Below, piece by piece: positions 1-64,000 of a DNA stretch of 64,000 bases; the stretch's first letter is position 1; every line of letters begins with the position of its first letter. The DNA lies in NCBI GenBank assembly GCA_021792615.1, contig JAJYUJ010000012.1:1-64000 (forward strand), given 5' to 3'. The notes beneath the pieces were generated by a model. The model was not told where the DNA came from and made no database searches. It saw only the letters and a program-made list of their open reading frames with translations. A program made the translations under genes and the position numbers. Source of the stretch: a bacterium. GTDB taxonomy: Bacteria > JAMCPX01.

Positions 1-300
1 TTCCGATCACCCCCACGACCCAAGCCCTGCTTGGGTGCCCCGCCTCCCCCGTCGAGGGGGAGGAACTGAAAATTAAAGATTAAAGATTCAAAATTGAAGA
101 TTTAAGATTAAAGATTATTTCCTCTGCGTTTATCCCCCTCCCTTGACGGGAGGGGCAAGGGGAGGGTGGATATTGCTCCTATTTCACCCCCACCCCGCCT
201 CCCCCGTCGAGGGGAAGAGACTGAAAATTAAAGATTAAAGATTAAAAATTAAAGATTTAAGATTAACCCCCTTAATCCCCCTTGTCAGGGGAAGGAACTG
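1..300. repeat. Mosaic intergenic repeat cluster (modules B, C, A, B', C, D)
   Basis: No gene is visible. The stretch is built from modules that recur elsewhere in the window. Module B (9-64) starts CACCCCCACGACCCAAGCC and ends in a CCTCCCCC/GGGGGAGG hairpin. AT-rich module C (about 71-120 and 226-267) is a run of AAAGATT-like units. Module A (134-169) contains the hairpin CCCTCCC-TTGAC-GGGAGGG followed by AAGGGGAGGGTGG. A short B copy lies at 186-216 and module D (267-297) has CCCCCTTGTCAGGGG. The order A then B with a spacer of about 16 bases is kept in other copies. Confidence 0.85.
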
Positions 301-311
301 AGAAAATAACA

Positions 312-340
312 AACAGAAAGGGCGGGTCTGTGACCCGCCC
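312..340 (-). terminator. Rho-independent terminator of the F0 operon
   Basis: On the minus strand a perfect 9-bp stem (GGGCGGGTC / GACCCGCCC) with a 3-base loop at 320-340 is followed by TTTCTGTTT. It lies 57 bases beyond the atpE stop codon and is distinct from the neighbouring mosaic repeats. Confidence 0.85.
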
Positions 341-396
341 TGAATAAACAACTTTCAGACAAACATCACCGATACGGGGAAACCCCGCACCTGCAA

Positions 397-729
397 TTAT
401 ATCTTTCCCTGAAGCAAAAACGCTATGACGAAAGCGTAAATGACCAGTGACTCGATAAGCGCAAGACCGATAATCATCGGTGTTACAATCTTGCCCGAAG
501 CGCCAGGGTTTCTCGCAATACCGTCAAGGGCCGATGAAATGGATCTGCCCTGACCAAGTGCTCCGCCGAATGCCGCAACCGCTATGCCGATACCGCTGGC
601 GACCGCAAGCCATGCCTTCACGCTCGTGTCGCCTGCCTGTGCCGCCGATGTTGCGTCGGCAAAAGCCGGTATTGCCATAAGCATGAGCACTAAGGTCGAT
701 GCTGCTGTTCTTAAAAACCGTTTTACCAT
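397..729 (-). CDS. atpE: F0F1 ATP synthase subunit c
   Basis: This is the proteolipid that forms the rotating membrane ring of ATP synthase. The 110-residue product has an N-terminal extension of about 25 residues that looks like a signal peptide (hydrophobic 11-21, ending AFADA). Two transmembrane helices follow, joined by the polar loop ARNPGA (72-77). The ion-binding carboxylate is Glu93. Gln60, Ser94 and Tyr98 sit at the spacings found in Na+-binding c-rings (Gln32, Glu65, Ser66, Tyr70 of Ilyobacter), so sodium coupling is possible but not shown. It is the last gene of an F0-only operon atpZ-atpI-atpB-atpE and is followed by a strong terminator. No F1 genes are adjacent, a split arrangement known in delta-proteobacteria. 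Confidence 0.96.
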   Translation of the reverse strand: MVKRFLRTAASTLVLMLMAIPAFADATSAAQAGDTSVKAWLAVASGIGIAVAAFGGALGQGRSISSALDGIARNPGASGKIVTPMIIGLALIESLVIYAFVIAFLLQGKI

Positions 730-752
730 CTTTTTATCCTCCTTTCTTAAGA

Positions 753-1457
753 TTAATGTTCTTCTTCTTCCTCGTGTGCAACCGCAAGAGCAATGTAGAT
801 TGCGCTGAGAATCGAAAAAACAAGTGCCTGAATGAATGATACAAATATGCCGAGGAGCATGAAAAATATCGGAACGATAACAGGCAGCAGGTGGGAAAAG
901 ATCCCCAGTGCCGTGTGGTCACCGAGCATATTTGCGAAAAGCCTGAGCGAAAGCGAAACGGGCCTTACAAAATTACTGATAAGCTCTACAACCAGCATGA
1001 TAGGTGCGAGCCACCAGATCGGACCCATAAAATGTTTGATATATTTTATCCCATGAGCCTTAAACCCGTAATAGTTGTACGCTATAAACACTGTAACAGC
1101 CATGGCCGCATTCGTATTCAGTGTGTCCGTGGGCGGGACCATCCCCGGTATGACGCCCCAGAGGTTCGAGACGAAAATCAGGATAAAAAGCGTGCCGATC
1201 AGCGGTACGAATTTTTCCGGTTCATCCGGAATGACCGATGCCGTAAAGTTGAACAAAGCCTCGTAAATAATATCGAACAGCGAAAACAGGGTAAACCCTT
1301 CATCAGGCACCTCGGGATAATCCCTTCGTTTCAGTGTCCTGTACACCAGGAAGGTGAGCAGTATAAGAATAGCGCCGGTCAAAGGATACGTTATCATATA
1401 ACTGGGTATATCCTTTAAACCCGGTACAAAACTAAACCATGTTAATTGTTCATGCAT
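753..1457 (-). CDS. atpB: F0F1 ATP synthase subunit a
   Basis: This is the stator membrane subunit that carries ions to and from the c-ring. The 234 residues contain five to six hydrophobic helices. The conserved segment SLSLRLFANMLGDH places the essential arginine at Arg172. The C-terminus is an unusual acidic tail, AHEEEEEH. It lies between atpI, which it overlaps by 8 bases, and atpE, 23 bases away, in the same transcription unit. Length is usual for the short bacterial form. Confidence 0.97.
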   Translation of the reverse strand: MHEQLTWFSFVPGLKDIPSYMITYPLTGAILILLTFLVYRTLKRRDYPEVPDEGFTLFSLFDIIYEALFNFTASVIPDEPEKFVPLIGTLFILIFVSNLWGVIPGMVPPTDTLNTNAAMAVTVFIAYNYYGFKAHGIKYIKHFMGPIWWLAPIMLVVELISNFVRPVSLSLRLFANMLGDHTALGIFSHLLPVIVPIFFMLLGIFVSFIQALVFSILSAIYIALAVAHEEEEEH

Positions 1458-1821
1458 TGTCCTGTCTCCTTACCATCAAATAAATTGCCATGACCATCGT
1501 GCTCAACGGCATGATCGTTATCCCCAGTATAAAGGGGATGGGCCTTACCTTGATTATTACTATGGTTATATAAAGTGTTGTCAACAAAAATGCATATTTA
1601 AGTATCAGCAGGAAGATATAAACAGCCTTGTTCCCCGATTGCCCGAGGATGGCCGACATACCTTTGCCGAGCAGGACTATGTTCACGCCAATGATACCTG
1701 CGCCTGCTGCAAATGCCGCTATGTCCGTGATGTCCCGGTGGTAGAGCAGCATGCCGAGGATGCCGCACGCAAAGAGCAGCGCGCCGGTCAGAAGCCAGAC
1801 CCTGTATACATTATGTCTCAT
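1450..1821 (-). CDS. AtpI-like small membrane protein of the F0 operon
   Basis: A 123-residue protein with four predicted hydrophobic helices. By position and size it is the AtpI-type accessory protein encoded with F0 genes, which in other bacteria helps c-ring assembly; sequence conservation is weak, so function rests on context. The reading frame is open further upstream to 1911. I chose the ATG at 1821 (MRHNVYRVWL) because it gives a 4-base ATGA overlap with the stop of atpZ and removes a charged, non-membrane extension. The 3' end overlaps atpB by 8 bases, implying translational coupling. Confidence 0.75.
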   Translation of the reverse strand: MRHNVYRVWLLTGALLFACGILGMLLYHRDITDIAAFAAGAGIIGVNIVLLGKGMSAILGQSGNKAVYIFLLILKYAFLLTTLYITIVIIKVRPIPFILGITIMPLSTMVMAIYLMVRRQDNA

Positions 1822-2048
1822 TTTTTGTCCGATCCCACGATCTTTCCTATCTCCATCAGCCGTACGACACTTGCGATAAACCCGAGGCAGGTAAAAACAA
1901 GCGTAAGCCATGGCAGGGTATGGAAGTACTTGTCCGCATAATACCCTATAAAAATGCCCACGACTACGGACAATCCCGCCTCTATGCTCAGGGCGAATAT
2001 CGTCGCTACCTTTTGATAGTTAAATCCCAACAAAGTGATTACGGGCAT
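1818..2048 (-). CDS. AtpZ/AtpI-family F0 accessory protein
   Basis: A 76-residue protein with two transmembrane helices (about 13-37 and 44-64) separated by the polar hairpin YYADKYFHTLP. This matches the AtpZ/AtpI family found at the head of F0 operons and suggested to aid assembly or carry Mg2+/Ca2+. It is the first gene of the operon; upstream lie 60 bases of unique sequence and then the mosaic repeat at 2105. No convincing Shine-Dalgarno sequence precedes the ATG. Confidence 0.8.
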   Translation of the reverse strand: MPVITLLGFNYQKVATIFALSIEAGLSVVVGIFIGYYADKYFHTLPWLTLVFTCLGFIASVVRLMEIGKIVGSDKK

Positions 2049-2104
2049 ACCACGACAGGGAGACTACCGTCAAACGAAATGAACTACTTCGCAGCAAGCT
2101 GCAG

Positions 2105-2515
2105 GAACTTAAGATTAAAGATTAAAAATTAAAAATTAAAGATTTAAGATTAAAGATTATTTCCTCTGCGTTTATCCCCCTCCCTTGACGGGAGGGGTAA
2201 GGGGAGGGTGGGTATTGCACCTATTTCACCCCCACCCCGCCTCCCCCGTCAAGGGGGAGGGACTGAAGAAAATAACTTAGATCCACAGTTTGCCTGCGTT
2301 TCCTCTCCTTTTAGGAGAGGATTAAGGTGAGGTCTATGGTTGTCTTGCTCAGACCTCATCCGCACCCTTCCCTGTCGGGTGGGTACCCGTTCCCCTAAGA
2401 GGGGAAGGAACTTAAGACTGAAAATTAAAGATTAAAGATTAAAAATTTAAAATTAAAGATTTAAGATTAACCCCCTTAATCCCCCTTGTCAGGGGGAGGG
2501 ATTTAAAATAAACTC
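2105..2515. repeat. Mosaic intergenic repeat cluster (modules C, A, B', F, E, C, D)
   Basis: About 410 bases without a gene. In order: AT-rich module C (2108-2158), module A (2176-2211), short module B (2228-2268), module F with CCTCTCCTTTTAGGAGAGG (about 2299-2350), module E with CCTGTCGGGTGGGTACCCG (2352-2410), module C again (2420-2467) and module D (2469-2500). Together with the opening cluster it flanks the F0 operon on both sides. Confidence 0.85.
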
Positions 2516-2576
2516 TGTTGCAGAGCATCAAGGGATTCTATTCATTAAAACGGAAAGTAATGCGGTATTTCCCGGA

Positions 2577-2852
2577 TCAGTTGGAATGCTGCTTAATAAA
2601 CCTGTCCAGCTCCTGCTTGTCCTCGGCAGATTTTTTCTCTTTTCCCACGGTTACCGTGGGCTGCTGGGCTCCCTGCTTGTTCAGGATGGTAAACTGGTTC
2701 TTCAACTCCATGGTCTTTTGCTCTATGTTTTCCAGTTTTTTGGGGTTCTTCAGCGTTATCTGCACTGTATTGTGCTTGAAGCTTACCCGGAGGAAATAAA
2801 TAAGCGCCAGAATGAGCAGCGCCAGGATAATATATTTTATAAGTTTGAACAT
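2577..2852 (-). CDS. Small membrane-anchored coiled-coil protein, unknown function
   Basis: A 91-residue protein I do not recognise. It has one hydrophobic segment (about 5-22) followed by a charged, probably helical region with heptad-like KKLENIEQKTMELKNQF and a basic/acidic tail. It resembles in layout, but not clearly in sequence, LapA-type small membrane proteins. I chose the ATG at 2852 over an upstream in-frame ATG at 2873 because AGGAG stands 7 bases before it. It starts 4 bases after the stop of the helicase gene and is probably co-transcribed with it. Confidence 0.6.
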   Translation of the reverse strand: MFKLIKYIILALLILALIYFLRVSFKHNTVQITLKNPKKLENIEQKTMELKNQFTILNKQGAQQPTVTVGKEKKSAEDKQELDRFIKQHSN

Positions 2853-2856
2853 GCCT

Positions 2857-4827
2857 TCACTCCTGCGTTTCATAAGCGTACGATGGCAGCTCCCGGATGA
2901 ACCGCGACGGTTTTATCAGTGCATTGTTGTACGTTCCCCGTTCCGGGATCCACTCCTGGTAGCAAAGATAGAGCTCGTCTTTTGCGCGGGTCGTTGCCAC
3001 GTAAAACAGCCTTCTTTCCTCTTCTATGGCGTCGTTCTCCGTTTCTTTTCTCTGGTTGTCATTGCCGCGGATGACCGGGAACTTCCCGTCCACAAGCCAC
3101 GGGATGAAAACGATCTTCCACTCAAGCCCCTTTGCCTGGTGTATGCTCGAGAGCACGACCCTCTCCTTATCCTCCTCCGCGGTGTCCGAAGACACCACCG
3201 TTGCAACGAGCGCCATCTCGCTGAGAAAGCTTGTGACGCTCTGAAACCTGGCGGAGTAGTTCGTAAGCTGTCGCACATCCTCGAGCCTTGCCTCGAAGTT
3301 CGTGTAGGTAAGCTTCATAAACTCCTCATAGCCCGATTCGAGGATCAGGATCAGCATATCGGACGGTAGTTTTTCCTTCATGTCCGAAAGGTTTGAAATC
3401 AATTTGTAAAAGCTGGAAAAATGCTGCGCAGCCTTCTTCGGGAGTTCCTCCATGACGGCTTTTTCTCCGAGTGACGGGAATGCATGATTCGATTCGACAA
3501 ATTTGTCCCATAGATATCCGGATGTTTTTACGCCAATCCCGGGGTATAATTTCAGCGCCCTCTTGAATGCAAGTTCGTCCAGGGGATTGTTGACGAACCG
3601 CAGGTAGCTCAGCACGTCCTTGATATGCGCCTGCTCGAAGAATTTTATGCCCGACCTGACCTCATACGGTATGCCGAGCCTCGTCAGTTCCATCTGGATC
3701 TCCATGGAATGGTAGTGCGAGCGGTAAAGGACCGCGATGTCGTTCAGGTTTGCGTCCGCGTGTAGTATACGCTTCGCAATAAAGCTTGCCTGCTCTTCGG
3801 TATTTGCGGTCTTGACAATGGTGGGCAGCAGGCCGGCCCCGCGGGTGGCTACAAGCCGTTTCAGGTACTGTTTCTTGTTCCGTATGATACTCGAGTTGGC
3901 AAGATCGAGTATGGACTGCGTACTCCGGTAGTTCGTCTGGAGCTTGTAAACGACGGCGTCCGGATAACGTTCAGTAAACCCGAGGATGTTCTCATAATGT
4001 GCCCCGCGGAACGCATAGATGGACTGTGCATCATCACCGACCACCATGATGTTCCGGTGTGCCTGTGCAAGGACATCCACGATCTCCGCCTGGAGCTTGC
4101 TCGTGTCCTGATATTCGTCGACAAGGATGTGCTGAAACAAACGTTGATAATGTTCCCGTACGTCCTCATGTTCGATCAGCAGTTGTTTCAGGAAAACGAG
4201 CAGGTCGTCGAAATCAAGGGCGTTCAGTGCCTTCTTTTTGTTTACGACGTGATCGTTGATGAGTATCAGGTCGTCGATAAACTCCGCCATGTGCGGAAAC
4301 CTCTGGGCTACGGTCTTATCGATCTGCAGGGAAAGATTGGTGGAAAGGCTCATGATGGCTGCGACCGCATTCGCCTTGGGGAACCTCCTGTTTTCGTTCA
4401 AACCGAACTCCGCGATGGTCAGGGACACAAGGTCGGTCCTGTCCTCCTCATCGAGGATCGTGTAATTGTTCTTAAAGCCGAGAAGACCGATATGCCTCCT
4501 CAGGATAAGATTGGCGATATGATGGAACGTCCCGCTCCACACGCCCTTGCTGTCCATAGAAAGCAGGCGTTCGACCCTTGAGAGCATCTCGTTTGCAGCC
4601 TTGTTGGTAAATGTTACCAGCAGGATGCTTGCAGGAGAAACCCCTTCTTCGACCAGCTTTGCTACCCGGTAAATAAGGGTACGGGTTTTCCCGCTGCCAG
4701 CACCTGCTATAACAAGGCTCGGACCACCTTTTGATAAAACCACATCGAGCTGTTCCTGGTTCAGCTCCTTTTCGAAGTCTATGCGCGCTTTTTTATCGGA
4801 TTGTGTTAAAAGGTGTTCTCTGTACAC
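2857..4827 (-). CDS. UvrD/PcrA-type 3'-5' DNA helicase (superfamily 1A)
   Basis: An ATP-dependent helicase for DNA repair or replication restart. The 656 residues show the SF1 motifs in order: Q-motif LNQEQLDVV (22-30), Walker A AGAGSGKT (41-48), Walker B DEYQD, motif III GDDAQSIYAFRGA, motif IV NYRS, motif V IHQAKGLEW and motif VI VATTRAKDELYL. It is shorter than E. coli UvrD (about 720) and stops soon after motif VI, lacking the C-terminal RNA-polymerase-binding extension of PcrA/UvrD, so a Rep-like or short PcrA-like role fits best. The start is a GTG one base after the stop of the upstream chaperone gene, so the two are probably coupled. Confidence 0.93.
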   Translation of the reverse strand: MYREHLLTQSDKKARIDFEKELNQEQLDVVLSKGGPSLVIAGAGSGKTRTLIYRVAKLVEEGVSPASILLVTFTNKAANEMLSRVERLLSMDSKGVWSGTFHHIANLILRRHIGLLGFKNNYTILDEEDRTDLVSLTIAEFGLNENRRFPKANAVAAIMSLSTNLSLQIDKTVAQRFPHMAEFIDDLILINDHVVNKKKALNALDFDDLLVFLKQLLIEHEDVREHYQRLFQHILVDEYQDTSKLQAEIVDVLAQAHRNIMVVGDDAQSIYAFRGAHYENILGFTERYPDAVVYKLQTNYRSTQSILDLANSSIIRNKKQYLKRLVATRGAGLLPTIVKTANTEEQASFIAKRILHADANLNDIAVLYRSHYHSMEIQMELTRLGIPYEVRSGIKFFEQAHIKDVLSYLRFVNNPLDELAFKRALKLYPGIGVKTSGYLWDKFVESNHAFPSLGEKAVMEELPKKAAQHFSSFYKLISNLSDMKEKLPSDMLILILESGYEEFMKLTYTNFEARLEDVRQLTNYSARFQSVTSFLSEMALVATVVSSDTAEEDKERVVLSSIHQAKGLEWKIVFIPWLVDGKFPVIRGNDNQRKETENDAIEEERRLFYVATTRAKDELYLCYQEWIPERGTYNNALIKPSRFIRELPSYAYETQE

Positions 4828-4828
4828 A

Positions 4829-5893
4829 TCATTTGACTTTTATATCGACCTTTGTCTTGGCCTTTAACCCGTCTATCAATTTCTCTAACGAAGCCTTTGC
4901 ATCCTGCTGTGCGAGCATCTGTTCGAGCTGGGGTTTGACCTCTTCGAATGTCCTCGTCTGGGCAGGCTTTTTCCCAATGAGCTGGATGATATGATACCCA
5001 TACTGGGTCTGGACGATGGGGCTTATCTGTCCCGGCTTCTTGAGTGCAAATGCCGCTTTGGAAAATGCCGGTACCATCTGGTCTGCCGCAAAAAATCCAA
5101 GGTCTCCGCCCTTTGCGCCGCTCGCTTTGTCTATGGACTTCTCCATTGCAAGCATGGTAAAGGATTTTCCTGCCTTCAGTTCTTTTTCTATCTGCTCGGC
5201 CTCGGGCTTTGTTTTGACAAGGATATGCCTGGCGTCGACTTCTTCGGGAACATTGAACTGCGCCTTGTGCTTGTCGTAAAATGCCTTTGCGTCTGCATCA
5301 CTGACCTTCACGTTCTTTTCCAGATCCGAGTACACGTCCTTCGCAATGAGCTGTTCCTTGATCTGTTTTTTGATATCGTCCATATTCATGCCCGATTCGT
5401 TTACGATAGACTGAAATTTGTCTTTACCGAACCGAGTTTCGAGCTGGCCGATAGTATCGTCCACCTCTTTATCGCTGACCGTGATGCCTTTTTGCTTTGC
5501 ATAGTCGCCCAGCAGGGTTAAGGTGACGATCCCTTGAATGACATTCTGTTTTATCTGATTTATTATCTGAGTGTTGGCCTTGCTGTACGGATCAAACGGT
5601 TTTCCCTGGCTGGCAAAGAACTGCTTGAGCAGAGCTACCTGCAAGTTCAATTGTTTATTCAGCTCTCCCTTGGATATGGTCTGGTTGCCGATCACGATGG
5701 CCGGTCCCGAGCCGGTGATGAGTGCCAATGGCTTTGGTCCGCTCTTCAGAATATTGGTTTTCCACAGCAATATGCCGACGATTACCACGATCACGATCAA
5801 AACGCTGGAGAGAACGATCAGCGTTGTTCTGTCCTTCGGCTGCTGCGGCTGCCCCTCATTTTTTGTTTCATTGTTTGTTTCTGTGTCTGACAT
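4829..5893 (-). CDS. Membrane-anchored SurA/PpiC-type peptidylprolyl isomerase
   Basis: A periplasmic folding factor for exported proteins. The 354 residues begin with a polar 25-residue cytoplasmic stretch, then one membrane helix (about 26-47), a SurA-N-like chaperone domain (about 60-210) and a parvulin domain (about 217-312) with ARHILVKTK, GGDLGFF and YGYHIIQL. A basic tail rich in Lys ends the protein. PrsA/PpiD-like anchoring by a single helix rather than a cleaved signal is likely. The stop lies one base before the helicase GTG start. Upstream is a 600-base gap holding the 5945-6134 element and a repeat cluster. Confidence 0.92.
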   Translation of the reverse strand: MSDTETNNETKNEGQPQQPKDRTTLIVLSSVLIVIVVIVGILLWKTNILKSGPKPLALITGSGPAIVIGNQTISKGELNKQLNLQVALLKQFFASQGKPFDPYSKANTQIINQIKQNVIQGIVTLTLLGDYAKQKGITVSDKEVDDTIGQLETRFGKDKFQSIVNESGMNMDDIKKQIKEQLIAKDVYSDLEKNVKVSDADAKAFYDKHKAQFNVPEEVDARHILVKTKPEAEQIEKELKAGKSFTMLAMEKSIDKASGAKGGDLGFFAADQMVPAFSKAAFALKKPGQISPIVQTQYGYHIIQLIGKKPAQTRTFEEVKPQLEQMLAQQDAKASLEKLIDGLKAKTKVDIKVK

Positions 5894-5944
5894 GTATCCT
5901 CCTTTAATTTCAATAATAGAACAGTTTCATATAATTTACAAGCT

Positions 5945-6134
5945 GTCAACCCCGTTAGAAATGAGAAGGTTTTGAACGATATTCCCGATACAAAAGGTTG
6001 AATGGGTGTTCGCCGCAATCCCCGCTATTTATGGCTGGGTCAAGGCGAACTATACGATTAACATGTTCCATACCAACGAAGAATCAACGCTGTTTACAGC
6101 GTTGTTCTTCAATTTTCTAACGGGGTCAACCCCG
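5945..6134. mobile_element. MITE-like element or insertion scar
   Basis: A stretch bounded by identical 10-base direct repeats GTCAACCCCG (5945-5954 and 6125-6134) and by 12-base inverted repeats CCCCGTTAGAAA (5950-5961) and TTTCTAACGGGG (6114-6125). The interior (about 150 bases) is not made of the mosaic modules. It holds an open frame without start from about 5975 to 6137 that encodes a hydrophobic, membrane-like fragment (GVFAAIPAIYGWVK and on). It could be a short non-autonomous element with target duplication, or the remnant of a lost gene. No transposase is present. Confidence 0.45.
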
Positions 6135-6135
6135 T

Positions 6136-6496
6136 AAAAGAAACTCAAAATTCAATATTTAATATTCAATCTTGAATCCCCTATCCTTTCCCTCTTTTTT
6201 TTATTCCTCCCCCTTGTCAATGGGGCAAGAAAGGATTTTCCTTATCAAAGGAATAAGAAAAGGTCTCCCCCTGTCAAGGGGGATTAAGGGGGTTGATCTT
6301 TAATTTTCAGTCTCCAGTCCCACTCCCCTCGACGGGGGAGGCGGGGCACCCAAGCAAGGCTTGGGTCGTGGGGGTAATTTAAAGCAAAACCCACCCTCCC
6401 CTTGCCCCTCCCGTCAAGGGAGGGGGATAATTTGAATCTTTAATCTTGAATCTTTAATCTTTAATTTTGAATCTTCAGTCTTTAATCTTTAATTTC
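6136..6496. repeat. Mosaic intergenic repeat cluster in inverted orientation
   Basis: The modules seen elsewhere appear here as reverse complements: D (about 6263-6300), B (6319-6375) and A (6391-6428), preceded by AT-rich, Pro/Lys-poor sequence and followed by a long C module (6430-6496, TTTAATCTTGAATC-type units) that runs up to the stop codon of the htpX-like gene. This shows that whole composites can sit in either orientation. Confidence 0.85.
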
Positions 6497-7471
6497 TTAT
6501 CTCTTCCCATACCCCTGCGCAACGATCTCGTGGCCGCTGAGTTTCAGCCGCGCAATACGCTTGTCGATGGGCGGGTGCGTCGCAAACAGGTCTGCCCAGA
6601 ACCCTTCCTTGTCCCCGGATATTCTTACCAGCGGGTCTACGATAAACATGTGGGCAGTACCGCGGGAAGCATTCTTCATGGGAACAAAGCCTGCTTTGAT
6701 CTTTTCCAGCGCAGATGCAAGTGCAAGGGGGTTGCGCGTGAATTCCACAGACGCTGCATCCGCTGCATACTCACGCTCACGCGACACGGTCATCGCTATG
6801 ATCTGTCCCAGTATCGGCGCAATAATTGCGAGGACGAGCGCCACCAGCAAAACGATCAGGGTCCCCCGCAAATCCGTACTCTTGCCGCTTTTTCTCGGCG
6901 CGTAAAAGGAAATGCGCCAGAGCCAGTCGCTCATCAGGGCAATAGCCCCGAGCAGTACGGCGACGACCGTCATTGTTTGTATATCGTGGCTTTTGATATG
7001 CCCCATCTCATGGGCAACGACCGCCTGCAGCTCGCTGCGGTCCATCCTGTCCAGCAGCCCGCGGGTCACGGCAATGCTTGAATGCCCGGGGTCTCTTCCC
7101 GTTGCAAATGCATTCGCCTGATCCGAAGGCATGATATAAACAAACGGCATGGGGTTGCCGGATGCAATGGACATCTCCCTGACCACATCCATCAGCATCT
7201 TTTCCTTGTCATCCGCAGTGGAAATGTCCAGGGGAACGGCACCCACGGACCCGAGCACGATGGTATCTCCGCTGTAGTACGATGTCATTGCCCAGCCCGA
7301 GGCGACGATGATCGCCAGTGCGGTCGCAAACGGGAAAGGCCCCCGGGTTATGTCGAACCCGAGGTAGAAATGGTCGATGAAATAGCCCATGGACAGGACG
7401 ATGAAAAGGAACACCGATATGAGTATCAGTGTGGCCCTGCGGTTTTCTCTTTGTTCTTCAAAAAAATCCAC
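6497..7471 (-). CDS. htpX: HtpX-like membrane zinc metalloprotease (M48B)
   Basis: An integral-membrane protease for quality control of membrane proteins. The 324 residues have two N-terminal helices (about 14-34 and 45-64), the zinc motif HEMGH (His154, Glu155, His158), two central helices (about 165-180 and 205-228) and the third zinc ligand in EREYAAD (Glu234). The C-terminal part has HPPIDKRIARL, typical of the family. Length is slightly above the 290 of E. coli HtpX. It lies 188 bases from lemA on the same strand, a recurrent HtpX/LemA pairing in bacteria, although here a repeat cluster separates the two. Confidence 0.93.
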   Translation of the reverse strand: MDFFEEQRENRRATLILISVFLFIVLSMGYFIDHFYLGFDITRGPFPFATALAIIVASGWAMTSYYSGDTIVLGSVGAVPLDISTADDKEKMLMDVVREMSIASGNPMPFVYIMPSDQANAFATGRDPGHSSIAVTRGLLDRMDRSELQAVVAHEMGHIKSHDIQTMTVVAVLLGAIALMSDWLWRISFYAPRKSGKSTDLRGTLIVLLVALVLAIIAPILGQIIAMTVSREREYAADAASVEFTRNPLALASALEKIKAGFVPMKNASRGTAHMFIVDPLVRISGDKEGFWADLFATHPPIDKRIARLKLSGHEIVAQGYGKR

Positions 7472-7479
7472 AGTTTTAT

Positions 7480-7659
7480 ATCTTTAATCTTTATTTTTTT
7501 AGTTCCACCCACTCTTAGGGGATGGTTAGAATGGGGTCTGATTTTCTTAGGCCTCCCCTCTTAAGGTAAGAGGGATAATCCAGAAGAGCAGACACAAGGG
7601 AGTGATCTTTAATCTTAGATCTTTGATCTTTAATCTTGAATCTTGAATTTTGAGTTTCT
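7480..7659. repeat. Mosaic intergenic repeats (modules F-like and C)
   Basis: The gap between htpX and lemA holds a short C module (about 7480-7495), a degenerate F-like module with CCCACTCTTAGGGGATGG and CCTCCCCTCTTAAGG (7500-7572), and a second C module (7600-7655). No gene is seen. Confidence 0.7.
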
Positions 7660-8220
7660 TCATATATTGATGTCTACCTTCGGCGTTGTCCGCGCAGCCT
7701 CTTCTATCTGGAAATAGGTCTTGGGCTTGAAGCTGAACATGCCGGCTATCATATTGGACGGGAACTGACCGACCTTCGTATTCAGTGACATGACGCTGTC
7801 GTTGTAGAACTGCCGCGCGAAGGCAAGCTGGTTTTCCGTGGTCCGCAGTTCCTCCATCAGGGTTTTTACCTGTTCGTTGGATTTAAGGTCGGGGTAGTTT
7901 TCCGCAACTGCCATCAGCTTTCCGAGTACGCCGGAAAGTGCGCCCTCTGCCGCAAACTTTTCCGCACCCGGCGGTGTTGCCATTGCCTTGGAACGTGCGC
8001 TGATAACCGCCTCGAGGGTTTCTTTTTCAAACTTCATATACCCTTTCACTGCTTCGACAAGGTTCGGTATAAGATCATACCGCCGCTTCAGCTGGACGTC
8101 GATTTGCTTGTACGCGTTGTCGATGCCCGCATTCATCCTGACAAAGCTGTTGTAGATCGCCACAAACCAGAAGACTATGAGAAGAATCAATATAAGAACT
8201 ATCCATGCTCCTACACCCAT
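7660..8220 (-). CDS. LemA family protein
   Basis: A 186-residue protein with one N-terminal membrane helix (about 5-25) and a long, mostly helical extracytoplasmic part containing DVQLKRRYDLIPNLVEAVKG and FYNDSVMSLNT, both typical of LemA. The molecular role of the family is poorly defined; neighbours in many genomes are HtpX-type proteases and TPM-domain proteins, and here too an HtpX-like gene lies downstream. A GGAGG sequence precedes the ATG. Confidence 0.94.
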   Translation of the reverse strand: MGVGAWIVLILILLIVFWFVAIYNSFVRMNAGIDNAYKQIDVQLKRRYDLIPNLVEAVKGYMKFEKETLEAVISARSKAMATPPGAEKFAAEGALSGVLGKLMAVAENYPDLKSNEQVKTLMEELRTTENQLAFARQFYNDSVMSLNTKVGQFPSNMIAGMFSFKPKTYFQIEEAARTTPKVDINI

Positions 8221-8261
8221 ATTTTCCTCCTTTATCTTTTATGAGTAGTATAGCTTTCCTA

Positions 8262-8322
8262 TTTAATTTTTAATCTTTAATATTTAATCTTGAATATTGA
8301 ATTTTGAATTTTGAATTTCCCG
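8262..8322. repeat. AT-rich module C run
   Basis: Some 60 bases of TTTAATCTTTAATATTTAATCT-type units, then TTGAATTTTGAATTT, without any of the GC-rich hairpin modules. It ends 4 bases before the stop of the DksA-like gene. Confidence 0.75.
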
Positions 8323-8325
8323 GAT

Positions 8326-8715
8326 TCACTTCGGCCATCTTGATGTCTTCTTCATTTGCTTTTCTTCGTCTTCAAGCTCTGTCTTGCACTTGATGCACTG
8401 GGTCGTAACGGGCCTGAAGCGCAGCCGCTCTTCCGAGATTTCTTCCCCGCAGATCTCGCAGATGCCGTAGGTACCTTCTTTGATCCGCTTCAATGCTTCT
8501 TCTATCTTGAGCACGAGCTTCCTGTTTCTGTCACCAAGCCTCAGCAAAACGCCGGAATCGGTTTCCATGGATGCCCGGTCATTCGGATCCGGCATCCTTG
8601 TTTCTTCCTTGCCGCTGCCCTGAAGGCTGTTGGACAGCCTGCCGGTCTCTTCAAGGATGTCCTGCCTCATCTTCAAAAGGATCTGGTTGAATTCTTTTAA
8701 CTTTTCCTTTTCCAT
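8326..8715 (-). CDS. DksA/TraR-type C4 zinc-finger protein
   Basis: A transcription factor expected to act in the secondary channel of RNA polymerase, often with ppGpp. The 129 residues form a coiled coil (about 1-80) with the tip motif D43-x-x-D46-x-A48, and a C4 zinc finger with Cys86, Cys89, Cys107 and Cys110 (CEICG and CIKCK). Size and the intact DxxDxA tip fit true DksA better than the short TraR forms. It is divergent from the O-antigen-ligase-like gene, with only 47 bases between starts. Confidence 0.93.
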   Translation of the reverse strand: MEKEKLKEFNQILLKMRQDILEETGRLSNSLQGSGKEETRMPDPNDRASMETDSGVLLRLGDRNRKLVLKIEEALKRIKEGTYGICEICGEEISEERLRFRPVTTQCIKCKTELEDEEKQMKKTSRWPK

Positions 8716-8762
8716 AATGCTTCCATTATGCTATAAGCAACCTTGATTGTAAAGTAAAAAAT

Positions 8763-11360
8763 ATGATAAAAAATTTGATTATTTTTTTTAGCCCTTTTTT
8801 GATTGTCCTCTCATCCCTTCACTACGGCTCTCCATTTCTTTTTGACAAACTCCTGATTACCCTTGCCATTTCATTCCTGCTGACCATGATTATATACCTG
8901 ACCCTGTTTGAGAGCACCGACGGGCAGTTAAGCCTTCCGCACGACAGGTTTTACGCCCCTGTTTTTTTGTTTCTTGCGTACATCGTCATCCAGACGGCGA
9001 TTCTCCATCCGGCGAACCAGAGATACCTGTTCGGGGCCGTCCTGCTTTTTTTCCTGATTGTCCTGTTCTTCGTGTATCTGTACGCAGGCTTCGGTAAACG
9101 CGAAAACAGCCTTTACCTTCTCCAGTCCGTGGTCTACACGAACAGCATCCTGCTTTTCGTGTATCTTGTACGGGCATTCAGCCGCTTCAAAGTCGGCGAG
9201 CATGTTTTCTCCGGATGGCTGGTCAATCACAACCACAGTGCAATGCTCACGGGCATGCTACTTCCATATGCCATTGCATTAAGCGTTTACCGGCACCAGC
9301 GCATCAGGGACAGGGTCCTGTGGTTTATCGCATTGTTTATCCTATTGGTCAGCTTCCTGTTCTCGGTGTCGAGAGGCGCGTACATCTCTTTTGTCCTCGC
9401 AATAACCATAACACTGCTCGCTTCCGCCTGGCTCGGGCTTTACCGTAAAAAAACGGCCTTTATCTTACTCGGCGCAAGTTTGCTTGCCGGTGTTTTTATC
9501 CTCAGCCTGTACCCGTTCGAACACAGGATCTTCAGCAGCCTGTTCATCGTCAGCGCCTCCCAGAGGCTCGGTATATGGCTCGGTTCTTTGAAGATGTTCC
9601 TGTACCACCCTTTCATCGGCTGGGGCATCGGCACGTACGGGGATGCGTTCCATAAGTTCAGGCCTGCGGACATCCTGTATTTCGTCAATCACGCTCACAA
9701 TATGTTTATTGAGACTGCGGACGACACCGGCATCATAGGGCTGGGCTTGTTGGTATGGATTTTGTCTGCCTGGTTTTACGCATTGATCCGGGAGATGAGG
9801 CATACGTCTTCCGATTTCAAAAAGGCCGTGCTCTGGGCGGGGCTTACCTCGACCCTGTTTTTGATCTTCCACAACTTCGTGGACTTCGGCATCCTCGTGC
9901 CTTCAAATGCGATCTCTGCCCTGCTCCTCATGGCAGGCACTGCCGCTGTCATGCAGATTAACAGCCAGAACCTGCCGCTCGATTACGTAAAGGTTTTATC
10001 AAAGCGGCAGCGCATTCTTACCGGTATACTGACCGGGATTTTTTTCCTCTCCGTCGCTGCGTTGTGTTCAAGGGCGCTTTACGGGCAGTACCTGTATGAG
10101 CAGGGGAAGAAAGAGTTGTCTGCAAAGCCGCAAGCGCTTCCCTCCCTTGACAAGAAGGGGAAGGTGCAGGGCGATGCGCGCGCCGAATTGCTTGCTCACT
10201 CCATCCGGAATCTTACGCGCGCACAGAGGTATATCACAACCGACAAGGTATATTTTGAAACAGGCAAGGCATGGTTCAAAACGTTCGAACAAACTGGCAG
10301 TATGCCTGCGCTTGATAACACTATTACACAATTCAAGCGGGCTGCGCAGCTTGGCCCTTGGAACCCCTATTATCCGGAAGACATCGGCGGACTTTACCAG
10401 TACAAAGGGGACTTGCAGCATGCCATCCTCTACACAGAAAGGTCATTGACGCTTGACCCGTCCAATGCTTCCCTGTGCCTGCGGATGGCCGGCCTCGAGC
10501 TTGAACAGGGCAACGAAGACACGGCTATCGTATATTATAAAAAGGCAAGCCGCATCTATCCGCCGTACACCTGGGACACCTTATCCATGCTTCTCCTGAA
10601 TGGCGTTGCTATGGACAAGATCCGCCAAACCGCAGCGACATTGCCTGACGGCGAATGGGTGCTTGCAAACGAGCTCATAAAAACGTCGCGGGTAAGTCTT
10701 GGCACCGCTGCACCGGCTGACCATGGTCTTATGCAGGACAGGGGACATGCCGGCCATGATATCGATATCGCCGCTGGTATTTTGAAAGGGCTTATGCTCT
10801 CTGATACAGCCAACCTGAAGCGGTATGTCCCGCTGTTCCTTTCCATAGTGCCGGATACTAAGCATGCCCTTGCACAGCTTACGGCACTCCATATATCGGA
10901 CACGGTCATGCTGTTTTACCTTGCAGAACTGCAAAATCAGACAGGGGAAACCGCCTCTGCAACAACGTCCCTCATGTATATCATCCATACGGACAATACC
11001 TACGGGGATGCATACCAATTGCTTGCAAATATCTATGCATCGGAAAATAAGCGCGAGGATGCAATAGCAGTATTAAAGACCGGGCTTTATTACCTGCCGT
11101 CGGATCCCGTGTTTTACGAGATGCTCGGCGGGTTATATAATCAGGAGAACGATTGGTACAATGCCATAGAATCGTACAAGATGGCTGTGATGTTCAACCC
11201 GCTGTACGAGAATGGGTACGTGCAGATTGCGTTGATCTACAGGGCGCAGGGTTTGGATGAGCTGGCAAAGGACATTATCAAGAAGGGGCTGGAGGCACTA
11301 CCGAACAGTACACAACTTAAACAACTCTATATTTCCTCTCCGAATACCCCCCTCCCTTGA
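8763..11360 (+). CDS. O-antigen ligase/polymerase-like membrane protein with C-terminal TPR domain
   Basis: The 865 residues join two parts. Residues 1 to about 450 hold about a dozen hydrophobic helices and a Wzy_C-type signature (SRGAYISF about 200, HNMFIETADDTGIIGLG about 318), as in WaaL ligases and Wzy polymerases that transfer or polymerise polysaccharide at the periplasmic face. Residues about 480-860 are helical with TPR-like repeats, for example PSNASLCLRMAGLELEQGN and PVFYEMLGGLYNQENDWYNA. Such Wzy-TPR fusions are also known as glycan ligases acting on pilins. No other glycan genes are adjacent. The ribosome-binding site is weak. The last codons and the TGA stop lie in a copy of repeat module A, and residues about 459-470 are encoded by a module-A-like stretch. 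Confidence 0.88.
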   Translation: MIKNLIIFFSPFLIVLSSLHYGSPFLFDKLLITLAISFLLTMIIYLTLFESTDGQLSLPHDRFYAPVFLFLAYIVIQTAILHPANQRYLFGAVLLFFLIVLFFVYLYAGFGKRENSLYLLQSVVYTNSILLFVYLVRAFSRFKVGEHVFSGWLVNHNHSAMLTGMLLPYAIALSVYRHQRIRDRVLWFIALFILLVSFLFSVSRGAYISFVLAITITLLASAWLGLYRKKTAFILLGASLLAGVFILSLYPFEHRIFSSLFIVSASQRLGIWLGSLKMFLYHPFIGWGIGTYGDAFHKFRPADILYFVNHAHNMFIETADDTGIIGLGLLVWILSAWFYALIREMRHTSSDFKKAVLWAGLTSTLFLIFHNFVDFGILVPSNAISALLLMAGTAAVMQINSQNLPLDYVKVLSKRQRILTGILTGIFFLSVAALCSRALYGQYLYEQGKKELSAKPQALPSLDKKGKVQGDARAELLAHSIRNLTRAQRYITTDKVYFETGKAWFKTFEQTGSMPALDNTITQFKRAAQLGPWNPYYPEDIGGLYQYKGDLQHAILYTERSLTLDPSNASLCLRMAGLELEQGNEDTAIVYYKKASRIYPPYTWDTLSMLLLNGVAMDKIRQTAATLPDGEWVLANELIKTSRVSLGTAAPADHGLMQDRGHAGHDIDIAAGILKGLMLSDTANLKRYVPLFLSIVPDTKHALAQLTALHISDTVMLFYLAELQNQTGETASATTSLMYIIHTDNTYGDAYQLLANIYASENKREDAIAVLKTGLYYLPSDPVFYEMLGGLYNQENDWYNAIESYKMAVMFNPLYENGYVQIALIYRAQGLDELAKDIIKKGLEALPNSTQLKQLYISSPNTPLP

Positions 11361-11490
11361 CGGGAGACCTTTTCTTGCCCCCCCTGATAGGGGGGGATGG
11401 GGGGTTTGAATTTTCTTCTCTGCGTTTCCTGCTCTCGATTTCCTCTCCGAATATTCCCCTCCCTTGACGGGAGGGGTAAGGGGAGGGTGG
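11345..11490. repeat. Mosaic repeats (partial A, D, A) at the 3' end of the Wzy-TPR gene
   Basis: A truncated module A (11346-11368) overlaps the final codons of the upstream gene. It is followed by a D fragment (about 11369-11408, CCCCCCTGATAGGGGGGGATGG) and a full module A (11455-11490). The last base lies 8 bases from the stop of the convergent DUF2283 gene. Confidence 0.85.
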
Positions 11491-11498
11491 GGTCTTAG

Positions 11499-11705
11499 CT
11501 ATGCTGCAGGCACTAATAAGCCCTTTAAATTTATGGTATTTAATTCCGTAACCTTTGATGCATCCAGTATCTCGACTTCAAGTGGTTTACCTTTTTTATC
11601 AAGATGCAAAATAACACCCGGAGCAAGATCTATAGAATCACTTAATTTCCCTTTCTTTAGAATAAAGACAAGGACATCTGCGTCTTTAGAATATTTTATT
11701 TGCAT
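11499..11705 (-). CDS. DUF2283 family small protein
   Basis: A 68-residue protein matching DUF2283: MQIKYSKDADVLVF, then IDLAPGVILHLDKKG and PLEVEILDASK. The biochemical role is unknown; members are often encoded next to DUF4258 proteins, and the pair has a toxin-antitoxin-like arrangement. I chose the ATG at 11705 because GGAGG stands 5 bases before it; an in-frame ATG at 11723 has no such site. It overlaps the 3' end of the DUF4258 gene by 20 bases, so translation is probably coupled. Confidence 0.85.
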   Translation of the reverse strand: MQIKYSKDADVLVFILKKGKLSDSIDLAPGVILHLDKKGKPLEVEILDASKVTELNTINLKGLLVPAA

Positions 11706-12030
11706 ATTGACCTCCACCTTCAAAGTATCTTTCTTTATAGGGAAAGTATACTGTAATAATTACCGGAACATTGTTTTTATACTCATATACACAACGTACT
11801 ATGTGTTTGCCATAAATCTTTTGTGCAATAAATCTATCTCCGTGTCCGACAAGGACTTCATCGGGGAACAACAGAGTATTTATAACATTTTCTCTTTTTA
11901 TATTCCATTCTTTTATCCGCTGTATTGCATGATGAGTGAATAATAATTCAATCTCTTTTCTCTGAATAATAATTGAGAATAGAATACCATTTGTAATTTT
12001 TTTACTGGATTTAATATTAAATTTATACAT
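11686..12030 (-). CDS. DUF4258 domain protein
   Basis: A 114-residue basic protein. The DUF4258 core runs from about residue 30: FTHHAIQRIKEW, then GDRFIAQKIYGKHIVRCVYEY and VITVYFPYKERYF. The fold is thought to be related to RelE-like toxins, but no activity can be read from sequence. The first 28 residues are atypical and no Shine-Dalgarno sequence precedes the ATG, so the true start may be elsewhere. Local base composition is AT-richer than neighbours, consistent with acquisition as a small accessory pair with DUF2283. Confidence 0.75.
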   Translation of the reverse strand: MYKFNIKSSKKITNGILFSIIIQRKEIELLFTHHAIQRIKEWNIKRENVINTLLFPDEVLVGHGDRFIAQKIYGKHIVRCVYEYKNNVPVIITVYFPYKERYFEGGGQYANKIF

Positions 12031-12085
12031 CTGATTTTATATACACAAGGCTTACAATAAAATCAATTAACCAGATCTCATTTTC

Positions 12086-12200
12086 ACCTCCTCTCCTTTT
12101 AGGAGAGCGGGGTACGGGTCGGGTTGGTCTTGCATTACTTCACCCCCACGACCCAAGCCCCGCTTGGGTGCCCCGCCTCCCCCGTCAAGGGGGAGGGACT
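12086..12200. repeat. Mosaic repeats (modules F and B)
   Basis: An F module (CCTCTCCTTTTAGGAGAGCGGGG, about 12088-12130) followed by a full B module (12140-12199). They fill the gap between the DUF4258 start and the terminator of the large surface-protein gene. Confidence 0.8.
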
Positions 12201-12221
12201 GAAGACTAGGGACAAAAATCA

Positions 12222-12257
12222 AAGACAAAAAAAGAGGCGGTCGAACGACCGCCTCTT
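12222..12257 (-). terminator. Rho-independent terminator of the 907-residue protein gene
   Basis: A perfect 12-bp inverted repeat (AAGAGGCGGTCG / CGACCGCCTCTT, 12232-12257) with a minimal loop, followed on the minus strand by TTTTTTTGTC. It stands 26 bases beyond the stop at 12283. Confidence 0.92.
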
Positions 12258-12282
12258 GAATTATATATTCTTTAATTCAACC

Positions 12283-15006
12283 TTAGTTGTGCACGTAGAT
12301 CGTTGTCGGGTCTCCAACCTGCTGACAAGCCGGACCTCCATTTACTGGTGTGGCCGCTGTCGAGTTGTACGGCGTAAAGGTGATTGCACTATACACACCG
12401 GATGCAATAGTCAGGCTTGGTACTGTAACCTGGGCATAGTTCGGATTCGCTGTTAAGGACACAGCAGGCAGGCTTGTACATGCTATACCACCTGTACAGG
12501 AGCTTGCTATGTATGCCTTTGTCAGGTTGTTCTGTACTGTGAAACACCCTCTCAGGCTTGACGGATTGCCCTGCGACACTATGCTCCAATTGTATGCATT
12601 GATATATGCCTTAGGATTGGATACCGTTGTAGACCCAATGGTTGCGTTGTTTGCCGGACTAACGATCCATCCGCCGCCTACATGGAACTTGGTCAAGGAG
12701 AATGCATCCATGGAACCGAGGAAGTCGTTCTCGGCAACGTACACAATATTGTTGTTGCTGTCCCATGTATATATGGGTCCATTAATACTTGTTCGCGCCC
12801 TGCCCTGCAGGATGTTGACTGTATAGAACCTCTGGTTTGTTGGCTGTACAAGCAATGCGCCGGTTGTACCTGCTGGCAGTGTCGGTATAATCGCACCGGT
12901 CATTCCATTGCCGGCCTCTGGGCCTGCTCCAAGTATTTCCCATCCCAATGCAAGCTCATCGATAGTTTGCGTAGCTCCGTACACATCGGTGTATGTTTTT
13001 GGTTGCGTGTAGTTGATCGCCACATACGAAAGGCTTGGCGGATTCGGCGATACACCTGGGTTATTAGCATCCGTCCAGGCTATTTGCTGGTCCGCAGTGT
13101 TGATCAAAGGCCACTGAAGATCAACCAGTTTATACCACTGATTAAATGGTTGATTCAGAGTTGCAGGAAGTGTTGTATATCCAGTTCTGTCTGCAAGGAT
13201 CGTCGATGCAGAGAAGTTCGCTGTTAAACTGTTCAGGTCGACAACTATAGCTGCCGGCAATATAACCCCGCCTGTTGGCATTCCAGTGGCGTTTGCTGGC
13301 ACGTACTGCATTGACGCAGGTGGCGCACCCGTTGTACCAACCGGAAGACTCTCAGTGGTCAACTGCTGTAATGGTCCGTTGGTGGTTACGGCAAGACCCG
13401 GTAAAGCTATGACGTTGTAACCTGTATATTCATTCGCCGGGTCGTATGGACCACCGATTGAACTCAAGTTACCCCAGTTACCAGCAGCGAATGTGTAGGT
13501 AGAGTCGGAGTGACTAATATTATCTAACGTAGTTGACAGCGGGTTTATCGTTGCTCCTGCTGTTGTCAGCCCTCCGCCATAGCCAAACGACAGCCAACTA
13601 ACCGTTGTAAGAACACCCATCAATCCAACGGGGTTGCCTGTTGAAGTCAAGGACTGTGTCAGGGTTGTAAGCGATGCATTGGGCAGATTGCCGAAGATAC
13701 CACCGAGGGCAACTCCGGTTGTGTTTGCCGGCAATGCAATGCCAAAGTCCTTGCCCTGTGTTGTGGTTGCCATGGTATTCATATAAATACCGGATGTGGT
13801 ACCGCTTGCGTTTGTGTATATAGTCAGGTTGTTGTCGTTCTGAACAGGCACAATCAGGTTCGAGGGCATTGCAAGGGATGTTGTCAGGTCGGAAGATCCG
13901 CAACCCGTGCCTCCGATGACCGACAGGGCTCTGTCCGGTCCCATGATTGCAGAAAGACTTAAGTTGATCAGGTCTTCAAATCCCATTGCCGGGAGAAACG
14001 CACCGACCTGCATGTAACTGTTCTGGCATGTGCCGGTCAATACGTTTACAGGGTTAGTAAGGTTACCGGCGCCGGCGCTTGTGCCTGCACCAATGTAACT
14101 GGTAATTTCAAGACTCTGCCTGATCGGCAGGATGACATAATTAAGCCCGGTACCATATAAGGTGAAGTTATCGAACTGGGGGGTTGTTACCGTACCGCTG
14201 CCCTGCGCACCGACTGTATAGGTTATATAATTGCCGACAACCGTCGTGATCGGCAGTGCAAAGTATCCGTTTGCATCTGTACCAGTAGTAAGGTAATTCA
14301 CTGCATTCGACCCCTGGGCCGGTTCTGCAATGTAATTCGGATCACCCGGGTAATTGCCGAGCATGACAAATGCGCCCTGAACCGGCGTGTTCGCAAAGCC
14401 CGTGGCCGTGGCGGTTCTGTTCATAACAACGCCTGATGGACAGAATGCATAGACATAAACCTTAACGGCAAAGTTTGCTGTTGCATTGAATGTCCACGTT
14501 ACGTTATTTGACTGTCCGCCTACAGGGATATTGAAGTTCGGGGCTGTGCCGGTATAGAACCACCATGACCATGGACCCTGATTGGGATTGTTTGCCCTGA
14601 ATCCGTTTCCATAATTGGCATTTGCAACCGATACAGTGCCTGATGCCACACTGTCAACCACTGCGATAACACCGGTTAAGACAGAGGTGGAACCATTTGT
14701 GATGTACACCTGGCCCGTAACCTGTGAGCCGTTAAACGTCGGTGTTGCAACCGAATGTACGACAACCGTTGGTCCGGTGCCTGCAGTTGCCTTCAAATCC
14801 GGCGCATTAAAGTTCTGAATGGTCAGATTGTTGGTTGCCTTATCGTAGCTCACAATCGCCGCACCGACCAGCGACGCACCTTTATATGGCTTTACCGATG
14901 CCGGTGTCTGTCCGCAGCGTGAGAGTAAGACTGCAACACTAAGAAGCGTAATAGGAAGTAGAATATACTTCATTAACCCCCGAAGCCCTTGTCTTTTTAT
15001 ATCCAT
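12283..15006 (-). CDS. Large exported, probably surface-anchored protein of unknown function
   Basis: The 907 residues start with a basic N-terminus, a hydrophobic segment (about 14-28) and Cys31 in LLSRCG, which suggests a lipoprotein, though Arg just before the Cys is unusual for a lipobox. The mature part is rich in Thr, Ser, Gly, Asn and Ala and poor in charged residues, with aromatic-rich beta-type segments. Residues about 200-250 (VQGAFVMLGNYPGDPNY, GTDANGYFALPI) resemble a carboxypeptidase-regulatory/CNA-B-like beta-sandwich. No catalytic motif is seen. It is flanked by its own terminator and, upstream, the RiPP-like gene. A second in-frame ATG at 14973 (MKYILLPI) is an alternative start. 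I infer an outer-surface adhesin or matrix protein; this is not proven. Confidence 0.7.
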   Translation of the reverse strand: MDIKRQGLRGLMKYILLPITLLSVAVLLSRCGQTPASVKPYKGASLVGAAIVSYDKATNNLTIQNFNAPDLKATAGTGPTVVVHSVATPTFNGSQVTGQVYITNGSTSVLTGVIAVVDSVASGTVSVANANYGNGFRANNPNQGPWSWWFYTGTAPNFNIPVGGQSNNVTWTFNATANFAVKVYVYAFCPSGVVMNRTATATGFANTPVQGAFVMLGNYPGDPNYIAEPAQGSNAVNYLTTGTDANGYFALPITTVVGNYITYTVGAQGSGTVTTPQFDNFTLYGTGLNYVILPIRQSLEITSYIGAGTSAGAGNLTNPVNVLTGTCQNSYMQVGAFLPAMGFEDLINLSLSAIMGPDRALSVIGGTGCGSSDLTTSLAMPSNLIVPVQNDNNLTIYTNASGTTSGIYMNTMATTTQGKDFGIALPANTTGVALGGIFGNLPNASLTTLTQSLTSTGNPVGLMGVLTTVSWLSFGYGGGLTTAGATINPLSTTLDNISHSDSTYTFAAGNWGNLSSIGGPYDPANEYTGYNVIALPGLAVTTNGPLQQLTTESLPVGTTGAPPASMQYVPANATGMPTGGVILPAAIVVDLNSLTANFSASTILADRTGYTTLPATLNQPFNQWYKLVDLQWPLINTADQQIAWTDANNPGVSPNPPSLSYVAINYTQPKTYTDVYGATQTIDELALGWEILGAGPEAGNGMTGAIIPTLPAGTTGALLVQPTNQRFYTVNILQGRARTSINGPIYTWDSNNNIVYVAENDFLGSMDAFSLTKFHVGGGWIVSPANNATIGSTTVSNPKAYINAYNWSIVSQGNPSSLRGCFTVQNNLTKAYIASSCTGGIACTSLPAVSLTANPNYAQVTVPSLTIASGVYSAITFTPYNSTAATPVNGGPACQQVGDPTTIYVHN

Positions 15007-15015
15007 GGGATCCCC

Positions 15016-15103
15016 CTTTTCCCGCCTAAAGCAGGATGTCAGCCTAAGGCTGGCTTTGCATTTTTTTGCATTCTATCTATACTTTTTGCATTCATCTCTA
15101 TAC
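15016..15103 (-). promoter_or_regulatory. Leader of the large surface-protein gene with tandem 20-base repeats and hairpins
   Basis: Upstream of the start at 15006, the minus strand carries two near-identical direct copies of GTATAGA-GAATGCAAAAA type (15084-15103 and 15062-15081), then CAGCCTTAGGCTG (a 5-bp hairpin, about 15040-15052) and CCTGCTTTAGGCGGG. Tandem sites could bind a regulator; the hairpins could shape the messenger leader. Confidence 0.4.
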
Positions 15104-15130
15104 AAAGAAAGCCACGCCTTTGCGCGGCTT
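15100..15130 (-). terminator. Terminator after the RiPP-like gene
   Basis: On the minus strand a 9-bp stem AAGCCGCGC / GCGTGGCTT with loop AAAG (15109-15130, one G-T pair) is followed by TCTTTGT. It begins 8 bases after the stop codon at 15138 and separates this small gene from the large surface-protein gene. Confidence 0.8.
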
Positions 15131-15137
15131 TTTAAAA

Positions 15138-15329
15138 TTACTTAAATGTTTTGAAAAATGTTGCGCCAGATACACCAGGCACTGTCAGCAATGTCACTTC
15201 GGTAAGTGATGGATACTCTTTAAGCTCAGGCTCGATAAATGTCTTCTTCGAGGTTTGATTGATACCTGCAGGCTTAGATTCTGCTTTTTGTGGTTTGGCA
15301 GTTCTTTTATTCAGCTTTTTTTCTGACAT
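15138..15329 (-). CDS. Small peptide resembling a RiPP precursor
   Basis: A 63-residue peptide. Its first 30 residues are rich in Lys, Ala and Pro. The central FIEPELKEYPSLTEVTL follows the pattern aromatic-xx-P-x-L-xx-(Y/G)-xxxxx-T that leader peptides use to bind RRE domains in lasso and related RiPPs. The tail of about 16 residues (TVPGVSGATFFKTFK) would be the core. No cyclase, B-protein, radical-SAM or RRE gene is visible in the window. I chose the ATG at 15329 because GGAGGAG lies 5 bases before it; an in-frame upstream extension to 15377 lacks one. It has its own terminator. Identity as a RiPP precursor is inference; it could be a small structural peptide. Confidence 0.6.
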   Translation of the reverse strand: MSEKKLNKRTAKPQKAESKPAGINQTSKKTFIEPELKEYPSLTEVTLLTVPGVSGATFFKTFK

Positions 15330-15404
15330 TTGTCTCCTCCGTTTGTATAAGTATACATAGCTTAAAATTTGTGTCAAGAGTTTTTTTTCGTTGATGACTG
15401 GGAA

Positions 15405-15712
15405 AATTGAAGATTAAAAATTCAAAATTAAAGATTAAAGATTTACCCCCTTAATCCCCCTTGACAGGGGGAGACCTTTCTTAGCCCCCCTGATAAGGGG
15501 GGATGGGGGGGTTTTTGGATTTTATTCTCTGCGTTTCCTCTACGTTTATCCCCCTCCCTTGACGGGAGGGGCAAGGGGAGGGTGGATATTGCTCCTACTT
15601 CACCCCCACCTATCCTCCCCCGTCGAGGGGGAGGAATTCAAAATTAAAGATTAAAGATTGACCCCCTGTGTCCCCCTTAGCAGGGGGAATTACAGACATT
15701 AACAAGGGGGAG
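15405..15712. repeat. Mosaic intergenic repeat cluster (C, D, A, B', C, D')
   Basis: In order: module C (15405-15443), D with CCCCCTTGACAGGGGGAG and CCCCCTGATAAGGGGGGATGG (15447-15513), A (15550-15584), B in a variant with CACCCCCACCTATCC (15601-15634), C (15643-15660) and a degenerate D (15661-15712). It runs up to the stop codon of gmhB. No gene is seen. Confidence 0.85.
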
Positions 15713-15713
15713 T

Positions 15714-16283
15714 TCAGATATTGCTCTTTTTAATCCATTCAACGGCATCAAGGATGTCCTTACCGATATAAGCCGGGTGATGCTTATTTGGATCAAGCTT
15801 TTTCAATTCCTGTTTGCCGTAGCCTGTAAGCAGGAGTATGCCCCTGCCTCCGAAGTTTTCCGCAAGCTCGATGTCCGTCAGCTTGTCACCGATCATGTAC
15901 GCGCCCCGGGCCATAACATGGAGCTCCTGTTCCGCGCGAACGATCATGCCTGTTTTCGGCTTGCGGCACTCGCACGCCTTTTTATACTCCGGGACAATAG
16001 CGTCGGGATGGTGCGGACAGTAGTAAAGTCTATCAACCAGTATACCCTCTGCCTTTAACAGGGAAAGAAGGGCGCTGTTGATCTCCTGCAGTGCCTGCTC
16101 CGTGAGTAGTGCCTTTGCAACGCCTGCCTGGTTTGAAACGATGACGATCCTGTAGCCCATACTCTTGAGCATTTTTAATGCGGGCACTGTGCCCTCGTAC
16201 AGGTGGAGCTGGTCGACCCTGGTGATGTAGCCGTCTTCCCTGTTGATGGTCCCGTCTCTGTCAAGAAAAATTACTTTGTCCAT
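15714..16283 (-). CDS. gmhB: D-glycero-beta-D-manno-heptose-1,7-bisphosphate 7-phosphatase
   Basis: A HAD-family phosphatase that removes the 7-phosphate from heptose bisphosphate in ADP-heptose synthesis for LPS core. The product has the DxD nucleophile motif FLDRDGTINR at the N-terminus, VSNQAGV (motif II), a zinc-binding CPHHP ... CECRKP insert typical of GmhB, and IGDKLTDIELA (motif IV). I prefer the ATG at 16283 (MDKVIFLDRDG, 189 residues), with GAG about 10 bases upstream; an in-frame ATG at 16298 is possible. It points to a Gram-negative envelope. Repeat clusters lie on both sides. Confidence 0.93.
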   Translation of the reverse strand: MDKVIFLDRDGTINREDGYITRVDQLHLYEGTVPALKMLKSMGYRIVIVSNQAGVAKALLTEQALQEINSALLSLLKAEGILVDRLYYCPHHPDAIVPEYKKACECRKPKTGMIVRAEQELHVMARGAYMIGDKLTDIELAENFGGRGILLLTGYGKQELKKLDPNKHHPAYIGKDILDAVEWIKKSNI

Positions 16284-16334
16284 AATGTTTTTTCTCATTC
16301 CACGTTAATAGATTGCTGTCTTATACAACGGCAT

Positions 16335-16500
16335 TCCGCCGTCATCCCCCTCCCTTGGAGTCTTTTCTACTATTCCTTTCTTAACCCCCTCCCTTTACGG
16401 GAGGGGGAAGGGGAGGGTGGGTCTTGTTTTAAATCACCCCCACGACCCAAGCCTTGCTTGGGTGCCCCGCCTCCCCCGTCGAGGGGGAGGGATCTTTGAC
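16335..16500. repeat. Mosaic repeats (A and B)
   Basis: Module A in a TTTACG variant (16385-16420) and a full module B (16436-16491) with the usual 15-base spacer, preceded by a fragment CCCCCTCCCTTGGAG (16345-16360). They fill the gap between the M16 peptidase stop and gmhB. Confidence 0.85.
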
Positions 16501-16526
16501 GAGGTAATTTTATCAATTGAGTAGGC

Positions 16527-19133
16527 TTAGCGAGGGACGAGCACGAGCGTGGTAAACCTCTCCGGTGGAAAATATTTCTTGATGACCGCATTGACATCGG
16601 CCCTTGTTACCCTTTTTATAAACTGAGGGAATTTGATGTAATAATCGATACTGCGATCGAACAGCTCGTTGTAAGCAAGCATACTCGATACGCTCAACGC
16701 CATCTGTTTACGGCTGTCATAATCCGAGAGAATGTAGCGCTTGCTGTTTTCAAGCTCCATATCGTTTACGCCGCCGGTGTACAGCTTCTTGACCTCGGCC
16801 GTTATGACCTTAAGGGATGCGTCTACCTTCTCCGGAGACGTTGAGGTGTAGATGCCGAACCAGCCCTTATTGTTCAGCTTTGCCTCGCCGATGGTCTGCA
16901 CCGCATAGCATATCCCGCGCTTGTCCCGCAATTCCACAAACAGCCTGCCGCTCTGTCCGCCAAGTATCTGGTCCAGAAGCATGATGGCAAACCTGTCCTC
17001 ATGGTTGACCGGCACGGTCAGGGTACCGGTGATGATATGCGCCTGGTTCTTTTCCATGGTATACTTTTCCGTCTTTGTTACATGCCGGGGCTCCTGCAGG
17101 GCCTGAGGGGCAGGCAGGTAGTTTTTCCCGGTTTTAATCGTGGAGAGATAGCGGGCGATCTTTTTTACCATGTCCAGCCTGTCCATATCCCCCACCAGGG
17201 AGACAACGCCGTTTTTGCCTGCCACAAACCTCTGGTAAGTATCCACGAGGTCGGGTCTCTCTATTTTTCTAACGGTACGTTCATTGCCCTTTTCCGGCAG
17301 GCTGAGGGGCGAAGGCCCGTATATCTGCCGTAAAAAAGTATTCCTTGCCTGCAGGCCGATATTGTCCTTGTCCGTCTTGATATCGGACAGAATGTCTGTC
17401 TTGACCCGTTTGATCTCATCTGCATCAAAGGTCGAATTCAGCAGCATGTCCGAAAACAGACCCAGTCCGTCATCCGTAAACTTGTTCAGGAATTCACCGG
17501 TGATGCCGAACGATTGTTTTGTCCTGACCGGCGAAAACAGCCCGGATATCGTATCGCTTTCCCTCTCGATATCGCTTTCCTTCCTGTAGTGCGTGCCTTT
17601 CTTGAACATCATGGACATTATATTGATAAGTCCTGTTTTGTCCCGGGGCTCCAGTGCCGTGTCTCCGAGAAACAGGGCGGACAATGCAACGATCGGTATG
17701 GTATGCTTTTCCTTGAGGATAACGCGCAGGCCGTTTTCGAATGTCGCCATAAGCACATCGCCCGCGTGCTTCAGTGAGTAATCCATGCCTGTACCCGATG
17801 GGTGTACTACGTTCAGATGTTTTTGAGCGGAAGCTTTTTTCTTCGGCAGCAGGGCAACGACATTCAGCCTGTCCGGAGTGAGGTATTTGTTAATCGCATT
17901 GCCTATGGATTCCAGATTTACGTCGTCCACTTTCTTTGTATATTCCATGATGTAGTCAAGCCCGCCCATCTCCACAACGGCCTCGCCTATCTTCATGGCA
18001 CGCTGCTTTACCGTTTCGAGGTCATAGATGAACATGCTTTTCAGCATCTGTTTTGCACGTGCTATCTCATCATGGGTCGGCAACTGGATTCCGGTGTCCG
18101 ATACCGTGCTCATAATAGTATCCAGGGCTTTTTGCAGCTTCCCCGGTTCCGTGGTGCCGCTGATGCTGAAAAATCCGGTATACCTGTTTGCAGAATGCGA
18201 TACCATGATGGAGTCAACCAGCCTGTTTTCATTTTTGACGATGCGCGGCAGCCTTGAGGTATCATTACCTCCGAGAATGTAGGACAAGACCTCCAGGGAA
18301 AAGCTGTCTTCGATCGTTACCGGCGGTGTAATGAACCCCATTGCATAGTACGTGTCTTTTACGTCAATGCTTTTTATAAGACTCTGCTGTTTCCTCTGAT
18401 CCGGCACCCGGGGGCGTATGTGCTCGATGATGCCGTTGGATTTCATGGGCTCGAATGCCTTATAAATCCCCTGCTCCACCTGCTGCTTCGGCATATCGCC
18501 GGCAATCACGATGTTGATATTCGAGGGCGCATACCACTTCTTGAAATGGGTAAATATGCTTTCCCGGTCGAATGAGCTGACGGTATTTTCATATCCTATG
18601 ATAGGTCTGTTGTACGGATGGCCTTTATAGGCAAGTGAGTACAGGGTCAGGAACAGGGTCTGGTAGGTATCATCCTTTCCCCGTTTGATCTCGTCGAGCA
18701 CCACCTCTCGCTCCATCTTCAATTCGTCTTCGTCAAACGAGGGATTGATGATGGTCTGGGCAAGCACATCCAGTGCCCTGTTGAAGTAAACATTTTTTAT
18801 CGTCACGTAGAAAACGGTCTCCTCGAACGAGGTGAATGCATTGATGTATCCGCCAAGGGCTTCGATCTCCTTTGCAATAACCGCTATCTTTTTGTTCGCA
18901 GCGCCCTTGAAAAACATGTGCTCGATTAAGTGGGATATGCCTGCTGATTTTTCCGACTCATCCGCACTGCCGGTATTTACCCACGCCTGTATCGATACCA
19001 GTGGCGTATCGGGTACATGATCGTAAAATACCTTCAGCCCGTTTGGAAGGCTGAATGTCTCTATTGTTTGATATTTATCCGTTCCGGTTCCGCTTGCAGC
19101 GGAAATTGTGTATAACTTTGTGAATAATTTCAT
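16527..19133 (-). CDS. M16 family zinc metallopeptidase, two-domain form
   Basis: The 868 residues comprise four M16 modules, that is a fused active half and inactive half as in pitrilysin-like or PqqL-type proteins. The inverted zinc motif HLIEH is at residues 68-72, and the downstream Glu lies in FDEDELKMEREVVLDEI. The C-terminal half (about 430-868) has the R/Y-type GQSGRLFVELRDKRGICYAV and lacks HxxEH. The N-terminus has no clear signal peptide, so the protein may be cytoplasmic or periplasmic. It stands alone between repeat clusters. Substrates cannot be told from sequence. Confidence 0.93.
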   Translation of the reverse strand: MKLFTKLYTISAASGTGTDKYQTIETFSLPNGLKVFYDHVPDTPLVSIQAWVNTGSADESEKSAGISHLIEHMFFKGAANKKIAVIAKEIEALGGYINAFTSFEETVFYVTIKNVYFNRALDVLAQTIINPSFDEDELKMEREVVLDEIKRGKDDTYQTLFLTLYSLAYKGHPYNRPIIGYENTVSSFDRESIFTHFKKWYAPSNINIVIAGDMPKQQVEQGIYKAFEPMKSNGIIEHIRPRVPDQRKQQSLIKSIDVKDTYYAMGFITPPVTIEDSFSLEVLSYILGGNDTSRLPRIVKNENRLVDSIMVSHSANRYTGFFSISGTTEPGKLQKALDTIMSTVSDTGIQLPTHDEIARAKQMLKSMFIYDLETVKQRAMKIGEAVVEMGGLDYIMEYTKKVDDVNLESIGNAINKYLTPDRLNVVALLPKKKASAQKHLNVVHPSGTGMDYSLKHAGDVLMATFENGLRVILKEKHTIPIVALSALFLGDTALEPRDKTGLINIMSMMFKKGTHYRKESDIERESDTISGLFSPVRTKQSFGITGEFLNKFTDDGLGLFSDMLLNSTFDADEIKRVKTDILSDIKTDKDNIGLQARNTFLRQIYGPSPLSLPEKGNERTVRKIERPDLVDTYQRFVAGKNGVVSLVGDMDRLDMVKKIARYLSTIKTGKNYLPAPQALQEPRHVTKTEKYTMEKNQAHIITGTLTVPVNHEDRFAIMLLDQILGGQSGRLFVELRDKRGICYAVQTIGEAKLNNKGWFGIYTSTSPEKVDASLKVITAEVKKLYTGGVNDMELENSKRYILSDYDSRKQMALSVSSMLAYNELFDRSIDYYIKFPQFIKRVTRADVNAVIKKYFPPERFTTLVLVPR

Positions 19134-19385
19134 AAAACCTCCACGATTATCTAAAGGAGGGGCGGAGTTACCTCGCCCCTGTTTCCTGTACTGAATATGT
19201 GTAGCTGAAACAGCAAGTCAACCCCATGAAAAAAACTCAGGGCAAAGCAAATATTCCTGCAAAAACACCTTAGGATAGTATAGTATACCCATTATTATCA
19301 TAGGGTCAACTGATTGTAACAGCATAAACTTGTTTGTATTATATTTCAAATAGTTAGGCTTAAAAACCCCTCAACCAAAGGTCGT
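19134..19385. other. Intergenic stretch upstream of the M16 peptidase
   Basis: About 250 bases with no gene. A hairpin GGGGCGGAGTTACCTCGCCCC lies at 19157-19177 just upstream of the peptidase start on the minus strand. The rest is AT-rich and unique; TATAGTATACCC around 19275 could be part of a minus-strand promoter. No mosaic modules occur before about 19390. Confidence 0.4.
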
Positions 19386-20165
19386 CTTCTTTAGACCTCA
19401 TCCGCACCCTTCCCTGTCGGGTGGGTACCCGTTCCCCTAAGAGGGGAAGGGACTTAAAATTAAAGATTCAAAATTAAACATTAAAGATTCAAGATTAAAG
19501 ATTTAAGATTAACCCCCTTAATTCCCCTTGTCAGGGGGAGACCTTTTCTTACCCCCCTGATAAGGGGGGTTTTGGATTTCCTTCTCTTTGTTTCCTCTAC
19601 GTTTATCCCCCTCCCTTGACGGGAGGGGTAAGGGGAGGGTGGATATTGCTCCTACCTCACCCCCACGACCCAAGCCCTGCTTGGGTGCCCCGCCTCCCCC
19701 GTCGAGGGGGAGGAACTTAAGAAAATAACTTAGATCCACTGCTTGTCTTCGTTTCCTCTCCTCTTAGGAGAGCGGGGTACCCGTGCGGGGTACGGGTCGG
19801 GTGAGGTCTATGGTCTTCTTCTTTAGACCTCATCCGCACCCTTCCCTGTCGGGTGGGTACCCGTTTCCCTAAGAGGGGAAGGGACTTAAGACTAAAGATT
19901 AAAGATTAAAGATTAAAGATTCAAAATTCAAGATTCAAAATTAAAGATTAAAGATTCAAGATTATTTCCTCTACGTTTATCCCCCTCCCTTGACGGGAGG
20001 GGTAAGGGGAGGGTGGATATTGCTCCTACTTCACCCCCACCTATCCTCCCCCGTCGAGGGGGAGGAACTTAAGACTAAAGATTAAAAATTCAAAATTAAA
20101 GATTAAAGATTATTTCCTCTACGTTTATCCCCCTCCCTTTACGGGAGGGGTAAGGGGAGGGTGGG
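19386..20165. repeat. Largest mosaic repeat array (E, C, D, A, B, F, E, C, A, B', C, A)
   Basis: About 780 bases composed almost wholly of modules: E (19397-19452), C (19453-19512), D (19511-19575), A (19606-19641), B (19659-19713), F (19749-19820), E again (19827-19882), a long C (19890-19970), A (19981-20015), B variant (20033-20067), C (20070-20112), A (20129-20163). The three A copies are nearly identical in sequence and two are followed at the same spacing by B. It separates the M16 peptidase from cinA, both on the minus strand. Confidence 0.9.
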
Positions 20166-20181
20166 TACACGTTCGAAGGGA

Positions 20182-20652
20182 TTATTGCAATTTCTGAAGG
20201 AGCATATTTATTGCCGCTGCGGTTGTTTCCTTTCGATTACCATCTCTATCTTTTTGAAAAATAAATCTTTTTACCTCGATTTCCTTGCCGCTTGCCACAG
20301 CGATATACACAAGGCCGACAGGCTTTTTTGCACTGCCGCCGTCAGGCCCTGCAATGCCTGTTACCGCGATGGCGCAGTCTGTATGCATAAGCCTTTGAAC
20401 ACCCTTTGCCATTGCCTGCGCTACCTCTTTCGACACCGCACCATGCTTTTCCAACATTACTCTGCTGACACGCAGGACCTTGATCTTTACCTCGTTGGAA
20501 TAGCTTACTACCCCGCCCGAAAAATACCGGGAACTGCCCGGGACGTCCGTTACAACCTTCGCAATCAACCCGCCTGTGCAGGACTCTGCTGTCGACAGGG
20601 TCTTGTTGTGCTTTTTCAGAAGTTTACCAAGCTTTATTGCTAATTTTTTCAT
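20182..20652 (-). CDS. CinA C-terminal domain protein, nicotinamide-nucleotide amidohydrolase
   Basis: The 156 residues match the stand-alone PncC/CinA C-domain that deamidates NMN to NaMN in pyridine nucleotide salvage. Visible signatures are TAESCTGGLIAKVVTDVPGSS (active-site Ser region), FSGGVVSYSN, GAVSKEVAQAMA and AVTGIAGPDGGSAKKPVG. The N-terminal MoaB-like domain of full CinA is absent, as in E. coli PncC. Confidence 0.94.
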   Translation of the reverse strand: MKKLAIKLGKLLKKHNKTLSTAESCTGGLIAKVVTDVPGSSRYFSGGVVSYSNEVKIKVLRVSRVMLEKHGAVSKEVAQAMAKGVQRLMHTDCAIAVTGIAGPDGGSAKKPVGLVYIAVASGKEIEVKRFIFQKDRDGNRKETTAAAINMLLQKLQ

Positions 20653-20740
20653 AAATCCACATTCTTACTTATTATCAAGCGGGGACTCAGAGAAAAAAAT
20701 GGATTCCACATCGAATGCAAAATGACAGAAGAAAATTGTC

Positions 20741-21148
20741 TTATTCATTGGTCCCCTCTACCCTGCCCCTGAACGACTTTTTCTCTGCTGTATGTTTCTT
20801 GTCCCTGAGCATTTTTTCTTTTGCCCTTTTCGAGCGCTTGCGTTTCTGACGCCGTATTTTTTCTATCTGCTGTCTGACCCTGCTTTGTTCCCCGAGGAGC
20901 ATCTCTTCGATCTTGTCAGCCAGCAGCCGCCGTGCAAAAAACCTGTTCAACGCCTGTGAACGCTCCTGCTGTACCTTGACCTCGATACCGGTCGGCAGGT
21001 GTTTTAAATAAACGCAGGTCGAGGTCTTGTTGACGTTCTGTCCTCCGTGGCCGCGGGAACGGAGAAATTTCTCCGCGATATCTTCTTCCCTGATGCCGAG
21101 CGAACGCATCCTGCCGGCAAGCTCTTCTTCCTTGCTTTTATTTACCAT
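20741..21148 (-). CDS. GGQ-domain peptide chain release factor-like protein
   Basis: A 135-residue protein with only the peptidyl-tRNA-hydrolysing domain of class-I release factors: GHGGQNVNKTS puts GGQ at 35-37. It lacks codon-recognition domains. The tail (about 95-135) is strongly basic (KRKRSKRAKEK), as in ArfB/ICT1 and the C12orf65-like rescue factors. The segment CVYLKHLPTGIEVKVQQERS most resembles the C12orf65/PrfH-like branch. Its likely role is freeing stalled ribosomes. It is divergent from parA. Confidence 0.9.
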   Translation of the reverse strand: MVNKSKEEELAGRMRSLGIREEDIAEKFLRSRGHGGQNVNKTSTCVYLKHLPTGIEVKVQQERSQALNRFFARRLLADKIEEMLLGEQSRVRQQIEKIRRQKRKRSKRAKEKMLRDKKHTAEKKSFRGRVEGTNE

Positions 21149-21164
21149 ACCAAGTCCTCCGGGG

Positions 21165-21204
21165 AATAGGCCATACCTCTTGGTCTTCTATGGCCTATTT
21201 TTCC
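21165..21204 (+). promoter_or_regulatory. Palindrome with T-run upstream of parA
   Basis: A perfect 11-bp inverted repeat AATAGGCCATA / TATGGCCTATT (21165-21175 and 21189-21199) with a 13-base loop, followed by TTTTTCC on the plus strand. It lies in the 99-base gap between the divergent release-factor-like gene and parA. It could be an operator for ParA autoregulation, an attenuator or a terminator of upstream plus-strand transcripts. A TTGACA at 21214 is a possible -35 element of parA, downstream of the hairpin. Confidence 0.5.
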
Positions 21205-21247
21205 TCCAGATTGACAGATTACCATTGTTTTGACATAAAGGGAAGCC

Positions 21248-22045
21248 ATGGCAAGGGTAATTTCAATAGCAAATCAAAAGGGGGGCGTCGGTAAAACAAC
21301 AACAGCCGTAAACCTCGCTGCAAGCCTCGCCGCAGCGGAGAAAAAGGTGCTGCTGGTGGACCTCGACCCCCAGGGGAACTCTTCGAGCGGCTTCAGTATC
21401 GATAAGGCTGCACTGCAGTCGAGCATTTACCACGCGATCATCGGGAAAAACAGACTTTCGCAGATCATAAAGCCCACGGAGCTCGAGTTCCTGAAGATTG
21501 CCCCTTCGAACCAGGACCTCATCGGCGCCGAAATAGAGCTGATCAACGTCATATCGCGGGAAACAAGACTGAAGAGCGCACTCAAGGAGGTCTCCGGCCT
21601 TTATGATTATATCATCATCGATTGTCCTCCGTCCCTGGGACTGCTCACGGTAAACGCCCTTACAGCCGCGGACAGCATCATCATCCCGCTCCAGTGCGAA
21701 TACTATGCAATGGAAGGGCTCGGACAGCTTATGAAAACCGTGGAGCTTGTCACGGAAAACATAAACCACGCGCTCGAGATAGAAGGTATTTTGTTGACAA
21801 TGTTCGACCCGCGGAATAACCTGTCCTTCCAGGTGAGGGACGAGATAGACCGGCATTTTGCGTCCCTGAGGTTCAAGACGGTCATTCCCAGAAGCGTGAG
21901 ACTGAGCGAGGCCCCGAGCTTCGGCAAGCCTGCGCTCCTGTATGATATAACGTCAAAGGGAGCACGGAGCTATATAGATATGGCGAAGGAATTACTGCAA
22001 AAACATAAGGACAAAGGAATAGCGGAGCATGGAAAAAAAGCATAA
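21248..22045 (+). CDS. parA: Chromosome-partitioning ATPase ParA/Soj
   Basis: A 265-residue Walker-type ATPase that moves ParB-parS complexes along the nucleoid. The deviant Walker A NQKGGVGKTTT starts at residue 9, Walker A' is VDLDPQGN (about 37), Walker B is IIIDCPPSLGLLTVNAL (about 117), and SVRLSEAPSFGKP is the usual C-terminal signature. The short N-terminus is of the chromosomal type. A GGGAAG site precedes the ATG. It overlaps parB by 17 bases and heads a parA-parB-bactofilin operon as in Myxococcus and Geobacter. Confidence 0.97.
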   Translation: MARVISIANQKGGVGKTTTAVNLAASLAAAEKKVLLVDLDPQGNSSSGFSIDKAALQSSIYHAIIGKNRLSQIIKPTELEFLKIAPSNQDLIGAEIELINVISRETRLKSALKEVSGLYDYIIIDCPPSLGLLTVNALTAADSIIIPLQCEYYAMEGLGQLMKTVELVTENINHALEIEGILLTMFDPRNNLSFQVRDEIDRHFASLRFKTVIPRSVRLSEAPSFGKPALLYDITSKGARSYIDMAKELLQKHKDKGIAEHGKKA

Positions 22046-22883
22046 TGCCCTGGGCAAAGGGCTGTCTGCACTCATCCCGATAAGGGCAAAGGAATTGACC
22101 GCAAAAGAAGGTTATTTCATTTGTCCCGTATCGAAGATCTCGGCAAACAGGAACCAGCCGAGAAAAGCGTTCAACGACCACACCATCGACGAGCTGGCAC
22201 AGTCCATACAGGAGAACGGCATTCTCCAGCCCCTTGTCGTGAAGCCCGACGGCAGCGGCTTTGAGCTTATAGCGGGAGAGCGGCGTCTGCGTGCCGCCAA
22301 GAAACTGGGACTCAGAGAAGTGCCGGTTATCATCAAGGACGTGAATGACAAGGACCAATTGTTCCTTTCGCTCATCGAAAACCTTCAGCGCGAGGACATC
22401 AACCCCATCGATGAGGCCGAGGGATACAGAAAACTTATCGAGGAATTCAGCCTGAATCAGATCGACGTTGCAAAGCGGGTGGGCAAGGACAGGGCAACGG
22501 TTGCAAACGCCGTCAGGCTTTTACGCCTGCCGGAAGAGATCAAGAATGCAATCAAGAACGGCAGCGTAAGCCCGGGACATGCGCGCGCCATGCTTGCGCT
22601 TTCAACGATCGAGGAACAACTGAGGCTTTTCAAGAAAGTCCGCGATGAAAAACTTACGGTACGGGCTGCAGAAAGCTATGTAAAAACAAAACGGAACAAA
22701 ACAAGAGAGGCGTCCCAGTCAAAAGAGGCCGCATCGCAGATAACCGCTATCGAGGACGAGCTGAGGAAAATATTCGCCACAAAGATAAAGGTGAGCAATC
22801 ACGGCAGCAGGGGATGGCTCGAAATTCATTATTCTTCTTTCGACGACCTCGACAGGATTTTGAACACAATACGGGGAGTTTAG
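22029..22883 (+). CDS. parB: Chromosome-partitioning protein ParB/Spo0J
   Basis: A parS-binding CTP switch protein. The 284 residues show a short N-terminal ParA-interaction segment (KKHNALGKGLSALIP), the ParB N-domain with NQPRK and the CTP/arginine motif GERRLRAAKKLG (about 80), LIENLQREDINPIDEAEGY, and a HTH (NQIDVAKRVGKDRATVANAV). The C-terminal dimerisation domain ends the protein. I saw no perfect parS in the window. Confidence 0.97.
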   Translation: MEKKHNALGKGLSALIPIRAKELTAKEGYFICPVSKISANRNQPRKAFNDHTIDELAQSIQENGILQPLVVKPDGSGFELIAGERRLRAAKKLGLREVPVIIKDVNDKDQLFLSLIENLQREDINPIDEAEGYRKLIEEFSLNQIDVAKRVGKDRATVANAVRLLRLPEEIKNAIKNGSVSPGHARAMLALSTIEEQLRLFKKVRDEKLTVRAAESYVKTKRNKTREASQSKEAASQITAIEDELRKIFATKIKVSNHGSRGWLEIHYSSFDDLDRILNTIRGV

Positions 22884-22891
22884 GAGGCTCT

Positions 22892-23275
22892 ATGTTTGAT
22901 AAAAAAGAAAACAATGTTTCGTCCGAGGAGATCCACACCATCATAGGCAAAGAGAGTTCTTTCGAAGGAAAACTGGTGTTTGACGGCGTGGTGAGGATTG
23001 ACGGCTCTTTTAAGGGCAACATACAATCGAAGGGCAAGCTGCTGATAGGGGAAACCGCGTCCCTGGAAGCTGAAATAGAAACCGGCTCTTTGATATTGAG
23101 CGGCGAGATCAAAGGCAATGTGACCGCATTCGACAGGGTAGAGATCAAGAGCAAGGGAAGGTTCACCGGAAACATAAATACACCCGTTCTGCTTATAGAA
23201 GAGGGCGCCTCGTTCAACGGCACTTCTTCCATGGAAGTACAAAAGATATCCTCCCTTGTAAAAGAACCCGATTAA
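22892..23275 (+). CDS. Bactofilin
   Basis: A 127-residue polymer-forming cytoskeletal protein. The central beta-helix repeats (GKLVFDGVVRIDGSFKGNI, then LLIGETASLEAEIE, LSGEIKGNVTAFDRVEI) are typical of the family; termini are polar. The start is the ATG at 22892, with GGAGG 5 bases upstream and 8 bases after the parB stop; a longer in-frame reading to 22814 overlaps parB and is unlikely. Bactofilins encoded beside parAB form the scaffold that positions ParB/PadC in Myxococcus, so a role in chromosome arrangement is a fair inference. Confidence 0.93.
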   Translation: MFDKKENNVSSEEIHTIIGKESSFEGKLVFDGVVRIDGSFKGNIQSKGKLLIGETASLEAEIETGSLILSGEIKGNVTAFDRVEIKSKGRFTGNINTPVLLIEEGASFNGTSSMEVQKISSLVKEPD

Positions 23276-23281
23276 CTTTCT

Positions 23282-24211
23282 ATGGAACATGCTTCATCCC
23301 CGGCGCCTGCAAAACTCAACCTGTTCCTCTATGTCACCGGCAAACGGGATGACGGTTATCACGATATCCTGACACTCATGCAAAAGGTATCCCTGTACGA
23401 CACGGTCGATATCCATGTCGAAGAGGGCAATGCCATCCAGGTGCAGATCACCGGCCTCACAGGAGAGAAGGCACCGGGGGATACCCGGAGAACGGGGAAA
23501 CCCTTACCCTCCGTTCTCATGAGCACGACCCGGGATATTCCCGTGAACGAAAACAATACCGCTTATGCCGCGGCGCAACTGTTTTTCCGGCAGAAGGGCA
23601 TACAAAAAAAACGGGTCGTCATAACGATAGAAAAGCATATCCCGGTCGAATCCGGCATGGGCGGTGCAAGCAGCGATGCCGCATGCGTCCTGACCATGCT
23701 CAATAAACTCCTGCCCTCTTACACCGGACCGGAGCTTTTTGAGCTCTCGAAGGAGATCGGGTCAGATGTCCCTTTTTTCATGATGGAGGGCAGCGGCCTT
23801 GCGAGCGGCAGGGGAGATCGCGTCAAAAAGGTTGAGATCGAGGGCCCTTTATACTATGTTGTCGTAAAACCGGGGTTCGGCATCTCGACGCGATGGGCAT
23901 ATTCCCAGTTAAAATCATTGACAAAAAAAGGACTACCGTTTATGTGCGATCTTGTCTTCTATACAAAGGAAGATATTATGAAATGTCTTCAAAACGACCT
24001 TGAGACGGTAGCGGAGGAACGTGCTCCAGAAATAAAAACGATAAAGGAGAAACTTTTACAAAGCGGTGCAAAAGCAGCGGCAATGACCGGAAGCGGGTCT
24101 TGTGTTTTCGGCATTTTCTATGAAGAACAGGAAGCGGATAAAGCATTTAATACTATTTCAAATGACTATACGACGGTTTACAAATTAAGAGGTATAGAAC
24201 AAAGGAGGTAA
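23282..24211 (+). CDS. ispE: 4-diphosphocytidyl-2-C-methyl-D-erythritol kinase
   Basis: A GHMP kinase of the MEP isoprenoid pathway, phosphorylating the 2-hydroxyl of CDP-methylerythritol. The 309 residues have PAKLNLFLYVTGKRDDGYH at the N-terminus, the glycine-rich ATP loop ESGMGGASSDAA (about 121-132) and a C-terminal TGSGSCVFGIF. An insertion around residues 55-85 (GEKAPGDTRRTGKPLPS) is longer than usual. It shows that this organism makes isoprenoids by the MEP route, which matters for reading the HMG-CoA-synthase-like gene at 46-48 kb. Confidence 0.96.
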   Translation: MEHASSPAPAKLNLFLYVTGKRDDGYHDILTLMQKVSLYDTVDIHVEEGNAIQVQITGLTGEKAPGDTRRTGKPLPSVLMSTTRDIPVNENNTAYAAAQLFFRQKGIQKKRVVITIEKHIPVESGMGGASSDAACVLTMLNKLLPSYTGPELFELSKEIGSDVPFFMMEGSGLASGRGDRVKKVEIEGPLYYVVVKPGFGISTRWAYSQLKSLTKKGLPFMCDLVFYTKEDIMKCLQNDLETVAEERAPEIKTIKEKLLQSGAKAAAMTGSGSCVFGIFYEEQEADKAFNTISNDYTTVYKLRGIEQRR

Positions 24212-24216
24212 CAAGT

Positions 24217-24513
24217 ATGGAAATTACAGAGGTAAAGGTATTCCCGGTTAACGAGGAGAGACTAAAGGCGTTCGCAACAATAATCTTTGACGGTTGCTTT
24301 GTCATACGAGACCTCAGGATCATCAATGGTAACAACGGCTTGTTCGTAGCCATGCCGAGCAAAAAGATGAAAGACGGCAGCTACAAGGATACCGCACACC
24401 CGCTGAACAACGAGACACGGCAGAAGATAGAAGACACGGTCATCGACGCTTACAAAAAGGAGCTTGAAAAAGGCGACGTCATGGAACCGGAGGCAAGCAA
24501 GGCAGAGGCATAA
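24217..24513 (+). CDS. spoVG: SpoVG family regulator
   Basis: A 98-residue site-specific nucleic-acid-binding protein. Conserved parts are MEITEVKVFPVNEERLKAFA, IFDGCFVIRDLRIING and FVAMPSKKMKDGSYKDTAHP. Outside sporulating Firmicutes it occurs in delta-proteobacteria and spirochetes as a general regulator. GGAGG precedes the ATG by 7 bases. It sits 5 bases after ispE and is followed by a terminator and tRNA-Gln. Confidence 0.96.
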   Translation: MEITEVKVFPVNEERLKAFATIIFDGCFVIRDLRIINGNNGLFVAMPSKKMKDGSYKDTAHPLNNETRQKIEDTVIDAYKKELEKGDVMEPEASKAEA

Positions 24514-24526
24514 TTGAAGTCTTATT

Positions 24527-24558
24527 AGCCGGAGGGAATCGAACTCCCCGGCTTTTTT
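24527..24558 (+). terminator. Terminator after spoVG
   Basis: Stem AGCCGG / CCGGCT (24527-24532 and 24548-24553) with an inner imperfect pairing, followed by TTTTTT. Its last T is the first base of the tRNA-Gln, so transcription of the tRNA either reads through or starts anew. Confidence 0.75.
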
Positions 24559-24629
24559 GGGGCGTAGACAAGCGGTAAGTCAGCAGACTTTGGATCTGCC
24601 ATTCGGAGGTTCGAATCCTCCCGCCCCAG
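24558..24629 (+). tRNA. tRNA-Gln (anticodon TTG)
   Basis: A complete 72-base cloverleaf. The acceptor stem TGGGGCG pairs with CGCCCCA (24622-24628), the D-arm contains AAGCGGTAAG, the anticodon stem CAGA/TCTG encloses loop CTTTGGA with anticodon TTG (24592 region), and the T-arm is CGGAGGTTCGAATCCTCCC. The U1 start and G discriminator are typical of tRNA-Gln. CCA is not encoded. It lies between spoVG and prs, a placement shared with other delta-proteobacteria. Confidence 0.97.
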
Positions 24630-24641
24630 TTAGGATATACT

Positions 24642-25583
24642 ATGAACGTTAATTTAAAAATATTCAGCGGCAGTTCCAATAAAGAGCTTGCGGAGGACAT
24701 CTGCAAGCAGCTCGGCATGGGCTCCGGAGATGCAATGGTAAAAACATTCAGTGACGGAGAAAGCAGGATCGAGATCAATGAGAACGTGCGGGGCATGGAC
24801 GTTTTTGCCGTGCAGTCGATCTCAATCCCGGGCAACCACCATCTCATGGAACTGCTGATCATGATCGATGCCCTGAAGAGGGCATCCGCAAAAAGGATCA
24901 CCGCCGTCATACCGTACTACGGTTATGCGCGGCAGGACCGGAAGGTAAACCCCAGGACGCCGATATCCGCAAAGCTTGTTGCAGACCTGCTGACTACGGC
25001 CGGCGCACAGAGGGTCCTGACGGTCGATCTGCACGCGGGACAGATCCAGGGGTTTTTCAATATCCCGGTCGACAATCTCTATGCAATGCCGGTACTGCTC
25101 GAATACATAAAAGAGCATATACGGAATGAGATAGTCGTCGTATCCCCGGATGCGGGCGGTGTCGAACGGGCGAGGGCATTTGCAAAGAGACTGGACGCCT
25201 TTATCGCCATCATCGACAAGAGAAGGCCGCGGCCGAATGTCTCCGAGGTCATGAATATTATCGGAGACGTAAAGGACAAAGACGCGCTGATCGTCGACGA
25301 TATTGTTGACACGGCGGGCACAATGACGCAGGCTGTAGACGCCCTTTTGAAACAGGGGGCGGCAAAGGTCTATGGGTGTACAACCCATGCGGTACTCTCG
25401 GGCAATGCCGTGGAGAAGATAAAAAATTCACAGATGGTCGAACTTATTGTAACGGACACCATCAAGCCGAACGAACACACCGCAGCATGCAAAAAAATAG
25501 TCGTAAAGAGCATAGCGCACCTGCTTGCGGAAGCCATACTCAGGATACATGAGGAGACTTCTGTAAGTTCGCTGTTCGTATGA
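24642..25583 (+). CDS. prs: Ribose-phosphate pyrophosphokinase
   Basis: Makes PRPP from ribose 5-phosphate and ATP for nucleotide, His and Trp synthesis. The 313 residues include FSDGESRIEINENVRG, the ATP-binding YARQDRKVNPRTPISAKLVA, DLHAGQIQGFF and the PRPP-binding loop IVDDIVDTAGTM. Length matches class-I bacterial enzymes. It starts 12 bases after the tRNA-Gln and leads prs-rplY-pth-ychF. Confidence 0.97.
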   Translation: MNVNLKIFSGSSNKELAEDICKQLGMGSGDAMVKTFSDGESRIEINENVRGMDVFAVQSISIPGNHHLMELLIMIDALKRASAKRITAVIPYYGYARQDRKVNPRTPISAKLVADLLTTAGAQRVLTVDLHAGQIQGFFNIPVDNLYAMPVLLEYIKEHIRNEIVVVSPDAGGVERARAFAKRLDAFIAIIDKRRPRPNVSEVMNIIGDVKDKDALIVDDIVDTAGTMTQAVDALLKQGAAKVYGCTTHAVLSGNAVEKIKNSQMVELIVTDTIKPNEHTAACKKIVVKSIAHLLAEAILRIHEETSVSSLFV

Positions 25584-25600
25584 ATAATAAGGAGAAGACG

Positions 25601-26341
25601 ATGGAAGAATTGACAATCAATGCAACGGTAAGAAAAGACTTCGGCAAACAAAAAGCGAGGATCATAAGAAACAAAAAAGAGGTGCCGGCTGTTCTCTACA
25701 GCAAGAACCACGACACCCTGCACGTCTCGATCCCGGCCGAAGAACTGAAAAAGGTTTTAAAGTCCGGTTCGAATGAGCTTATAAAGCTGCGCATAAAGAA
25801 CGATGGAGAATCAAGCCAGAAGATGGCATTGATCAAGGAACTGCAACGGCACATAACGACGGACGAGTTTTTGCATGTCGACCTCTACGAGGTGTTCGAG
25901 AACCAGCAAATCAAGACAAAGGCGCCTGTCCTGATAACCGGCAAGGCTAAGGGCATCGAGCTCGGCGGTATACTGCAGGTTGTTGCACGGGAACTGAGTA
26001 TAAAATGTCTGCCGACGGCCATACCGAAACATATAGAGATTGACGTAACGGAGTTAAACATAGGCCATACCCTGCATGTCAAAGACATCAAGCCCGTCAG
26101 CGGGGTACAGTTCACCGATAATCCCGAGGCACCCGTTGTCCACGTCATGGTACCTGCCAAGGAAGAGGTAGTCCAACCGGTTGCCACTGCCGAGGCGACT
26201 GCGGCTGAGCCCGAGGTCATCAAGAAAGGCAAGGAAGCAAAAGAGGGTGAAGAACCGGCAGAGGCAACAAAAGACGGGAAACAGGCTGCACCCGCTGCAA
26301 AGGCTGAACCGAAAAAAGAAGCAAAGAAAGAATCAAAATAA
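25601..26341 (+). CDS. rplY: 50S ribosomal protein L25/Ctc
   Basis: A 5S-rRNA-binding protein of the large subunit, in the long general-stress (Ctc) form. The 246 residues have the L25 beta-barrel (about 1-90), the C-terminal Ctc domain (about 95-185) and a low-complexity tail of Glu, Ala and Lys (about 190-246). The start at 25601 (MEELTINATV) follows GGAG by 6 bases; an in-frame ATG at 25580 overlaps the prs stop region and has no such site. Confidence 0.95.
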   Translation: MEELTINATVRKDFGKQKARIIRNKKEVPAVLYSKNHDTLHVSIPAEELKKVLKSGSNELIKLRIKNDGESSQKMALIKELQRHITTDEFLHVDLYEVFENQQIKTKAPVLITGKAKGIELGGILQVVARELSIKCLPTAIPKHIEIDVTELNIGHTLHVKDIKPVSGVQFTDNPEAPVVHVMVPAKEEVVQPVATAEATAAEPEVIKKGKEAKEGEEPAEATKDGKQAAPAAKAEPKKEAKKESK

Positions 26342-26347
26342 ACCCCG

Positions 26348-26944
26348 TTGTTCGGTTTACAGAAAACACACAAACCCGCACTTATTGTTGCAGGTCTGGG
26401 AAATCCGGAGAAGAAATACCTTTCCACGAGGCATAACGCGGGTTATTTGTTTTTATCCGCCTTTGCCCGGAAGATCGGATGCGAGATCAAGAAAAAGCAA
26501 TTTGATTCTTTGACCGGATACTGGCAGGAACAGGCAGTCCTTCTCCTCATGCCGCTTACCTACATGAACCTGAGCGGCATCGCGGTCCATGCCGCGATGA
26601 AAAAATATCATCTGACGCCGCAGGATATCGTGGTTGTCCACGACGAAATGGACCTGCCCGTGGGCAGGGTAAAATTCAATTATTCCAGGAGCAGTGCAGG
26701 GCACAAGGGCATAGAGTCTATCATCGAAAAACTCGGGTCCAGGGATTTTTACAGGATACGGATAGGCATAGGAAAGCCCGATCGTGCGGACGACACCATC
26801 GATTACGTATTGTCGAAGTTCGGTGCGCAGGAGATGCAGGATCTGGAAGGGCTTTTCGATACGATCGCTGACGGACTGACGATGTTCATCAACGGTGAAC
26901 GGCAGAAGGCAATGGAATTCGTAAACAGGGCAAAGGCGGTATAA
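26348..26944 (+). CDS. pth: Peptidyl-tRNA hydrolase
   Basis: Releases tRNA from drop-off peptidyl-tRNA. The 198 residues contain [22 protein letters not shown] (active-site His in RHNAG), [23 protein letters not shown] and [11 protein letters not shown]. The frame is open only from the rplY stop, and the first possible start is a TTG at 26348; no ATG or GTG lies before the conserved GLGNP. There is no clear Shine-Dalgarno site, so translation may depend on coupling to rplY, 6 bases upstream. Confidence 0.94.
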
Positions 26945-28072
26945 ATGGGATTTAGCTGCGGCATCGTGGGATTACCGAACGTGGGCAAGTCAACCATATT
27001 CAATGCACTGACATCTTCCAAGGTGTCTGCCGAGAACTTTCCCTTTACTACGATAGAGCCGAACATCGGGATCGTGGACGTCCCGGACCCGCGCATAGAC
27101 GTTCTTGCAGGCATAGATAAATCCGAAAAAAAGATATACACGACACTCAAGTTTGTGGATATTGCCGGACTGGTCAAGGGTGCATCGAAGGGAGAAGGGC
27201 TTGGCAACAAATTCTTAAGTCACATACGCGAGGTCGACGCCATAGCCTACGTCGTCCGGTGTTTCGTGAATAAGGACATCATACACGTGGAAGGCGATGT
27301 AGGCCCTGCGCGGGATATCGGCATTATCAATATGGAACTGCTCCTTGCAGATCTGGACACCGTTGACAAGAGGCTTGAGCGGGCTGCAAAGTCCGCAAAG
27401 AGCGGGAATAAGAAACTTATCGAAGAGGCTGATTTTTTCAAAAGACTTTCGGCGCATTTGTCCGGTGGGAAGAAGGCTATCACCCTGCAGGCAAATCCCG
27501 AAGAGCAGGCGCTTTTACGTGAGCTGAATCTTCTGACATCAAAACCCGCCATGTACATTGCAAACGTAACGGAACTCAATCCGTCCGGCGATACCGCAGC
27601 TTCCGGAACACAGGAACAGGCGTATGTAAAAGAAGTACAGGCAGAGGCACTCGAGGAAGGCGCAGGGGTTGTCGTTATATGCGGGAAACTTGAGGCAGAG
27701 CTTGCGGAGCTCGATGCCGCTGAGCGGATCGACTACCTGAAAGAGCTCGGCATCAAGCGGTCCGGGCTGGATGAAATGATCGAGAAGGGCTACCGGCTGC
27801 TCAACCTTATGACGTTTTTCACCTCGGGTCCCAAAGAAGCGCATGCGTGGACCATTGTGAAGGGTGCAAAGGCGCCCCAGGCTGCCGGCAGGATACATTC
27901 CGATTTCGAAAAGGGTTTTATCAAGGCGGAGGTCATTTCGTACGAGCACTATGTAACGGCAGGATCTGAGGCTGCGGCACGCGAACAGGGATTCCTCCGC
28001 ATAGAGGGCAAGGAATACGTTATGCAGGAAGGCGACATTGTCCACTTCAGATTCAACGTTTCGGGAAGATAA
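26945..28072 (+). CDS. ychF: Ribosome-associated GTPase/ATPase YchF (OLA1 family)
   Basis: An Obg-family P-loop NTPase that prefers ATP. The 375 residues show [15 protein letters not shown] (G1), FTTIEPN (G2), [17 protein letters not shown] (G3 region), a coiled-coil insert, and the C-terminal TGS domain from about 280 ([19 protein letters not shown]). The start is immediately after the pth stop. Confidence 0.97.
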
Positions 28073-28080
28073 GCAAACGA

Positions 28081-28851
28081 ATGGCTGCGGAAAAGATCAT
28101 TATAGACGGGCAGGAGATTGCATGCTTTGTATCTGATCCGGCACAGCAGGTGCCGCTCGTTTTCCTCCATGGTGCCGGGTCTACCCGCGAGGTATGGCAG
28201 GCACAATGGCTGTACTTCAAGGACCGTGCAAAGGTGGTTATACCGGACCTGCCGGGACATGGGGATTCAACGGGCAGAAGTTCGGATTCCATCGATACCT
28301 ATGCGGACATCGTCGTAAAGCTTGTGGAAAAACTCGGCCTCGGGAAATGTGTCCTTATCGGACATTCCATGGGCGGTGCGATAGCACAGCGGATCGCCCT
28401 CCTGCACCCCGAACTGCTTGCAGGGCTTGTGCTTGTTGCTACCGGCGCACGGCTGCGCGTCATGCCGCAGGTGTTTTCCGCCATTCAAACGGGCTATAGT
28501 CAATATGTTGAACTTGCATCATCTTTTTCCATGTCACCGTCGGCGGACGTGGAAACCCGGTCTTCGTTCAGGGAGATACTTGCACATTGTGCTGCTCAGG
28601 CCGCACACAACGACTTTACCGCATGCAACCGTTTCGATATCATGGATACGCTCGCAGCCATAAAGGCAAAGACGATGATCATAGCAGGTGACAGGGACAT
28701 GATGACCCCTTTGAAATATGCCCAGTTCCTGAACCAGAAGATCGAAGCATCCCGGCTTGTAATCATCGGCGATGCCGGACACATGGTGATGATGGAGAAG
28801 CCGGACGAGGTGAATCCGGCTATAGAAAGGTTTGCAGTGTCTATACGGTGA
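28081..28851 (+). CDS. Alpha/beta-hydrolase fold protein
   Basis: A 256-residue hydrolase with the oxyanion HGAGST (about 28), nucleophile elbow GHSMGG (Ser about 95), an acid after strand 6 (GDRDMMT) and histidine in DAGHMVMMEKPDE. It most resembles small soluble esterases or MhpC/BioH-type enzymes; substrate unknown. It starts 8 bases after ychF. Its last 11 bases overlap the end of the convergent pyk gene. Confidence 0.88.
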   Translation: MAAEKIIIDGQEIACFVSDPAQQVPLVFLHGAGSTREVWQAQWLYFKDRAKVVIPDLPGHGDSTGRSSDSIDTYADIVVKLVEKLGLGKCVLIGHSMGGAIAQRIALLHPELLAGLVLVATGARLRVMPQVFSAIQTGYSQYVELASSFSMSPSADVETRSSFREILAHCAAQAAHNDFTACNRFDIMDTLAAIKAKTMIIAGDRDMMTPLKYAQFLNQKIEASRLVIIGDAGHMVMMEKPDEVNPAIERFAVSIR

Positions 28852-30286
28852 TGATGTCCATATCGCTGGAATAAGCCCCTTTTTTTTCAACCGATTCGTC
28901 AATGACCAGTATCCTATCCCCGCGCTTTATCCGTTTGTCCATGGAGAGCTTACGGAGTATGTCCCGGTACGCATCCCGGCCTTTTTGTGTTCTGAACAGC
29001 GGATATATGCCGTAGGACAGGTTCAGGAGGTGAAGCATCTTATTGTTGAAGGCAACGGCCAGTATCCAGCAGCCGGGCTTCAACCTCGATATACTGTATG
29101 ACGCCCTCCCCGTTCCGGAATTCGTTATGACAAATTTTATATCCATGGCATCTATGGTATGCTTGACATTATGCGCAACGACATCATCGATATCTTCGTT
29201 TTTCTTTTCTTCGGGTCTGCCGTAAAACGGCGTACCGGGTGAGCAGGAGAACTCGTACCTTTTCGCCTCGGTGATGACGGCGATCTTCGCCATCATCTCA
29301 ACGGATTCAACAGGGTACCCCCCCATCGCCGTTTCCTCGGAGAGCATGACCGCATCCGTACCGTCGAGTATGGCGTTTGCAACGTCTGTTACCTCTGCCC
29401 GCGTAGGCCTGACATGTTCCGTCATGGAAAGCAGCATCTGGGTTGCCGTAATAACGACCTTGTTCTTCCGATTGGCCTTTTGTATCAGCATCTTCTGGAC
29501 AACCGGAACCTGTTCGATGGGTATCTCGACACCAAGGTCTCCGCGTGCCACCATGATCCCGTCGGCAGCATCCAGTATGCGGTCAATGTGCCGAACCGCC
29601 TCACCCCGTTCGATCTTTGCTATGATCACCGGGTCCCTGCCTTTGCTCCGGACAAACCGTTTGATCTTATGTATATCGTTTTCGTCCTCGACAAAAGAAA
29701 CGCTGAAGATATCGGCCCCATATTCCAGGAATTTTCCGGCGATGACCAAATCACGGGGTGTGACAGCGGAGGCATTCGATCTTACGCGCGGGATGTTCAA
29801 ACCTTTATGGGACAACAAGCTTCCCCCTGTCATAACACGGCATGCAATCCTATGGGGTTGTACGCTCAGGACCTTCAATTGTATGAACCCGTCATTCAAA
29901 TAAATGACGCTGTTCCGGGAAACGAGCGAAGCCAGTGCCTTATACTCGACGGGTATGTTTGTTGCATCACCGGATGAAGGCTCGGTAACCAGGGTCACCC
30001 TATCGTTCTTTTTTAAAACCAGCGGGGCATTTTTAATGATGCCTATCCGCATCTTCGGCCCCGGGAGGTCGACCATAATGCTGACGGTTTTGTTCTGACG
30101 CGCGGCCTCGGCCCTGATAAGAGTGAGGGTTTTTATGTGCTCTGCGACAGAACCGTGCGACAAATTGAGCCTTGCAACGTTCATTCCCGCCTTGATAAGC
30201 CTTTTTAAAACCCCGGGTGAGTCCGATGACGGGCCTATCGTACAAACAATCTTTGTTTTGTGTGCAGGCGGGTGTATCACCTTCAC
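28841..30286 (-). CDS. pyk: Pyruvate kinase
   Basis: Converts phosphoenolpyruvate and ADP to pyruvate and ATP. The 481 residues have KIVCTIGPSSDSP (N-terminus), RLNLSHGS, the Mg2+/K+ site region SVSFVEDENDI, KIERGEAVRHIDRIL, MVARGDLGVEIP (catalytic loop) and the C-terminal effector domain. It sits 7 bases downstream of the PP2C gene on the minus strand and overlaps the alpha/beta-hydrolase gene tail to tail by 11 bases. Confidence 0.97.
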   Translation of the reverse strand: MKVIHPPAHKTKIVCTIGPSSDSPGVLKRLIKAGMNVARLNLSHGSVAEHIKTLTLIRAEAARQNKTVSIMVDLPGPKMRIGIIKNAPLVLKKNDRVTLVTEPSSGDATNIPVEYKALASLVSRNSVIYLNDGFIQLKVLSVQPHRIACRVMTGGSLLSHKGLNIPRVRSNASAVTPRDLVIAGKFLEYGADIFSVSFVEDENDIHKIKRFVRSKGRDPVIIAKIERGEAVRHIDRILDAADGIMVARGDLGVEIPIEQVPVVQKMLIQKANRKNKVVITATQMLLSMTEHVRPTRAEVTDVANAILDGTDAVMLSEETAMGGYPVESVEMMAKIAVITEAKRYEFSCSPGTPFYGRPEEKKNEDIDDVVAHNVKHTIDAMDIKFVITNSGTGRASYSISRLKPGCWILAVAFNNKMLHLLNLSYGIYPLFRTQKGRDAYRDILRKLSMDKRIKRGDRILVIDESVEKKGAYSSDMDIITV

Positions 30287-30293
30287 GGGTGCT

Positions 30294-31007
30294 TTACTCC
30301 GTCACATCGATAATGATCGCGGTAATATTGTCGTCGCCGCCGTTTGTATTGGCTACCTCGATCAACGTAGAAACCGCATGGACGGCATCCGGTATACTCC
30401 CGAGTTCAGCTATCACATTGTCGGCAACCATGTGACTCAGCCCGTCCGAGCACAACAGGTACCTGTCTCCTGCATGGATGTTCAGTTTCTGGGATGCAAT
30501 CTTGATCTGTTCGGAAAAGCCCAGAGACCTCGTCAGGACATTGCGCATCGAATGTGTTTCCATCTGTTTTTCCGTGATTAATCCCGTTTTAAACTGTTCG
30601 TTGACATAGGTATGATCTTCCGTGAGCCTTTCCAGTTTTCCCCGGGCAAGTATATATGCTCTGGAATCGCCGACATGACAAAGCATAGCGCCGGTGTTAT
30701 TGAATGCCATGGAAACGATCGTGGTTCCCATACCGCTGTAAAGCGCATTTGCGGCGGCGGATTTGAAAATAAGGTTGTTGGCGATGTAGATAGCATCGAC
30801 AAGGGACTGTTCCGCAGCCTTTTTCTGATTCAGTACATAGTTTTTTATGCTGTCGACAGCCATGTTGCTTGCTATTTCGCCGGCCTTGTGTCCGCCCATG
30901 CCGTCTGCGACTATATACAAACCGATTTCATCGTTGCGGTAAAAAGCATCCTCGTTGTGAGACCGTTTCATACCCACATGTGTTTTTCCGAAAGAAGCAA
31001 GTCTCAT
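30294..31007 (-). CDS. PP2C-family serine/threonine protein phosphatase
   Basis: A metal-dependent phosphatase of the Stp/PrpC type that reverses Hanks-type kinase phosphorylation. The 237 residues have VGMKRSHNEDAFY, VADGMGGHKAGEIAS (metal Asp), GDSRAYI, and GGDDNITAIIIDVTE. No regulatory domain is attached. The start overlaps the tldE stop by 4 bases. A Ser/Thr kinase with which it may act is encoded 9 kb away (40152-41717). Confidence 0.94.
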   Translation of the reverse strand: MRLASFGKTHVGMKRSHNEDAFYRNDEIGLYIVADGMGGHKAGEIASNMAVDSIKNYVLNQKKAAEQSLVDAIYIANNLIFKSAAANALYSGMGTTIVSMAFNNTGAMLCHVGDSRAYILARGKLERLTEDHTYVNEQFKTGLITEKQMETHSMRNVLTRSLGFSEQIKIASQKLNIHAGDRYLLCSDGLSHMVADNVIAELGSIPDAVHAVSTLIEVANTNGGDDNITAIIIDVTE

Positions 31008-32356
31008 ACGGCTGTCCCCGATATTTTCAGGGCTTTGATGATGAGCGACGGGGTAAGCATATTGCCATAGAGCATCTGATCCCGGCCGGCAAGGTGTATA
31101 TTATTGAAAAGATCGAAAAGATTCCCGGATACGGTTATGCCTTTACAGGGAGACGAAAACTTGCCTGATTTTATCATGTATCCCCGTGCTCCGAGAGAGA
31201 ACTCGCCGGTAACCGGGTTGACGGTATGCAGTCCCATAAGCTCTGTTATAACAGGTCCGTCGGACAACGCCTGCCGTAAATCCTGTTCGGTCGATTGCTG
31301 CGATTCCAATACAAAATTCGTTATACCAATTGCAGGCGGCTGCGTCAGCGAATGCCGTACGGCGTTACCCGTTGTTTCAGCTTTCATAAGTGTTGCATAG
31401 TGCCGGTCGTAGAGGAACGAAGTTACCACACCCTTGTCTACGAGCGCCTTTTTAAAGGCGGGGGTCCCTTCCGCATCAAAGGGCACGGATCCGGAGCCGT
31501 CGCTTAATCCTGGATCATCGTACACACTCAGATGCGCGGGGAAAACCTGCTGTTGCAGCTTGTCCGCAAGCATCGATGTCCGCTTGTAAACTGCGTCCGC
31601 TTTAAATGATCCGGCGAGTACGCTCAAAAACTGCGAAGCCACCAACGGTGTCAGCAGGGTATCATAAAACCCCGTCACGAGCTGAATGCCTCCCAGGGTT
31701 TGAAGCGCCTGCTGAGCGCAACTGTGCGCGACACGGTCCGGTTCCAGACGGGAGAATGCGTTTGTTCCCTGGAAATCCCAGCTCATCTGGGATTCGCTGC
31801 CTTCACGGGCCAACACCGAAATGCTGATACCGAACCGTGTTGTCCTGGATTCTTTCGACACACCGCGGGAGTTGAAGATGAAGAGAGAGTTGATGCTCTC
31901 TTCGTAAGAAGGCCGTTCGACTTTTACAATCCTTTTGTCCGTCCGTGCCGCATCGGCCATGACTCTGAGCATCCCGAGTTTCCGGGTTTCCGGCGTTGTT
32001 CCTATATCACTGTCGTAAAATTGTTCCGGCGGGAACCCGCCGGGCTTATCATCTACAAAAGAGAATTGCTGTTTATCGAGTATCGAGCCGCTGTCCAGCG
32101 CCCTTTTAAAGGTTTCCTCCAGCGCAAGGTCCGACATATTGAAGGTGAAAGAAAATCCCATCCGCTGGTCTTTCAGCGTCCGTATCGCTACACCGATCTC
32201 TTCGTCGGCCTGAAGTTTTTCCACCTCTTTTGCATCATCAAGGGATACCGTCAGTTTTTTTGTTCCGGATACACAGACTTCGTATCCCTCTGTTGCATAC
32301 TCTTTCGAGAGGTTATTTATCTTGCCGGCAATCCTGGCATTATCATCGTTTTTCAT
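31004..32356 (-). CDS. TldE/PmbA family metalloprotease-related protein
   Basis: The 450 residues match the TldE/PmbA branch, which forms a heterodimeric peptide-processing protease with TldD. Conserved parts are GVAIRTLKDQRMGFSFTF, YDDPGLSDGSGSVPFDAEGTP, and the C-terminal NPVTGEFSLGARGYMIKSG. The catalytic HExxxH belongs to TldD, which is not visible here. TldD/E process some RiPP precursors and help degrade unfolded peptides, so a link to the 63-residue peptide at 15.2 kb is conceivable but unsupported by distance. Confidence 0.93.
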   Translation of the reverse strand: MKNDDNARIAGKINNLSKEYATEGYEVCVSGTKKLTVSLDDAKEVEKLQADEEIGVAIRTLKDQRMGFSFTFNMSDLALEETFKRALDSGSILDKQQFSFVDDKPGGFPPEQFYDSDIGTTPETRKLGMLRVMADAARTDKRIVKVERPSYEESINSLFIFNSRGVSKESRTTRFGISISVLAREGSESQMSWDFQGTNAFSRLEPDRVAHSCAQQALQTLGGIQLVTGFYDTLLTPLVASQFLSVLAGSFKADAVYKRTSMLADKLQQQVFPAHLSVYDDPGLSDGSGSVPFDAEGTPAFKKALVDKGVVTSFLYDRHYATLMKAETTGNAVRHSLTQPPAIGITNFVLESQQSTEQDLRQALSDGPVITELMGLHTVNPVTGEFSLGARGYMIKSGKFSSPCKGITVSGNLFDLFNNIHLAGRDQMLYGNMLTPSLIIKALKISGTAV

Positions 32357-32456
32357 GTCCTCTGATTATCGTCCTTTTTGATCTTTTTACGAGTTTTACC
32401 CAATTCAGAGTTTTTTTCAACATCTTTTGAAGCTGCATGAATTACTCAACCCTCCA

Positions 32457-33042
32457 TTGCACAAAAACAAACACTCCCGACCTCATTCGCACCCTTCCCT
32501 GTCGGGTGGGTACCCGTTCCCCTAAGAGGGGAAGGGACGGGAGACGGGAAACTAAAAATTAAAGATTAAAGATTCAAGATTATTTCCTCTACGTTTATCC
32601 CCCCTCCCTTGACGGGAGGGGCAAGGGGAGGGTGGGTTTTGTTTTATTCACCCCCACGACCCAAGCCCTGCTTGGGTGCCCCGCCTCCCCCGTCGAGGGG
32701 GAGGAACTTAAGAAAAAACTAAGATCCACTGCTTGTCTTCGTTTCCTCTCCTCTTAGGAGAGGGGGGTACCCGTGCGAAGCACGGGTCGGGTGAGGTCTT
32801 GAGTGAGGTCTTGGGTCGTCTTGCTCAGACCTCATCCGCACCCTTCCCTGTCGGGTGGGTACCCGTTCCCCTAGGAGGGGAAGGGACGGGAGACGGGAAA
32901 CTAAAAATTAAAGATTAAAGATTCAAAATTAAACATTAAAGATTCAAGACTGAAGATTTAAGATTACCCCCTTAATCCCCCTTGTCAGGGGGAGACCTTT
33001 TCTTACCCCCGGATAAGGGGGGATGGGGGGTTTGAATTTGGA
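32457..33042. repeat. Mosaic intergenic repeat cluster (E, C, A, B, F, E, C, D)
   Basis: The last cluster in the window: E (32480-32537), C (32545-32580), A (32599-32634), B (32649-32704), F (32740-32826, with GGGTACCCGTGCGAAGCACGGGTCGGG), E (32830-32890), C (32901-32967) and D (32966-33040). It lies between tldE and the NtrC-type regulator, both on the minus strand. The order matches the array at 19.4-20.2 kb in several stretches. Confidence 0.88.
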
Positions 33043-33044
33043 TG

Positions 33045-34442
33045 TTATTCTTTTTTACCCGGAGCAGCGGGAATCTCTTTTTTCCGGAATTTGTAATTGA
33101 TCACATTGCGCGATACGCCGAGTTCTTCTGCGGCCTTTGTCACATTCCATTGTGTCCTTTCAAGTGCCTTGAGGATGACCGCATTCTCTATCTGGTTTAT
33201 AACCGTGTACAGGGGCTCTTTTGTTTCGAGGACTGCCCTGGCCGCATTTTCCATGTATGTTTGCTTATAATTGCTCTCTGCACTTTGAGGTAAAAGGATC
33301 TGTTCTTTACCTATCTTCTCTGTGTCCGTCAGCATAACGGCACGTTCAATTACATTTTTCAGTTCTCTGATATTCCCGGGCCAATTATAGCGAAGCAGCA
33401 GGTCGAGCGCATCATTCTCTATACCCCGGACATTCGTCTGCATCGTTTTACCAAGGGATTTTATGAATTCGCTGACCAGTATCGCAATATCTTCCTTTCT
33501 CTCGCGCAAGGGCGGCAGCTTGATGGGCATGACTGAGACACGGTAATACAGGTCGTCCCTGAAGAGACCTTTATTGACAAGCCCTTTCAAGTCCTTGTTC
33601 GTTGCAACAATAAACCTGATGTCGCTTTTTATTTCCTTATCGCCGCCGAGCCTGATGAAACTTTTTGATTCGATGACCCGAAGTAATTTGGCCTGCAGCA
33701 TTGGGGAAAGCTCTCCTATCTCATCAAGGAAAACAAACCCGCCGTCTGCAAGCTCGAGGAGCCCCTTCTTCCTTTTTTTTGCATCGGTAAATGCACCGGG
33801 CTCATAACCGAAGAATTCCTCTTCGAGCAGCTGATCCGGTATTGCCGCACAGTTTATGCTTATCAGCGGTCCCCGTGCCCTCTTCGATGCCCTGTGGATG
33901 AAGTTTGCCAGAAGCTCTTTCCCCGTCCCGCTTTCACCTTCGATTAAAACCATGGTTTGTTCCGCCTGTGCGACACGCATCGCAAGGGCATAGGCATCTT
34001 TTATATTTTTGGATGTCCCTATGTAGTAATTCAGCTTGATCACTGCATCTTTGTTGCGCAGTATATTCAGTTCCCGTTTGAGCTTTATCTTTTCGACGAC
34101 CCTATGGATCGTTACCTCGAGTTCTTCCAGTTCAAACGGCTTGACAAGGTAGTCTTCCGCACCCATCTTCACCGCGGTTATCGAATCCTTGATCGAGCTG
34201 TGCGCGGTAATCATGATAACCTCGTAGGAATCGTCTATCGACTTTATATCCTTCAAGAGGACAAGGCCGTTTTTATCGGGCAGCATAATATCGAGGAGAA
34301 TAATATCGATGTTCTCTTTTTGCAGTATGCCGAGCCCCTCTTCCGCCGTATACGCCTGGAACACATTGTATTTCTGCAGTCTCAAGGCATCGGTTATGAA
34401 GCCTGCTAATATCTTTTCATCGTCAATGATCAGTATGTTCAT
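33045..34442 (-). CDS. NtrC-family sigma-54-dependent response regulator
   Basis: A 465-residue activator. The receiver domain (1-120) has Asp7, Asp8 and phospho-acceptor Asp51 (ILLDIMLPDKNG). The AAA+ domain (about 140-370) has GESGTGKE and the sigma-54 contact loop GAFTDA. The Fis-type HTH (about 425-455, NVTKAAEELGVSRNVINYKF) binds DNA. Its start overlaps the stop of the kinase gene by 4 bases, so it is the cognate partner. Targets cannot be read from the window. Confidence 0.96.
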   Translation of the reverse strand: MNILIIDDEKILAGFITDALRLQKYNVFQAYTAEEGLGILQKENIDIILLDIMLPDKNGLVLLKDIKSIDDSYEVIMITAHSSIKDSITAVKMGAEDYLVKPFELEELEVTIHRVVEKIKLKRELNILRNKDAVIKLNYYIGTSKNIKDAYALAMRVAQAEQTMVLIEGESGTGKELLANFIHRASKRARGPLISINCAAIPDQLLEEEFFGYEPGAFTDAKKRKKGLLELADGGFVFLDEIGELSPMLQAKLLRVIESKSFIRLGGDKEIKSDIRFIVATNKDLKGLVNKGLFRDDLYYRVSVMPIKLPPLRERKEDIAILVSEFIKSLGKTMQTNVRGIENDALDLLLRYNWPGNIRELKNVIERAVMLTDTEKIGKEQILLPQSAESNYKQTYMENAARAVLETKEPLYTVINQIENAVILKALERTQWNVTKAAEELGVSRNVINYKFRKKEIPAAPGKKE

Positions 34443-36238
34443 GGAATGATTATACCTTTCTTGTACATCTCACAATTTATACACTTGATCCCGCAACAGC
34501 CGGTCAGCAGCTCTTTGTATTTGAAACACCGGTAGGTGTCGCCCCGCACGTACGCCTCGCATCTCTCCCTTTCCTCCAGTGAGCAACCGATGGTCTCAAA
34601 ACACCGCTTCCTCTCTCCCTTCAAAAATAAAAGGGTGAAGGTGGTACCTTTGTCCTTGCTGCTGCTCACGGATATTTTTGCCATGTTTTCGTCCATGATG
34701 TTTTTAACGATACTGAGTCCAAGCCCCGTACCCTGGGCCTTTGTCGAGAAAAACGGTGCATAGATCTTGTCCAGGTATGCGTCTTCGATGCCCTTACCCG
34801 TATCATGGACATCTATCTTAAGGAATTCCTGCTCCGGATATTCATACGTTGTGTCACCCTCCACGATGACTTTCTTGCGCGCCTTTTGGTAACCAATCCT
34901 TATGGTGAGTGTACCCCCCTTGGGCATCGCATCCACGGCGTTGCTTACGATGTTCATGAATGCCTGATGAATGGCCGCTTCATCAGCGATGATCCCGGTC
35001 GCCGTACCTTCGCGGACGTGCTGATGGACCTGTATATGGTAATGCTCGAACTGGGGTGAAAGGATATTGAGCACGTTTTTAATAACCTCCGTCACATCGA
35101 CCTTCGACATATGCGGTACGGATGTCTTCGAATACGTGAGAAGATCCTTTACCAGATCGTCAATCCTTTGTATCTCCGAAATGATCATATCGAGATATTT
35201 CGAGTCGCTATCCCCGGGATGCCTCTTCTTAAACAACTGTATTCCTATGATAATGCTTGCCAGCGGGTTTTTGATTTCGTGCGCAAGCCGTGCTGACATC
35301 TCCCCTATCATGGCGAGGTGGGACAGACGCCGCTGTTCCTCTTCCATCCGTTTTATCTGCGTAAGATCGGCAAATATCGCAATAACGCCTTCAACCTTGT
35401 TGTGTACGTCTGTTACCGGAGCAATGGTAAAACCGAAGTATATTTCCCTGCCGTCGGGAAGAATGCCGAAGCTGTTTATTCTTTTCTTAACGACCGCGTT
35501 TTTTACAACATCAGCATAGTCAAATCCCGAGATTTTTATATGACGTATAAATTCATCGACCTGTTTGTTTATAATGTCATGCGCCTTTATGCCCGTGATC
35601 TGTTCCATAACAGGATTAAAGAGCACTATCCTGCCTCCGGTATCCATATAGATGACGCCACTGGGTAAATCCTGGATAATGTTTTCCACAACCGTTCTGT
35701 TGAACGAAGCGTCCTTGCTATACTTCGTCAGTCCTTTGCTCTGCCGTACATGCTCAACCATGCCGCCGATGTACCGGGTAATGTTTTCCATGAACCCGCT
35801 GTCGATATGGTTTATGGATATTATTTTCTGACTCGCAACGACAAGTACGCCGATGGTGATATCCATAAATTTGACCGGGATTGCAACAAGGGTTTTTATT
35901 TTATCCGGAATCACGGAAACAGCAAGGTTGTCTTTCGCATTACTTCTGTAGAATATGACGGCTGACTCGGAAAACGACCTGCCGGAAACCCCTTCATGGG
36001 GTAGTATAGTAAAGACGGATTCATAGATATCCTCCGGCACTCCTATGCTTTTTATAATTTCAAGCTTTCCTGTTCTTGTGTTGTACGCATGAATTGCCGA
36101 CATTTCCATACCGGTAATGTTGAGAACTGTTTTGAGAAATACATCGAAGACCTGCTCGGGATCCGTTATCTCAAACAACTGCAATCCGATCTGGTTCACC
36201 AGTTCTATATATTTTTCATCTTCTGTTCTTGTTATCAT
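34439..36238 (-). CDS. GAF-PAS sensor histidine kinase with cysteine-rich C-terminal tail
   Basis: The 599 residues hold a GAF domain (about 15-165), a PAS domain (about 180-295, with VIYMDTGGRIVLFNP), HisKA with HEIKNPLAS, and HATPase with NAVDAMPKGG, DTGKGI and GTGLGLSIVKN. There is no membrane helix, so the sensor is cytoplasmic. The tail after the kinase core (about 540-599) carries eight cysteines at 546, 552, 560, 571, 581, 582, 586 and 589, ending GCCGIKCINCEMYKKG. This could bind zinc or an iron-sulfur cluster and make the kinase redox-responsive. It is coupled to the NtrC-type regulator by a 4-base overlap. Confidence 0.95.
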   Translation of the reverse strand: MITRTEDEKYIELVNQIGLQLFEITDPEQVFDVFLKTVLNITGMEMSAIHAYNTRTGKLEIIKSIGVPEDIYESVFTILPHEGVSGRSFSESAVIFYRSNAKDNLAVSVIPDKIKTLVAIPVKFMDITIGVLVVASQKIISINHIDSGFMENITRYIGGMVEHVRQSKGLTKYSKDASFNRTVVENIIQDLPSGVIYMDTGGRIVLFNPVMEQITGIKAHDIINKQVDEFIRHIKISGFDYADVVKNAVVKKRINSFGILPDGREIYFGFTIAPVTDVHNKVEGVIAIFADLTQIKRMEEEQRRLSHLAMIGEMSARLAHEIKNPLASIIIGIQLFKKRHPGDSDSKYLDMIISEIQRIDDLVKDLLTYSKTSVPHMSKVDVTEVIKNVLNILSPQFEHYHIQVHQHVREGTATGIIADEAAIHQAFMNIVSNAVDAMPKGGTLTIRIGYQKARKKVIVEGDTTYEYPEQEFLKIDVHDTGKGIEDAYLDKIYAPFFSTKAQGTGLGLSIVKNIMDENMAKISVSSSKDKGTTFTLLFLKGERKRCFETIGCSLEERERCEAYVRGDTYRCFKYKELLTGCCGIKCINCEMYKKGIIIP

Positions 36239-36442
36239 GACACTTCAACCGGCATCCTTATAGTATTGTGCAAAAAGTATACAACAGCGGAATGTTCTTT
36301 TTTTACATTATATTTTTTTGATTTGCAACCATAATTTAGTAGTGTTGGGAACAGAGACAAACACCTCTTTCCTTATTCACAATTTATCATTTCGCAGACT
36401 TTCCTGATTTTCAAATGCATTTTCCGGACAAATCATTGCTCG

Positions 36443-37444
36443 TCAATGTATATGCGGGTCGATGGTCGCCCGGAGATAATCCCCGATAATATTCAAGCAG
36501 AGGATCGTGACGATGATACAGATACCGGAGGACAGCATCCACGGCCGCGTAGTGAGCGCCTCGACGTTTGTAGCCTCGCTGAGCATGTTGCCCCAGCTTA
36601 CATCGGGTTCCCGTATTCCAAGACCGAGCATGCTCAATGCGGATTCGCTGATGATGTATCCTGGAATGGATAGTGTTATCGAAACAATGGTATACGACAG
36701 GAGGTTCGGTACGAGCTGTTTCCTGATGATACCCCAGGTCGAGTCCCCGTATGCCCTCGACGCGTTGACAAAGTCTCTCTCTTTCAGACTCAACACCATG
36801 CCCCGTATTACCCGTGCAAAACCGGCCCAGCCGATAAAACTCAGTATCACGATGATAAGCATAAAGGTCGTTGCGGAGCTGACACCAGCGGGTATGACGA
36901 CTGCGAGCGTCAAAAGCAGGTAGAACGTAGGCAGTGACATGATGACCTCGGTAAGCCTCATGATAGCGGTATCCATAATGCCGCCGATGTATCCGGAAAG
37001 TGTACCTACGATAATACCGATGCCGAAGCTTATTCCAACACCTATCAAACCTATAAACAGGCTGATCCTCCCGCCATAGACGAGCCTGGAAAAATAATCC
37101 CGCCCCAGCGCATCGGTCCCGAGCACATGGATGGGAGCGCCCTGAACATAGAAGAGCTTTCCGTGCGTCAAGAACTCTATGGGGTAGCGTTTATCCTTGA
37201 GTTCCCGGTATGTTTCACTGTGGATGTCCGACAATACGTAGTTATAAATATACGGTCTGACAAATTCGGTCGTGCCGTTTTTATGAATCGTGAAGTGGAC
37301 GGAGGTCGGCGGTTCGTCGGGAAAACCCCTGTTTTGAGACAGATACGAATAGGGGGCCACCCATGGTGCGAATATCGCACTCAGGTAAAGGAGAAACAGT
37401 ATTGTGCCTGCTGCTATGGCAATTGATTTCTGGCTTGTTTTCAT
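36443..37444 (-). CDS. ABC transporter permease, OppC/DppC/YejE type
   Basis: An inner-membrane subunit for import of peptides or similar solutes. The 333 residues have one N-terminal helix, an extracytoplasmic insert of about 80 residues (SYLSQNRGFPDEPPT to VQGAPIHVLGTDALG), and a BPD-type core with five helices and the EAA loop NASRAYGDSTWGIIRKQLVPN. The insert and length resemble YejE more than OppC. I chose the ATG at 37444 (MKTSQKS), 8 bases after the upstream stop; an in-frame start at 37495 would overlap it by 44 bases. Confidence 0.93.
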   Translation of the reverse strand: MKTSQKSIAIAAGTILFLLYLSAIFAPWVAPYSYLSQNRGFPDEPPTSVHFTIHKNGTTEFVRPYIYNYVLSDIHSETYRELKDKRYPIEFLTHGKLFYVQGAPIHVLGTDALGRDYFSRLVYGGRISLFIGLIGVGISFGIGIIVGTLSGYIGGIMDTAIMRLTEVIMSLPTFYLLLTLAVVIPAGVSSATTFMLIIVILSFIGWAGFARVIRGMVLSLKERDFVNASRAYGDSTWGIIRKQLVPNLLSYTIVSITLSIPGYIISESALSMLGLGIREPDVSWGNMLSEATNVEALTTRPWMLSSGICIIVTILCLNIIGDYLRATIDPHIH

Positions 37445-37451
37445 AGAACTT

Positions 37452-38423
37452 TCATGTCTGCGATTTGATCCTCGGATCAACATAGATAAGCGCAATGTCC
37501 GCGATCAAGTTACCCAGAAGAAGCATACCCGCACCGATGAGTATGTCGCCCATGATCAGGAAAACATCCATCGACATCACGGCCTTTAATAACAGTGTTC
37601 CAAGCCCCTGCAGGTTCAGTATGGTCTCCACCAATGCCGCTCCTCCGAGCAGTCCTGCGAAATCATAACCGGCAAGCGTAATAAACGGGTTAATCGCATT
37701 CTTCAGGAGATGGACGTAGATTACCCTCGAGTTTTTCACGCCCCGCGCCTTTGCTGCAGTAACAAACTCGCTGCGTTTGACCTCAATGATATTCGCGCGT
37801 ATCAGGCGGGTATAGGAAGCGACCTGCGGCACGGCAAGCGCGATCACCGGCATGATAAGGTGAATAATCCGGTCATAAATTTTATCCACCGGACTTAACA
37901 ACCCGTAGAGCGGACTTGTCGTGCCCCCGGTTGGCAGAATGCCTGTTTTTGCGGCTATAAGAAGCAAGATGAATGCAAGAAAAAATGAAGGCACGGATAT
38001 GCCCACATAATTGACGACACCCGCTGTCCTGTCAAACAGACTTTGCTCTTTTATACCGGAAATGATGCCCAGCGGCAGTGCTATGATCCAGGAAACAAGT
38101 ATTGCGGAGACAGATAGAATAAGCGTGTTCATTGCCCGTGAAAGAATAAGGCTGAGGACCGGTGCATGATAATAGATACTATTGCCGAGGTTCAGATGCA
38201 GGACCTGCCACAACCATAGCCCGTACCGCTCAAGCAAGGGTTTGTTCAGACCGTATGCCTGCTCCATCATGGCTATTGTTTTCTGCGATATATAGGGATT
38301 CATCTTCAGGGATGTCAGGATGTTTCCGGGTGCGAGGGAAATGATAACGAAAGAAATGAAGGTAATGCCTATCATCACCGGTATCATCATCAGAAGTCGT
38401 TTTATGATAAATTTAAACAGCAT
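37452..38423 (-). CDS. ABC transporter permease, OppB/DppB/YejB type
   Basis: A 323-residue permease partner with six helices. The family signature GLNKPLLERYGLWLWQVLHL follows the first periplasmic segment, and the EAA loop is TAAKARGVKNSRVIYVHLLKN. It precedes the OppC-type gene with 7 bases between. No binding protein or ATPase gene is adjacent on either side, so the rest of the transporter must be encoded elsewhere. Confidence 0.94.
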   Translation of the reverse strand: MLFKFIIKRLLMMIPVMIGITFISFVIISLAPGNILTSLKMNPYISQKTIAMMEQAYGLNKPLLERYGLWLWQVLHLNLGNSIYYHAPVLSLILSRAMNTLILSVSAILVSWIIALPLGIISGIKEQSLFDRTAGVVNYVGISVPSFFLAFILLLIAAKTGILPTGGTTSPLYGLLSPVDKIYDRIIHLIMPVIALAVPQVASYTRLIRANIIEVKRSEFVTAAKARGVKNSRVIYVHLLKNAINPFITLAGYDFAGLLGGAALVETILNLQGLGTLLLKAVMSMDVFLIMGDILIGAGMLLLGNLIADIALIYVDPRIKSQT

Positions 38424-38529
38424 AATAGTGGCTGAATAATGTTATCCGTTAACCCGTAAAATGCAATAAAAAAGTTTGTGAGATAAGTAATGGCAATACA
38501 CGGGAAGATGTGTTCGTCCGAATGGACTA

Positions 38530-38570
38530 TAAAAATAAAATTTCCTCAGTCCTGTGCACAGGACTGAGGA
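38530..38570 (-). terminator. Terminator of the cold-shock gene
   Basis: A perfect 28-base palindrome (TCCTCAGTCCTGTG and its complement, 38543-38570), followed on the minus strand by AAATTTTATTTTTATAG. It lies 38 bases after the csp stop codon. The long stem without a proper loop must open its central bases in RNA. Confidence 0.88.
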
Positions 38571-38608
38571 ACAACCTTGATAAAAGGCCCTGAAATCTAA
38601 CTTATTAT

Positions 38609-38809
38609 CTAAGCTTTTGTAACCTTTGAAGCCTGTGGCCCTTTCGGACCTGACACTACTTCAAAACTAACCTGATCTCCTGCCTTAAGAGACTTGAAAC
38701 CGTCTCCCTGAACTGCTGAATAATGAACGAATATGTCCTGTCCATTATCCTGTTCAATGAAACCATAACCTTTGGCGTCACTGAACCATTTTACCTTTCC
38801 ACTTGCCAT
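38609..38809 (-). CDS. Cold-shock domain protein (CspA family)
   Basis: A 66-residue single-stranded nucleic-acid-binding protein, with RNP1 KGYGFIEQD and RNP2 DIFVHYSAV, that acts as an RNA chaperone. A strong AAAGGAGG site, a well-formed promoter 50-75 bases upstream and a tight terminator suggest high expression as a single gene. Confidence 0.97.
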
Positions 38810-38857
38810 TAATATCTACCCTCCTTTCTTGTATCCATCAATGATGGGAATATTATC

Positions 38858-38885
38858 AATATAGTTATATTTAAAAATTTGTCAA
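38858..38885 (-). promoter_or_regulatory. Sigma-70-type promoter of the cold-shock gene
   Basis: On the minus strand TTGACA (38880-38885) and TATATT (38858-38863) are separated by 16 bases of AT-rich sequence, giving a leader of about 45 bases before the ATG. Confidence 0.7.
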
Positions 38886-39083
38886 CAACTATTTATATCG
38901 TGGCCATAACCGGCCGTTCTCTTGCTTTATAAGTTTATTCCATTATATTATAGTAAATCCCGGTAGAACGCCCCCCCAAAGGGGGATGCGACGCGGGCGA
39001 AAGTATCGTGGCTGAAGCCTTGCGATCAAGTCCTCAGGCTGACAATAGCGGGCTTTTTAACGGGGCAAATCAAGGAGGAACCT

Positions 39084-40103
39084 ATGGGAATGACGTATAC
39101 AAACCTTGGCAGTACGGGGTTATTGGTATCAAGGCTTTGCTTTGGAACTATGACGTTTGGCAAGAGTCAATGGAAGCTGGGCGGCGTTGATCAAAAGCTT
39201 GCCGATGAGATGGTAAATACGGTTATTGATAACGGCATTAACTTTTTTGACACGGCGGATGTTTACAGCGCGGGACAATCAGAAGAAATACTCGGTAAAG
39301 CACTCGGTTCAAAAAGACAAAATGTCGTTATAGCGACAAAGGTACGGGGACGGGTTGGTATTGGTCATAATGACGCGGGATTAAGCAGACGGCATATATT
39401 CGATGCAATCGATAAGAGCCTGAAAAGGCTGGGCACCGATTATGTAGACCTGTACCAGGTACACGGTTGGGACGCGTTTACCCCGCTTGAGGAAACCATG
39501 AATGCGCTGGGTGACATCGTCACAGCCGGGAAGGTCAGGTACATAGGCTTTTCGAACTATGCTGCATGGCAGGCAGCACTCAGTCTCGGCATATCCGAAA
39601 GGCTGTCCATAGCACGGTTTCAGACAGCACAGATGCACTACAGTTTGCTGTGCAGGGACATAGAGCATGAGATAGTGCCGCTGTGCCTGAATAAGGGAAT
39701 CGGCATATTGCCATGGAGCCCGCTTTCGGGCGGTTTTTTGAGCGGCAAGTATAAAAAGGACAGCGATCCTGCGGCCGGAACACGCATAGGAGACAGAGGT
39801 ATGTGGTTCCCTCCTTTCGATAAAGAGCTGGGGTTCAAGGTAGTCGACGCTCTGCACTCAATTGGATCGCAGATAAAGGCAACACCATCACAAATATCTC
39901 TTGCATGGCTTTTTAAAAAGCCCGGAGTAACCTCGATCATCATCGGTGCGAGGAACATGGATCAGCTGCAGGATAATCTGAAATCAATGAACGTCAAGCT
40001 CGACGAACCGAGTTTTAACAAACTTGAAGAACTGACCGCTCCGAAGCCGTTGTATCCGGGCTGGATGATAAGTTTTCAGGGACAGGACAGACTTCCGAAG
40101 TAG
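39084..40103 (+). CDS. Aldo/keto reductase
   Basis: An NADPH-dependent oxidoreductase of the YajO/Tas-like group. The 339 residues have the TIM-barrel residues of the catalytic tetrad: FFDTADVYSAGQSEEILG (Asp and Tyr), VIATKVRG (Lys) and VDLYQVHGWD (His). IIIGARNMDQLQDNL near the C-terminus binds the cofactor. AAGGAGG precedes the ATG by 6 bases. The gene is single; upstream is a 270-base gap with no recognised riboswitch. Substrate unknown. Confidence 0.95.
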   Translation: MGMTYTNLGSTGLLVSRLCFGTMTFGKSQWKLGGVDQKLADEMVNTVIDNGINFFDTADVYSAGQSEEILGKALGSKRQNVVIATKVRGRVGIGHNDAGLSRRHIFDAIDKSLKRLGTDYVDLYQVHGWDAFTPLEETMNALGDIVTAGKVRYIGFSNYAAWQAALSLGISERLSIARFQTAQMHYSLLCRDIEHEIVPLCLNKGIGILPWSPLSGGFLSGKYKKDSDPAAGTRIGDRGMWFPPFDKELGFKVVDALHSIGSQIKATPSQISLAWLFKKPGVTSIIIGARNMDQLQDNLKSMNVKLDEPSFNKLEELTAPKPLYPGWMISFQGQDRLPK

Positions 40104-40151
40104 TAACCCGGAAAATGCAGGAGGGGAGTTAATCCCAAGAATGCGTTATCG

Positions 40152-41717
40152 TTAGTGGTATGAACGGATTGTTGTTTTGACTTTTTTTTGTAACGGATCA
40201 TATCTCAGAATGACGGCCTTCCTTTCTCCGGATAACATCGTTACCTTGAGTCTTTTCACGCCGTATGCCTTGTTTTTGAACAAGATGGTGTACTCTCCGG
40301 GCTGGATCTTAAACTGCGTTATCGGTGTAATACCGGCAAACTTATCAGAGACCTCGCCTTCAATATATACGTTCGCCCATGGTACGGCATTTATTGAAAG
40401 CACAGCCTGAGATGTATGTTTGATACTGTGCGCTGATTGTTCTGGATATGACAAGCCGCCGGAATCCCGGAACTTAATGATTTTTCCCTTTGAGGCAGCC
40501 GGGCTTTGCTGCAAATCAATATTTTTCTTCAAAATGGCATTATCAGGTTTTTTCTCCGGCTGGGGCCCATGCATGGGAGAAGGTATCGCCTTGACTTTAT
40601 GGTCAGGAGCGCGCTGCTGTATCGAGAGCAATAATACACAACATCCCATGATAAGCGTCATGATAAGGGAGTATTTCATGATGTTTTTTACGGTCCGGTG
40701 TTTTTTTAAACCATGCCCCCGAGATTGCTTATCCAATAACAGGATATCCGAAGCAAGTTCCTGCTGACTACGCTCCGAGGACAGGGTATTCAGAAGGCCG
40801 GATACTGCAGCCCTGGAAGACACGACATCCGGATACAGGGCATTGAGGGCTTGCCGGAACAATTCCGGTGTTTGGAATCTATCGGAAGGAAGCGCCGACA
40901 ATGCCTTTTCGACGATTGTTTCAAGTCCTGACGGTATGGACGGATTTATTCCCGATGGCTTACCTTCGATCATAGAAGCCTGGACGTGTTTTAACAGGGT
41001 CATGTCTGTATCCCCGGCATACGCCTGCCGGTGTGTTAAAAGTTCATAGAGTATCAGCGCTGCGGAATAAAGGTCGCTTCTGAAGTCAAGCGGCTCTCCA
41101 CGGGCCTGTTCCGGGGACATGTACCTAAGCTTCCCCTTCAACGTACCGGCGAGAGTCGTCGAGATAGAATCCCTTGTCTTTGCAATACCGAAATCCGTCA
41201 ACTTCACGTCACCGTCGAAAGACAGCAATATGTTGTGCGGCGTTATGTCCCTGTGCACAATGCCGGTACTGTTGCCGTCCATGTCTTTTATCGATGCGGT
41301 GTAATCCAGGGCCTTGAGGACCTCGGTTATGATATATACGGATATATCAATCCGCGGTTTTATCTTATTGCTTATAGCCCGATCGATGAATTCTGAAAGG
41401 TCTATCCCGTTGATGTATTCCGTTGCTATGTACGGGGTTTTGGCTATTTCTCCAAAATCGATGATCTGGACAATGTTCGGATGCACCAAACGTGCGTTGA
41501 GCCTCGCTTCATCGATAAACATATCCAGAAATGATCGATCGGATGATATCTGTTTATGCATCAGTTTCAATGCAACGGGCTTTTTAAAGCCATAAGGACC
41601 CGTCATAACAGCCACATATACATCGGCCATACCACCGCTTGCTCTGTGCCTTAGAAGCCTGTATTTGCCGATCCTCCGGTTATCCAGCGACAAACCTGTC
41701 TCCCGCGGTAATTGCAT
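40152..41717 (-). CDS. Hanks-type Ser/Thr protein kinase with transmembrane segment and PEGA domain
   Basis: The 521 residues have a kinase domain (19-295): degenerate glycine loop RASGGMADVYVA, VALK Lys51, Glu70, HRD Asp157 (IVHRDITPHN), DFG Asp175 and RYMSPEQARG. A membrane helix lies at about 347-367, and an extracytoplasmic PEGA domain at about 440-510 (SINAVPWANVYIEGE, ITPITQFKIQPGEYTI). I chose the ATG at 41717; the frame is open to 41843 and a TTG at 41693 is possible. It is last in the operon PEGA-TPR-DUF192-kinase, overlapping DUF192 by 38 bases. Confidence 0.93.
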   Translation of the reverse strand: MQLPRETGLSLDNRRIGKYRLLRHRASGGMADVYVAVMTGPYGFKKPVALKLMHKQISSDRSFLDMFIDEARLNARLVHPNIVQIIDFGEIAKTPYIATEYINGIDLSEFIDRAISNKIKPRIDISVYIITEVLKALDYTASIKDMDGNSTGIVHRDITPHNILLSFDGDVKLTDFGIAKTRDSISTTLAGTLKGKLRYMSPEQARGEPLDFRSDLYSAALILYELLTHRQAYAGDTDMTLLKHVQASMIEGKPSGINPSIPSGLETIVEKALSALPSDRFQTPELFRQALNALYPDVVSSRAAVSGLLNTLSSERSQQELASDILLLDKQSRGHGLKKHRTVKNIMKYSLIMTLIMGCCVLLLSIQQRAPDHKVKAIPSPMHGPQPEKKPDNAILKKNIDLQQSPAASKGKIIKFRDSGGLSYPEQSAHSIKHTSQAVLSINAVPWANVYIEGEVSDKFAGITPITQFKIQPGEYTILFKNKAYGVKRLKVTMLSGERKAVILRYDPLQKKVKTTIRSYH

Positions 41718-42033
41718 AATATTCCGCTGTACCGGCTTGTATCTCAACAACCTGAACAGCACCCCATACGGGCATGGACAACCTGAAAGGCTTGAGGCGT
41801 TTGACCGCAACAACCTTACCGGTACCGTCCAGGTAGAGCACATCGATGCTGAACCGCATAAACATGGTATGCACCCAGTTGCAGTCCTTTATCAGCAGGC
41901 CTTGATCGTGCTCTATACCGGGCTTGAACATCAGGCCCATGAACCTTGCGTACAGAGAATCTGCGACCCTGAGGTTGAAACAGGGTTCACGGTTTGCAGA
42001 CGATGAAGCGCTCTTTAATCTTCTTATAAACAT
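41680..42033 (-). CDS. DUF192 family protein
   Basis: A 117-residue protein matching DUF192: LRVADSLYARFMGLMFKP, LLIKDCNWVHTMFMRFSIDVLYLD and AGTAEYYAITAGDRF. Function of the family is unknown; many members are exported, but this one lacks a signal peptide. It overlaps the TPR gene by 47 bases at its start and the kinase gene at its end, an unusually compressed arrangement. Confidence 0.9.
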   Translation of the reverse strand: MFIRRLKSASSSANREPCFNLRVADSLYARFMGLMFKPGIEHDQGLLIKDCNWVHTMFMRFSIDVLYLDGTGKVVAVKRLKPFRLSMPVWGAVQVVEIQAGTAEYYAITAGDRFVAG

Positions 42034-43237
42034 CTGTGTCCTTTTGTGCCATATCCAGTGCCTGATTGTAAAGCCTGCACGCCTCCGGCATGTTTGCGCC
42101 TGAGATCATATATGCTGTTTTGTACAACCTTTCTGCCTTATTGTTCAAAGCAGAGAACCCTCGGGCCGCCTCAGCATTATCCGGATCGAATTTTAAAGAC
42201 TCCTGAAAACAGACGTTTGCCCGATGATACCGGCCGTCTGCAAACGCCTGCTTACCCAGCAGGCCATAGGACTGGGAATAATATCTTTGTACTTTTTTTT
42301 CGTCCGCAGAGCCGCGAATGCCGAGCAGGGTGACGAATGCCTGTACCTTATCGAATGATTTTATTGCCCCTGCATAATCACGAGATTCGAATGCTTTTTT
42401 CCCGATACTGAAGTATTTTTTTATATTCGCCGCAATGGCAATCTTCTTTGCATCATTTTTGTTCTGCGCATCCGTCCAAAAACGCACGGCTGCATCGAAA
42501 TCACCTCTTCTATAAGCACTATCACCTGAATTTTCAGCGGATGATTTTACGGCGGTCGCGTGTGTCATTGCCCTGCGTACGGGTACAGACGGTTTGAGCA
42601 TTGCTAAAAGTGTTTTGGCGTCAGGGTTTAACGGATCCAGTTCAAGCACATGACGTATCAATGCCGAAGCCTTATCTGCATCACCCTGTGCGTACAGGGA
42701 TTCAGCAGCCTTCAGCATTCCCTGCAATTCCCTTGTCCTTATGTCCCCGAGGAGAACCTCCGCTCTATCGTGATATTCGGTATTTTCAGTAAATGGTGCA
42801 AGAGCCGTACGCGCATCCGCATACCTGCCGAGGTCATAATACCTCTGTACCTTGTTCCACGCATCATCAAGTTTTTTCATGTCGCTGAGTTGTTTTCCGA
42901 GAACGCTTATGCTTTCCGATGCGTACCCGCGCTTTTCTATCTCCGACATGATACCTTGTGCCTGCTTTAACCTGTTCTGATTGAGTGAGGCCCTCAGTTC
43001 ACCGGTCAAAACATGCTGATTTTTTTGTTCATAAAGCACATATGCACAAAACGCTGCAGCTGACAAAACAACTGAAGCAAGAATGGCCTTCACGAATACG
43101 CCGGATTTATGCCCCTTCGCTTTTGTACTACGCGATAGGGCCCGGTGCTGTCCTTCTATGAAAGAGCTTGTGTCATGGTCGCACCCGGGCACAACAGACA
43201 AAATAGCAGTTTTTTTATCTTGTTCCTTTTTGAGCAT
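41987..43237 (-). CDS. Membrane-anchored TPR-type repeat protein
   Basis: A 416-residue protein with a 45-residue basic cytoplasmic N-terminus, one membrane helix (about 48-68, ILASVVLSAAAFCAYVLY), and helical repeats that resemble TPRs (AESLYAQGDADKASALIRHV, ANVCFQESLKFDPDNAEAA). It contains several repeats of the form ALxxFDxAxxxW. It lies between the PEGA protein and DUF192/kinase genes. A scaffold or kinase substrate role is suggested by context only. Confidence 0.8.
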   Translation of the reverse strand: MLKKEQDKKTAILSVVPGCDHDTSSFIEGQHRALSRSTKAKGHKSGVFVKAILASVVLSAAAFCAYVLYEQKNQHVLTGELRASLNQNRLKQAQGIMSEIEKRGYASESISVLGKQLSDMKKLDDAWNKVQRYYDLGRYADARTALAPFTENTEYHDRAEVLLGDIRTRELQGMLKAAESLYAQGDADKASALIRHVLELDPLNPDAKTLLAMLKPSVPVRRAMTHATAVKSSAENSGDSAYRRGDFDAAVRFWTDAQNKNDAKKIAIAANIKKYFSIGKKAFESRDYAGAIKSFDKVQAFVTLLGIRGSADEKKVQRYYSQSYGLLGKQAFADGRYHRANVCFQESLKFDPDNAEAARGFSALNNKAERLYKTAYMISGANMPEACRLYNQALDMAQKDTDVYKKIKERFIVCKP

Positions 43238-43241
43238 GGAT

Positions 43242-44405
43242 TCACCAGCTTACCGATAAGCTGCCTGTCGTTGACGATGAATGGGAGCCGTCATTTGTTG
43301 TTGCATAGACAATGCATCCTGCGACGATGGCTGCACCCGCTGTCCATACCCATTTATTTTTATACCATGCACCAGATAGCGGCTTGCTGCTTCCGGTGCT
43401 ATTTTGATCCACGGGGGTTCTCATGACATCCTGCTGCGCGGAAACATCCTGTGCCGGCTGTACAAACATGCCAAGCTCTGCTGATGCATGATTAAGGTCT
43501 TTGTATATAAACGTACGAGATGAATTGGCAAGTGTGTGAGCATCTACACTCTGTGCCTTTATCCATATATCTTTTTGCCGGGTTGTTTGAGTCACGGTAC
43601 TTGATAACGTCAAAATACCATCGGATTTGTACCGCTCGCTCAGGTATTGAATCTGCTCTCTTGATAACTGGCTGCCGGAAATTGTCAAAGTATCCGGCGC
43701 GAGTTCAAGGTTTATAAGGTGCGTATCCCCGGATACTGTGATCGGCACATTTTTTGTAAGATACGCTTTTTTTCCAGCCCTGATGTAATGCGTGCATTGC
43801 AAGAGGTTGAGATGTACCGGAGAAACACCACTGGGATTCCCGTCTACAGCTATCTCGGCATCCGCAGGATTGGTTGCAACGGTTACAGTCACAAAGCTGC
43901 CCTGTGTGCCGATCAACTGTTTTTGAATGAGGTGGACAAGGTTGGGAGGCCAGAGGTTGGCATCGAGATCCGGTGTGCCGGATATGCAGAGGTATGCGTC
44001 TACAGCCTTGCGGGCATTTGTGGCTTTGTACAGTGCAAGATAATCCATTGCACTATACAGGTGCGCCTCTCTGAGGATACTCAATGATTCATTCGAATTG
44101 AGGTGTGCGTTAAGCCTTTCAATTGATTTATCAAGAATAGCCAGTGATTCATCAAACCGCAGGAATTCGTATGCCTCTTTGCCCTTTGCTAACGCATCCG
44201 TCTCATCGGATGTTTCATCCGGCTGCTCGGCCGGCTCATATCTGACGAAGGAAACAGTACGAAGCTGCTTACCGGTACTATCCGCCAATTCAAGAAGTAA
44301 ATTGTCGTGCGGAGGCTCGATAATAACCAGCACACGCCGGCCGTTCTGCGCATACACAGAGACACTCAAAAGCATCGCGATAATACAGAGGAATGGGGTT
44401 TTCAT
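43242..44405 (-). CDS. Exported PEGA-domain protein
   Basis: A 387-residue protein with a signal peptide (MKTPFLCIIAMLLSVSVYAQ), a helical region (about 70-165), a PEGA domain (about 180-250, TVATNPADAEIAVDGNPSGV), and a C-terminal hydrophobic segment (WVWTAGAAIVAGCIVYA) followed by a Ser/Thr tail. I chose the ATG at 44405, which gives a normal signal peptide; upstream in-frame sequence to 44441 is hydrophobic but unlike one. It is first in the kinase operon, 4 bases before the TPR gene. Confidence 0.85.
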   Translation of the reverse strand: MKTPFLCIIAMLLSVSVYAQNGRRVLVIIEPPHDNLLLELADSTGKQLRTVSFVRYEPAEQPDETSDETDALAKGKEAYEFLRFDESLAILDKSIERLNAHLNSNESLSILREAHLYSAMDYLALYKATNARKAVDAYLCISGTPDLDANLWPPNLVHLIQKQLIGTQGSFVTVTVATNPADAEIAVDGNPSGVSPVHLNLLQCTHYIRAGKKAYLTKNVPITVSGDTHLINLELAPDTLTISGSQLSREQIQYLSERYKSDGILTLSSTVTQTTRQKDIWIKAQSVDAHTLANSSRTFIYKDLNHASAELGMFVQPAQDVSAQQDVMRTPVDQNSTGSSKPLSGAWYKNKWVWTAGAAIVAGCIVYATTNDGSHSSSTTGSLSVSW

Positions 44406-44610
44406 ATAAAAACGGAAACCACAGATAAATCGTATTGTCAATGAATATACGAATTATAATACTTCAACCCAAAGAAGTCGATTGTAAAAAAAGGGGGTTT
44501 ATGCAAAAAGCGATGGGGTACTCACCCGGCAGGAAAGGGTCGCACGTCAGACTAAGGTATTCTTCGAAAATCCGGCAGCGAGGGTAAATTTATGAAGATA
44601 GATGAAATAG

Positions 44611-44970
44611 TTATGGTTTGAATACAGCCGTTTGCGGCGTCCAGAAATTTACCTGCTGGACATGCACCGATTTGGTCAACAAATTTCTGATTTCCTGTTT
44701 TTCTCCGCTGTCGGTAATGGGTTCAATATCCGATGTATCGGAGCCATGATTATCCTTGCCATTCTTCCAATGAACAATATAGCCGGCAACAAATGCGAAA
44801 CCGCAGCCCCCGGGTCCGCAGCATGAGGTATCTACTATACTGTACCCCGTGGAGTAGCATACCTGCCTGCCATTGTAGTCGATTTGCCCTTCCTTTTCGG
44901 TCGAATAATGACCGGAAATAGCTTCGATCTCCTCGCCCAGTTTCGGATGTGTGTATTTATATACTTCCAT
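44611..44970 (-). CDS. Small conserved protein with CCGPGGC motif, function unknown
   Basis: A 119-residue protein without signal peptide or membrane segment. It begins with an acidic MEVYKYTHPKLGEEIEAISGHYS and has DTSCCGPGGCGFAFVAGYIVHW (Cys49, Cys50, Cys55 region), a possible metal or Fe-S ligand set, then an acidic/helical C-terminus. I do not recognise a named family. The ATG at 44970 follows AAGAGGA by 6 bases; a TTG two codons upstream is less likely. It is single, between the kinase operon and the thiolase. Confidence 0.7.
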   Translation of the reverse strand: MEVYKYTHPKLGEEIEAISGHYSTEKEGQIDYNGRQVCYSTGYSIVDTSCCGPGGCGFAFVAGYIVHWKNGKDNHGSDTSDIEPITDSGEKQEIRNLLTKSVHVQQVNFWTPQTAVFKP

Positions 44971-45141
44971 GAGCAATCCTCTTGTAAGAGTATAAGCATT
45001 ACCGGCTTCAACCGAAAGCCCTGCAGCAGAGGGACTTGATTCAAACCATTTTTTCCCCTGCTACCCGCTGCTTTTTTTCAGCTTACGGGAAAACCCTGCC
45101 CTCTTCGGAGGGGATTCATAATGCTTTCTTGTTCCTCGAAT

Positions 45142-46353
45142 TTACACGCCTTCTTTGCCGACTATGGCTATGCTGACAACGTTCATGAAAGGAAAACCTC
45201 CGAGGTTATGCGTAAGTCCGAGTTTTGGATCCTTGAGCTGCCGCTGGTCCGCCCTTCCATGAAGCTGCAAATACATTTCGTAAAGCATGCGCAGACCCGA
45301 AGCTCCAATCGGATGTCCGAAACATTTCAGCCCGCCGTCAACCTGTGCGGGAACGCCTCCGCCTTTCAGATCGAAAAATCCGTCGAGCACGTCTTTGGGC
45401 GCACCGCCCCGCGGCGATATGCCGAGGTCTTCATACGTGATAAGCTCTGTGATGGAAAAACAATCATGCAGTTCCATCATGCTGATCTCTTTTCTGGGAT
45501 CCTTTATTCCTGCTTCCTTGTACGCAACAACGCTCGCCTTGGATGTACTGACAAAATAGGTGCTGTCCCATTCATTGAACTGCACCTCTTCACCGTTGCT
45601 CAGTGCGAGCTGCAGGGCTTTTACGGTCACGAGATCTTTTTTGCCGAGTTTTTTCGCAATCTCCGGCGTTGTAACGATTGCAGCGGCAGCACCGTCACTT
45701 ACACCGCAGCAGTCATACAGTCCGAGCGGATGTGCTACCATGGGTGAGGATATGGCCTGGTCTTCGGTTATCGGAGTTCGGAGATGTGCCTTTGGATTCA
45801 GCGCGCCGTTCGCATGGCTCTTCACGGAAACATGCGCGAGCACACGTTTTAAGTCGTCGATAGAATACTTGTACTTGGCGGCGTATGCCGTTGCAAGCTG
45901 GGCAAAGGCGCCCGGCGCAGTAAGGTTCGGCATCCATAACCAGTTGAGCGACCCGCTGTTTGACCCTGAGTTCGGAAGCCCTCCGTATCCTATGTCTTTC
46001 AATTTTTCCACACCAAGCGCGAGTGCGATATCGCAGGCACCCGATGCGACTGCATAAACCGCTCCCCTGAATGCCTCGGTCCCGCTTGCGCAGAAGTTTT
46101 CAACCCGTGTTGCAGGGATATTCGGGAGCCGCAGGGTGAGTGAAAGCGGGAGTGCGCTTTTGCCGATGTGTATTTCCTCGAAACAATCGCTGAGCCATGC
46201 TGCCTGGATCTGGTTCTTCTCTATGCCTGCATCTGCAATGGCCTCTTCAAACGCCTCTACCATGAGGTCTTCGGCTCCGGCATCCCACCGCTCGCCGAAC
46301 TTGGTACAACCCATTCCTATTATTGCCACTTTATCTTTAATGCCTGTTGACAT
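45142..46353 (-). CDS. Thiolase-family acetyl-CoA acetyltransferase (archaeal/SCP-x type)
   Basis: The 403 residues have the nucleophilic Cys in NFCASGTEAF (about 89), DCFSITELITYEDLG (His in MELHDCF), and GGLKCFGHPIGASGL (second Cys/His). This is the non-decarboxylating thiolase fold of the archaeal and SCP-x type rather than PhaA. It lies 16 bases after the HMG-CoA-synthase-like gene. In archaea, thiolase, HMG-CoA synthase and a DUF35 protein form a channelling complex; the same three parts are present here. Confidence 0.93.
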   Translation of the reverse strand: MSTGIKDKVAIIGMGCTKFGERWDAGAEDLMVEAFEEAIADAGIEKNQIQAAWLSDCFEEIHIGKSALPLSLTLRLPNIPATRVENFCASGTEAFRGAVYAVASGACDIALALGVEKLKDIGYGGLPNSGSNSGSLNWLWMPNLTAPGAFAQLATAYAAKYKYSIDDLKRVLAHVSVKSHANGALNPKAHLRTPITEDQAISSPMVAHPLGLYDCCGVSDGAAAAIVTTPEIAKKLGKKDLVTVKALQLALSNGEEVQFNEWDSTYFVSTSKASVVAYKEAGIKDPRKEISMMELHDCFSITELITYEDLGISPRGGAPKDVLDGFFDLKGGGVPAQVDGGLKCFGHPIGASGLRMLYEMYLQLHGRADQRQLKDPKLGLTHNLGGFPFMNVVSIAIVGKEGV

Positions 46354-46369
46354 GTTTTTCTCCTTTAAC

Positions 46370-47815
46370 TTACTTTAGGATTGCTTTCCAGAAATAGCCG
46401 GTAAACCCGCGGTCCTTGTCATAGTATTTTTTTCTGAATGAAAGTTTCATGGTCTGACCGACCTGGACATTCTCGAGATCGCAGTCCGTAAAATCAAGCA
46501 GTGTTCTGCCGCCGCCGTCGAATTGCACCATGCCGTACAGAACAGGCGGCTCTACGGATACTGCAAGATAGTCCCCGGTAAAGGACATAACTTTTGCCTC
46601 CTTATCCGAAAACTCATAATCCTCCTGTGTATGGAATGCGTTGCATTTTGGATTTACGCAAACGTTTGTTTTGGGGTATTGCACGGTACCGCATTTTTTA
46701 CATTTCCCGCCCACAAAACCCAGTATCATCTTTTTGTTGCGCCAGAGGGTCGTGAGTGCGGTCTGCGTTGCGGCTTCTGCCCGTATGCCGGTTTCCGCAT
46801 TTATAAGATCATTGAACTTCAGGAACTTCGCGTAACTCGCCTCTTCTTTTCTGTTCTCGAGCGATCCTTTTACGCCTCTTCTTGGAGCTAACTTCGTTAT
46901 ATGCTCCGTGACCTCGAACAAGAGCGCATCGCTGCCCTGCCCGAAGCTTGCGACAACGATTTTGTCTCCGGGTTTCGACTGTTCAAGCGCAGCCGTCAGC
47001 ATGAGCAGCGGATGTGCTGCACCTGTTTCACCGGTGACCTCATGCATATTATCCACGACTTGTTCCTTTGATGCCCCTATTTTTTTTGCTATACCTTTGT
47101 GTTCCCGGGATATAAAACACGGATAGACAACCTTTGCGACATCCTTGATCGTTATCCCGTACTTTTTAAAAAGCCCGTTGACGGCCTGCGGGATGATCTT
47201 TGCGTAACCTTCGTCCCGGATCCATCTTTCTTCCCATGTATAATCGAATTTCTGTGATTCACCCCTATAGTGGTCCACAAAGTCGAGTGACAGGGAGAAC
47301 GAGCCTTTATACTCCGCTATGACATTCTCGTTGCCGAGAAGAAGGGATGCCGAACCGTCTCCGAACCACATTTCATAAAAACTTGCAGACTTTGTTCTCC
47401 GGTGATCCGAGGCGGCCACCAGGACGTTCTTTTTTTCACCGCTCTTCAGGGCTTCCACTGCGGAAATCAACGCCGTCGTACCGGATTTTAAAGAAGATGC
47501 AAAATCCGCGGTAACGATATCCTCCCGCAGATTGAGTGCCGTTGCAACGATGCCCGAATTCTGGCGGTCTGCAAACGGGGGAGTTGTGGTTGCGAGGAAA
47601 ATCCCGTCAATCTTTGATTTATCAAACCCGGAAATACAGTCCCTGGCAGATGCTACTGCCATGGTAAGACTGTCCTCGTCCCAGTTGCACATTGAACGCT
47701 CTCCGTTGGCAACCATCATCAACGCAGGTATGTACCATCCCATTTCCTGAATGACCGACATCCTGTTCAACCTTCGCCTTGGCACGTAACCGCCGTACGA
47801 AACTATACCAACCAT
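46370..47815 (-). CDS. HMG-CoA-synthase-like protein fused to DUF35 (Zn-ribbon/OB-fold)
   Basis: The 481 residues consist of a thiolase-fold HMG-CoA-synthase-like part (1 to about 330; GIVSYGGYVPRRRL at the start, GAAHPLLMLTAALEQ late) and a DUF35 part (about 360-481) with zinc ligands CKKCG and CVNPKC and an OB-fold. At the position of the catalytic Cys (archaeal FACKAGT) the sequence is SSLKSGTTAL, so Leu109 replaces Cys. Either the domain is catalytically altered or serves as a binding and channelling partner for the thiolase. As ispE (MEP pathway) is present, a mevalonate role is unlikely; a role in CoA-thioester carbon metabolism or degradation is inference. GGAGG precedes the ATG. Confidence 0.9.
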   Translation of the reverse strand: MVGIVSYGGYVPRRRLNRMSVIQEMGWYIPALMMVANGERSMCNWDEDSLTMAVASARDCISGFDKSKIDGIFLATTTPPFADRQNSGIVATALNLREDIVTADFASSLKSGTTALISAVEALKSGEKKNVLVAASDHRRTKSASFYEMWFGDGSASLLLGNENVIAEYKGSFSLSLDFVDHYRGESQKFDYTWEERWIRDEGYAKIIPQAVNGLFKKYGITIKDVAKVVYPCFISREHKGIAKKIGASKEQVVDNMHEVTGETGAAHPLLMLTAALEQSKPGDKIVVASFGQGSDALLFEVTEHITKLAPRRGVKGSLENRKEEASYAKFLKFNDLINAETGIRAEAATQTALTTLWRNKKMILGFVGGKCKKCGTVQYPKTNVCVNPKCNAFHTQEDYEFSDKEAKVMSFTGDYLAVSVEPPVLYGMVQFDGGGRTLLDFTDCDLENVQVGQTMKLSFRKKYYDKDRGFTGYFWKAILK

Positions 47816-47866
47816 TGTTTGCCTCCTTATCCTGGAATAGAGCTTATTTTTTAGAATATCGTTTGC

Positions 47867-47964
47867 ATTTAAGCTTTCTTTGATTAGAATGTCAACTAAT
47901 TTAACGGTACAAAGCGTACCTAAAGTATGGTATTAGTTGACACTGAATTCTACGGATGTATATT
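47867..47964. promoter_or_regulatory. Divergent promoters with inverted-repeat operator between the HMGS-like gene and citrate synthase
   Basis: For citrate synthase (plus): TTGACA (47937-47942) and TATATT (47959-47964), spacing 16. For the HMGS-like gene (minus): TTGACA (47890-47895 on the complement) and TTAAAT (47867-47872), spacing 17. The -35 boxes lie in a perfect 10-bp inverted repeat GTCAACTAAT (47891-47900) / ATTAGTTGAC (47932-47941). Between them is an inner palindrome GGTACAAAGCGTACC (47906-47920). A dimeric regulator bound there could control both genes. Confidence 0.6.
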
Positions 47965-47997
47965 GTATACAATAAAAAAACTGAAAGGAGAAAACAT

Positions 47998-49308
47998 ATG
48001 GGCAAACTCAAAGACAAATTAGCAAAGCTTATCCCATCATGGAGAGAAGATGTTACCAAACTGACAAAAGAGCACGGAAAGGTAAAGTATGATGAGGTTA
48101 TTATAGATCAGGTTACCGGAGGAATGAGGGACATCAAATCAATGGTCTGCGAAACATCGTATCTCGATCCGCAGGAAGGTATCCGTTTTCGCAATTATAC
48201 CATACCCGAAGTGCGCGAAAAACTGCCGAAGCCGGATGCCAACAGCGAAGCATATCCTACTGGCCTATGGTACCTTCTGCTAACCGGAGAGATACCGACA
48301 AAAGATGATGTTATGGACATAGAGAATGAATTTAAAGCACGGTCGGCGGTTCCGCAGTACGTTTTCGACGTTATCAGAGCAATGCCTGCTGACACCCATC
48401 CCATGACCCAGTTTTCAACTGCAATACTCGTCATGCAGAGAGAATCTCTTTTTGCTAAAAGATACAGTAAGGGTATGAAAAAAACAGAATACTGGGAGCC
48501 TATGCTTGAAGACTCCATGAATCTGCTGGCAAAGCTGCCGACAATAGCCGCATACATTTACCGGCACATCTATAAAGGCGACACCTTTATAAAGGCCGAC
48601 CCTGCCCTTGACTGGGGAGCGAATTTTGCTCACATGATGGGCGTGGACAATCCGGAGTACAAAAACCTCATGAGGCTGTATCTGATACTGCACAGCGATC
48701 ACGAGAGCGGCAATGTCAGTGCTCATACGGGACACTTGATTGCAACGGCGCTTTCAGATGCCTATTACTCGATATCCGGAGCAATGGACGGACTTGCAGG
48801 CCCGCTCCACGGACTTGCAAACCAGGAATGCCTGAAATGGATCGTGGACCTTATGAAGCTTTACAATGGCGTACCTACAAAAGAGCAGATAGAGAAATTT
48901 GCAAATGACACACTAAACAGCGGCAAGGTCATCCCCGGATATGGTCATGCAGTTTTAAGAAAAACAGATCCGAGATACACTGCCCAGCGTGAGTTTGCGC
49001 TGAAATACCTGCCTGAAGATCCTATATTTAAGACCGTGAGCAATGTGTTTGAAGTAGTTCCAAACGTATTATTGAAAGCGGGTAAGGCAAAGAACCCATG
49101 GCCAAACGTTGATGCACATTCCGGAGCCCTGCAGTGTCATTACGGAGTAACGGAAGAAGACTTCTACACCGTGCTTTTCGGTGTTTCCAGAGCAATGGGT
49201 ATATCAGCCCAGATTGTATGGGACAGAACAGTCGGTGCTCCGCTCGAAAGACCGAAGTCCGTGACTGTTCAGATGCTCAAAGACGCGGTCGCAGCAGCAA
49301 ACAAATAA
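47998..49308 (+). CDS. gltA: Citrate synthase, eukaryote-like type
   Basis: Condenses acetyl-CoA and oxaloacetate. The 436 residues match the mitochondrial-type family also found in Geobacter rather than the E. coli type: MVCETSYLDPQEGIRFRNYT, DHESGNVSAHTGHLI, GLAGPLHGLANQECLKW (His), IPGYGHAVLRKTDPRY (His), NPWPNVDAHSGALQCHYG (Asp). The start is the ATG at 47998, preceded by AAAGGAG; an in-frame ATG at 47956 lies inside the promoter. Two tandem terminators follow. Confidence 0.96.
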   Translation: MGKLKDKLAKLIPSWREDVTKLTKEHGKVKYDEVIIDQVTGGMRDIKSMVCETSYLDPQEGIRFRNYTIPEVREKLPKPDANSEAYPTGLWYLLLTGEIPTKDDVMDIENEFKARSAVPQYVFDVIRAMPADTHPMTQFSTAILVMQRESLFAKRYSKGMKKTEYWEPMLEDSMNLLAKLPTIAAYIYRHIYKGDTFIKADPALDWGANFAHMMGVDNPEYKNLMRLYLILHSDHESGNVSAHTGHLIATALSDAYYSISGAMDGLAGPLHGLANQECLKWIVDLMKLYNGVPTKEQIEKFANDTLNSGKVIPGYGHAVLRKTDPRYTAQREFALKYLPEDPIFKTVSNVFEVVPNVLLKAGKAKNPWPNVDAHSGALQCHYGVTEEDFYTVLFGVSRAMGISAQIVWDRTVGAPLERPKSVTVQMLKDAVAAANK

Positions 49309-49321
49309 ATCCCGTTAGAAA

Positions 49322-49352
49322 GGACGTGGCTTTAAACCATGCCCTTTTTTTC
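49322..49352 (+). terminator. First terminator after citrate synthase
   Basis: An imperfect stem GGACGTGG / CCATGCCC with a 7-base loop followed by seven T residues, 14 bases beyond the stop codon. Confidence 0.65.
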
Positions 49353-49380
49353 TCTATAAGGATCTTAAAAAATAATCAGG

Positions 49381-49413
49381 AAAAAGGGCAACCCTCAGCG
49401 GTTGCCCTTTTTT
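49381..49413 (+). terminator. Second terminator after citrate synthase
   Basis: A perfect 8-bp stem GGGCAACC / GGTTGCCC with loop CTCAGC (49386-49407), followed by TTTTTT and preceded by five A residues, so it could act in both directions. The remainder of the gap to 49615 shows only a doubtful minus-strand frame. Confidence 0.9.
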
Positions 49414-49615
49414 GTTGGCCCTTAACCACGCCCAGGTGGCGCAGCACGGCAGCATTTCTCGCCTGACCGTACATTTTATCAGACAGTTCCAGCAACAACC
49501 GAACGCCAAAACGGGGTATATTCCATTTTTTCTTACTTTCCTTACCATAGTACTTAATAGAGACACTGTTTCTTTGTTTATCCCCTTCTTCATCGGGCTG
49601 CATTGAATTTTTATA

Positions 49616-49655
49616 TTGACTTGCTATTATATTATTGATAATGACTTTCAATAAT
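49616..49655 (+). promoter_or_regulatory. feoB promoter overlapped by a Fur-box-like site
   Basis: TTGACT (49616-49621) and GATAAT (49637-49642) form a possible promoter with a short 15-base spacer. From 49637 the 19 bases GATAATGACTTTCAATAAT match the Fur consensus GATAATGATAATCATTATC at 13 positions, including the first eight, and cover the -10 box. Iron-dependent repression of feoB is the natural reading. Confidence 0.55.
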
Positions 49656-49667
49656 GAGCGAGAACCG

Positions 49668-51719
49668 ATGAAAAACAAATACGTTAAAAGCATGATTACC
49701 GAACCCCATCATGATTCAGGCGGCGGATATGTTCCTCCCAGGAGAGGGAGCATTACCGTTGCTCTTGCAGGTAATCCAAATGTAGGGAAAAGCACCATAT
49801 TTAATATACTTACCGGACTGAACCAGCATGTCGGAAACTGGCCGGGGAAGACGGTAGAAAAAAAAGAGGGCTATACCGAGTATGAAGGAAACACCTATAA
49901 GATAGTAGACCTGCCGGGCACATATAGCCTGTCTTCAGGCTCCATAGAAGAAACCATCGCAGCGTCCTACATTGTTGAACAAAGACCGGATGTTGTGGTC
50001 TCCATCATAGACGCATCCAATCTCGACAGGAACCTCTACCTGCTTACCCAGATTCTCGAAACGGGCACGAGGGTTATCATAGCACTGAATATGCTTGACC
50101 TCGCCGCATCAAAAGGGGTTGAGATTGATGTCAAAAGGCTTGAAACGCTGATAGGCATACCGATCGTACCCATTGTTGCCGTCAAGAATAAGGGTATTAA
50201 AGAGTTGCTGTCGGCGATCGGCGAACTCGTCGATAACAAGAGGATCTTCCAGCCTGCACCGCTTCATTACTCGAAAAACATCGAAGACCTCATCCAAGCT
50301 ATCTCCGGCAGATTAAACAGCTATGCAATTCCCTTCAGCAATACGCGATGGGTTGCAATTAAAATACTTGAGGGGGACGACCATGTCGCGGAAGTGCTCA
50401 AAGGTATTATCCGTGCAGACGATTATCAATTTATTCAGGATGTTCAGAAACGTGCAGAAAGCCTGATCGTGGAGGTTGCGGATGCCCGCTACGACTGGAT
50501 CCACAGGATTACCTCCAGCGCGGTCACTCCCTTGAAGCTCAACGTTATAACCTTTACGGACAAACTGGATCATCTTCTGACAAACCAATTCCTCGGTCTC
50601 ACCATTATTGTTCTCATCCTTGGATTTATATTCTGGGCGACCTTCGGTCTGAGTACCCCGCTCATGTCGCTGCTCAGCCAGTCTTTCAGTATGCTCGATG
50701 GCATCTCTGCACGATTGCTTGGCAATGCTCCGGAATGGGTAAAAGGGCTGCTCATCAACGGCGTGCTCGGCGGCGTCGGTACGGTTGTGTCGTTCTTCCC
50801 TCTTATCTTTATTTTTTTCGTGTTCCTCGGGATTCTCGAAGACACGGGATTACTCGCGCGGTCTACCTTTATCATGGACAGGGTTATGCATGTCCTCGGA
50901 CTCCATGGAAAAAGTTTTATATGCCTGCTGGTAGGCTACGGGTGCAATGTCCCCGGTGTTATGTGTTCACGGGTAATGGACAATGAAACCGACAGAAAAT
51001 TGTCCGTACTCATAAATCCTTTTATACCCTGTTCTGCACGTTTTGTTGTGACCAGCCTTTTTGTCAGCGTTTTTTTCCCTCACCACGCCTCACTCGTCAT
51101 GATATCCGTGATAGGTATCAGCTTTGCCGTTGTCGTTGTCAGCGGATTGCTCCTGCGCAAGACTGTGCTCAAGGGAGAGAGATCGCCGCTCATTATAGAG
51201 CTTCCCCTTTACAGGAAGCCGAACGCAAGAACAGTCGGTCTTTATGCATGGAATAAAACGGTGAGTTTTTTCAAGAGAGCGGGCACCTATATCATATCCT
51301 TCACTATCATTATATGGTTTTTGTCCCACTATCCGGGTACAACCATAGACCAAAGCGTACTCGGTATCGTTGGAAAATTTATAGCACCCGCGGGCAACAT
51401 CCTGGGGTTCGACTGGAGAATACTGGTTGCGCTGATAACGGGCTTTACCGCAAAGGAAACGTCCATAGCGACACTCAGCGTGCTCTACAATGCTACCAAT
51501 GAGAAAACCCTCGGGATCGCACTCAAGCAGTCGATCAGCCCCCTTGTGGCATACGTTTTTATCATTTTCCAGACCCTCTACATACCGTGCCTTGCGACCG
51601 TCGTAACCATGAAAAAGGAACTGCACGATAACAAACTGCTCATCATCGGCATTGTCTATCCGCTGCTGGTTGCATTTTTAATCAGCTTCGTGATCTATAA
51701 AGTTGGGCATCTCTTCTAA
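49668..51719 (+). CDS. feoB: Ferrous iron transporter FeoB
   Basis: An inner-membrane Fe2+ permease with a GTPase domain. The 683 residues start with a 35-residue polar lead, then the G-domain: GNPNVGKST (G1), VDLPGTYSL (G3), NMLD (G4), and a helical linker; the membrane part from about 310 has two Gate regions and the Cys in [20 protein letters not shown] chose the ATG at 49668 because the upstream ATG at 49641 overlaps the -10 box and Fur-like site. No FeoA gene is adjacent. Confidence 0.95.
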
Positions 51720-51852
51720 ATTGTACGGGTAATCCTTCCTCGTGATAAACACATCATCTTCTGCAATCATTTGATTTTATCGCAGGATCCATGTACTTTA
51801 TAAAAAAGACGGTGCTGTCAAAATCTGAGGGAGTAAAGTACGCTGTTGACGT

Positions 51853-52803
51853 ATGGTAGATAAATTATCCGGCAATAGAATTCTGTTTGTTACGGGGAAG
51901 GGCGGTGTGGGTAAAAGCATACTGTCCGCGGCACTCGGTATAGCGTACCACCGGGCAGGCCACAGGCCGCTGCTCGTAGAATTTTTCCCGGACAAACGGA
52001 TTGAGCACATCGTAAACATAAAAGCGGAACCGTACATGGAGACCGAGATCCAGAAGAATTTCACCTATATCAATATTTCATCCGAGGCAGCCCTTGCGGA
52101 GTACGTCAAGCGTCAGTTGATCCTCGACGTAATTTCGAAATTCGTATTGAATACAAAATTTTACCGTCATTTTTCAAGCACTGCCCCGGGATTGAAAGAG
52201 CTTGTCGCAGTCGGCAAGCTGTACGATCTGGAAAAAAAACGGGACGACGAGGGCAGGTATCTATACGATCCCATTATCGTAGATTCTCCCCAGCTCGGCA
52301 AATTCATTCCATTCGTGAAAACGCCGCAAAGCGTGATGAACATGTTCAGGATTGGACCGGTCAAAAAAGAGGCGGAAAAGGTAAACAATCTGATCCTGTC
52401 GGACAAGTGTTCCGTTATCATAATCAGTACGCCCGAAGACATGGCCATCACAGAGGCACTCGAGGCAAAGGTAGAACTCTCCGGTATGGAACACCCCGCG
52501 ATCAAAACAATTATCATAAACATGGCTGTCTCAAGCAAGATCGATACTACGGATATACGGTACTACGAGAAAAGACTGAATGAAGTTTTGGACGATCGCT
52601 CTCTTTTTCCCGCGACGCTGGATACCGTCCAAAAGTTTATAACCTACGTTAAGATGGAAAAGAGGGCTGTACAAGAACTGAACGATCACATAAACGACGT
52701 CCCGGTATTGACACTGCCGTTGATTCCAGCAGGTGAAGACGAGCTTTCCATAGCCGAGGCACTATCGCCGCATTTAGAACCCCTGATAACCGAGGCACGG
52801 TGA
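51853..52803 (+). CDS. ArsA/Get3-family ATPase, first of a tandem pair
   Basis: A 316-residue P-loop ATPase with deviant Walker A TGKGGVGKS (signature Lys16, catalytic Lys21). At the switch II position it has VDSPQLGKF in place of the usual DTAP. It lacks the Cys pair of Get3 and arsenite-ATPases. ParA/Get3-like; role unknown. No arsenic genes are nearby. It overlaps the second ATPase gene by 4 bases (GTGA).  Upstream, GTACTTTA (51793-51800) and TAAAGTAC (51834-51841) form an inverted repeat. Confidence 0.85.
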   Translation: MVDKLSGNRILFVTGKGGVGKSILSAALGIAYHRAGHRPLLVEFFPDKRIEHIVNIKAEPYMETEIQKNFTYINISSEAALAEYVKRQLILDVISKFVLNTKFYRHFSSTAPGLKELVAVGKLYDLEKKRDDEGRYLYDPIIVDSPQLGKFIPFVKTPQSVMNMFRIGPVKKEAEKVNNLILSDKCSVIIISTPEDMAITEALEAKVELSGMEHPAIKTIIINMAVSSKIDTTDIRYYEKRLNEVLDDRSLFPATLDTVQKFITYVKMEKRAVQELNDHINDVPVLTLPLIPAGEDELSIAEALSPHLEPLITEAR

Positions 52804-53918
52804 AGAACCAACCCGAAGTCATCGTATGCGTGGGCACGGGCGGTGTCGGCAAGACAACGATATCCGCGGCCATCGGCATGGCAGCGGCATTCAGGGGGAA
52901 AAAGACACTCGTTATGACCATAGACCCGGCAAAACGGCTTGCCCAGTCCATGGGTATGCGGGAACTCAAGAACAGCCCTACGCCGGTACCGATGAAAGCG
53001 CTAAACAACTGCGCGCAACCGGTAAAGGGAAGCCTTGACGCCATGATCCTTGAAACAAGGACAACCTTCAACAACCTTATAAAGAAGTATTCATCCTCAC
53101 CGGAGAAAGCCGATGCGATATTGAACAACAGCTACTACCACTATGTTTCGGGCGAGCTTGCCGGCTCGGAAGATTACATGGCAATGGAAAAATTGTACGA
53201 GATAAAAAAAGAGTACGATTATGACCTGATCGTCGTCGATACGCCTCCGGCACGCCATGCAATCAATTTTTTAACGGCACCCAACAGGCTTATTCAGCTG
53301 ATAAGCTCCGGTGTCCTGAAATGGCTTATCCGGCCTTCGACGAGTGTAAGTATGATCGGACTGAACATTCTGAACAGAGCACCCCAAAAGATTGTAAAAC
53401 TATTAAAAAGCTACGTTGGACTGGAAATAGTGGAAGACCTGACGGAATTCTTCAGTGAGTTCAGCGACCTGTATTCCGGTTTCAAATCCAGGGCAAAAGA
53501 AGTAAACACCCTGCTGTCATCGGCAAAGGTTCAATTCTACATGGTTACCGTACCGACACAGGACGCCATAGACGAGGCGATATACTTCTACAGTATCATG
53601 AAGGGTTATGATATAAATTTCGCCGGGTTCATTGTAAACAAAATTCATATCGCCTTCTACGATGATGCGTTGAGGACGAAGATCGCCAGAATAACCAGGG
53701 CACTGGACGCCGGCGACCCTCTGAGAACAACACTGGAACAGACGCTTACTCTCGACAGCATTGCCCTGCGCGACAAGCATTTAATCGCCCATCTCAAAGC
53801 AAAGATTAAATCGCAAAAGATCGATTACTATCTCCCGTCTTTAATTATGGACAGGGAGTTAACGAACCTGTGTTCGCTGGCAGAGCTTGCTCAAACTCTC
53901 GACGGGATCGTTGGATGA
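52800..53918 (+). CDS. ArsA/Get3-family ATPase, second of a tandem pair
   Basis: A 372-residue P-loop ATPase starting with GTG. Walker A is GTGGVGKTT, so Thr13 stands where the signature Lys would be (Lys18 is catalytic). Switch I region TIDPAKRLAQSMG and switch II VVDTPPARHAINFL are of ArsA type. Central residues contain a helical region (about 75-260). With the first ATPase it likely forms a heterodimer. It overlaps murJ by 4 bases (ATGA), linking the pair to the envelope gene. Confidence 0.88.
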   Translation: MKNQPEVIVCVGTGGVGKTTISAAIGMAAAFRGKKTLVMTIDPAKRLAQSMGMRELKNSPTPVPMKALNNCAQPVKGSLDAMILETRTTFNNLIKKYSSSPEKADAILNNSYYHYVSGELAGSEDYMAMEKLYEIKKEYDYDLIVVDTPPARHAINFLTAPNRLIQLISSGVLKWLIRPSTSVSMIGLNILNRAPQKIVKLLKSYVGLEIVEDLTEFFSEFSDLYSGFKSRAKEVNTLLSSAKVQFYMVTVPTQDAIDEAIYFYSIMKGYDINFAGFIVNKIHIAFYDDALRTKIARITRALDAGDPLRTTLEQTLTLDSIALRDKHLIAHLKAKIKSQKIDYYLPSLIMDRELTNLCSLAELAQTLDGIVG

Positions 53919-55486
53919 GTAGCAGGTCAGACATAGCGAGGAGTGCCGGGGTCGTCAGCATCATGACCCTCGCGAGCAGGATACTCGGGCTGATCCGGGA
54001 TATAAGCTTTGCATACTTTTTCGGCGCGGTTACCTCTGCAGACGCATTCTTTGTCGCTTTCAGAATACCCAATCTTTTGCGCAGGCTCGTTGCCGAAGGT
54101 GCCATGAGCAGCGCTTTCATTCCGGTCTTTACGGCATACCATATGAAGTACGGAGACGAAGAGGCAAAAAAGGTTTCGGACATAACCTTCACGTATCTCC
54201 TGATAACGCTGCTGATCCTGTCCGTGCTCGGCGTCATCTTTTCCAAGGAGCTTATTTACCTTTTTGCTCCCGGTTTTGAACTGCATCCCGAAAAATTCAG
54301 ATTAACCGTAACCCTGAACAGGATCATGTTCCCCTTTATCCTGTTCGTAAGCATCGTCGCCCTGTGCATGGGTCTTTTGAACTCGCTCAAGCACTTCTTC
54401 ATCCCCGCGTTATCCCCTATCATACTCAATCTATCCATCATAACGTTCATCCTGATAGCCAACCACGGCCGCCACGCAATACTCATCGTGGCGTCAGGGG
54501 TGCTCGTCGGTGCGGCGCTGGAGCTTGTTCCCCAGATCATCCTTATGCGCAAAAAGGGTTTCTTGTTCTCGCTGAACTTCGATTACCGGCACCCGGCTTT
54601 ACGGGAGTCCCTCTTCCTTTTCCTTCCGATGATGTTCGGCGCTGCCGTATACCAGCTCAATGTTTTTGTGAGCAATGTCCTTGCCTCATTCCTCAAAACA
54701 GGCAGCATATCGTACCTTTACTATGCATCGCGGCTCTTTGAATTCCCTCAGGGCATTTTTGCTGTGTCCATTGCAATCGCCGCACTGCCCGCCATGTCCA
54801 GGGATACGGCAACAGCGGGCGTTTCGAAATTAAAAGACTCTCTCCTGTTCTCCTTAAATCTCCTGAACTTCGTCACGGTACCGGCAACTGTCGGGCTCAT
54901 CATCCTTGCGCGGCCGATCATCGACGTCCTTTTTCACCGGGGATCTTTCAGCCTGTCCGACACCATGGCGGTTTCTTCCGCACTTGTATTTTACGCAGTA
55001 GGCCTGTGGTCTGTCGCGTTTTCGCGCGTCATTACGCAGGCATTCTATGCGCTCAAGGATGCAAAAACACCCGTGATCATAGCATTTTTTACGGTCATCA
55101 TAAACCTGCTCCTCAGTGTCTGGCTGATGAATACGATGGAGTACCGGGGCCTCGCACTGGCAACAAGTATATCCGCTTATTTCAATGCCTTTTACCTGCT
55201 GTATGCTCTGAGAAAGAAGATCGGGAAGATAGGGCTGAAAGCAATCAGCGTATCCTTTGCAAAGGCCTTTACGGCATCCGGGATCATGGGTGTGATCATA
55301 ACCCTTGTGTTTAAGAACATCATGCTCCTCCACAAACACTATTCCGGCTTAAACCTCGCGTTTCTGCTTTTGCTTGCCATCCTGCTCGGTATTGCTTCTT
55401 ACGGCGCTGTTTCCTACCTTCTCAGGACACAGGAATTGAAGGACGGGCTCGCAATCATTAAACGGAAACTTGTTAACCCACACTGA
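53915..55486 (+). CDS. murJ: Lipid II flippase MurJ
   Basis: Flips the peptidoglycan precursor lipid II across the inner membrane. The 523 residues form about 14 hydrophobic helices in the MOP fold, with SRILGLIRDISFAYFFG, ADAFFVAFRIPNLLRRLVAEGAMSSAFIPVF, and the conserved charged residues of the central cavity. I chose the ATG at 53915 (MSSRSDIARSAG), which overlaps the ArsA stop; longer frames to 53870 would overlap that gene further. It ends 3 bases from the convergent exported-protein gene. Confidence 0.96.
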   Translation: MSSRSDIARSAGVVSIMTLASRILGLIRDISFAYFFGAVTSADAFFVAFRIPNLLRRLVAEGAMSSAFIPVFTAYHMKYGDEEAKKVSDITFTYLLITLLILSVLGVIFSKELIYLFAPGFELHPEKFRLTVTLNRIMFPFILFVSIVALCMGLLNSLKHFFIPALSPIILNLSIITFILIANHGRHAILIVASGVLVGAALELVPQIILMRKKGFLFSLNFDYRHPALRESLFLFLPMMFGAAVYQLNVFVSNVLASFLKTGSISYLYYASRLFEFPQGIFAVSIAIAALPAMSRDTATAGVSKLKDSLLFSLNLLNFVTVPATVGLIILARPIIDVLFHRGSFSLSDTMAVSSALVFYAVGLWSVAFSRVITQAFYALKDAKTPVIIAFFTVIINLLLSVWLMNTMEYRGLALATSISAYFNAFYLLYALRKKIGKIGLKAISVSFAKAFTASGIMGVIITLVFKNIMLLHKHYSGLNLAFLLLLAILLGIASYGAVSYLLRTQELKDGLAIIKRKLVNPH

Positions 55487-55489
55487 AAA

Positions 55490-56326
55490 TCAGAACAGCA
55501 TGAACGGCGACACCACCTGCGGCGAAACCGGCAGCCTCTTTACCTCGGCGGGCGTCAGGAGGAGCCTTTTGATATCTGCATCGGTATGAAACAGTACCGC
55601 GTCCTTGAACTCCCATCTCTGAACAAGCGCGTCCCCGTTGTACAGCTCCACCGTACGCGGCAGCGTCATGGTTGTTTGAGTAGCGCTGTCAACTTCGACT
55701 GATACCGGCGTACCGTTATTGTCGTTAGCGTTTTTGATTTTTGCGGTATTGTAGGCCAGCTGTGCACCGGTCAAATAGCTCTTTACCACAGACAGAATCT
55801 GGCTGCTGCCGTATGTCATCCTGTACATAAGGGGAACCGTATCTTCGTTGTCTATAAATAATTGATTGTTGTCATCCCCGATGATATATGCGGCCCTGTC
55901 GTTTGCAAGCCCATAAGCGACCTTTGTTTGATTCAATCCTATTTCGTTGAATATTTTTTGCGGATTATCCGACAAATACAATTCCACCAGAACCGTGAAA
56001 AGCTTGTTCTGTGAAAATAGCGGGAGGGGAGATGACATCCTTACCTTATTCACGAGCGTTGTCTGGTGAAGCCCTTCATTGAGAACAGTGACCCGCGCCC
56101 TGGGAAACTGGTAATCCTGCCTGACATAGCCGTTGGACTTTATTATGACCCTGCACGGTACAGGAGTATTGACGTAATCTTTTCCGAGATTAAAGAACGC
56201 AGTGCCGTTCAGCACGAGCACATCCAGGCCCTTCTGTGCCTTCATCAGTGATGCCATTTTCGATGAAGGGATAATAAAACCGCTCAAGAGCATGACGGCC
56301 AGGAGGCCGAAAAGTACCTTTTTCAT
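55490..56326 (-). CDS. Exported protein of unknown function coupled to galU
   Basis: A 278-residue protein with a signal peptide (MKKVLFGLLAVMLLSGFIIP) and an extracytoplasmic, beta-rich body with NGYVRQDYQFPRARVTVLNEG and ELYNGDALVQRWEFKDAVLF. I do not recognise a family; its layout (repeated beta strands, basic N-terminal part) could suit a LolA/LolB-like fold, but this is weak. It overlaps the end of galU by 4 bases. Confidence 0.7.
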   Translation of the reverse strand: MKKVLFGLLAVMLLSGFIIPSSKMASLMKAQKGLDVLVLNGTAFFNLGKDYVNTPVPCRVIIKSNGYVRQDYQFPRARVTVLNEGLHQTTLVNKVRMSSPLPLFSQNKLFTVLVELYLSDNPQKIFNEIGLNQTKVAYGLANDRAAYIIGDDNNQLFIDNEDTVPLMYRMTYGSSQILSVVKSYLTGAQLAYNTAKIKNANDNNGTPVSVEVDSATQTTMTLPRTVELYNGDALVQRWEFKDAVLFHTDADIKRLLLTPAEVKRLPVSPQVVSPFMLF

Positions 56327-57186
56327 TTGAAGTATCCTTTCATGTAATCCAGCAATCTGTCTTTTATTTCCGTTCTTTTCATTGCAAACGCTATATTCGC
56401 GAGTAAAAAACCGAGCTTGTCCCCGCCGTCATACCGGTCTCCTTCAAACTGATACCCTATCATCCCTTTTTGTTTTAACAGTTCCCTTAACCCGTCGGTA
56501 AGCTGGAGCTCGCCGCCTGCTCCCGAAGGTATGTTTTCCAGTATATCGAAGATCTCGGGTGTGAGTATATACCTTCCTATGATCGCAAGATTGGACGGCG
56601 CTTTATCCGGTGCGGGTTTTTCAACGACATCGTCCAGCATGTAGACCCTGTTGTCCGTTTGCCTGCCCTTGATGATGCCGTAGCGGGAGGTATCTTCCCT
56701 TAAAACCTGCTGCACAGCTATAACAGGCTTTTTGAATTTTTCATACACATCGACCATCTGTAAAAGGCACGGCCTTGGGGAGTCTATGATATCATCCCCG
56801 AGTATAACCGCAAACGGTTCATCGCCGATAAGGTGCTTCGCCTGTAAAACAGCATGACCGAGTCCCAGCGGCTTTTTCTGCCGTATGGACACAATCTTTA
56901 TCATATCCGACAGGCCCTCGATAAGCCCGAGCAGGCCGTTGCTGCCTTTCTTGCGCAGGGTATCTTCAAGCTCGTAGTTTATATCGAAGTGATCTTCTAT
57001 TGCCTCTTTCCCATGGTTTACTATGAGGATTACCAGCTCTATGCCGGACGCCTTTGCTTCTTCTACGATATACTGGATCATGGGTTTGTCCACTATCGGC
57101 AAAAGCTCTTTGGGAACTGCCTTCGTAACCGGTAAAAATCTCGTCCCGTATCCTGCTGCAGGTATTACTGCTTTTTTGATCTTCAC
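56323..57186 (-). CDS. galU: UTP-glucose-1-phosphate uridylyltransferase
   Basis: Makes UDP-glucose for envelope polysaccharide. The 287 residues have AVIPAAGYGTRFLPVTKAVPKELLPI (nucleotide-binding loop), ILGDDIIDSPRP, GIIKGRQTDNRVYMLDDVVEKP and YQFEGDRYDGGDKLGFLLA. Length is typical for bacterial GalU. It is upstream of the exported protein gene and 15 bases downstream of the ttcA-like gene. Confidence 0.96.
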   Translation of the reverse strand: MKIKKAVIPAAGYGTRFLPVTKAVPKELLPIVDKPMIQYIVEEAKASGIELVILIVNHGKEAIEDHFDINYELEDTLRKKGSNGLLGLIEGLSDMIKIVSIRQKKPLGLGHAVLQAKHLIGDEPFAVILGDDIIDSPRPCLLQMVDVYEKFKKPVIAVQQVLREDTSRYGIIKGRQTDNRVYMLDDVVEKPAPDKAPSNLAIIGRYILTPEIFDILENIPSGAGGELQLTDGLRELLKQKGMIGYQFEGDRYDGGDKLGFLLANIAFAMKRTEIKDRLLDYMKGYFK

Positions 57187-57201
57187 GCAATGCCCTACCT
57201 T

Positions 57202-57969
57202 TTATTTATCGTTCAACTTCTCTTCCAGAAAAACTTTATCCAACAGGTAATCCGTCTTTAGGTGTTTTAATGATGCAAATATCGAGTCCTTTATCAGCGG
57301 ATGCCCCTTTTCAAGTTCGGTTATTATCTTCCTTATTTTCTGCCTGTTTGTCAACTCAGGCTTCATGGAAACAGGACATTGCGGATCGATTAGAGGCGCC
57401 TGAAGGTTTGAGGCGTAGTCGCGTGCTGCCCCGGATTTGACATAGATCAGGGGCCGTATCACCGTAATCTTATACTTGTCCGAAAAACTGACGGCCGGCA
57501 TTGCCTTTATCCGGCCGTTGAAAAAGATATTCATGAGCAGGGTCTCAATGAGATCGTCCATGTTGTGCCCGAGCGCGAGCTTGTTGCATCCGAGTTTTGA
57601 CGCCTTGTTGTACAGCAGTCCCCTCCTCAGTCTCGAGCATATCGAGCATAACAGTTTTTCTCCCTTGTTATGCGCAAGCGCAATCCGGAGTATCTGCGTG
57701 TGCTCTATCCGGTAATCGTAGCCCTGCTGGCTGAGGTATGATTCCACAAGATCGCTTTTCATGCCCGGTGCACCGGTATCAATATGGACCGCAACCATGC
57801 TGAATTCGATCGGTGCTTTGTGCCGCAAACGCTCAAGCGTGTCCAGCAACGTATAGCTGTCCTTACCTCCGGATACCGCGACGAGAATACGGTCTCCGTT
57901 CTTGATAAGGTTAAAATCCCCTATGGCTTTCCCAACAAGCCTTGTTATATGGTCCTTATTGTCTTCCAT
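57202..57969 (-). CDS. TtcA-like tRNA 2-thiolation enzyme
   Basis: A PP-loop ATPase with SGGKDSYTLLD and the Cys pairs CSICSRLRRGLLY (CxxC) and DPQCPVSM, as in TtcA-type enzymes that thiolate cytidine 32 of tRNA with an Fe-S cluster. The 255 residues include ALGHNMDDLIETLLMN. Start: I took the ATG at 57969; the open frame continues to a TTG at 58005 without a good ribosome-binding site for either. It is divergent from the MFS gene. Confidence 0.88.
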   Translation of the reverse strand: MEDNKDHITRLVGKAIGDFNLIKNGDRILVAVSGGKDSYTLLDTLERLRHKAPIEFSMVAVHIDTGAPGMKSDLVESYLSQQGYDYRIEHTQILRIALAHNKGEKLLCSICSRLRRGLLYNKASKLGCNKLALGHNMDDLIETLLMNIFFNGRIKAMPAVSFSDKYKITVIRPLIYVKSGAARDYASNLQAPLIDPQCPVSMKPELTNRQKIRKIITELEKGHPLIKDSIFASLKHLKTDYLLDKVFLEEKLNDK

Positions 57970-58052
57970 ACTGAGGGATATACTATCATCCAACCGCCCC
58001 TGCAACTATTGCATTTTTGGGGCTACCTGGCTTAGCCTTAAGACGCAAACGT

Positions 58053-59285
58053 ATGCTGAATACACTCAGAAAAATATTTGCCTCTCTGCGCTATAGAAAT
58101 TTCCGGTTGTTCTGGATTGGCCAGGCCATATCCCTGATAGGGACGTGGATGCAGAGCATAGGGCAGGCATGGCTCATATTAAAACTTACCGACTCCCCTT
58201 TCCTGCTCGGGTTGATAGGCGCTGCTCAATACACGCCCATTCTTGTCTTGTCTGTGTTTGCAGGCAGCATCGTGGACCGGTTCCCCAAGCGGTATCTTAT
58301 CATCCTCACCCAGACCATCATGGCTCTCCTTGCATTCGCACTCTGGGTCCTTACAGCAAAGGGTATTGTCAATTACTGGCACGTCTTCATACTGGCATCC
58401 CTGCTGGGCCTGGCAACGAGCCTTGATGTACCGGCACGGCAGGCGTTCATGATCAACCTGGTCGGCAGGGACACGCTTATGAACGCCATTGCACTGAATT
58501 CAACAACCTTCAACGTAGCACGGCTCATAGGCCCGGCTATCGCTGGCCTGCTTATAGCAAAGGTAGGCATTGCAACGACGTTTCTGTTGAACGGAATAAG
58601 CTTTCTACCGGTCATCGCAGGTCTTATTATGATAGATATAGACGGCTTGCCCGGAAGATCCGGCAAGAAAAATGTCATGGAAGACATAAAGGAAGGTCTC
58701 CTCTATATAAAAAACAACGCGGTTGTTTTCAATGTTCTCATGCTGATGCTGCTGGTGTCGCTCTTCGCAATCAACTTCAATGTAGTCGTACCGGTATACG
58801 CAAAATACGTCTTCCACAGTAACCCGGAAATCTTTGGTTTTCTCATGTCATCACTTGGTGTAGGTTCCATTCTCGGTGCCATACTCGTGGCACTGCGGAG
58901 CGGCCGTAGTCCGAATCTTGTTTTTTTGATACTGGGTGCGGTGATGTTGTCCGGGTTCCAGATGGTCATGGCATTTGTTACCGGACTGTATCCTGCCATG
59001 TTCGTGATGTTTTTAATAGGGTTCGGATCGATTATTTTTACCGCACTTTCAAACACCACCCTGCAGCTCAAAACGCCCGACGAGTTAAAGGGCAGGGTAA
59101 TGAGCGTGTACTCTCTTGTGTTCATGGGCGTTACACCCATCGGCAATCTGTTCATCGGCGGCATTGCCGACGAGATCGGAGTAAGGACGTCCATCTTTAT
59201 CGGCGGATTGCTGGGCTTGGTACCCGCACTGTATTATTTAAGAAAATTTTATGTAAACCTCGTTAGAAAGTCCGGGGGTTTCTGA
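58053..59285 (+). CDS. MFS exporter, EntS/DHA3-like
   Basis: A 410-residue transporter with 10-12 hydrophobic helices. The early signature LRYRNFRLFWIGQAISLIGTWMQSIGQAWL and GSIVDRFPKRYLII (MFS loop 2-3 motif) are as in DHA3/EntS-type exporters. LDVPARQAFMINLVG is also typical. Substrate unknown. The start at 58053 (MLNTLRKIF) gives the usual amphipathic lead; the reading to 58017 is less likely. Confidence 0.9.
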   Translation: MLNTLRKIFASLRYRNFRLFWIGQAISLIGTWMQSIGQAWLILKLTDSPFLLGLIGAAQYTPILVLSVFAGSIVDRFPKRYLIILTQTIMALLAFALWVLTAKGIVNYWHVFILASLLGLATSLDVPARQAFMINLVGRDTLMNAIALNSTTFNVARLIGPAIAGLLIAKVGIATTFLLNGISFLPVIAGLIMIDIDGLPGRSGKKNVMEDIKEGLLYIKNNAVVFNVLMLMLLVSLFAINFNVVVPVYAKYVFHSNPEIFGFLMSSLGVGSILGAILVALRSGRSPNLVFLILGAVMLSGFQMVMAFVTGLYPAMFVMFLIGFGSIIFTALSNTTLQLKTPDELKGRVMSVYSLVFMGVTPIGNLFIGGIADEIGVRTSIFIGGLLGLVPALYYLRKFYVNLVRKSGGF

Positions 59286-59316
59286 CGGTATAAAATAAAT
59301 TTGCCAGGGGGATAAA

Positions 59317-60044
59317 ATGGATATGATACTTATTCACGGACTTTCCGGAACTATGACGGATATGGAGTTTATAGCAGGTACCATAGCAATCGAGGGTCAC
59401 CGGGTTTTCAACGTCTCATTGCCGGGGCACGGAACAAAACCCGAAGCGCTGCTGTCGGTATCCATGCAGGACTGGATCGATACGGTAGAGGAACAGATCC
59501 ATGCCTGCTCCATGGACGTTTTTATCGTAGGCCAGTCCATGGGAGCCCTGCTTGCGCTCTATAGTTCCGTAAAGCATCCGGAAAAGGTAAAAGGGATTGC
59601 GCTGCTGTCACCCGCCATACGGCTCTCCGGCAGGGTTAACAGGCTCTTTATGACCCTGCTTTACCAGTATTCCAGGGTCTTACCCTTTCCCGTTCTGTAT
59701 TACACAAAAGTAAACGGGGCAGACATTGCTGATCCCGCGGCAAAAAAAGGCTACAGTGCTTACAACAAAATTCCACTGAAGGCACTTGCAGAGTTTGAGC
59801 ATTTGCGAAGGCTGGTGCGGGACATGCTCGGTAGTGTTACCGTGCCGGCATTGATGGTGTATTCGACAAACGATCATACCATAGCAGACAATGCTGTAGA
59901 AATAATTGACAGGGAAATAAGGTCTACTATAAAGAAAACAACAGTGCTTACCGGCTCTTTTCATGTTCTATCAGTAGACAGGGATAAGGAAAGGGTCATT
60001 GCTGCGATACTCGGATTTCAAAGATTGATTAAAACGGGGGTTAC

Positions 60045-60048
<4 letters not shown>
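59317..60048 (+). CDS. Alpha/beta-hydrolase, carboxylesterase (Est30-like)
   Basis: The 243 residues have oxyanion loop LIHGLSGT, nucleophile elbow GQSMGA (Ser about 74), acid in YSTNDHTIADNAVEII and His in LTGSFHVLSVDRDKE, in the manner of Est30/YvaK-type monoglyceride or carboxylesterases. GGGG precedes the ATG. It overlaps the UspA gene by 4 bases. Confidence 0.9.
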
Positions 60049-63107
<3,059 letters not shown>

Positions 63108-63109
63108 CG

Positions 63110-63874
63110 GTGAAACCAAAATATATCATCGCAGGCAACTGGAAGCTGAACAAGGGGCCTGCAGAAGCAAAGGCATTTTCCGGAGAGTTATCAAAGCACC
63201 TTGCCAGGACCTCCCTGAAAAATACCGATATTATCATTGCACCGCCGTTCGTTTCTTTGCCGGCCTTAATGGCAAACGGTTTTTCTATCGGTGCCCAGGA
63301 TGTGTACTGGGAAGATAAGGGTGCGTTTACCGGAGAGGTATCCGCTGCCATGCTGAAAGAGCTTCACGTGGAATACTGTATTGTCGGTCATTCGGAACGA
63401 AGGCAGTTTTTCCATGAAACCGACAGAACGGTAAACCTCAAAGTCTCGGCACTTTTAAAAAAGAATATACGCCCTATCATTTGTATCGGCGAACGGCTGG
63501 AGGATCGAAAGGCCGGCATTATGTATAGTGTCGTGCGGTTCCAGCTTGCCGCAGCACTGTTCGATGTCGAGATCCATGATCCCGGGGATCTTGTCGTTGC
63601 GTATGAACCGGTATGGGCGATAGGTACGGGTAATGTCGCTACCCCTCAGCAGGCGGAAGATATGCATGAAGTCATTCGACAGTCGCTCGAAAAACACTTC
63701 GGTATCGATGCCGGCAGCAGGGTTAGGATCCTGTACGGCGGGAGTGTGAACGAGGAGAATATAGAAGGACTCATTGACAAGGAGCAGATCAATGGGGCAT
63801 TGATAGGCGGGGTAAGCCTTGACCTTGATAAATTTTTAAGTATAATTAATCATATAGAGAAAAGGGAGAGATAA
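63110..63874 (+). CDS. tpiA: Triose-phosphate isomerase
   Basis: The 254 residues begin with a GTG start and show GNWKLNKG (Lys, Asn), GHSERRQFFHET (His), YEPVWAIGTGN (catalytic Glu) and ILYGGSVNEEN plus LIGGVSLD (phosphate binding). It lies 2 bases after pgk and 1 base before secG. Confidence 0.97.
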   Translation: MKPKYIIAGNWKLNKGPAEAKAFSGELSKHLARTSLKNTDIIIAPPFVSLPALMANGFSIGAQDVYWEDKGAFTGEVSAAMLKELHVEYCIVGHSERRQFFHETDRTVNLKVSALLKKNIRPIICIGERLEDRKAGIMYSVVRFQLAAALFDVEIHDPGDLVVAYEPVWAIGTGNVATPQQAEDMHEVIRQSLEKHFGIDAGSRVRILYGGSVNEENIEGLIDKEQINGALIGGVSLDLDKFLSIINHIEKRER

Positions 63875-63875
63875 G

Positions 63876-64000
63876 ATGTATACGTTAGTACTTCTGGTAC
63901 ATATCATGGTTGCCGTAGCGATTGTTATGGTGGTTTTGTTACAGGTGGGCAAAGGTTCGGGTATGGGAGCCGCGTTCGGGGGATCCAGTGAAAGTTTCTT
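63876..64000 (+). CDS. secG: Preprotein translocase subunit SecG, partial
   Basis: The first 41 codons are visible before the window ends: MYTLVLLVHIMVAVAIVMVV, then LLQVGKGSGMGAAFGGSSES. This is the first SecG helix and the conserved LLQxGKGxGxGAAFGG loop. GGGAGAG lies 6 bases before the ATG, and the gene starts 1 base after tpiA; gap-pgk-tpiA-secG is a common order. The second helix lies beyond the window. Confidence 0.9.
   Translation, partial: MYTLVLLVHIMVAVAIVMVVLLQVGKGSGMGAAFGGSSESF

Follow-up and report, generated by a model that had tools for sequence, protein, structure and literature searches.

TCACCC-tailed palindromic doublets resembling REP elements in a 780-nt array beside cinA and in bacteria of several phyla

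The stretch of DNA analysed here – the first 64,000 nt of contig JAJYUJ010000012.1 in assembly GCA_021792615.1 (GTDB lineage JAMCPX01), referred to below as the window – carries a 780-nt array of short repeats at 19386-20165 (+), flanked on one side by an M16 peptidase gene (16527-19133, -) and on the other by cinA (20182-20652, -). The array reads C / heptamers / E-F / A-B / D-C / heptamers / A-B / heptamers / A, and its parts, all on the forward strand, are an E-F doublet with its tails outside and hairpins inside (19512-19573), an A-B doublet whose B contains an extra 22-nt hairpin (GACCCAAGCCCTGCTTGGGTGC, from 19667; doublet at 19606-19713), a D-C doublet (19756-19882), a 7-bp AAGATTA repeat between doublets (19888-19964, with further heptamers at 19454-19512 and 20071-20112), an A-B doublet lacking the extra hairpin (19980-20065), and an A that closes the array about 18 nt short of the cinA stop codon (20129-20164). 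Since the array holds three A (19606, 19980 and 20129) and two B, the last A is unpaired. An Rfam scan of the window returned one tRNA and nothing else.

Module A, about 40 nt long, consists of a hairpin followed by the tail GGGGAGGGTGA, and B of the tail TCACCCCCACC followed by a hairpin. The complement of A, reading TCACCCTCCCC and then the hairpin, and B, reading its tail and then the hairpin, each begin with a C-rich tail starting TCACCC and continue into a hairpin with the loop RTCRA; because the two read alike, they are the same kind of unit, inverted relative to each other. A and B are thus REP-type palindromes in inverted orientation, as in BIMEs and REPINs. The ends of the unit are sharp: around 83 copies of A, the profile shows T-Y-T-C before the hairpin and near-random bases upstream beyond about position -5, and downstream the bases are near random beyond GGGTGA. 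The tails are almost invariant over 89 doublets, and the spacer between them varies from 2 to 49 nt, a few of the longest spacers containing an extra hairpin or reflecting a wrongly set tail start. An apparent helical phasing of spacer length was dropped, the signal being dominated by one genome.

Modules C, D, E and F had been taken to be separate from A and B. On the contrary, D-C (GGGTGAGGTCT-linker-AGACCTCATCC) and E-F are made of parts similar to those of A-B, and are inverted doublets of the same kind. Further D-C doublets lie in the window at 2298-2408 (+) and, with an extra hairpin within D, at 32745-32884 (+), and a further E-F doublet at 15446-15516 (+). Outside the window, a C-D-C chain occurs on contig C21 and is common to G008, a genome of another genus; D-C is also present on C12. 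The orthologous C-D-C chains in two genera (loci L377 and L378) differ by a single clean block: where the left C of one genus has GCACCCTTCCCTGTCGGGTGGGTACCCG, that of the other has TATCC.

The initial annotation had placed A-spacer-B at 19386-20165, 134-216, 2176-2268, 15550-15634, 16385-16491 and 32599-32704, in a fixed order. All six are present with spacers of 13-15 nt, and the order is stricter than was claimed, as a longer series, A-B-D-C, is found three times in the window (2176, 19606 and 32599) and again where contig C45 begins. With refined boundaries, the doublets outside the array lie at 134-217 (+), 2175-2260 (+, followed by D-C), 15549-15634 (+, preceded by E-F), 16385-16490 (+, extra hairpin within B) and 32599-32704 (+, extra hairpin within B, then D-C); another, absent from the first list and with a worn B end, is at 6325-6427 (-). 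The window also holds a solo A without B (11455-11490, +), at the very start of the contig a truncated B (7-64), and a D-B chimera (12177; about 12099-12197, +) in which D stands in place of A before B.

Two other short elements accompany the palindromes. AT-rich 7-bp repeats of the ATTAAAG type separate the GC-rich palindromes at 72-117, 2111-2159, 6428-6493, 19454-19512, 19888-19964 and 32902-32966, and are found in other parts of the genome as well as in same-genus relatives. The 22-nt hairpin (GACCC..GC...GC..GGGTRC) behaves as a clean present/absent block inside B and D units (19667-19688, in the B at 16385-16490 and 32649-32704, and in the D at 32745-32800), so that deleting it from B gives the shorter B exactly; it also occurs alone elsewhere in the genome, at C24:25616 and C7:78177 (loci L027 and L028).

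Across the whole genome we counted 31 A hairpins (at most two mismatches; the reversed control pattern gave no matches) and 22 B hairpins, including one with three mismatches (control, one forward and one reverse match), and with almost no control matches these copies are not due to chance. On the same strand and within 100 nt, B follows 18 of the 31 A by pattern; inspection raises this to 22, the four added doublets having a worn, interrupted or different B. The nine A without B are at C22:11457, C22:20131 and C22:11350 and on C20, C38, C46, C51, C56 and C77. Conversely, 18 of the 22 B come after an A, the exceptions being at a contig edge, in the D-B chimera, after a degenerate A (C59) and as a solo copy (C71). 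B is therefore almost always found with A, and A is often alone. Solo A show a trend towards more mismatches than A in doublets (means of 1.17 and 0.73, p = 0.10, 6 and 11 copies).

On one model, A+B is a single structural or RNA unit of about 100 bases with three hairpins, its central stem of GGGGAGGGTGG with CACCCCCACC spanning the spacer and maintained by selection. In its favour, A and B do co-occur, and nearly every doublet has the core pairs GGGTG/CACCC. The stem was checked for covariation over 89 doublets and gave no meaningful compensatory change. Its core pairs are near-invariant, an A-C mismatch is kept in 80 of the 89 and a G-A mismatch in 75, and two-sided changes are confined to the outermost pair, with three such cells against nine broken ones. 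An invariant core with conserved mismatches points to conservation of sequence and not of pairing. Folding likewise disagreed with three hairpins: with RNA parameters, 41 of 42 doublets form one long A:B hairpin, and separate hairpins are the best RNA fold only in two of three tested window copies with the extra 22-nt hairpin in B. With DNA parameters, local hairpins win by small margins in 29 of 42 and the long hairpin in 13. Folding z-scores are -3.4 to -4.1 for the A-B copies of the window, -7.7 (19756-19882) and -4.6 for D-C, and -3.8 and -3.2 for E-F, with one long hairpin predicted for the longer D-C copy and for both E-F copies. Given also the spacer variation and the many A without B, we regard a selected three-hairpin unit as highly improbable.

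A different kind of association between A and B was seen in the loops. Doublets were collected with a pattern in which the stems were fixed, one pyrimidine or purine was free at two places per loop, and tails and spacer were wholly free; it matched in 19 of 50 genomes, and its reversed control gave no match. In 69 of 78 distinct doublets the last A-loop base is complementary to the first B-loop base (Fisher p = 1e-8), and the count still exceeds that given by shuffling within genomes (64 expected, p = 0.019). This means that the A and B alleles travel together, through pairing or joint inheritance alike; the between-genome part of the linkage could come from shared mutation bias or ancestry. 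The second loop pair shows no linkage across the 78 doublets, a C in A always being accompanied by an A in B.

A role in gene expression – as transcription terminators or 3′ mRNA stabilisers, kept in place and immobile – would suit GC-rich intergenic hairpins, most of which in the window lie just past a stop codon. Yet no T runs follow A or B, and no A or B hairpin of the array scores in a terminator scan, in which only E and F of the array match, on the strand opposite to the flanking genes. Elsewhere, naive ORF calls do not show that 3′ gene ends are clearly preferred to 5′ ends, and near-identity across phyla would not be needed for such a role, which leaves this explanation with very little probability.

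The wider distribution was surveyed with the exact A pattern over GTDB genomes, which yielded at least 118 stretches; a set picked in this way is uninformative on variation in A. Among the matches listed are Nitrospirota, Deltaproteobacteria, Planctomycetes (including the complete genome of Brocadia pituitae), Spirochaetes, WOR-3, Omnitrophota, Falkowbacteria and further groups; one match is in Geotalea sp. SG265, whose genome has a RefSeq accession. Near-identity over about 40 nt would span Nitrospirota, Deltaproteobacteria, Planctomycetes, Spirochaetes and candidate phyla, and MAG contamination can explain some of the cross-phylum matches, though not all. Copies are predominantly intergenic (51 of 73 non-edge copies, versus about 16% of random positions). 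Plasmid and phage collections gave no matches, and 2.9 million viral contigs gave 8 stretches. Sequence strings of the repeat occur in 111 of the papers searched, of which the 20 listed are unrelated to bacterial repeats.

Among the 75 listed cross-phylum copies with full flanks, 45 have an inverted partner, which lies downstream for 25 and upstream for 20, versus 1.8% at random positions; same-orientation neighbours (5 of 75 on each side) slightly exceed their background of 2.2%. Pairing is therefore strongly non-random and inverted, both tails-in and tails-out, and A-B is one of two junctions in an alternating chain. The idea that A+B is the real unit thus holds in part: both among dispersed copies and in other phyla the doublet turns up much more often than chance would give, and the loop alleles of A and B are linked. 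It falls short in that A alone is common, an outcome that the initial annotation had itself named as a refutation: this is so for 9 of 31 copies in this genome and across phyla for about two thirds of copies (two thirds of the 75 have no tails-in partner).

The array itself can be compared with the orthologous cinA-M16 site of relatives. In G003 it holds a C-like unit with a few heptamers and an E-like hairpin, and in G004 parts of C and A; heptamers are all that G002 shows there, and G005 has none of these; neither A nor B was found in the orthologous intergenic region of G002 or G005. With short remnants or nothing at the relatives' sites, the long array is most simply a lineage-specific expansion beside cinA.

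Six dispersed A-B copies are each enclosed by an outer inverted repeat akin to CAGRCTGTCCGACAAT, which makes up a larger palindrome (C30:5958, C33:32854, C67:42341, C34:1571, C45:59294 and C41:1871; loci L072, L074, L078, L091, L092 and L084). Five of the six have identical 4-mers at both ends, TTAA four times and TTTA once, and the TTTA copy lies in the loop of another palindrome, of which an empty form is present at C7; this filled/empty pair is consistent with insertion into TTTA. Such features would be expected if a DDE transposase moved a MITE that has the terminal inverted repeat CAG(A/G)CTGTCCGACAAT, 4-bp duplications of TTAA/TTTA and A-B as mere filling, and other places in the genome also carry the outer repeat. 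Against this, the outer repeat is absent from the array copies in the window, and likewise from most A copies in other phyla, and A has sharp ends of its own. We therefore think it unlikely that a MITE accounts for A-B as a whole.

REPs are usually explained through a linked RAYT transposase. The genome has two Y1 transposases, and A/B flank neither of them. The first, on C31, is short and of the IS200 type, with a hairpin of its own at the end; the second, at C22:65653-65982 (locus L032; 323 aa), is on the same contig, 1.7 kb past the window end, and is flanked by its own inverted repeat, AGGGGTCAGCCCTTGACATTGGACATT. None of nine family genomes has a Y1 gene flanked by A/B, and in the 19 genomes with doublets, none of 86 Y1 places lies within about 4.5 kb of an exact-pattern doublet. 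Several RAYT-like genes in those 19 genomes have other palindromes at both ends, providing a working positive control, and G034, possibly an incomplete MAG, has five doublets and no Y1 match. The unit ends show TYTC and GGGTGA / TCACCC, with neither a GTRG head (GTAG or GTGG) nor an unpaired CGTC tag, CGTC occurring only in the hairpin loop. Without these tags and without an A/B-flanked Y1 gene, A/B lie outside formal RAYT-linked REP/REPIN membership despite their alike anatomy. The doublet architecture and the Y1 gene on the same contig do speak for canonical REPINs mobilised in trans by a RAYT (IS200/IS605-like TnpA_REP); weighed against the missing head and the flanks of the Y1 genes in the nine family and 19 other genomes, we judge that explanation to be a poor candidate.

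The resemblance to three described systems is nonetheless close. BIMEs are built of REP units, which are short, imperfectly palindromic and intergenic, have a conserved unpaired tail, and follow one another in alternating orientation with variable linkers (PMC2817692). A/B agree with REP/BIME criteria in being multicopy (31 A, 22 B), mainly intergenic, about 40 nt long and in inverted alternation, and differ in having no GTRG head, in mixing three doublet types (A-B, D-C and E-F) with AT-rich heptamer arrays, and in the optional extra hairpins nested inside units. REPINs are REP doublets that form a hairpin (Bertels and Rainey 2011, PMC3116915). They share with A-B the two inverted palindromes, the variable spacer, a doublet that folds into one long hairpin (with RNA parameters), a large number of doublets and some ordered clusters; in A-B, however, the conserved tails face each other inside and there is no linked RAYT, and the greater divergence of singlets seen in REPINs is here not significant (p = 0.10). 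CGTC-tagged REPs form inverted dimers in several phyla and have no dedicated transposase (Di Nocera et al. 2013, PMC3733652). A/B match this description, but have CGTC in the hairpin loop, both in B and in the complement of A, and not as an unpaired end tag, their tail being TCACCC. To our knowledge, no linked transposase was found for the CGTC REPs, which left them as a puzzle.

We consider it probable that A/B are a REP/BIME-type palindrome family organised in head-to-head doublets, mobile at least partly as doublets through a putative enzyme acting in trans, with local expansion into the array. The units are sharply bounded GC-rich hairpins with a near-invariant tail (ending ...GGGGAGGGTGA in A and beginning TCACCCCCACC... 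in B), and the BIME/REPIN-like doublet can form one long hairpin in single strands. The invariant TCACCC tails would probably be recognised by a DNA-processing enzyme in trans during replication, and the units may spread in doublets and, in part, singly. The 780-nt array beside cinA would then have been built by local slippage or recombination, probably aided by the flanking ATTAAAG heptamers, and a subset of dispersed A-B copies apparently travels within the larger MITE-like palindrome with its 4-bp target duplications.

Closely similar repeats, intergenic in bacteria of many phyla, seem to spread without a recognisable transposase of their own. We suggest, more tentatively and with less confidence than we place in the account of this genome, that A/B may belong to one family of palindromic doublets with TCACCC tails, shared across phyla with near-identity over about 40 nt and spreading within and between genomes by a putative enzyme outside the known REP-class links. 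A/B have neither tag and no linked Y1 gene, yet are near-identical in many phyla, and the family offers a large comparative set with which to ask what mobilises such palindromes and which of the two, doublet or single unit, replicates.

One near case in the search for flanking transposases, locus L300 of the planctomycete G051, was rejected, as its doublets lie inside neighbouring genes and do not flank the transposase. The two neighbouring genes, whose products we take to resemble gas vesicle proteins, contain REP doublets in frame (at about 480-620 and 2360-2510 of the locus), which add about 35 residues to each product.
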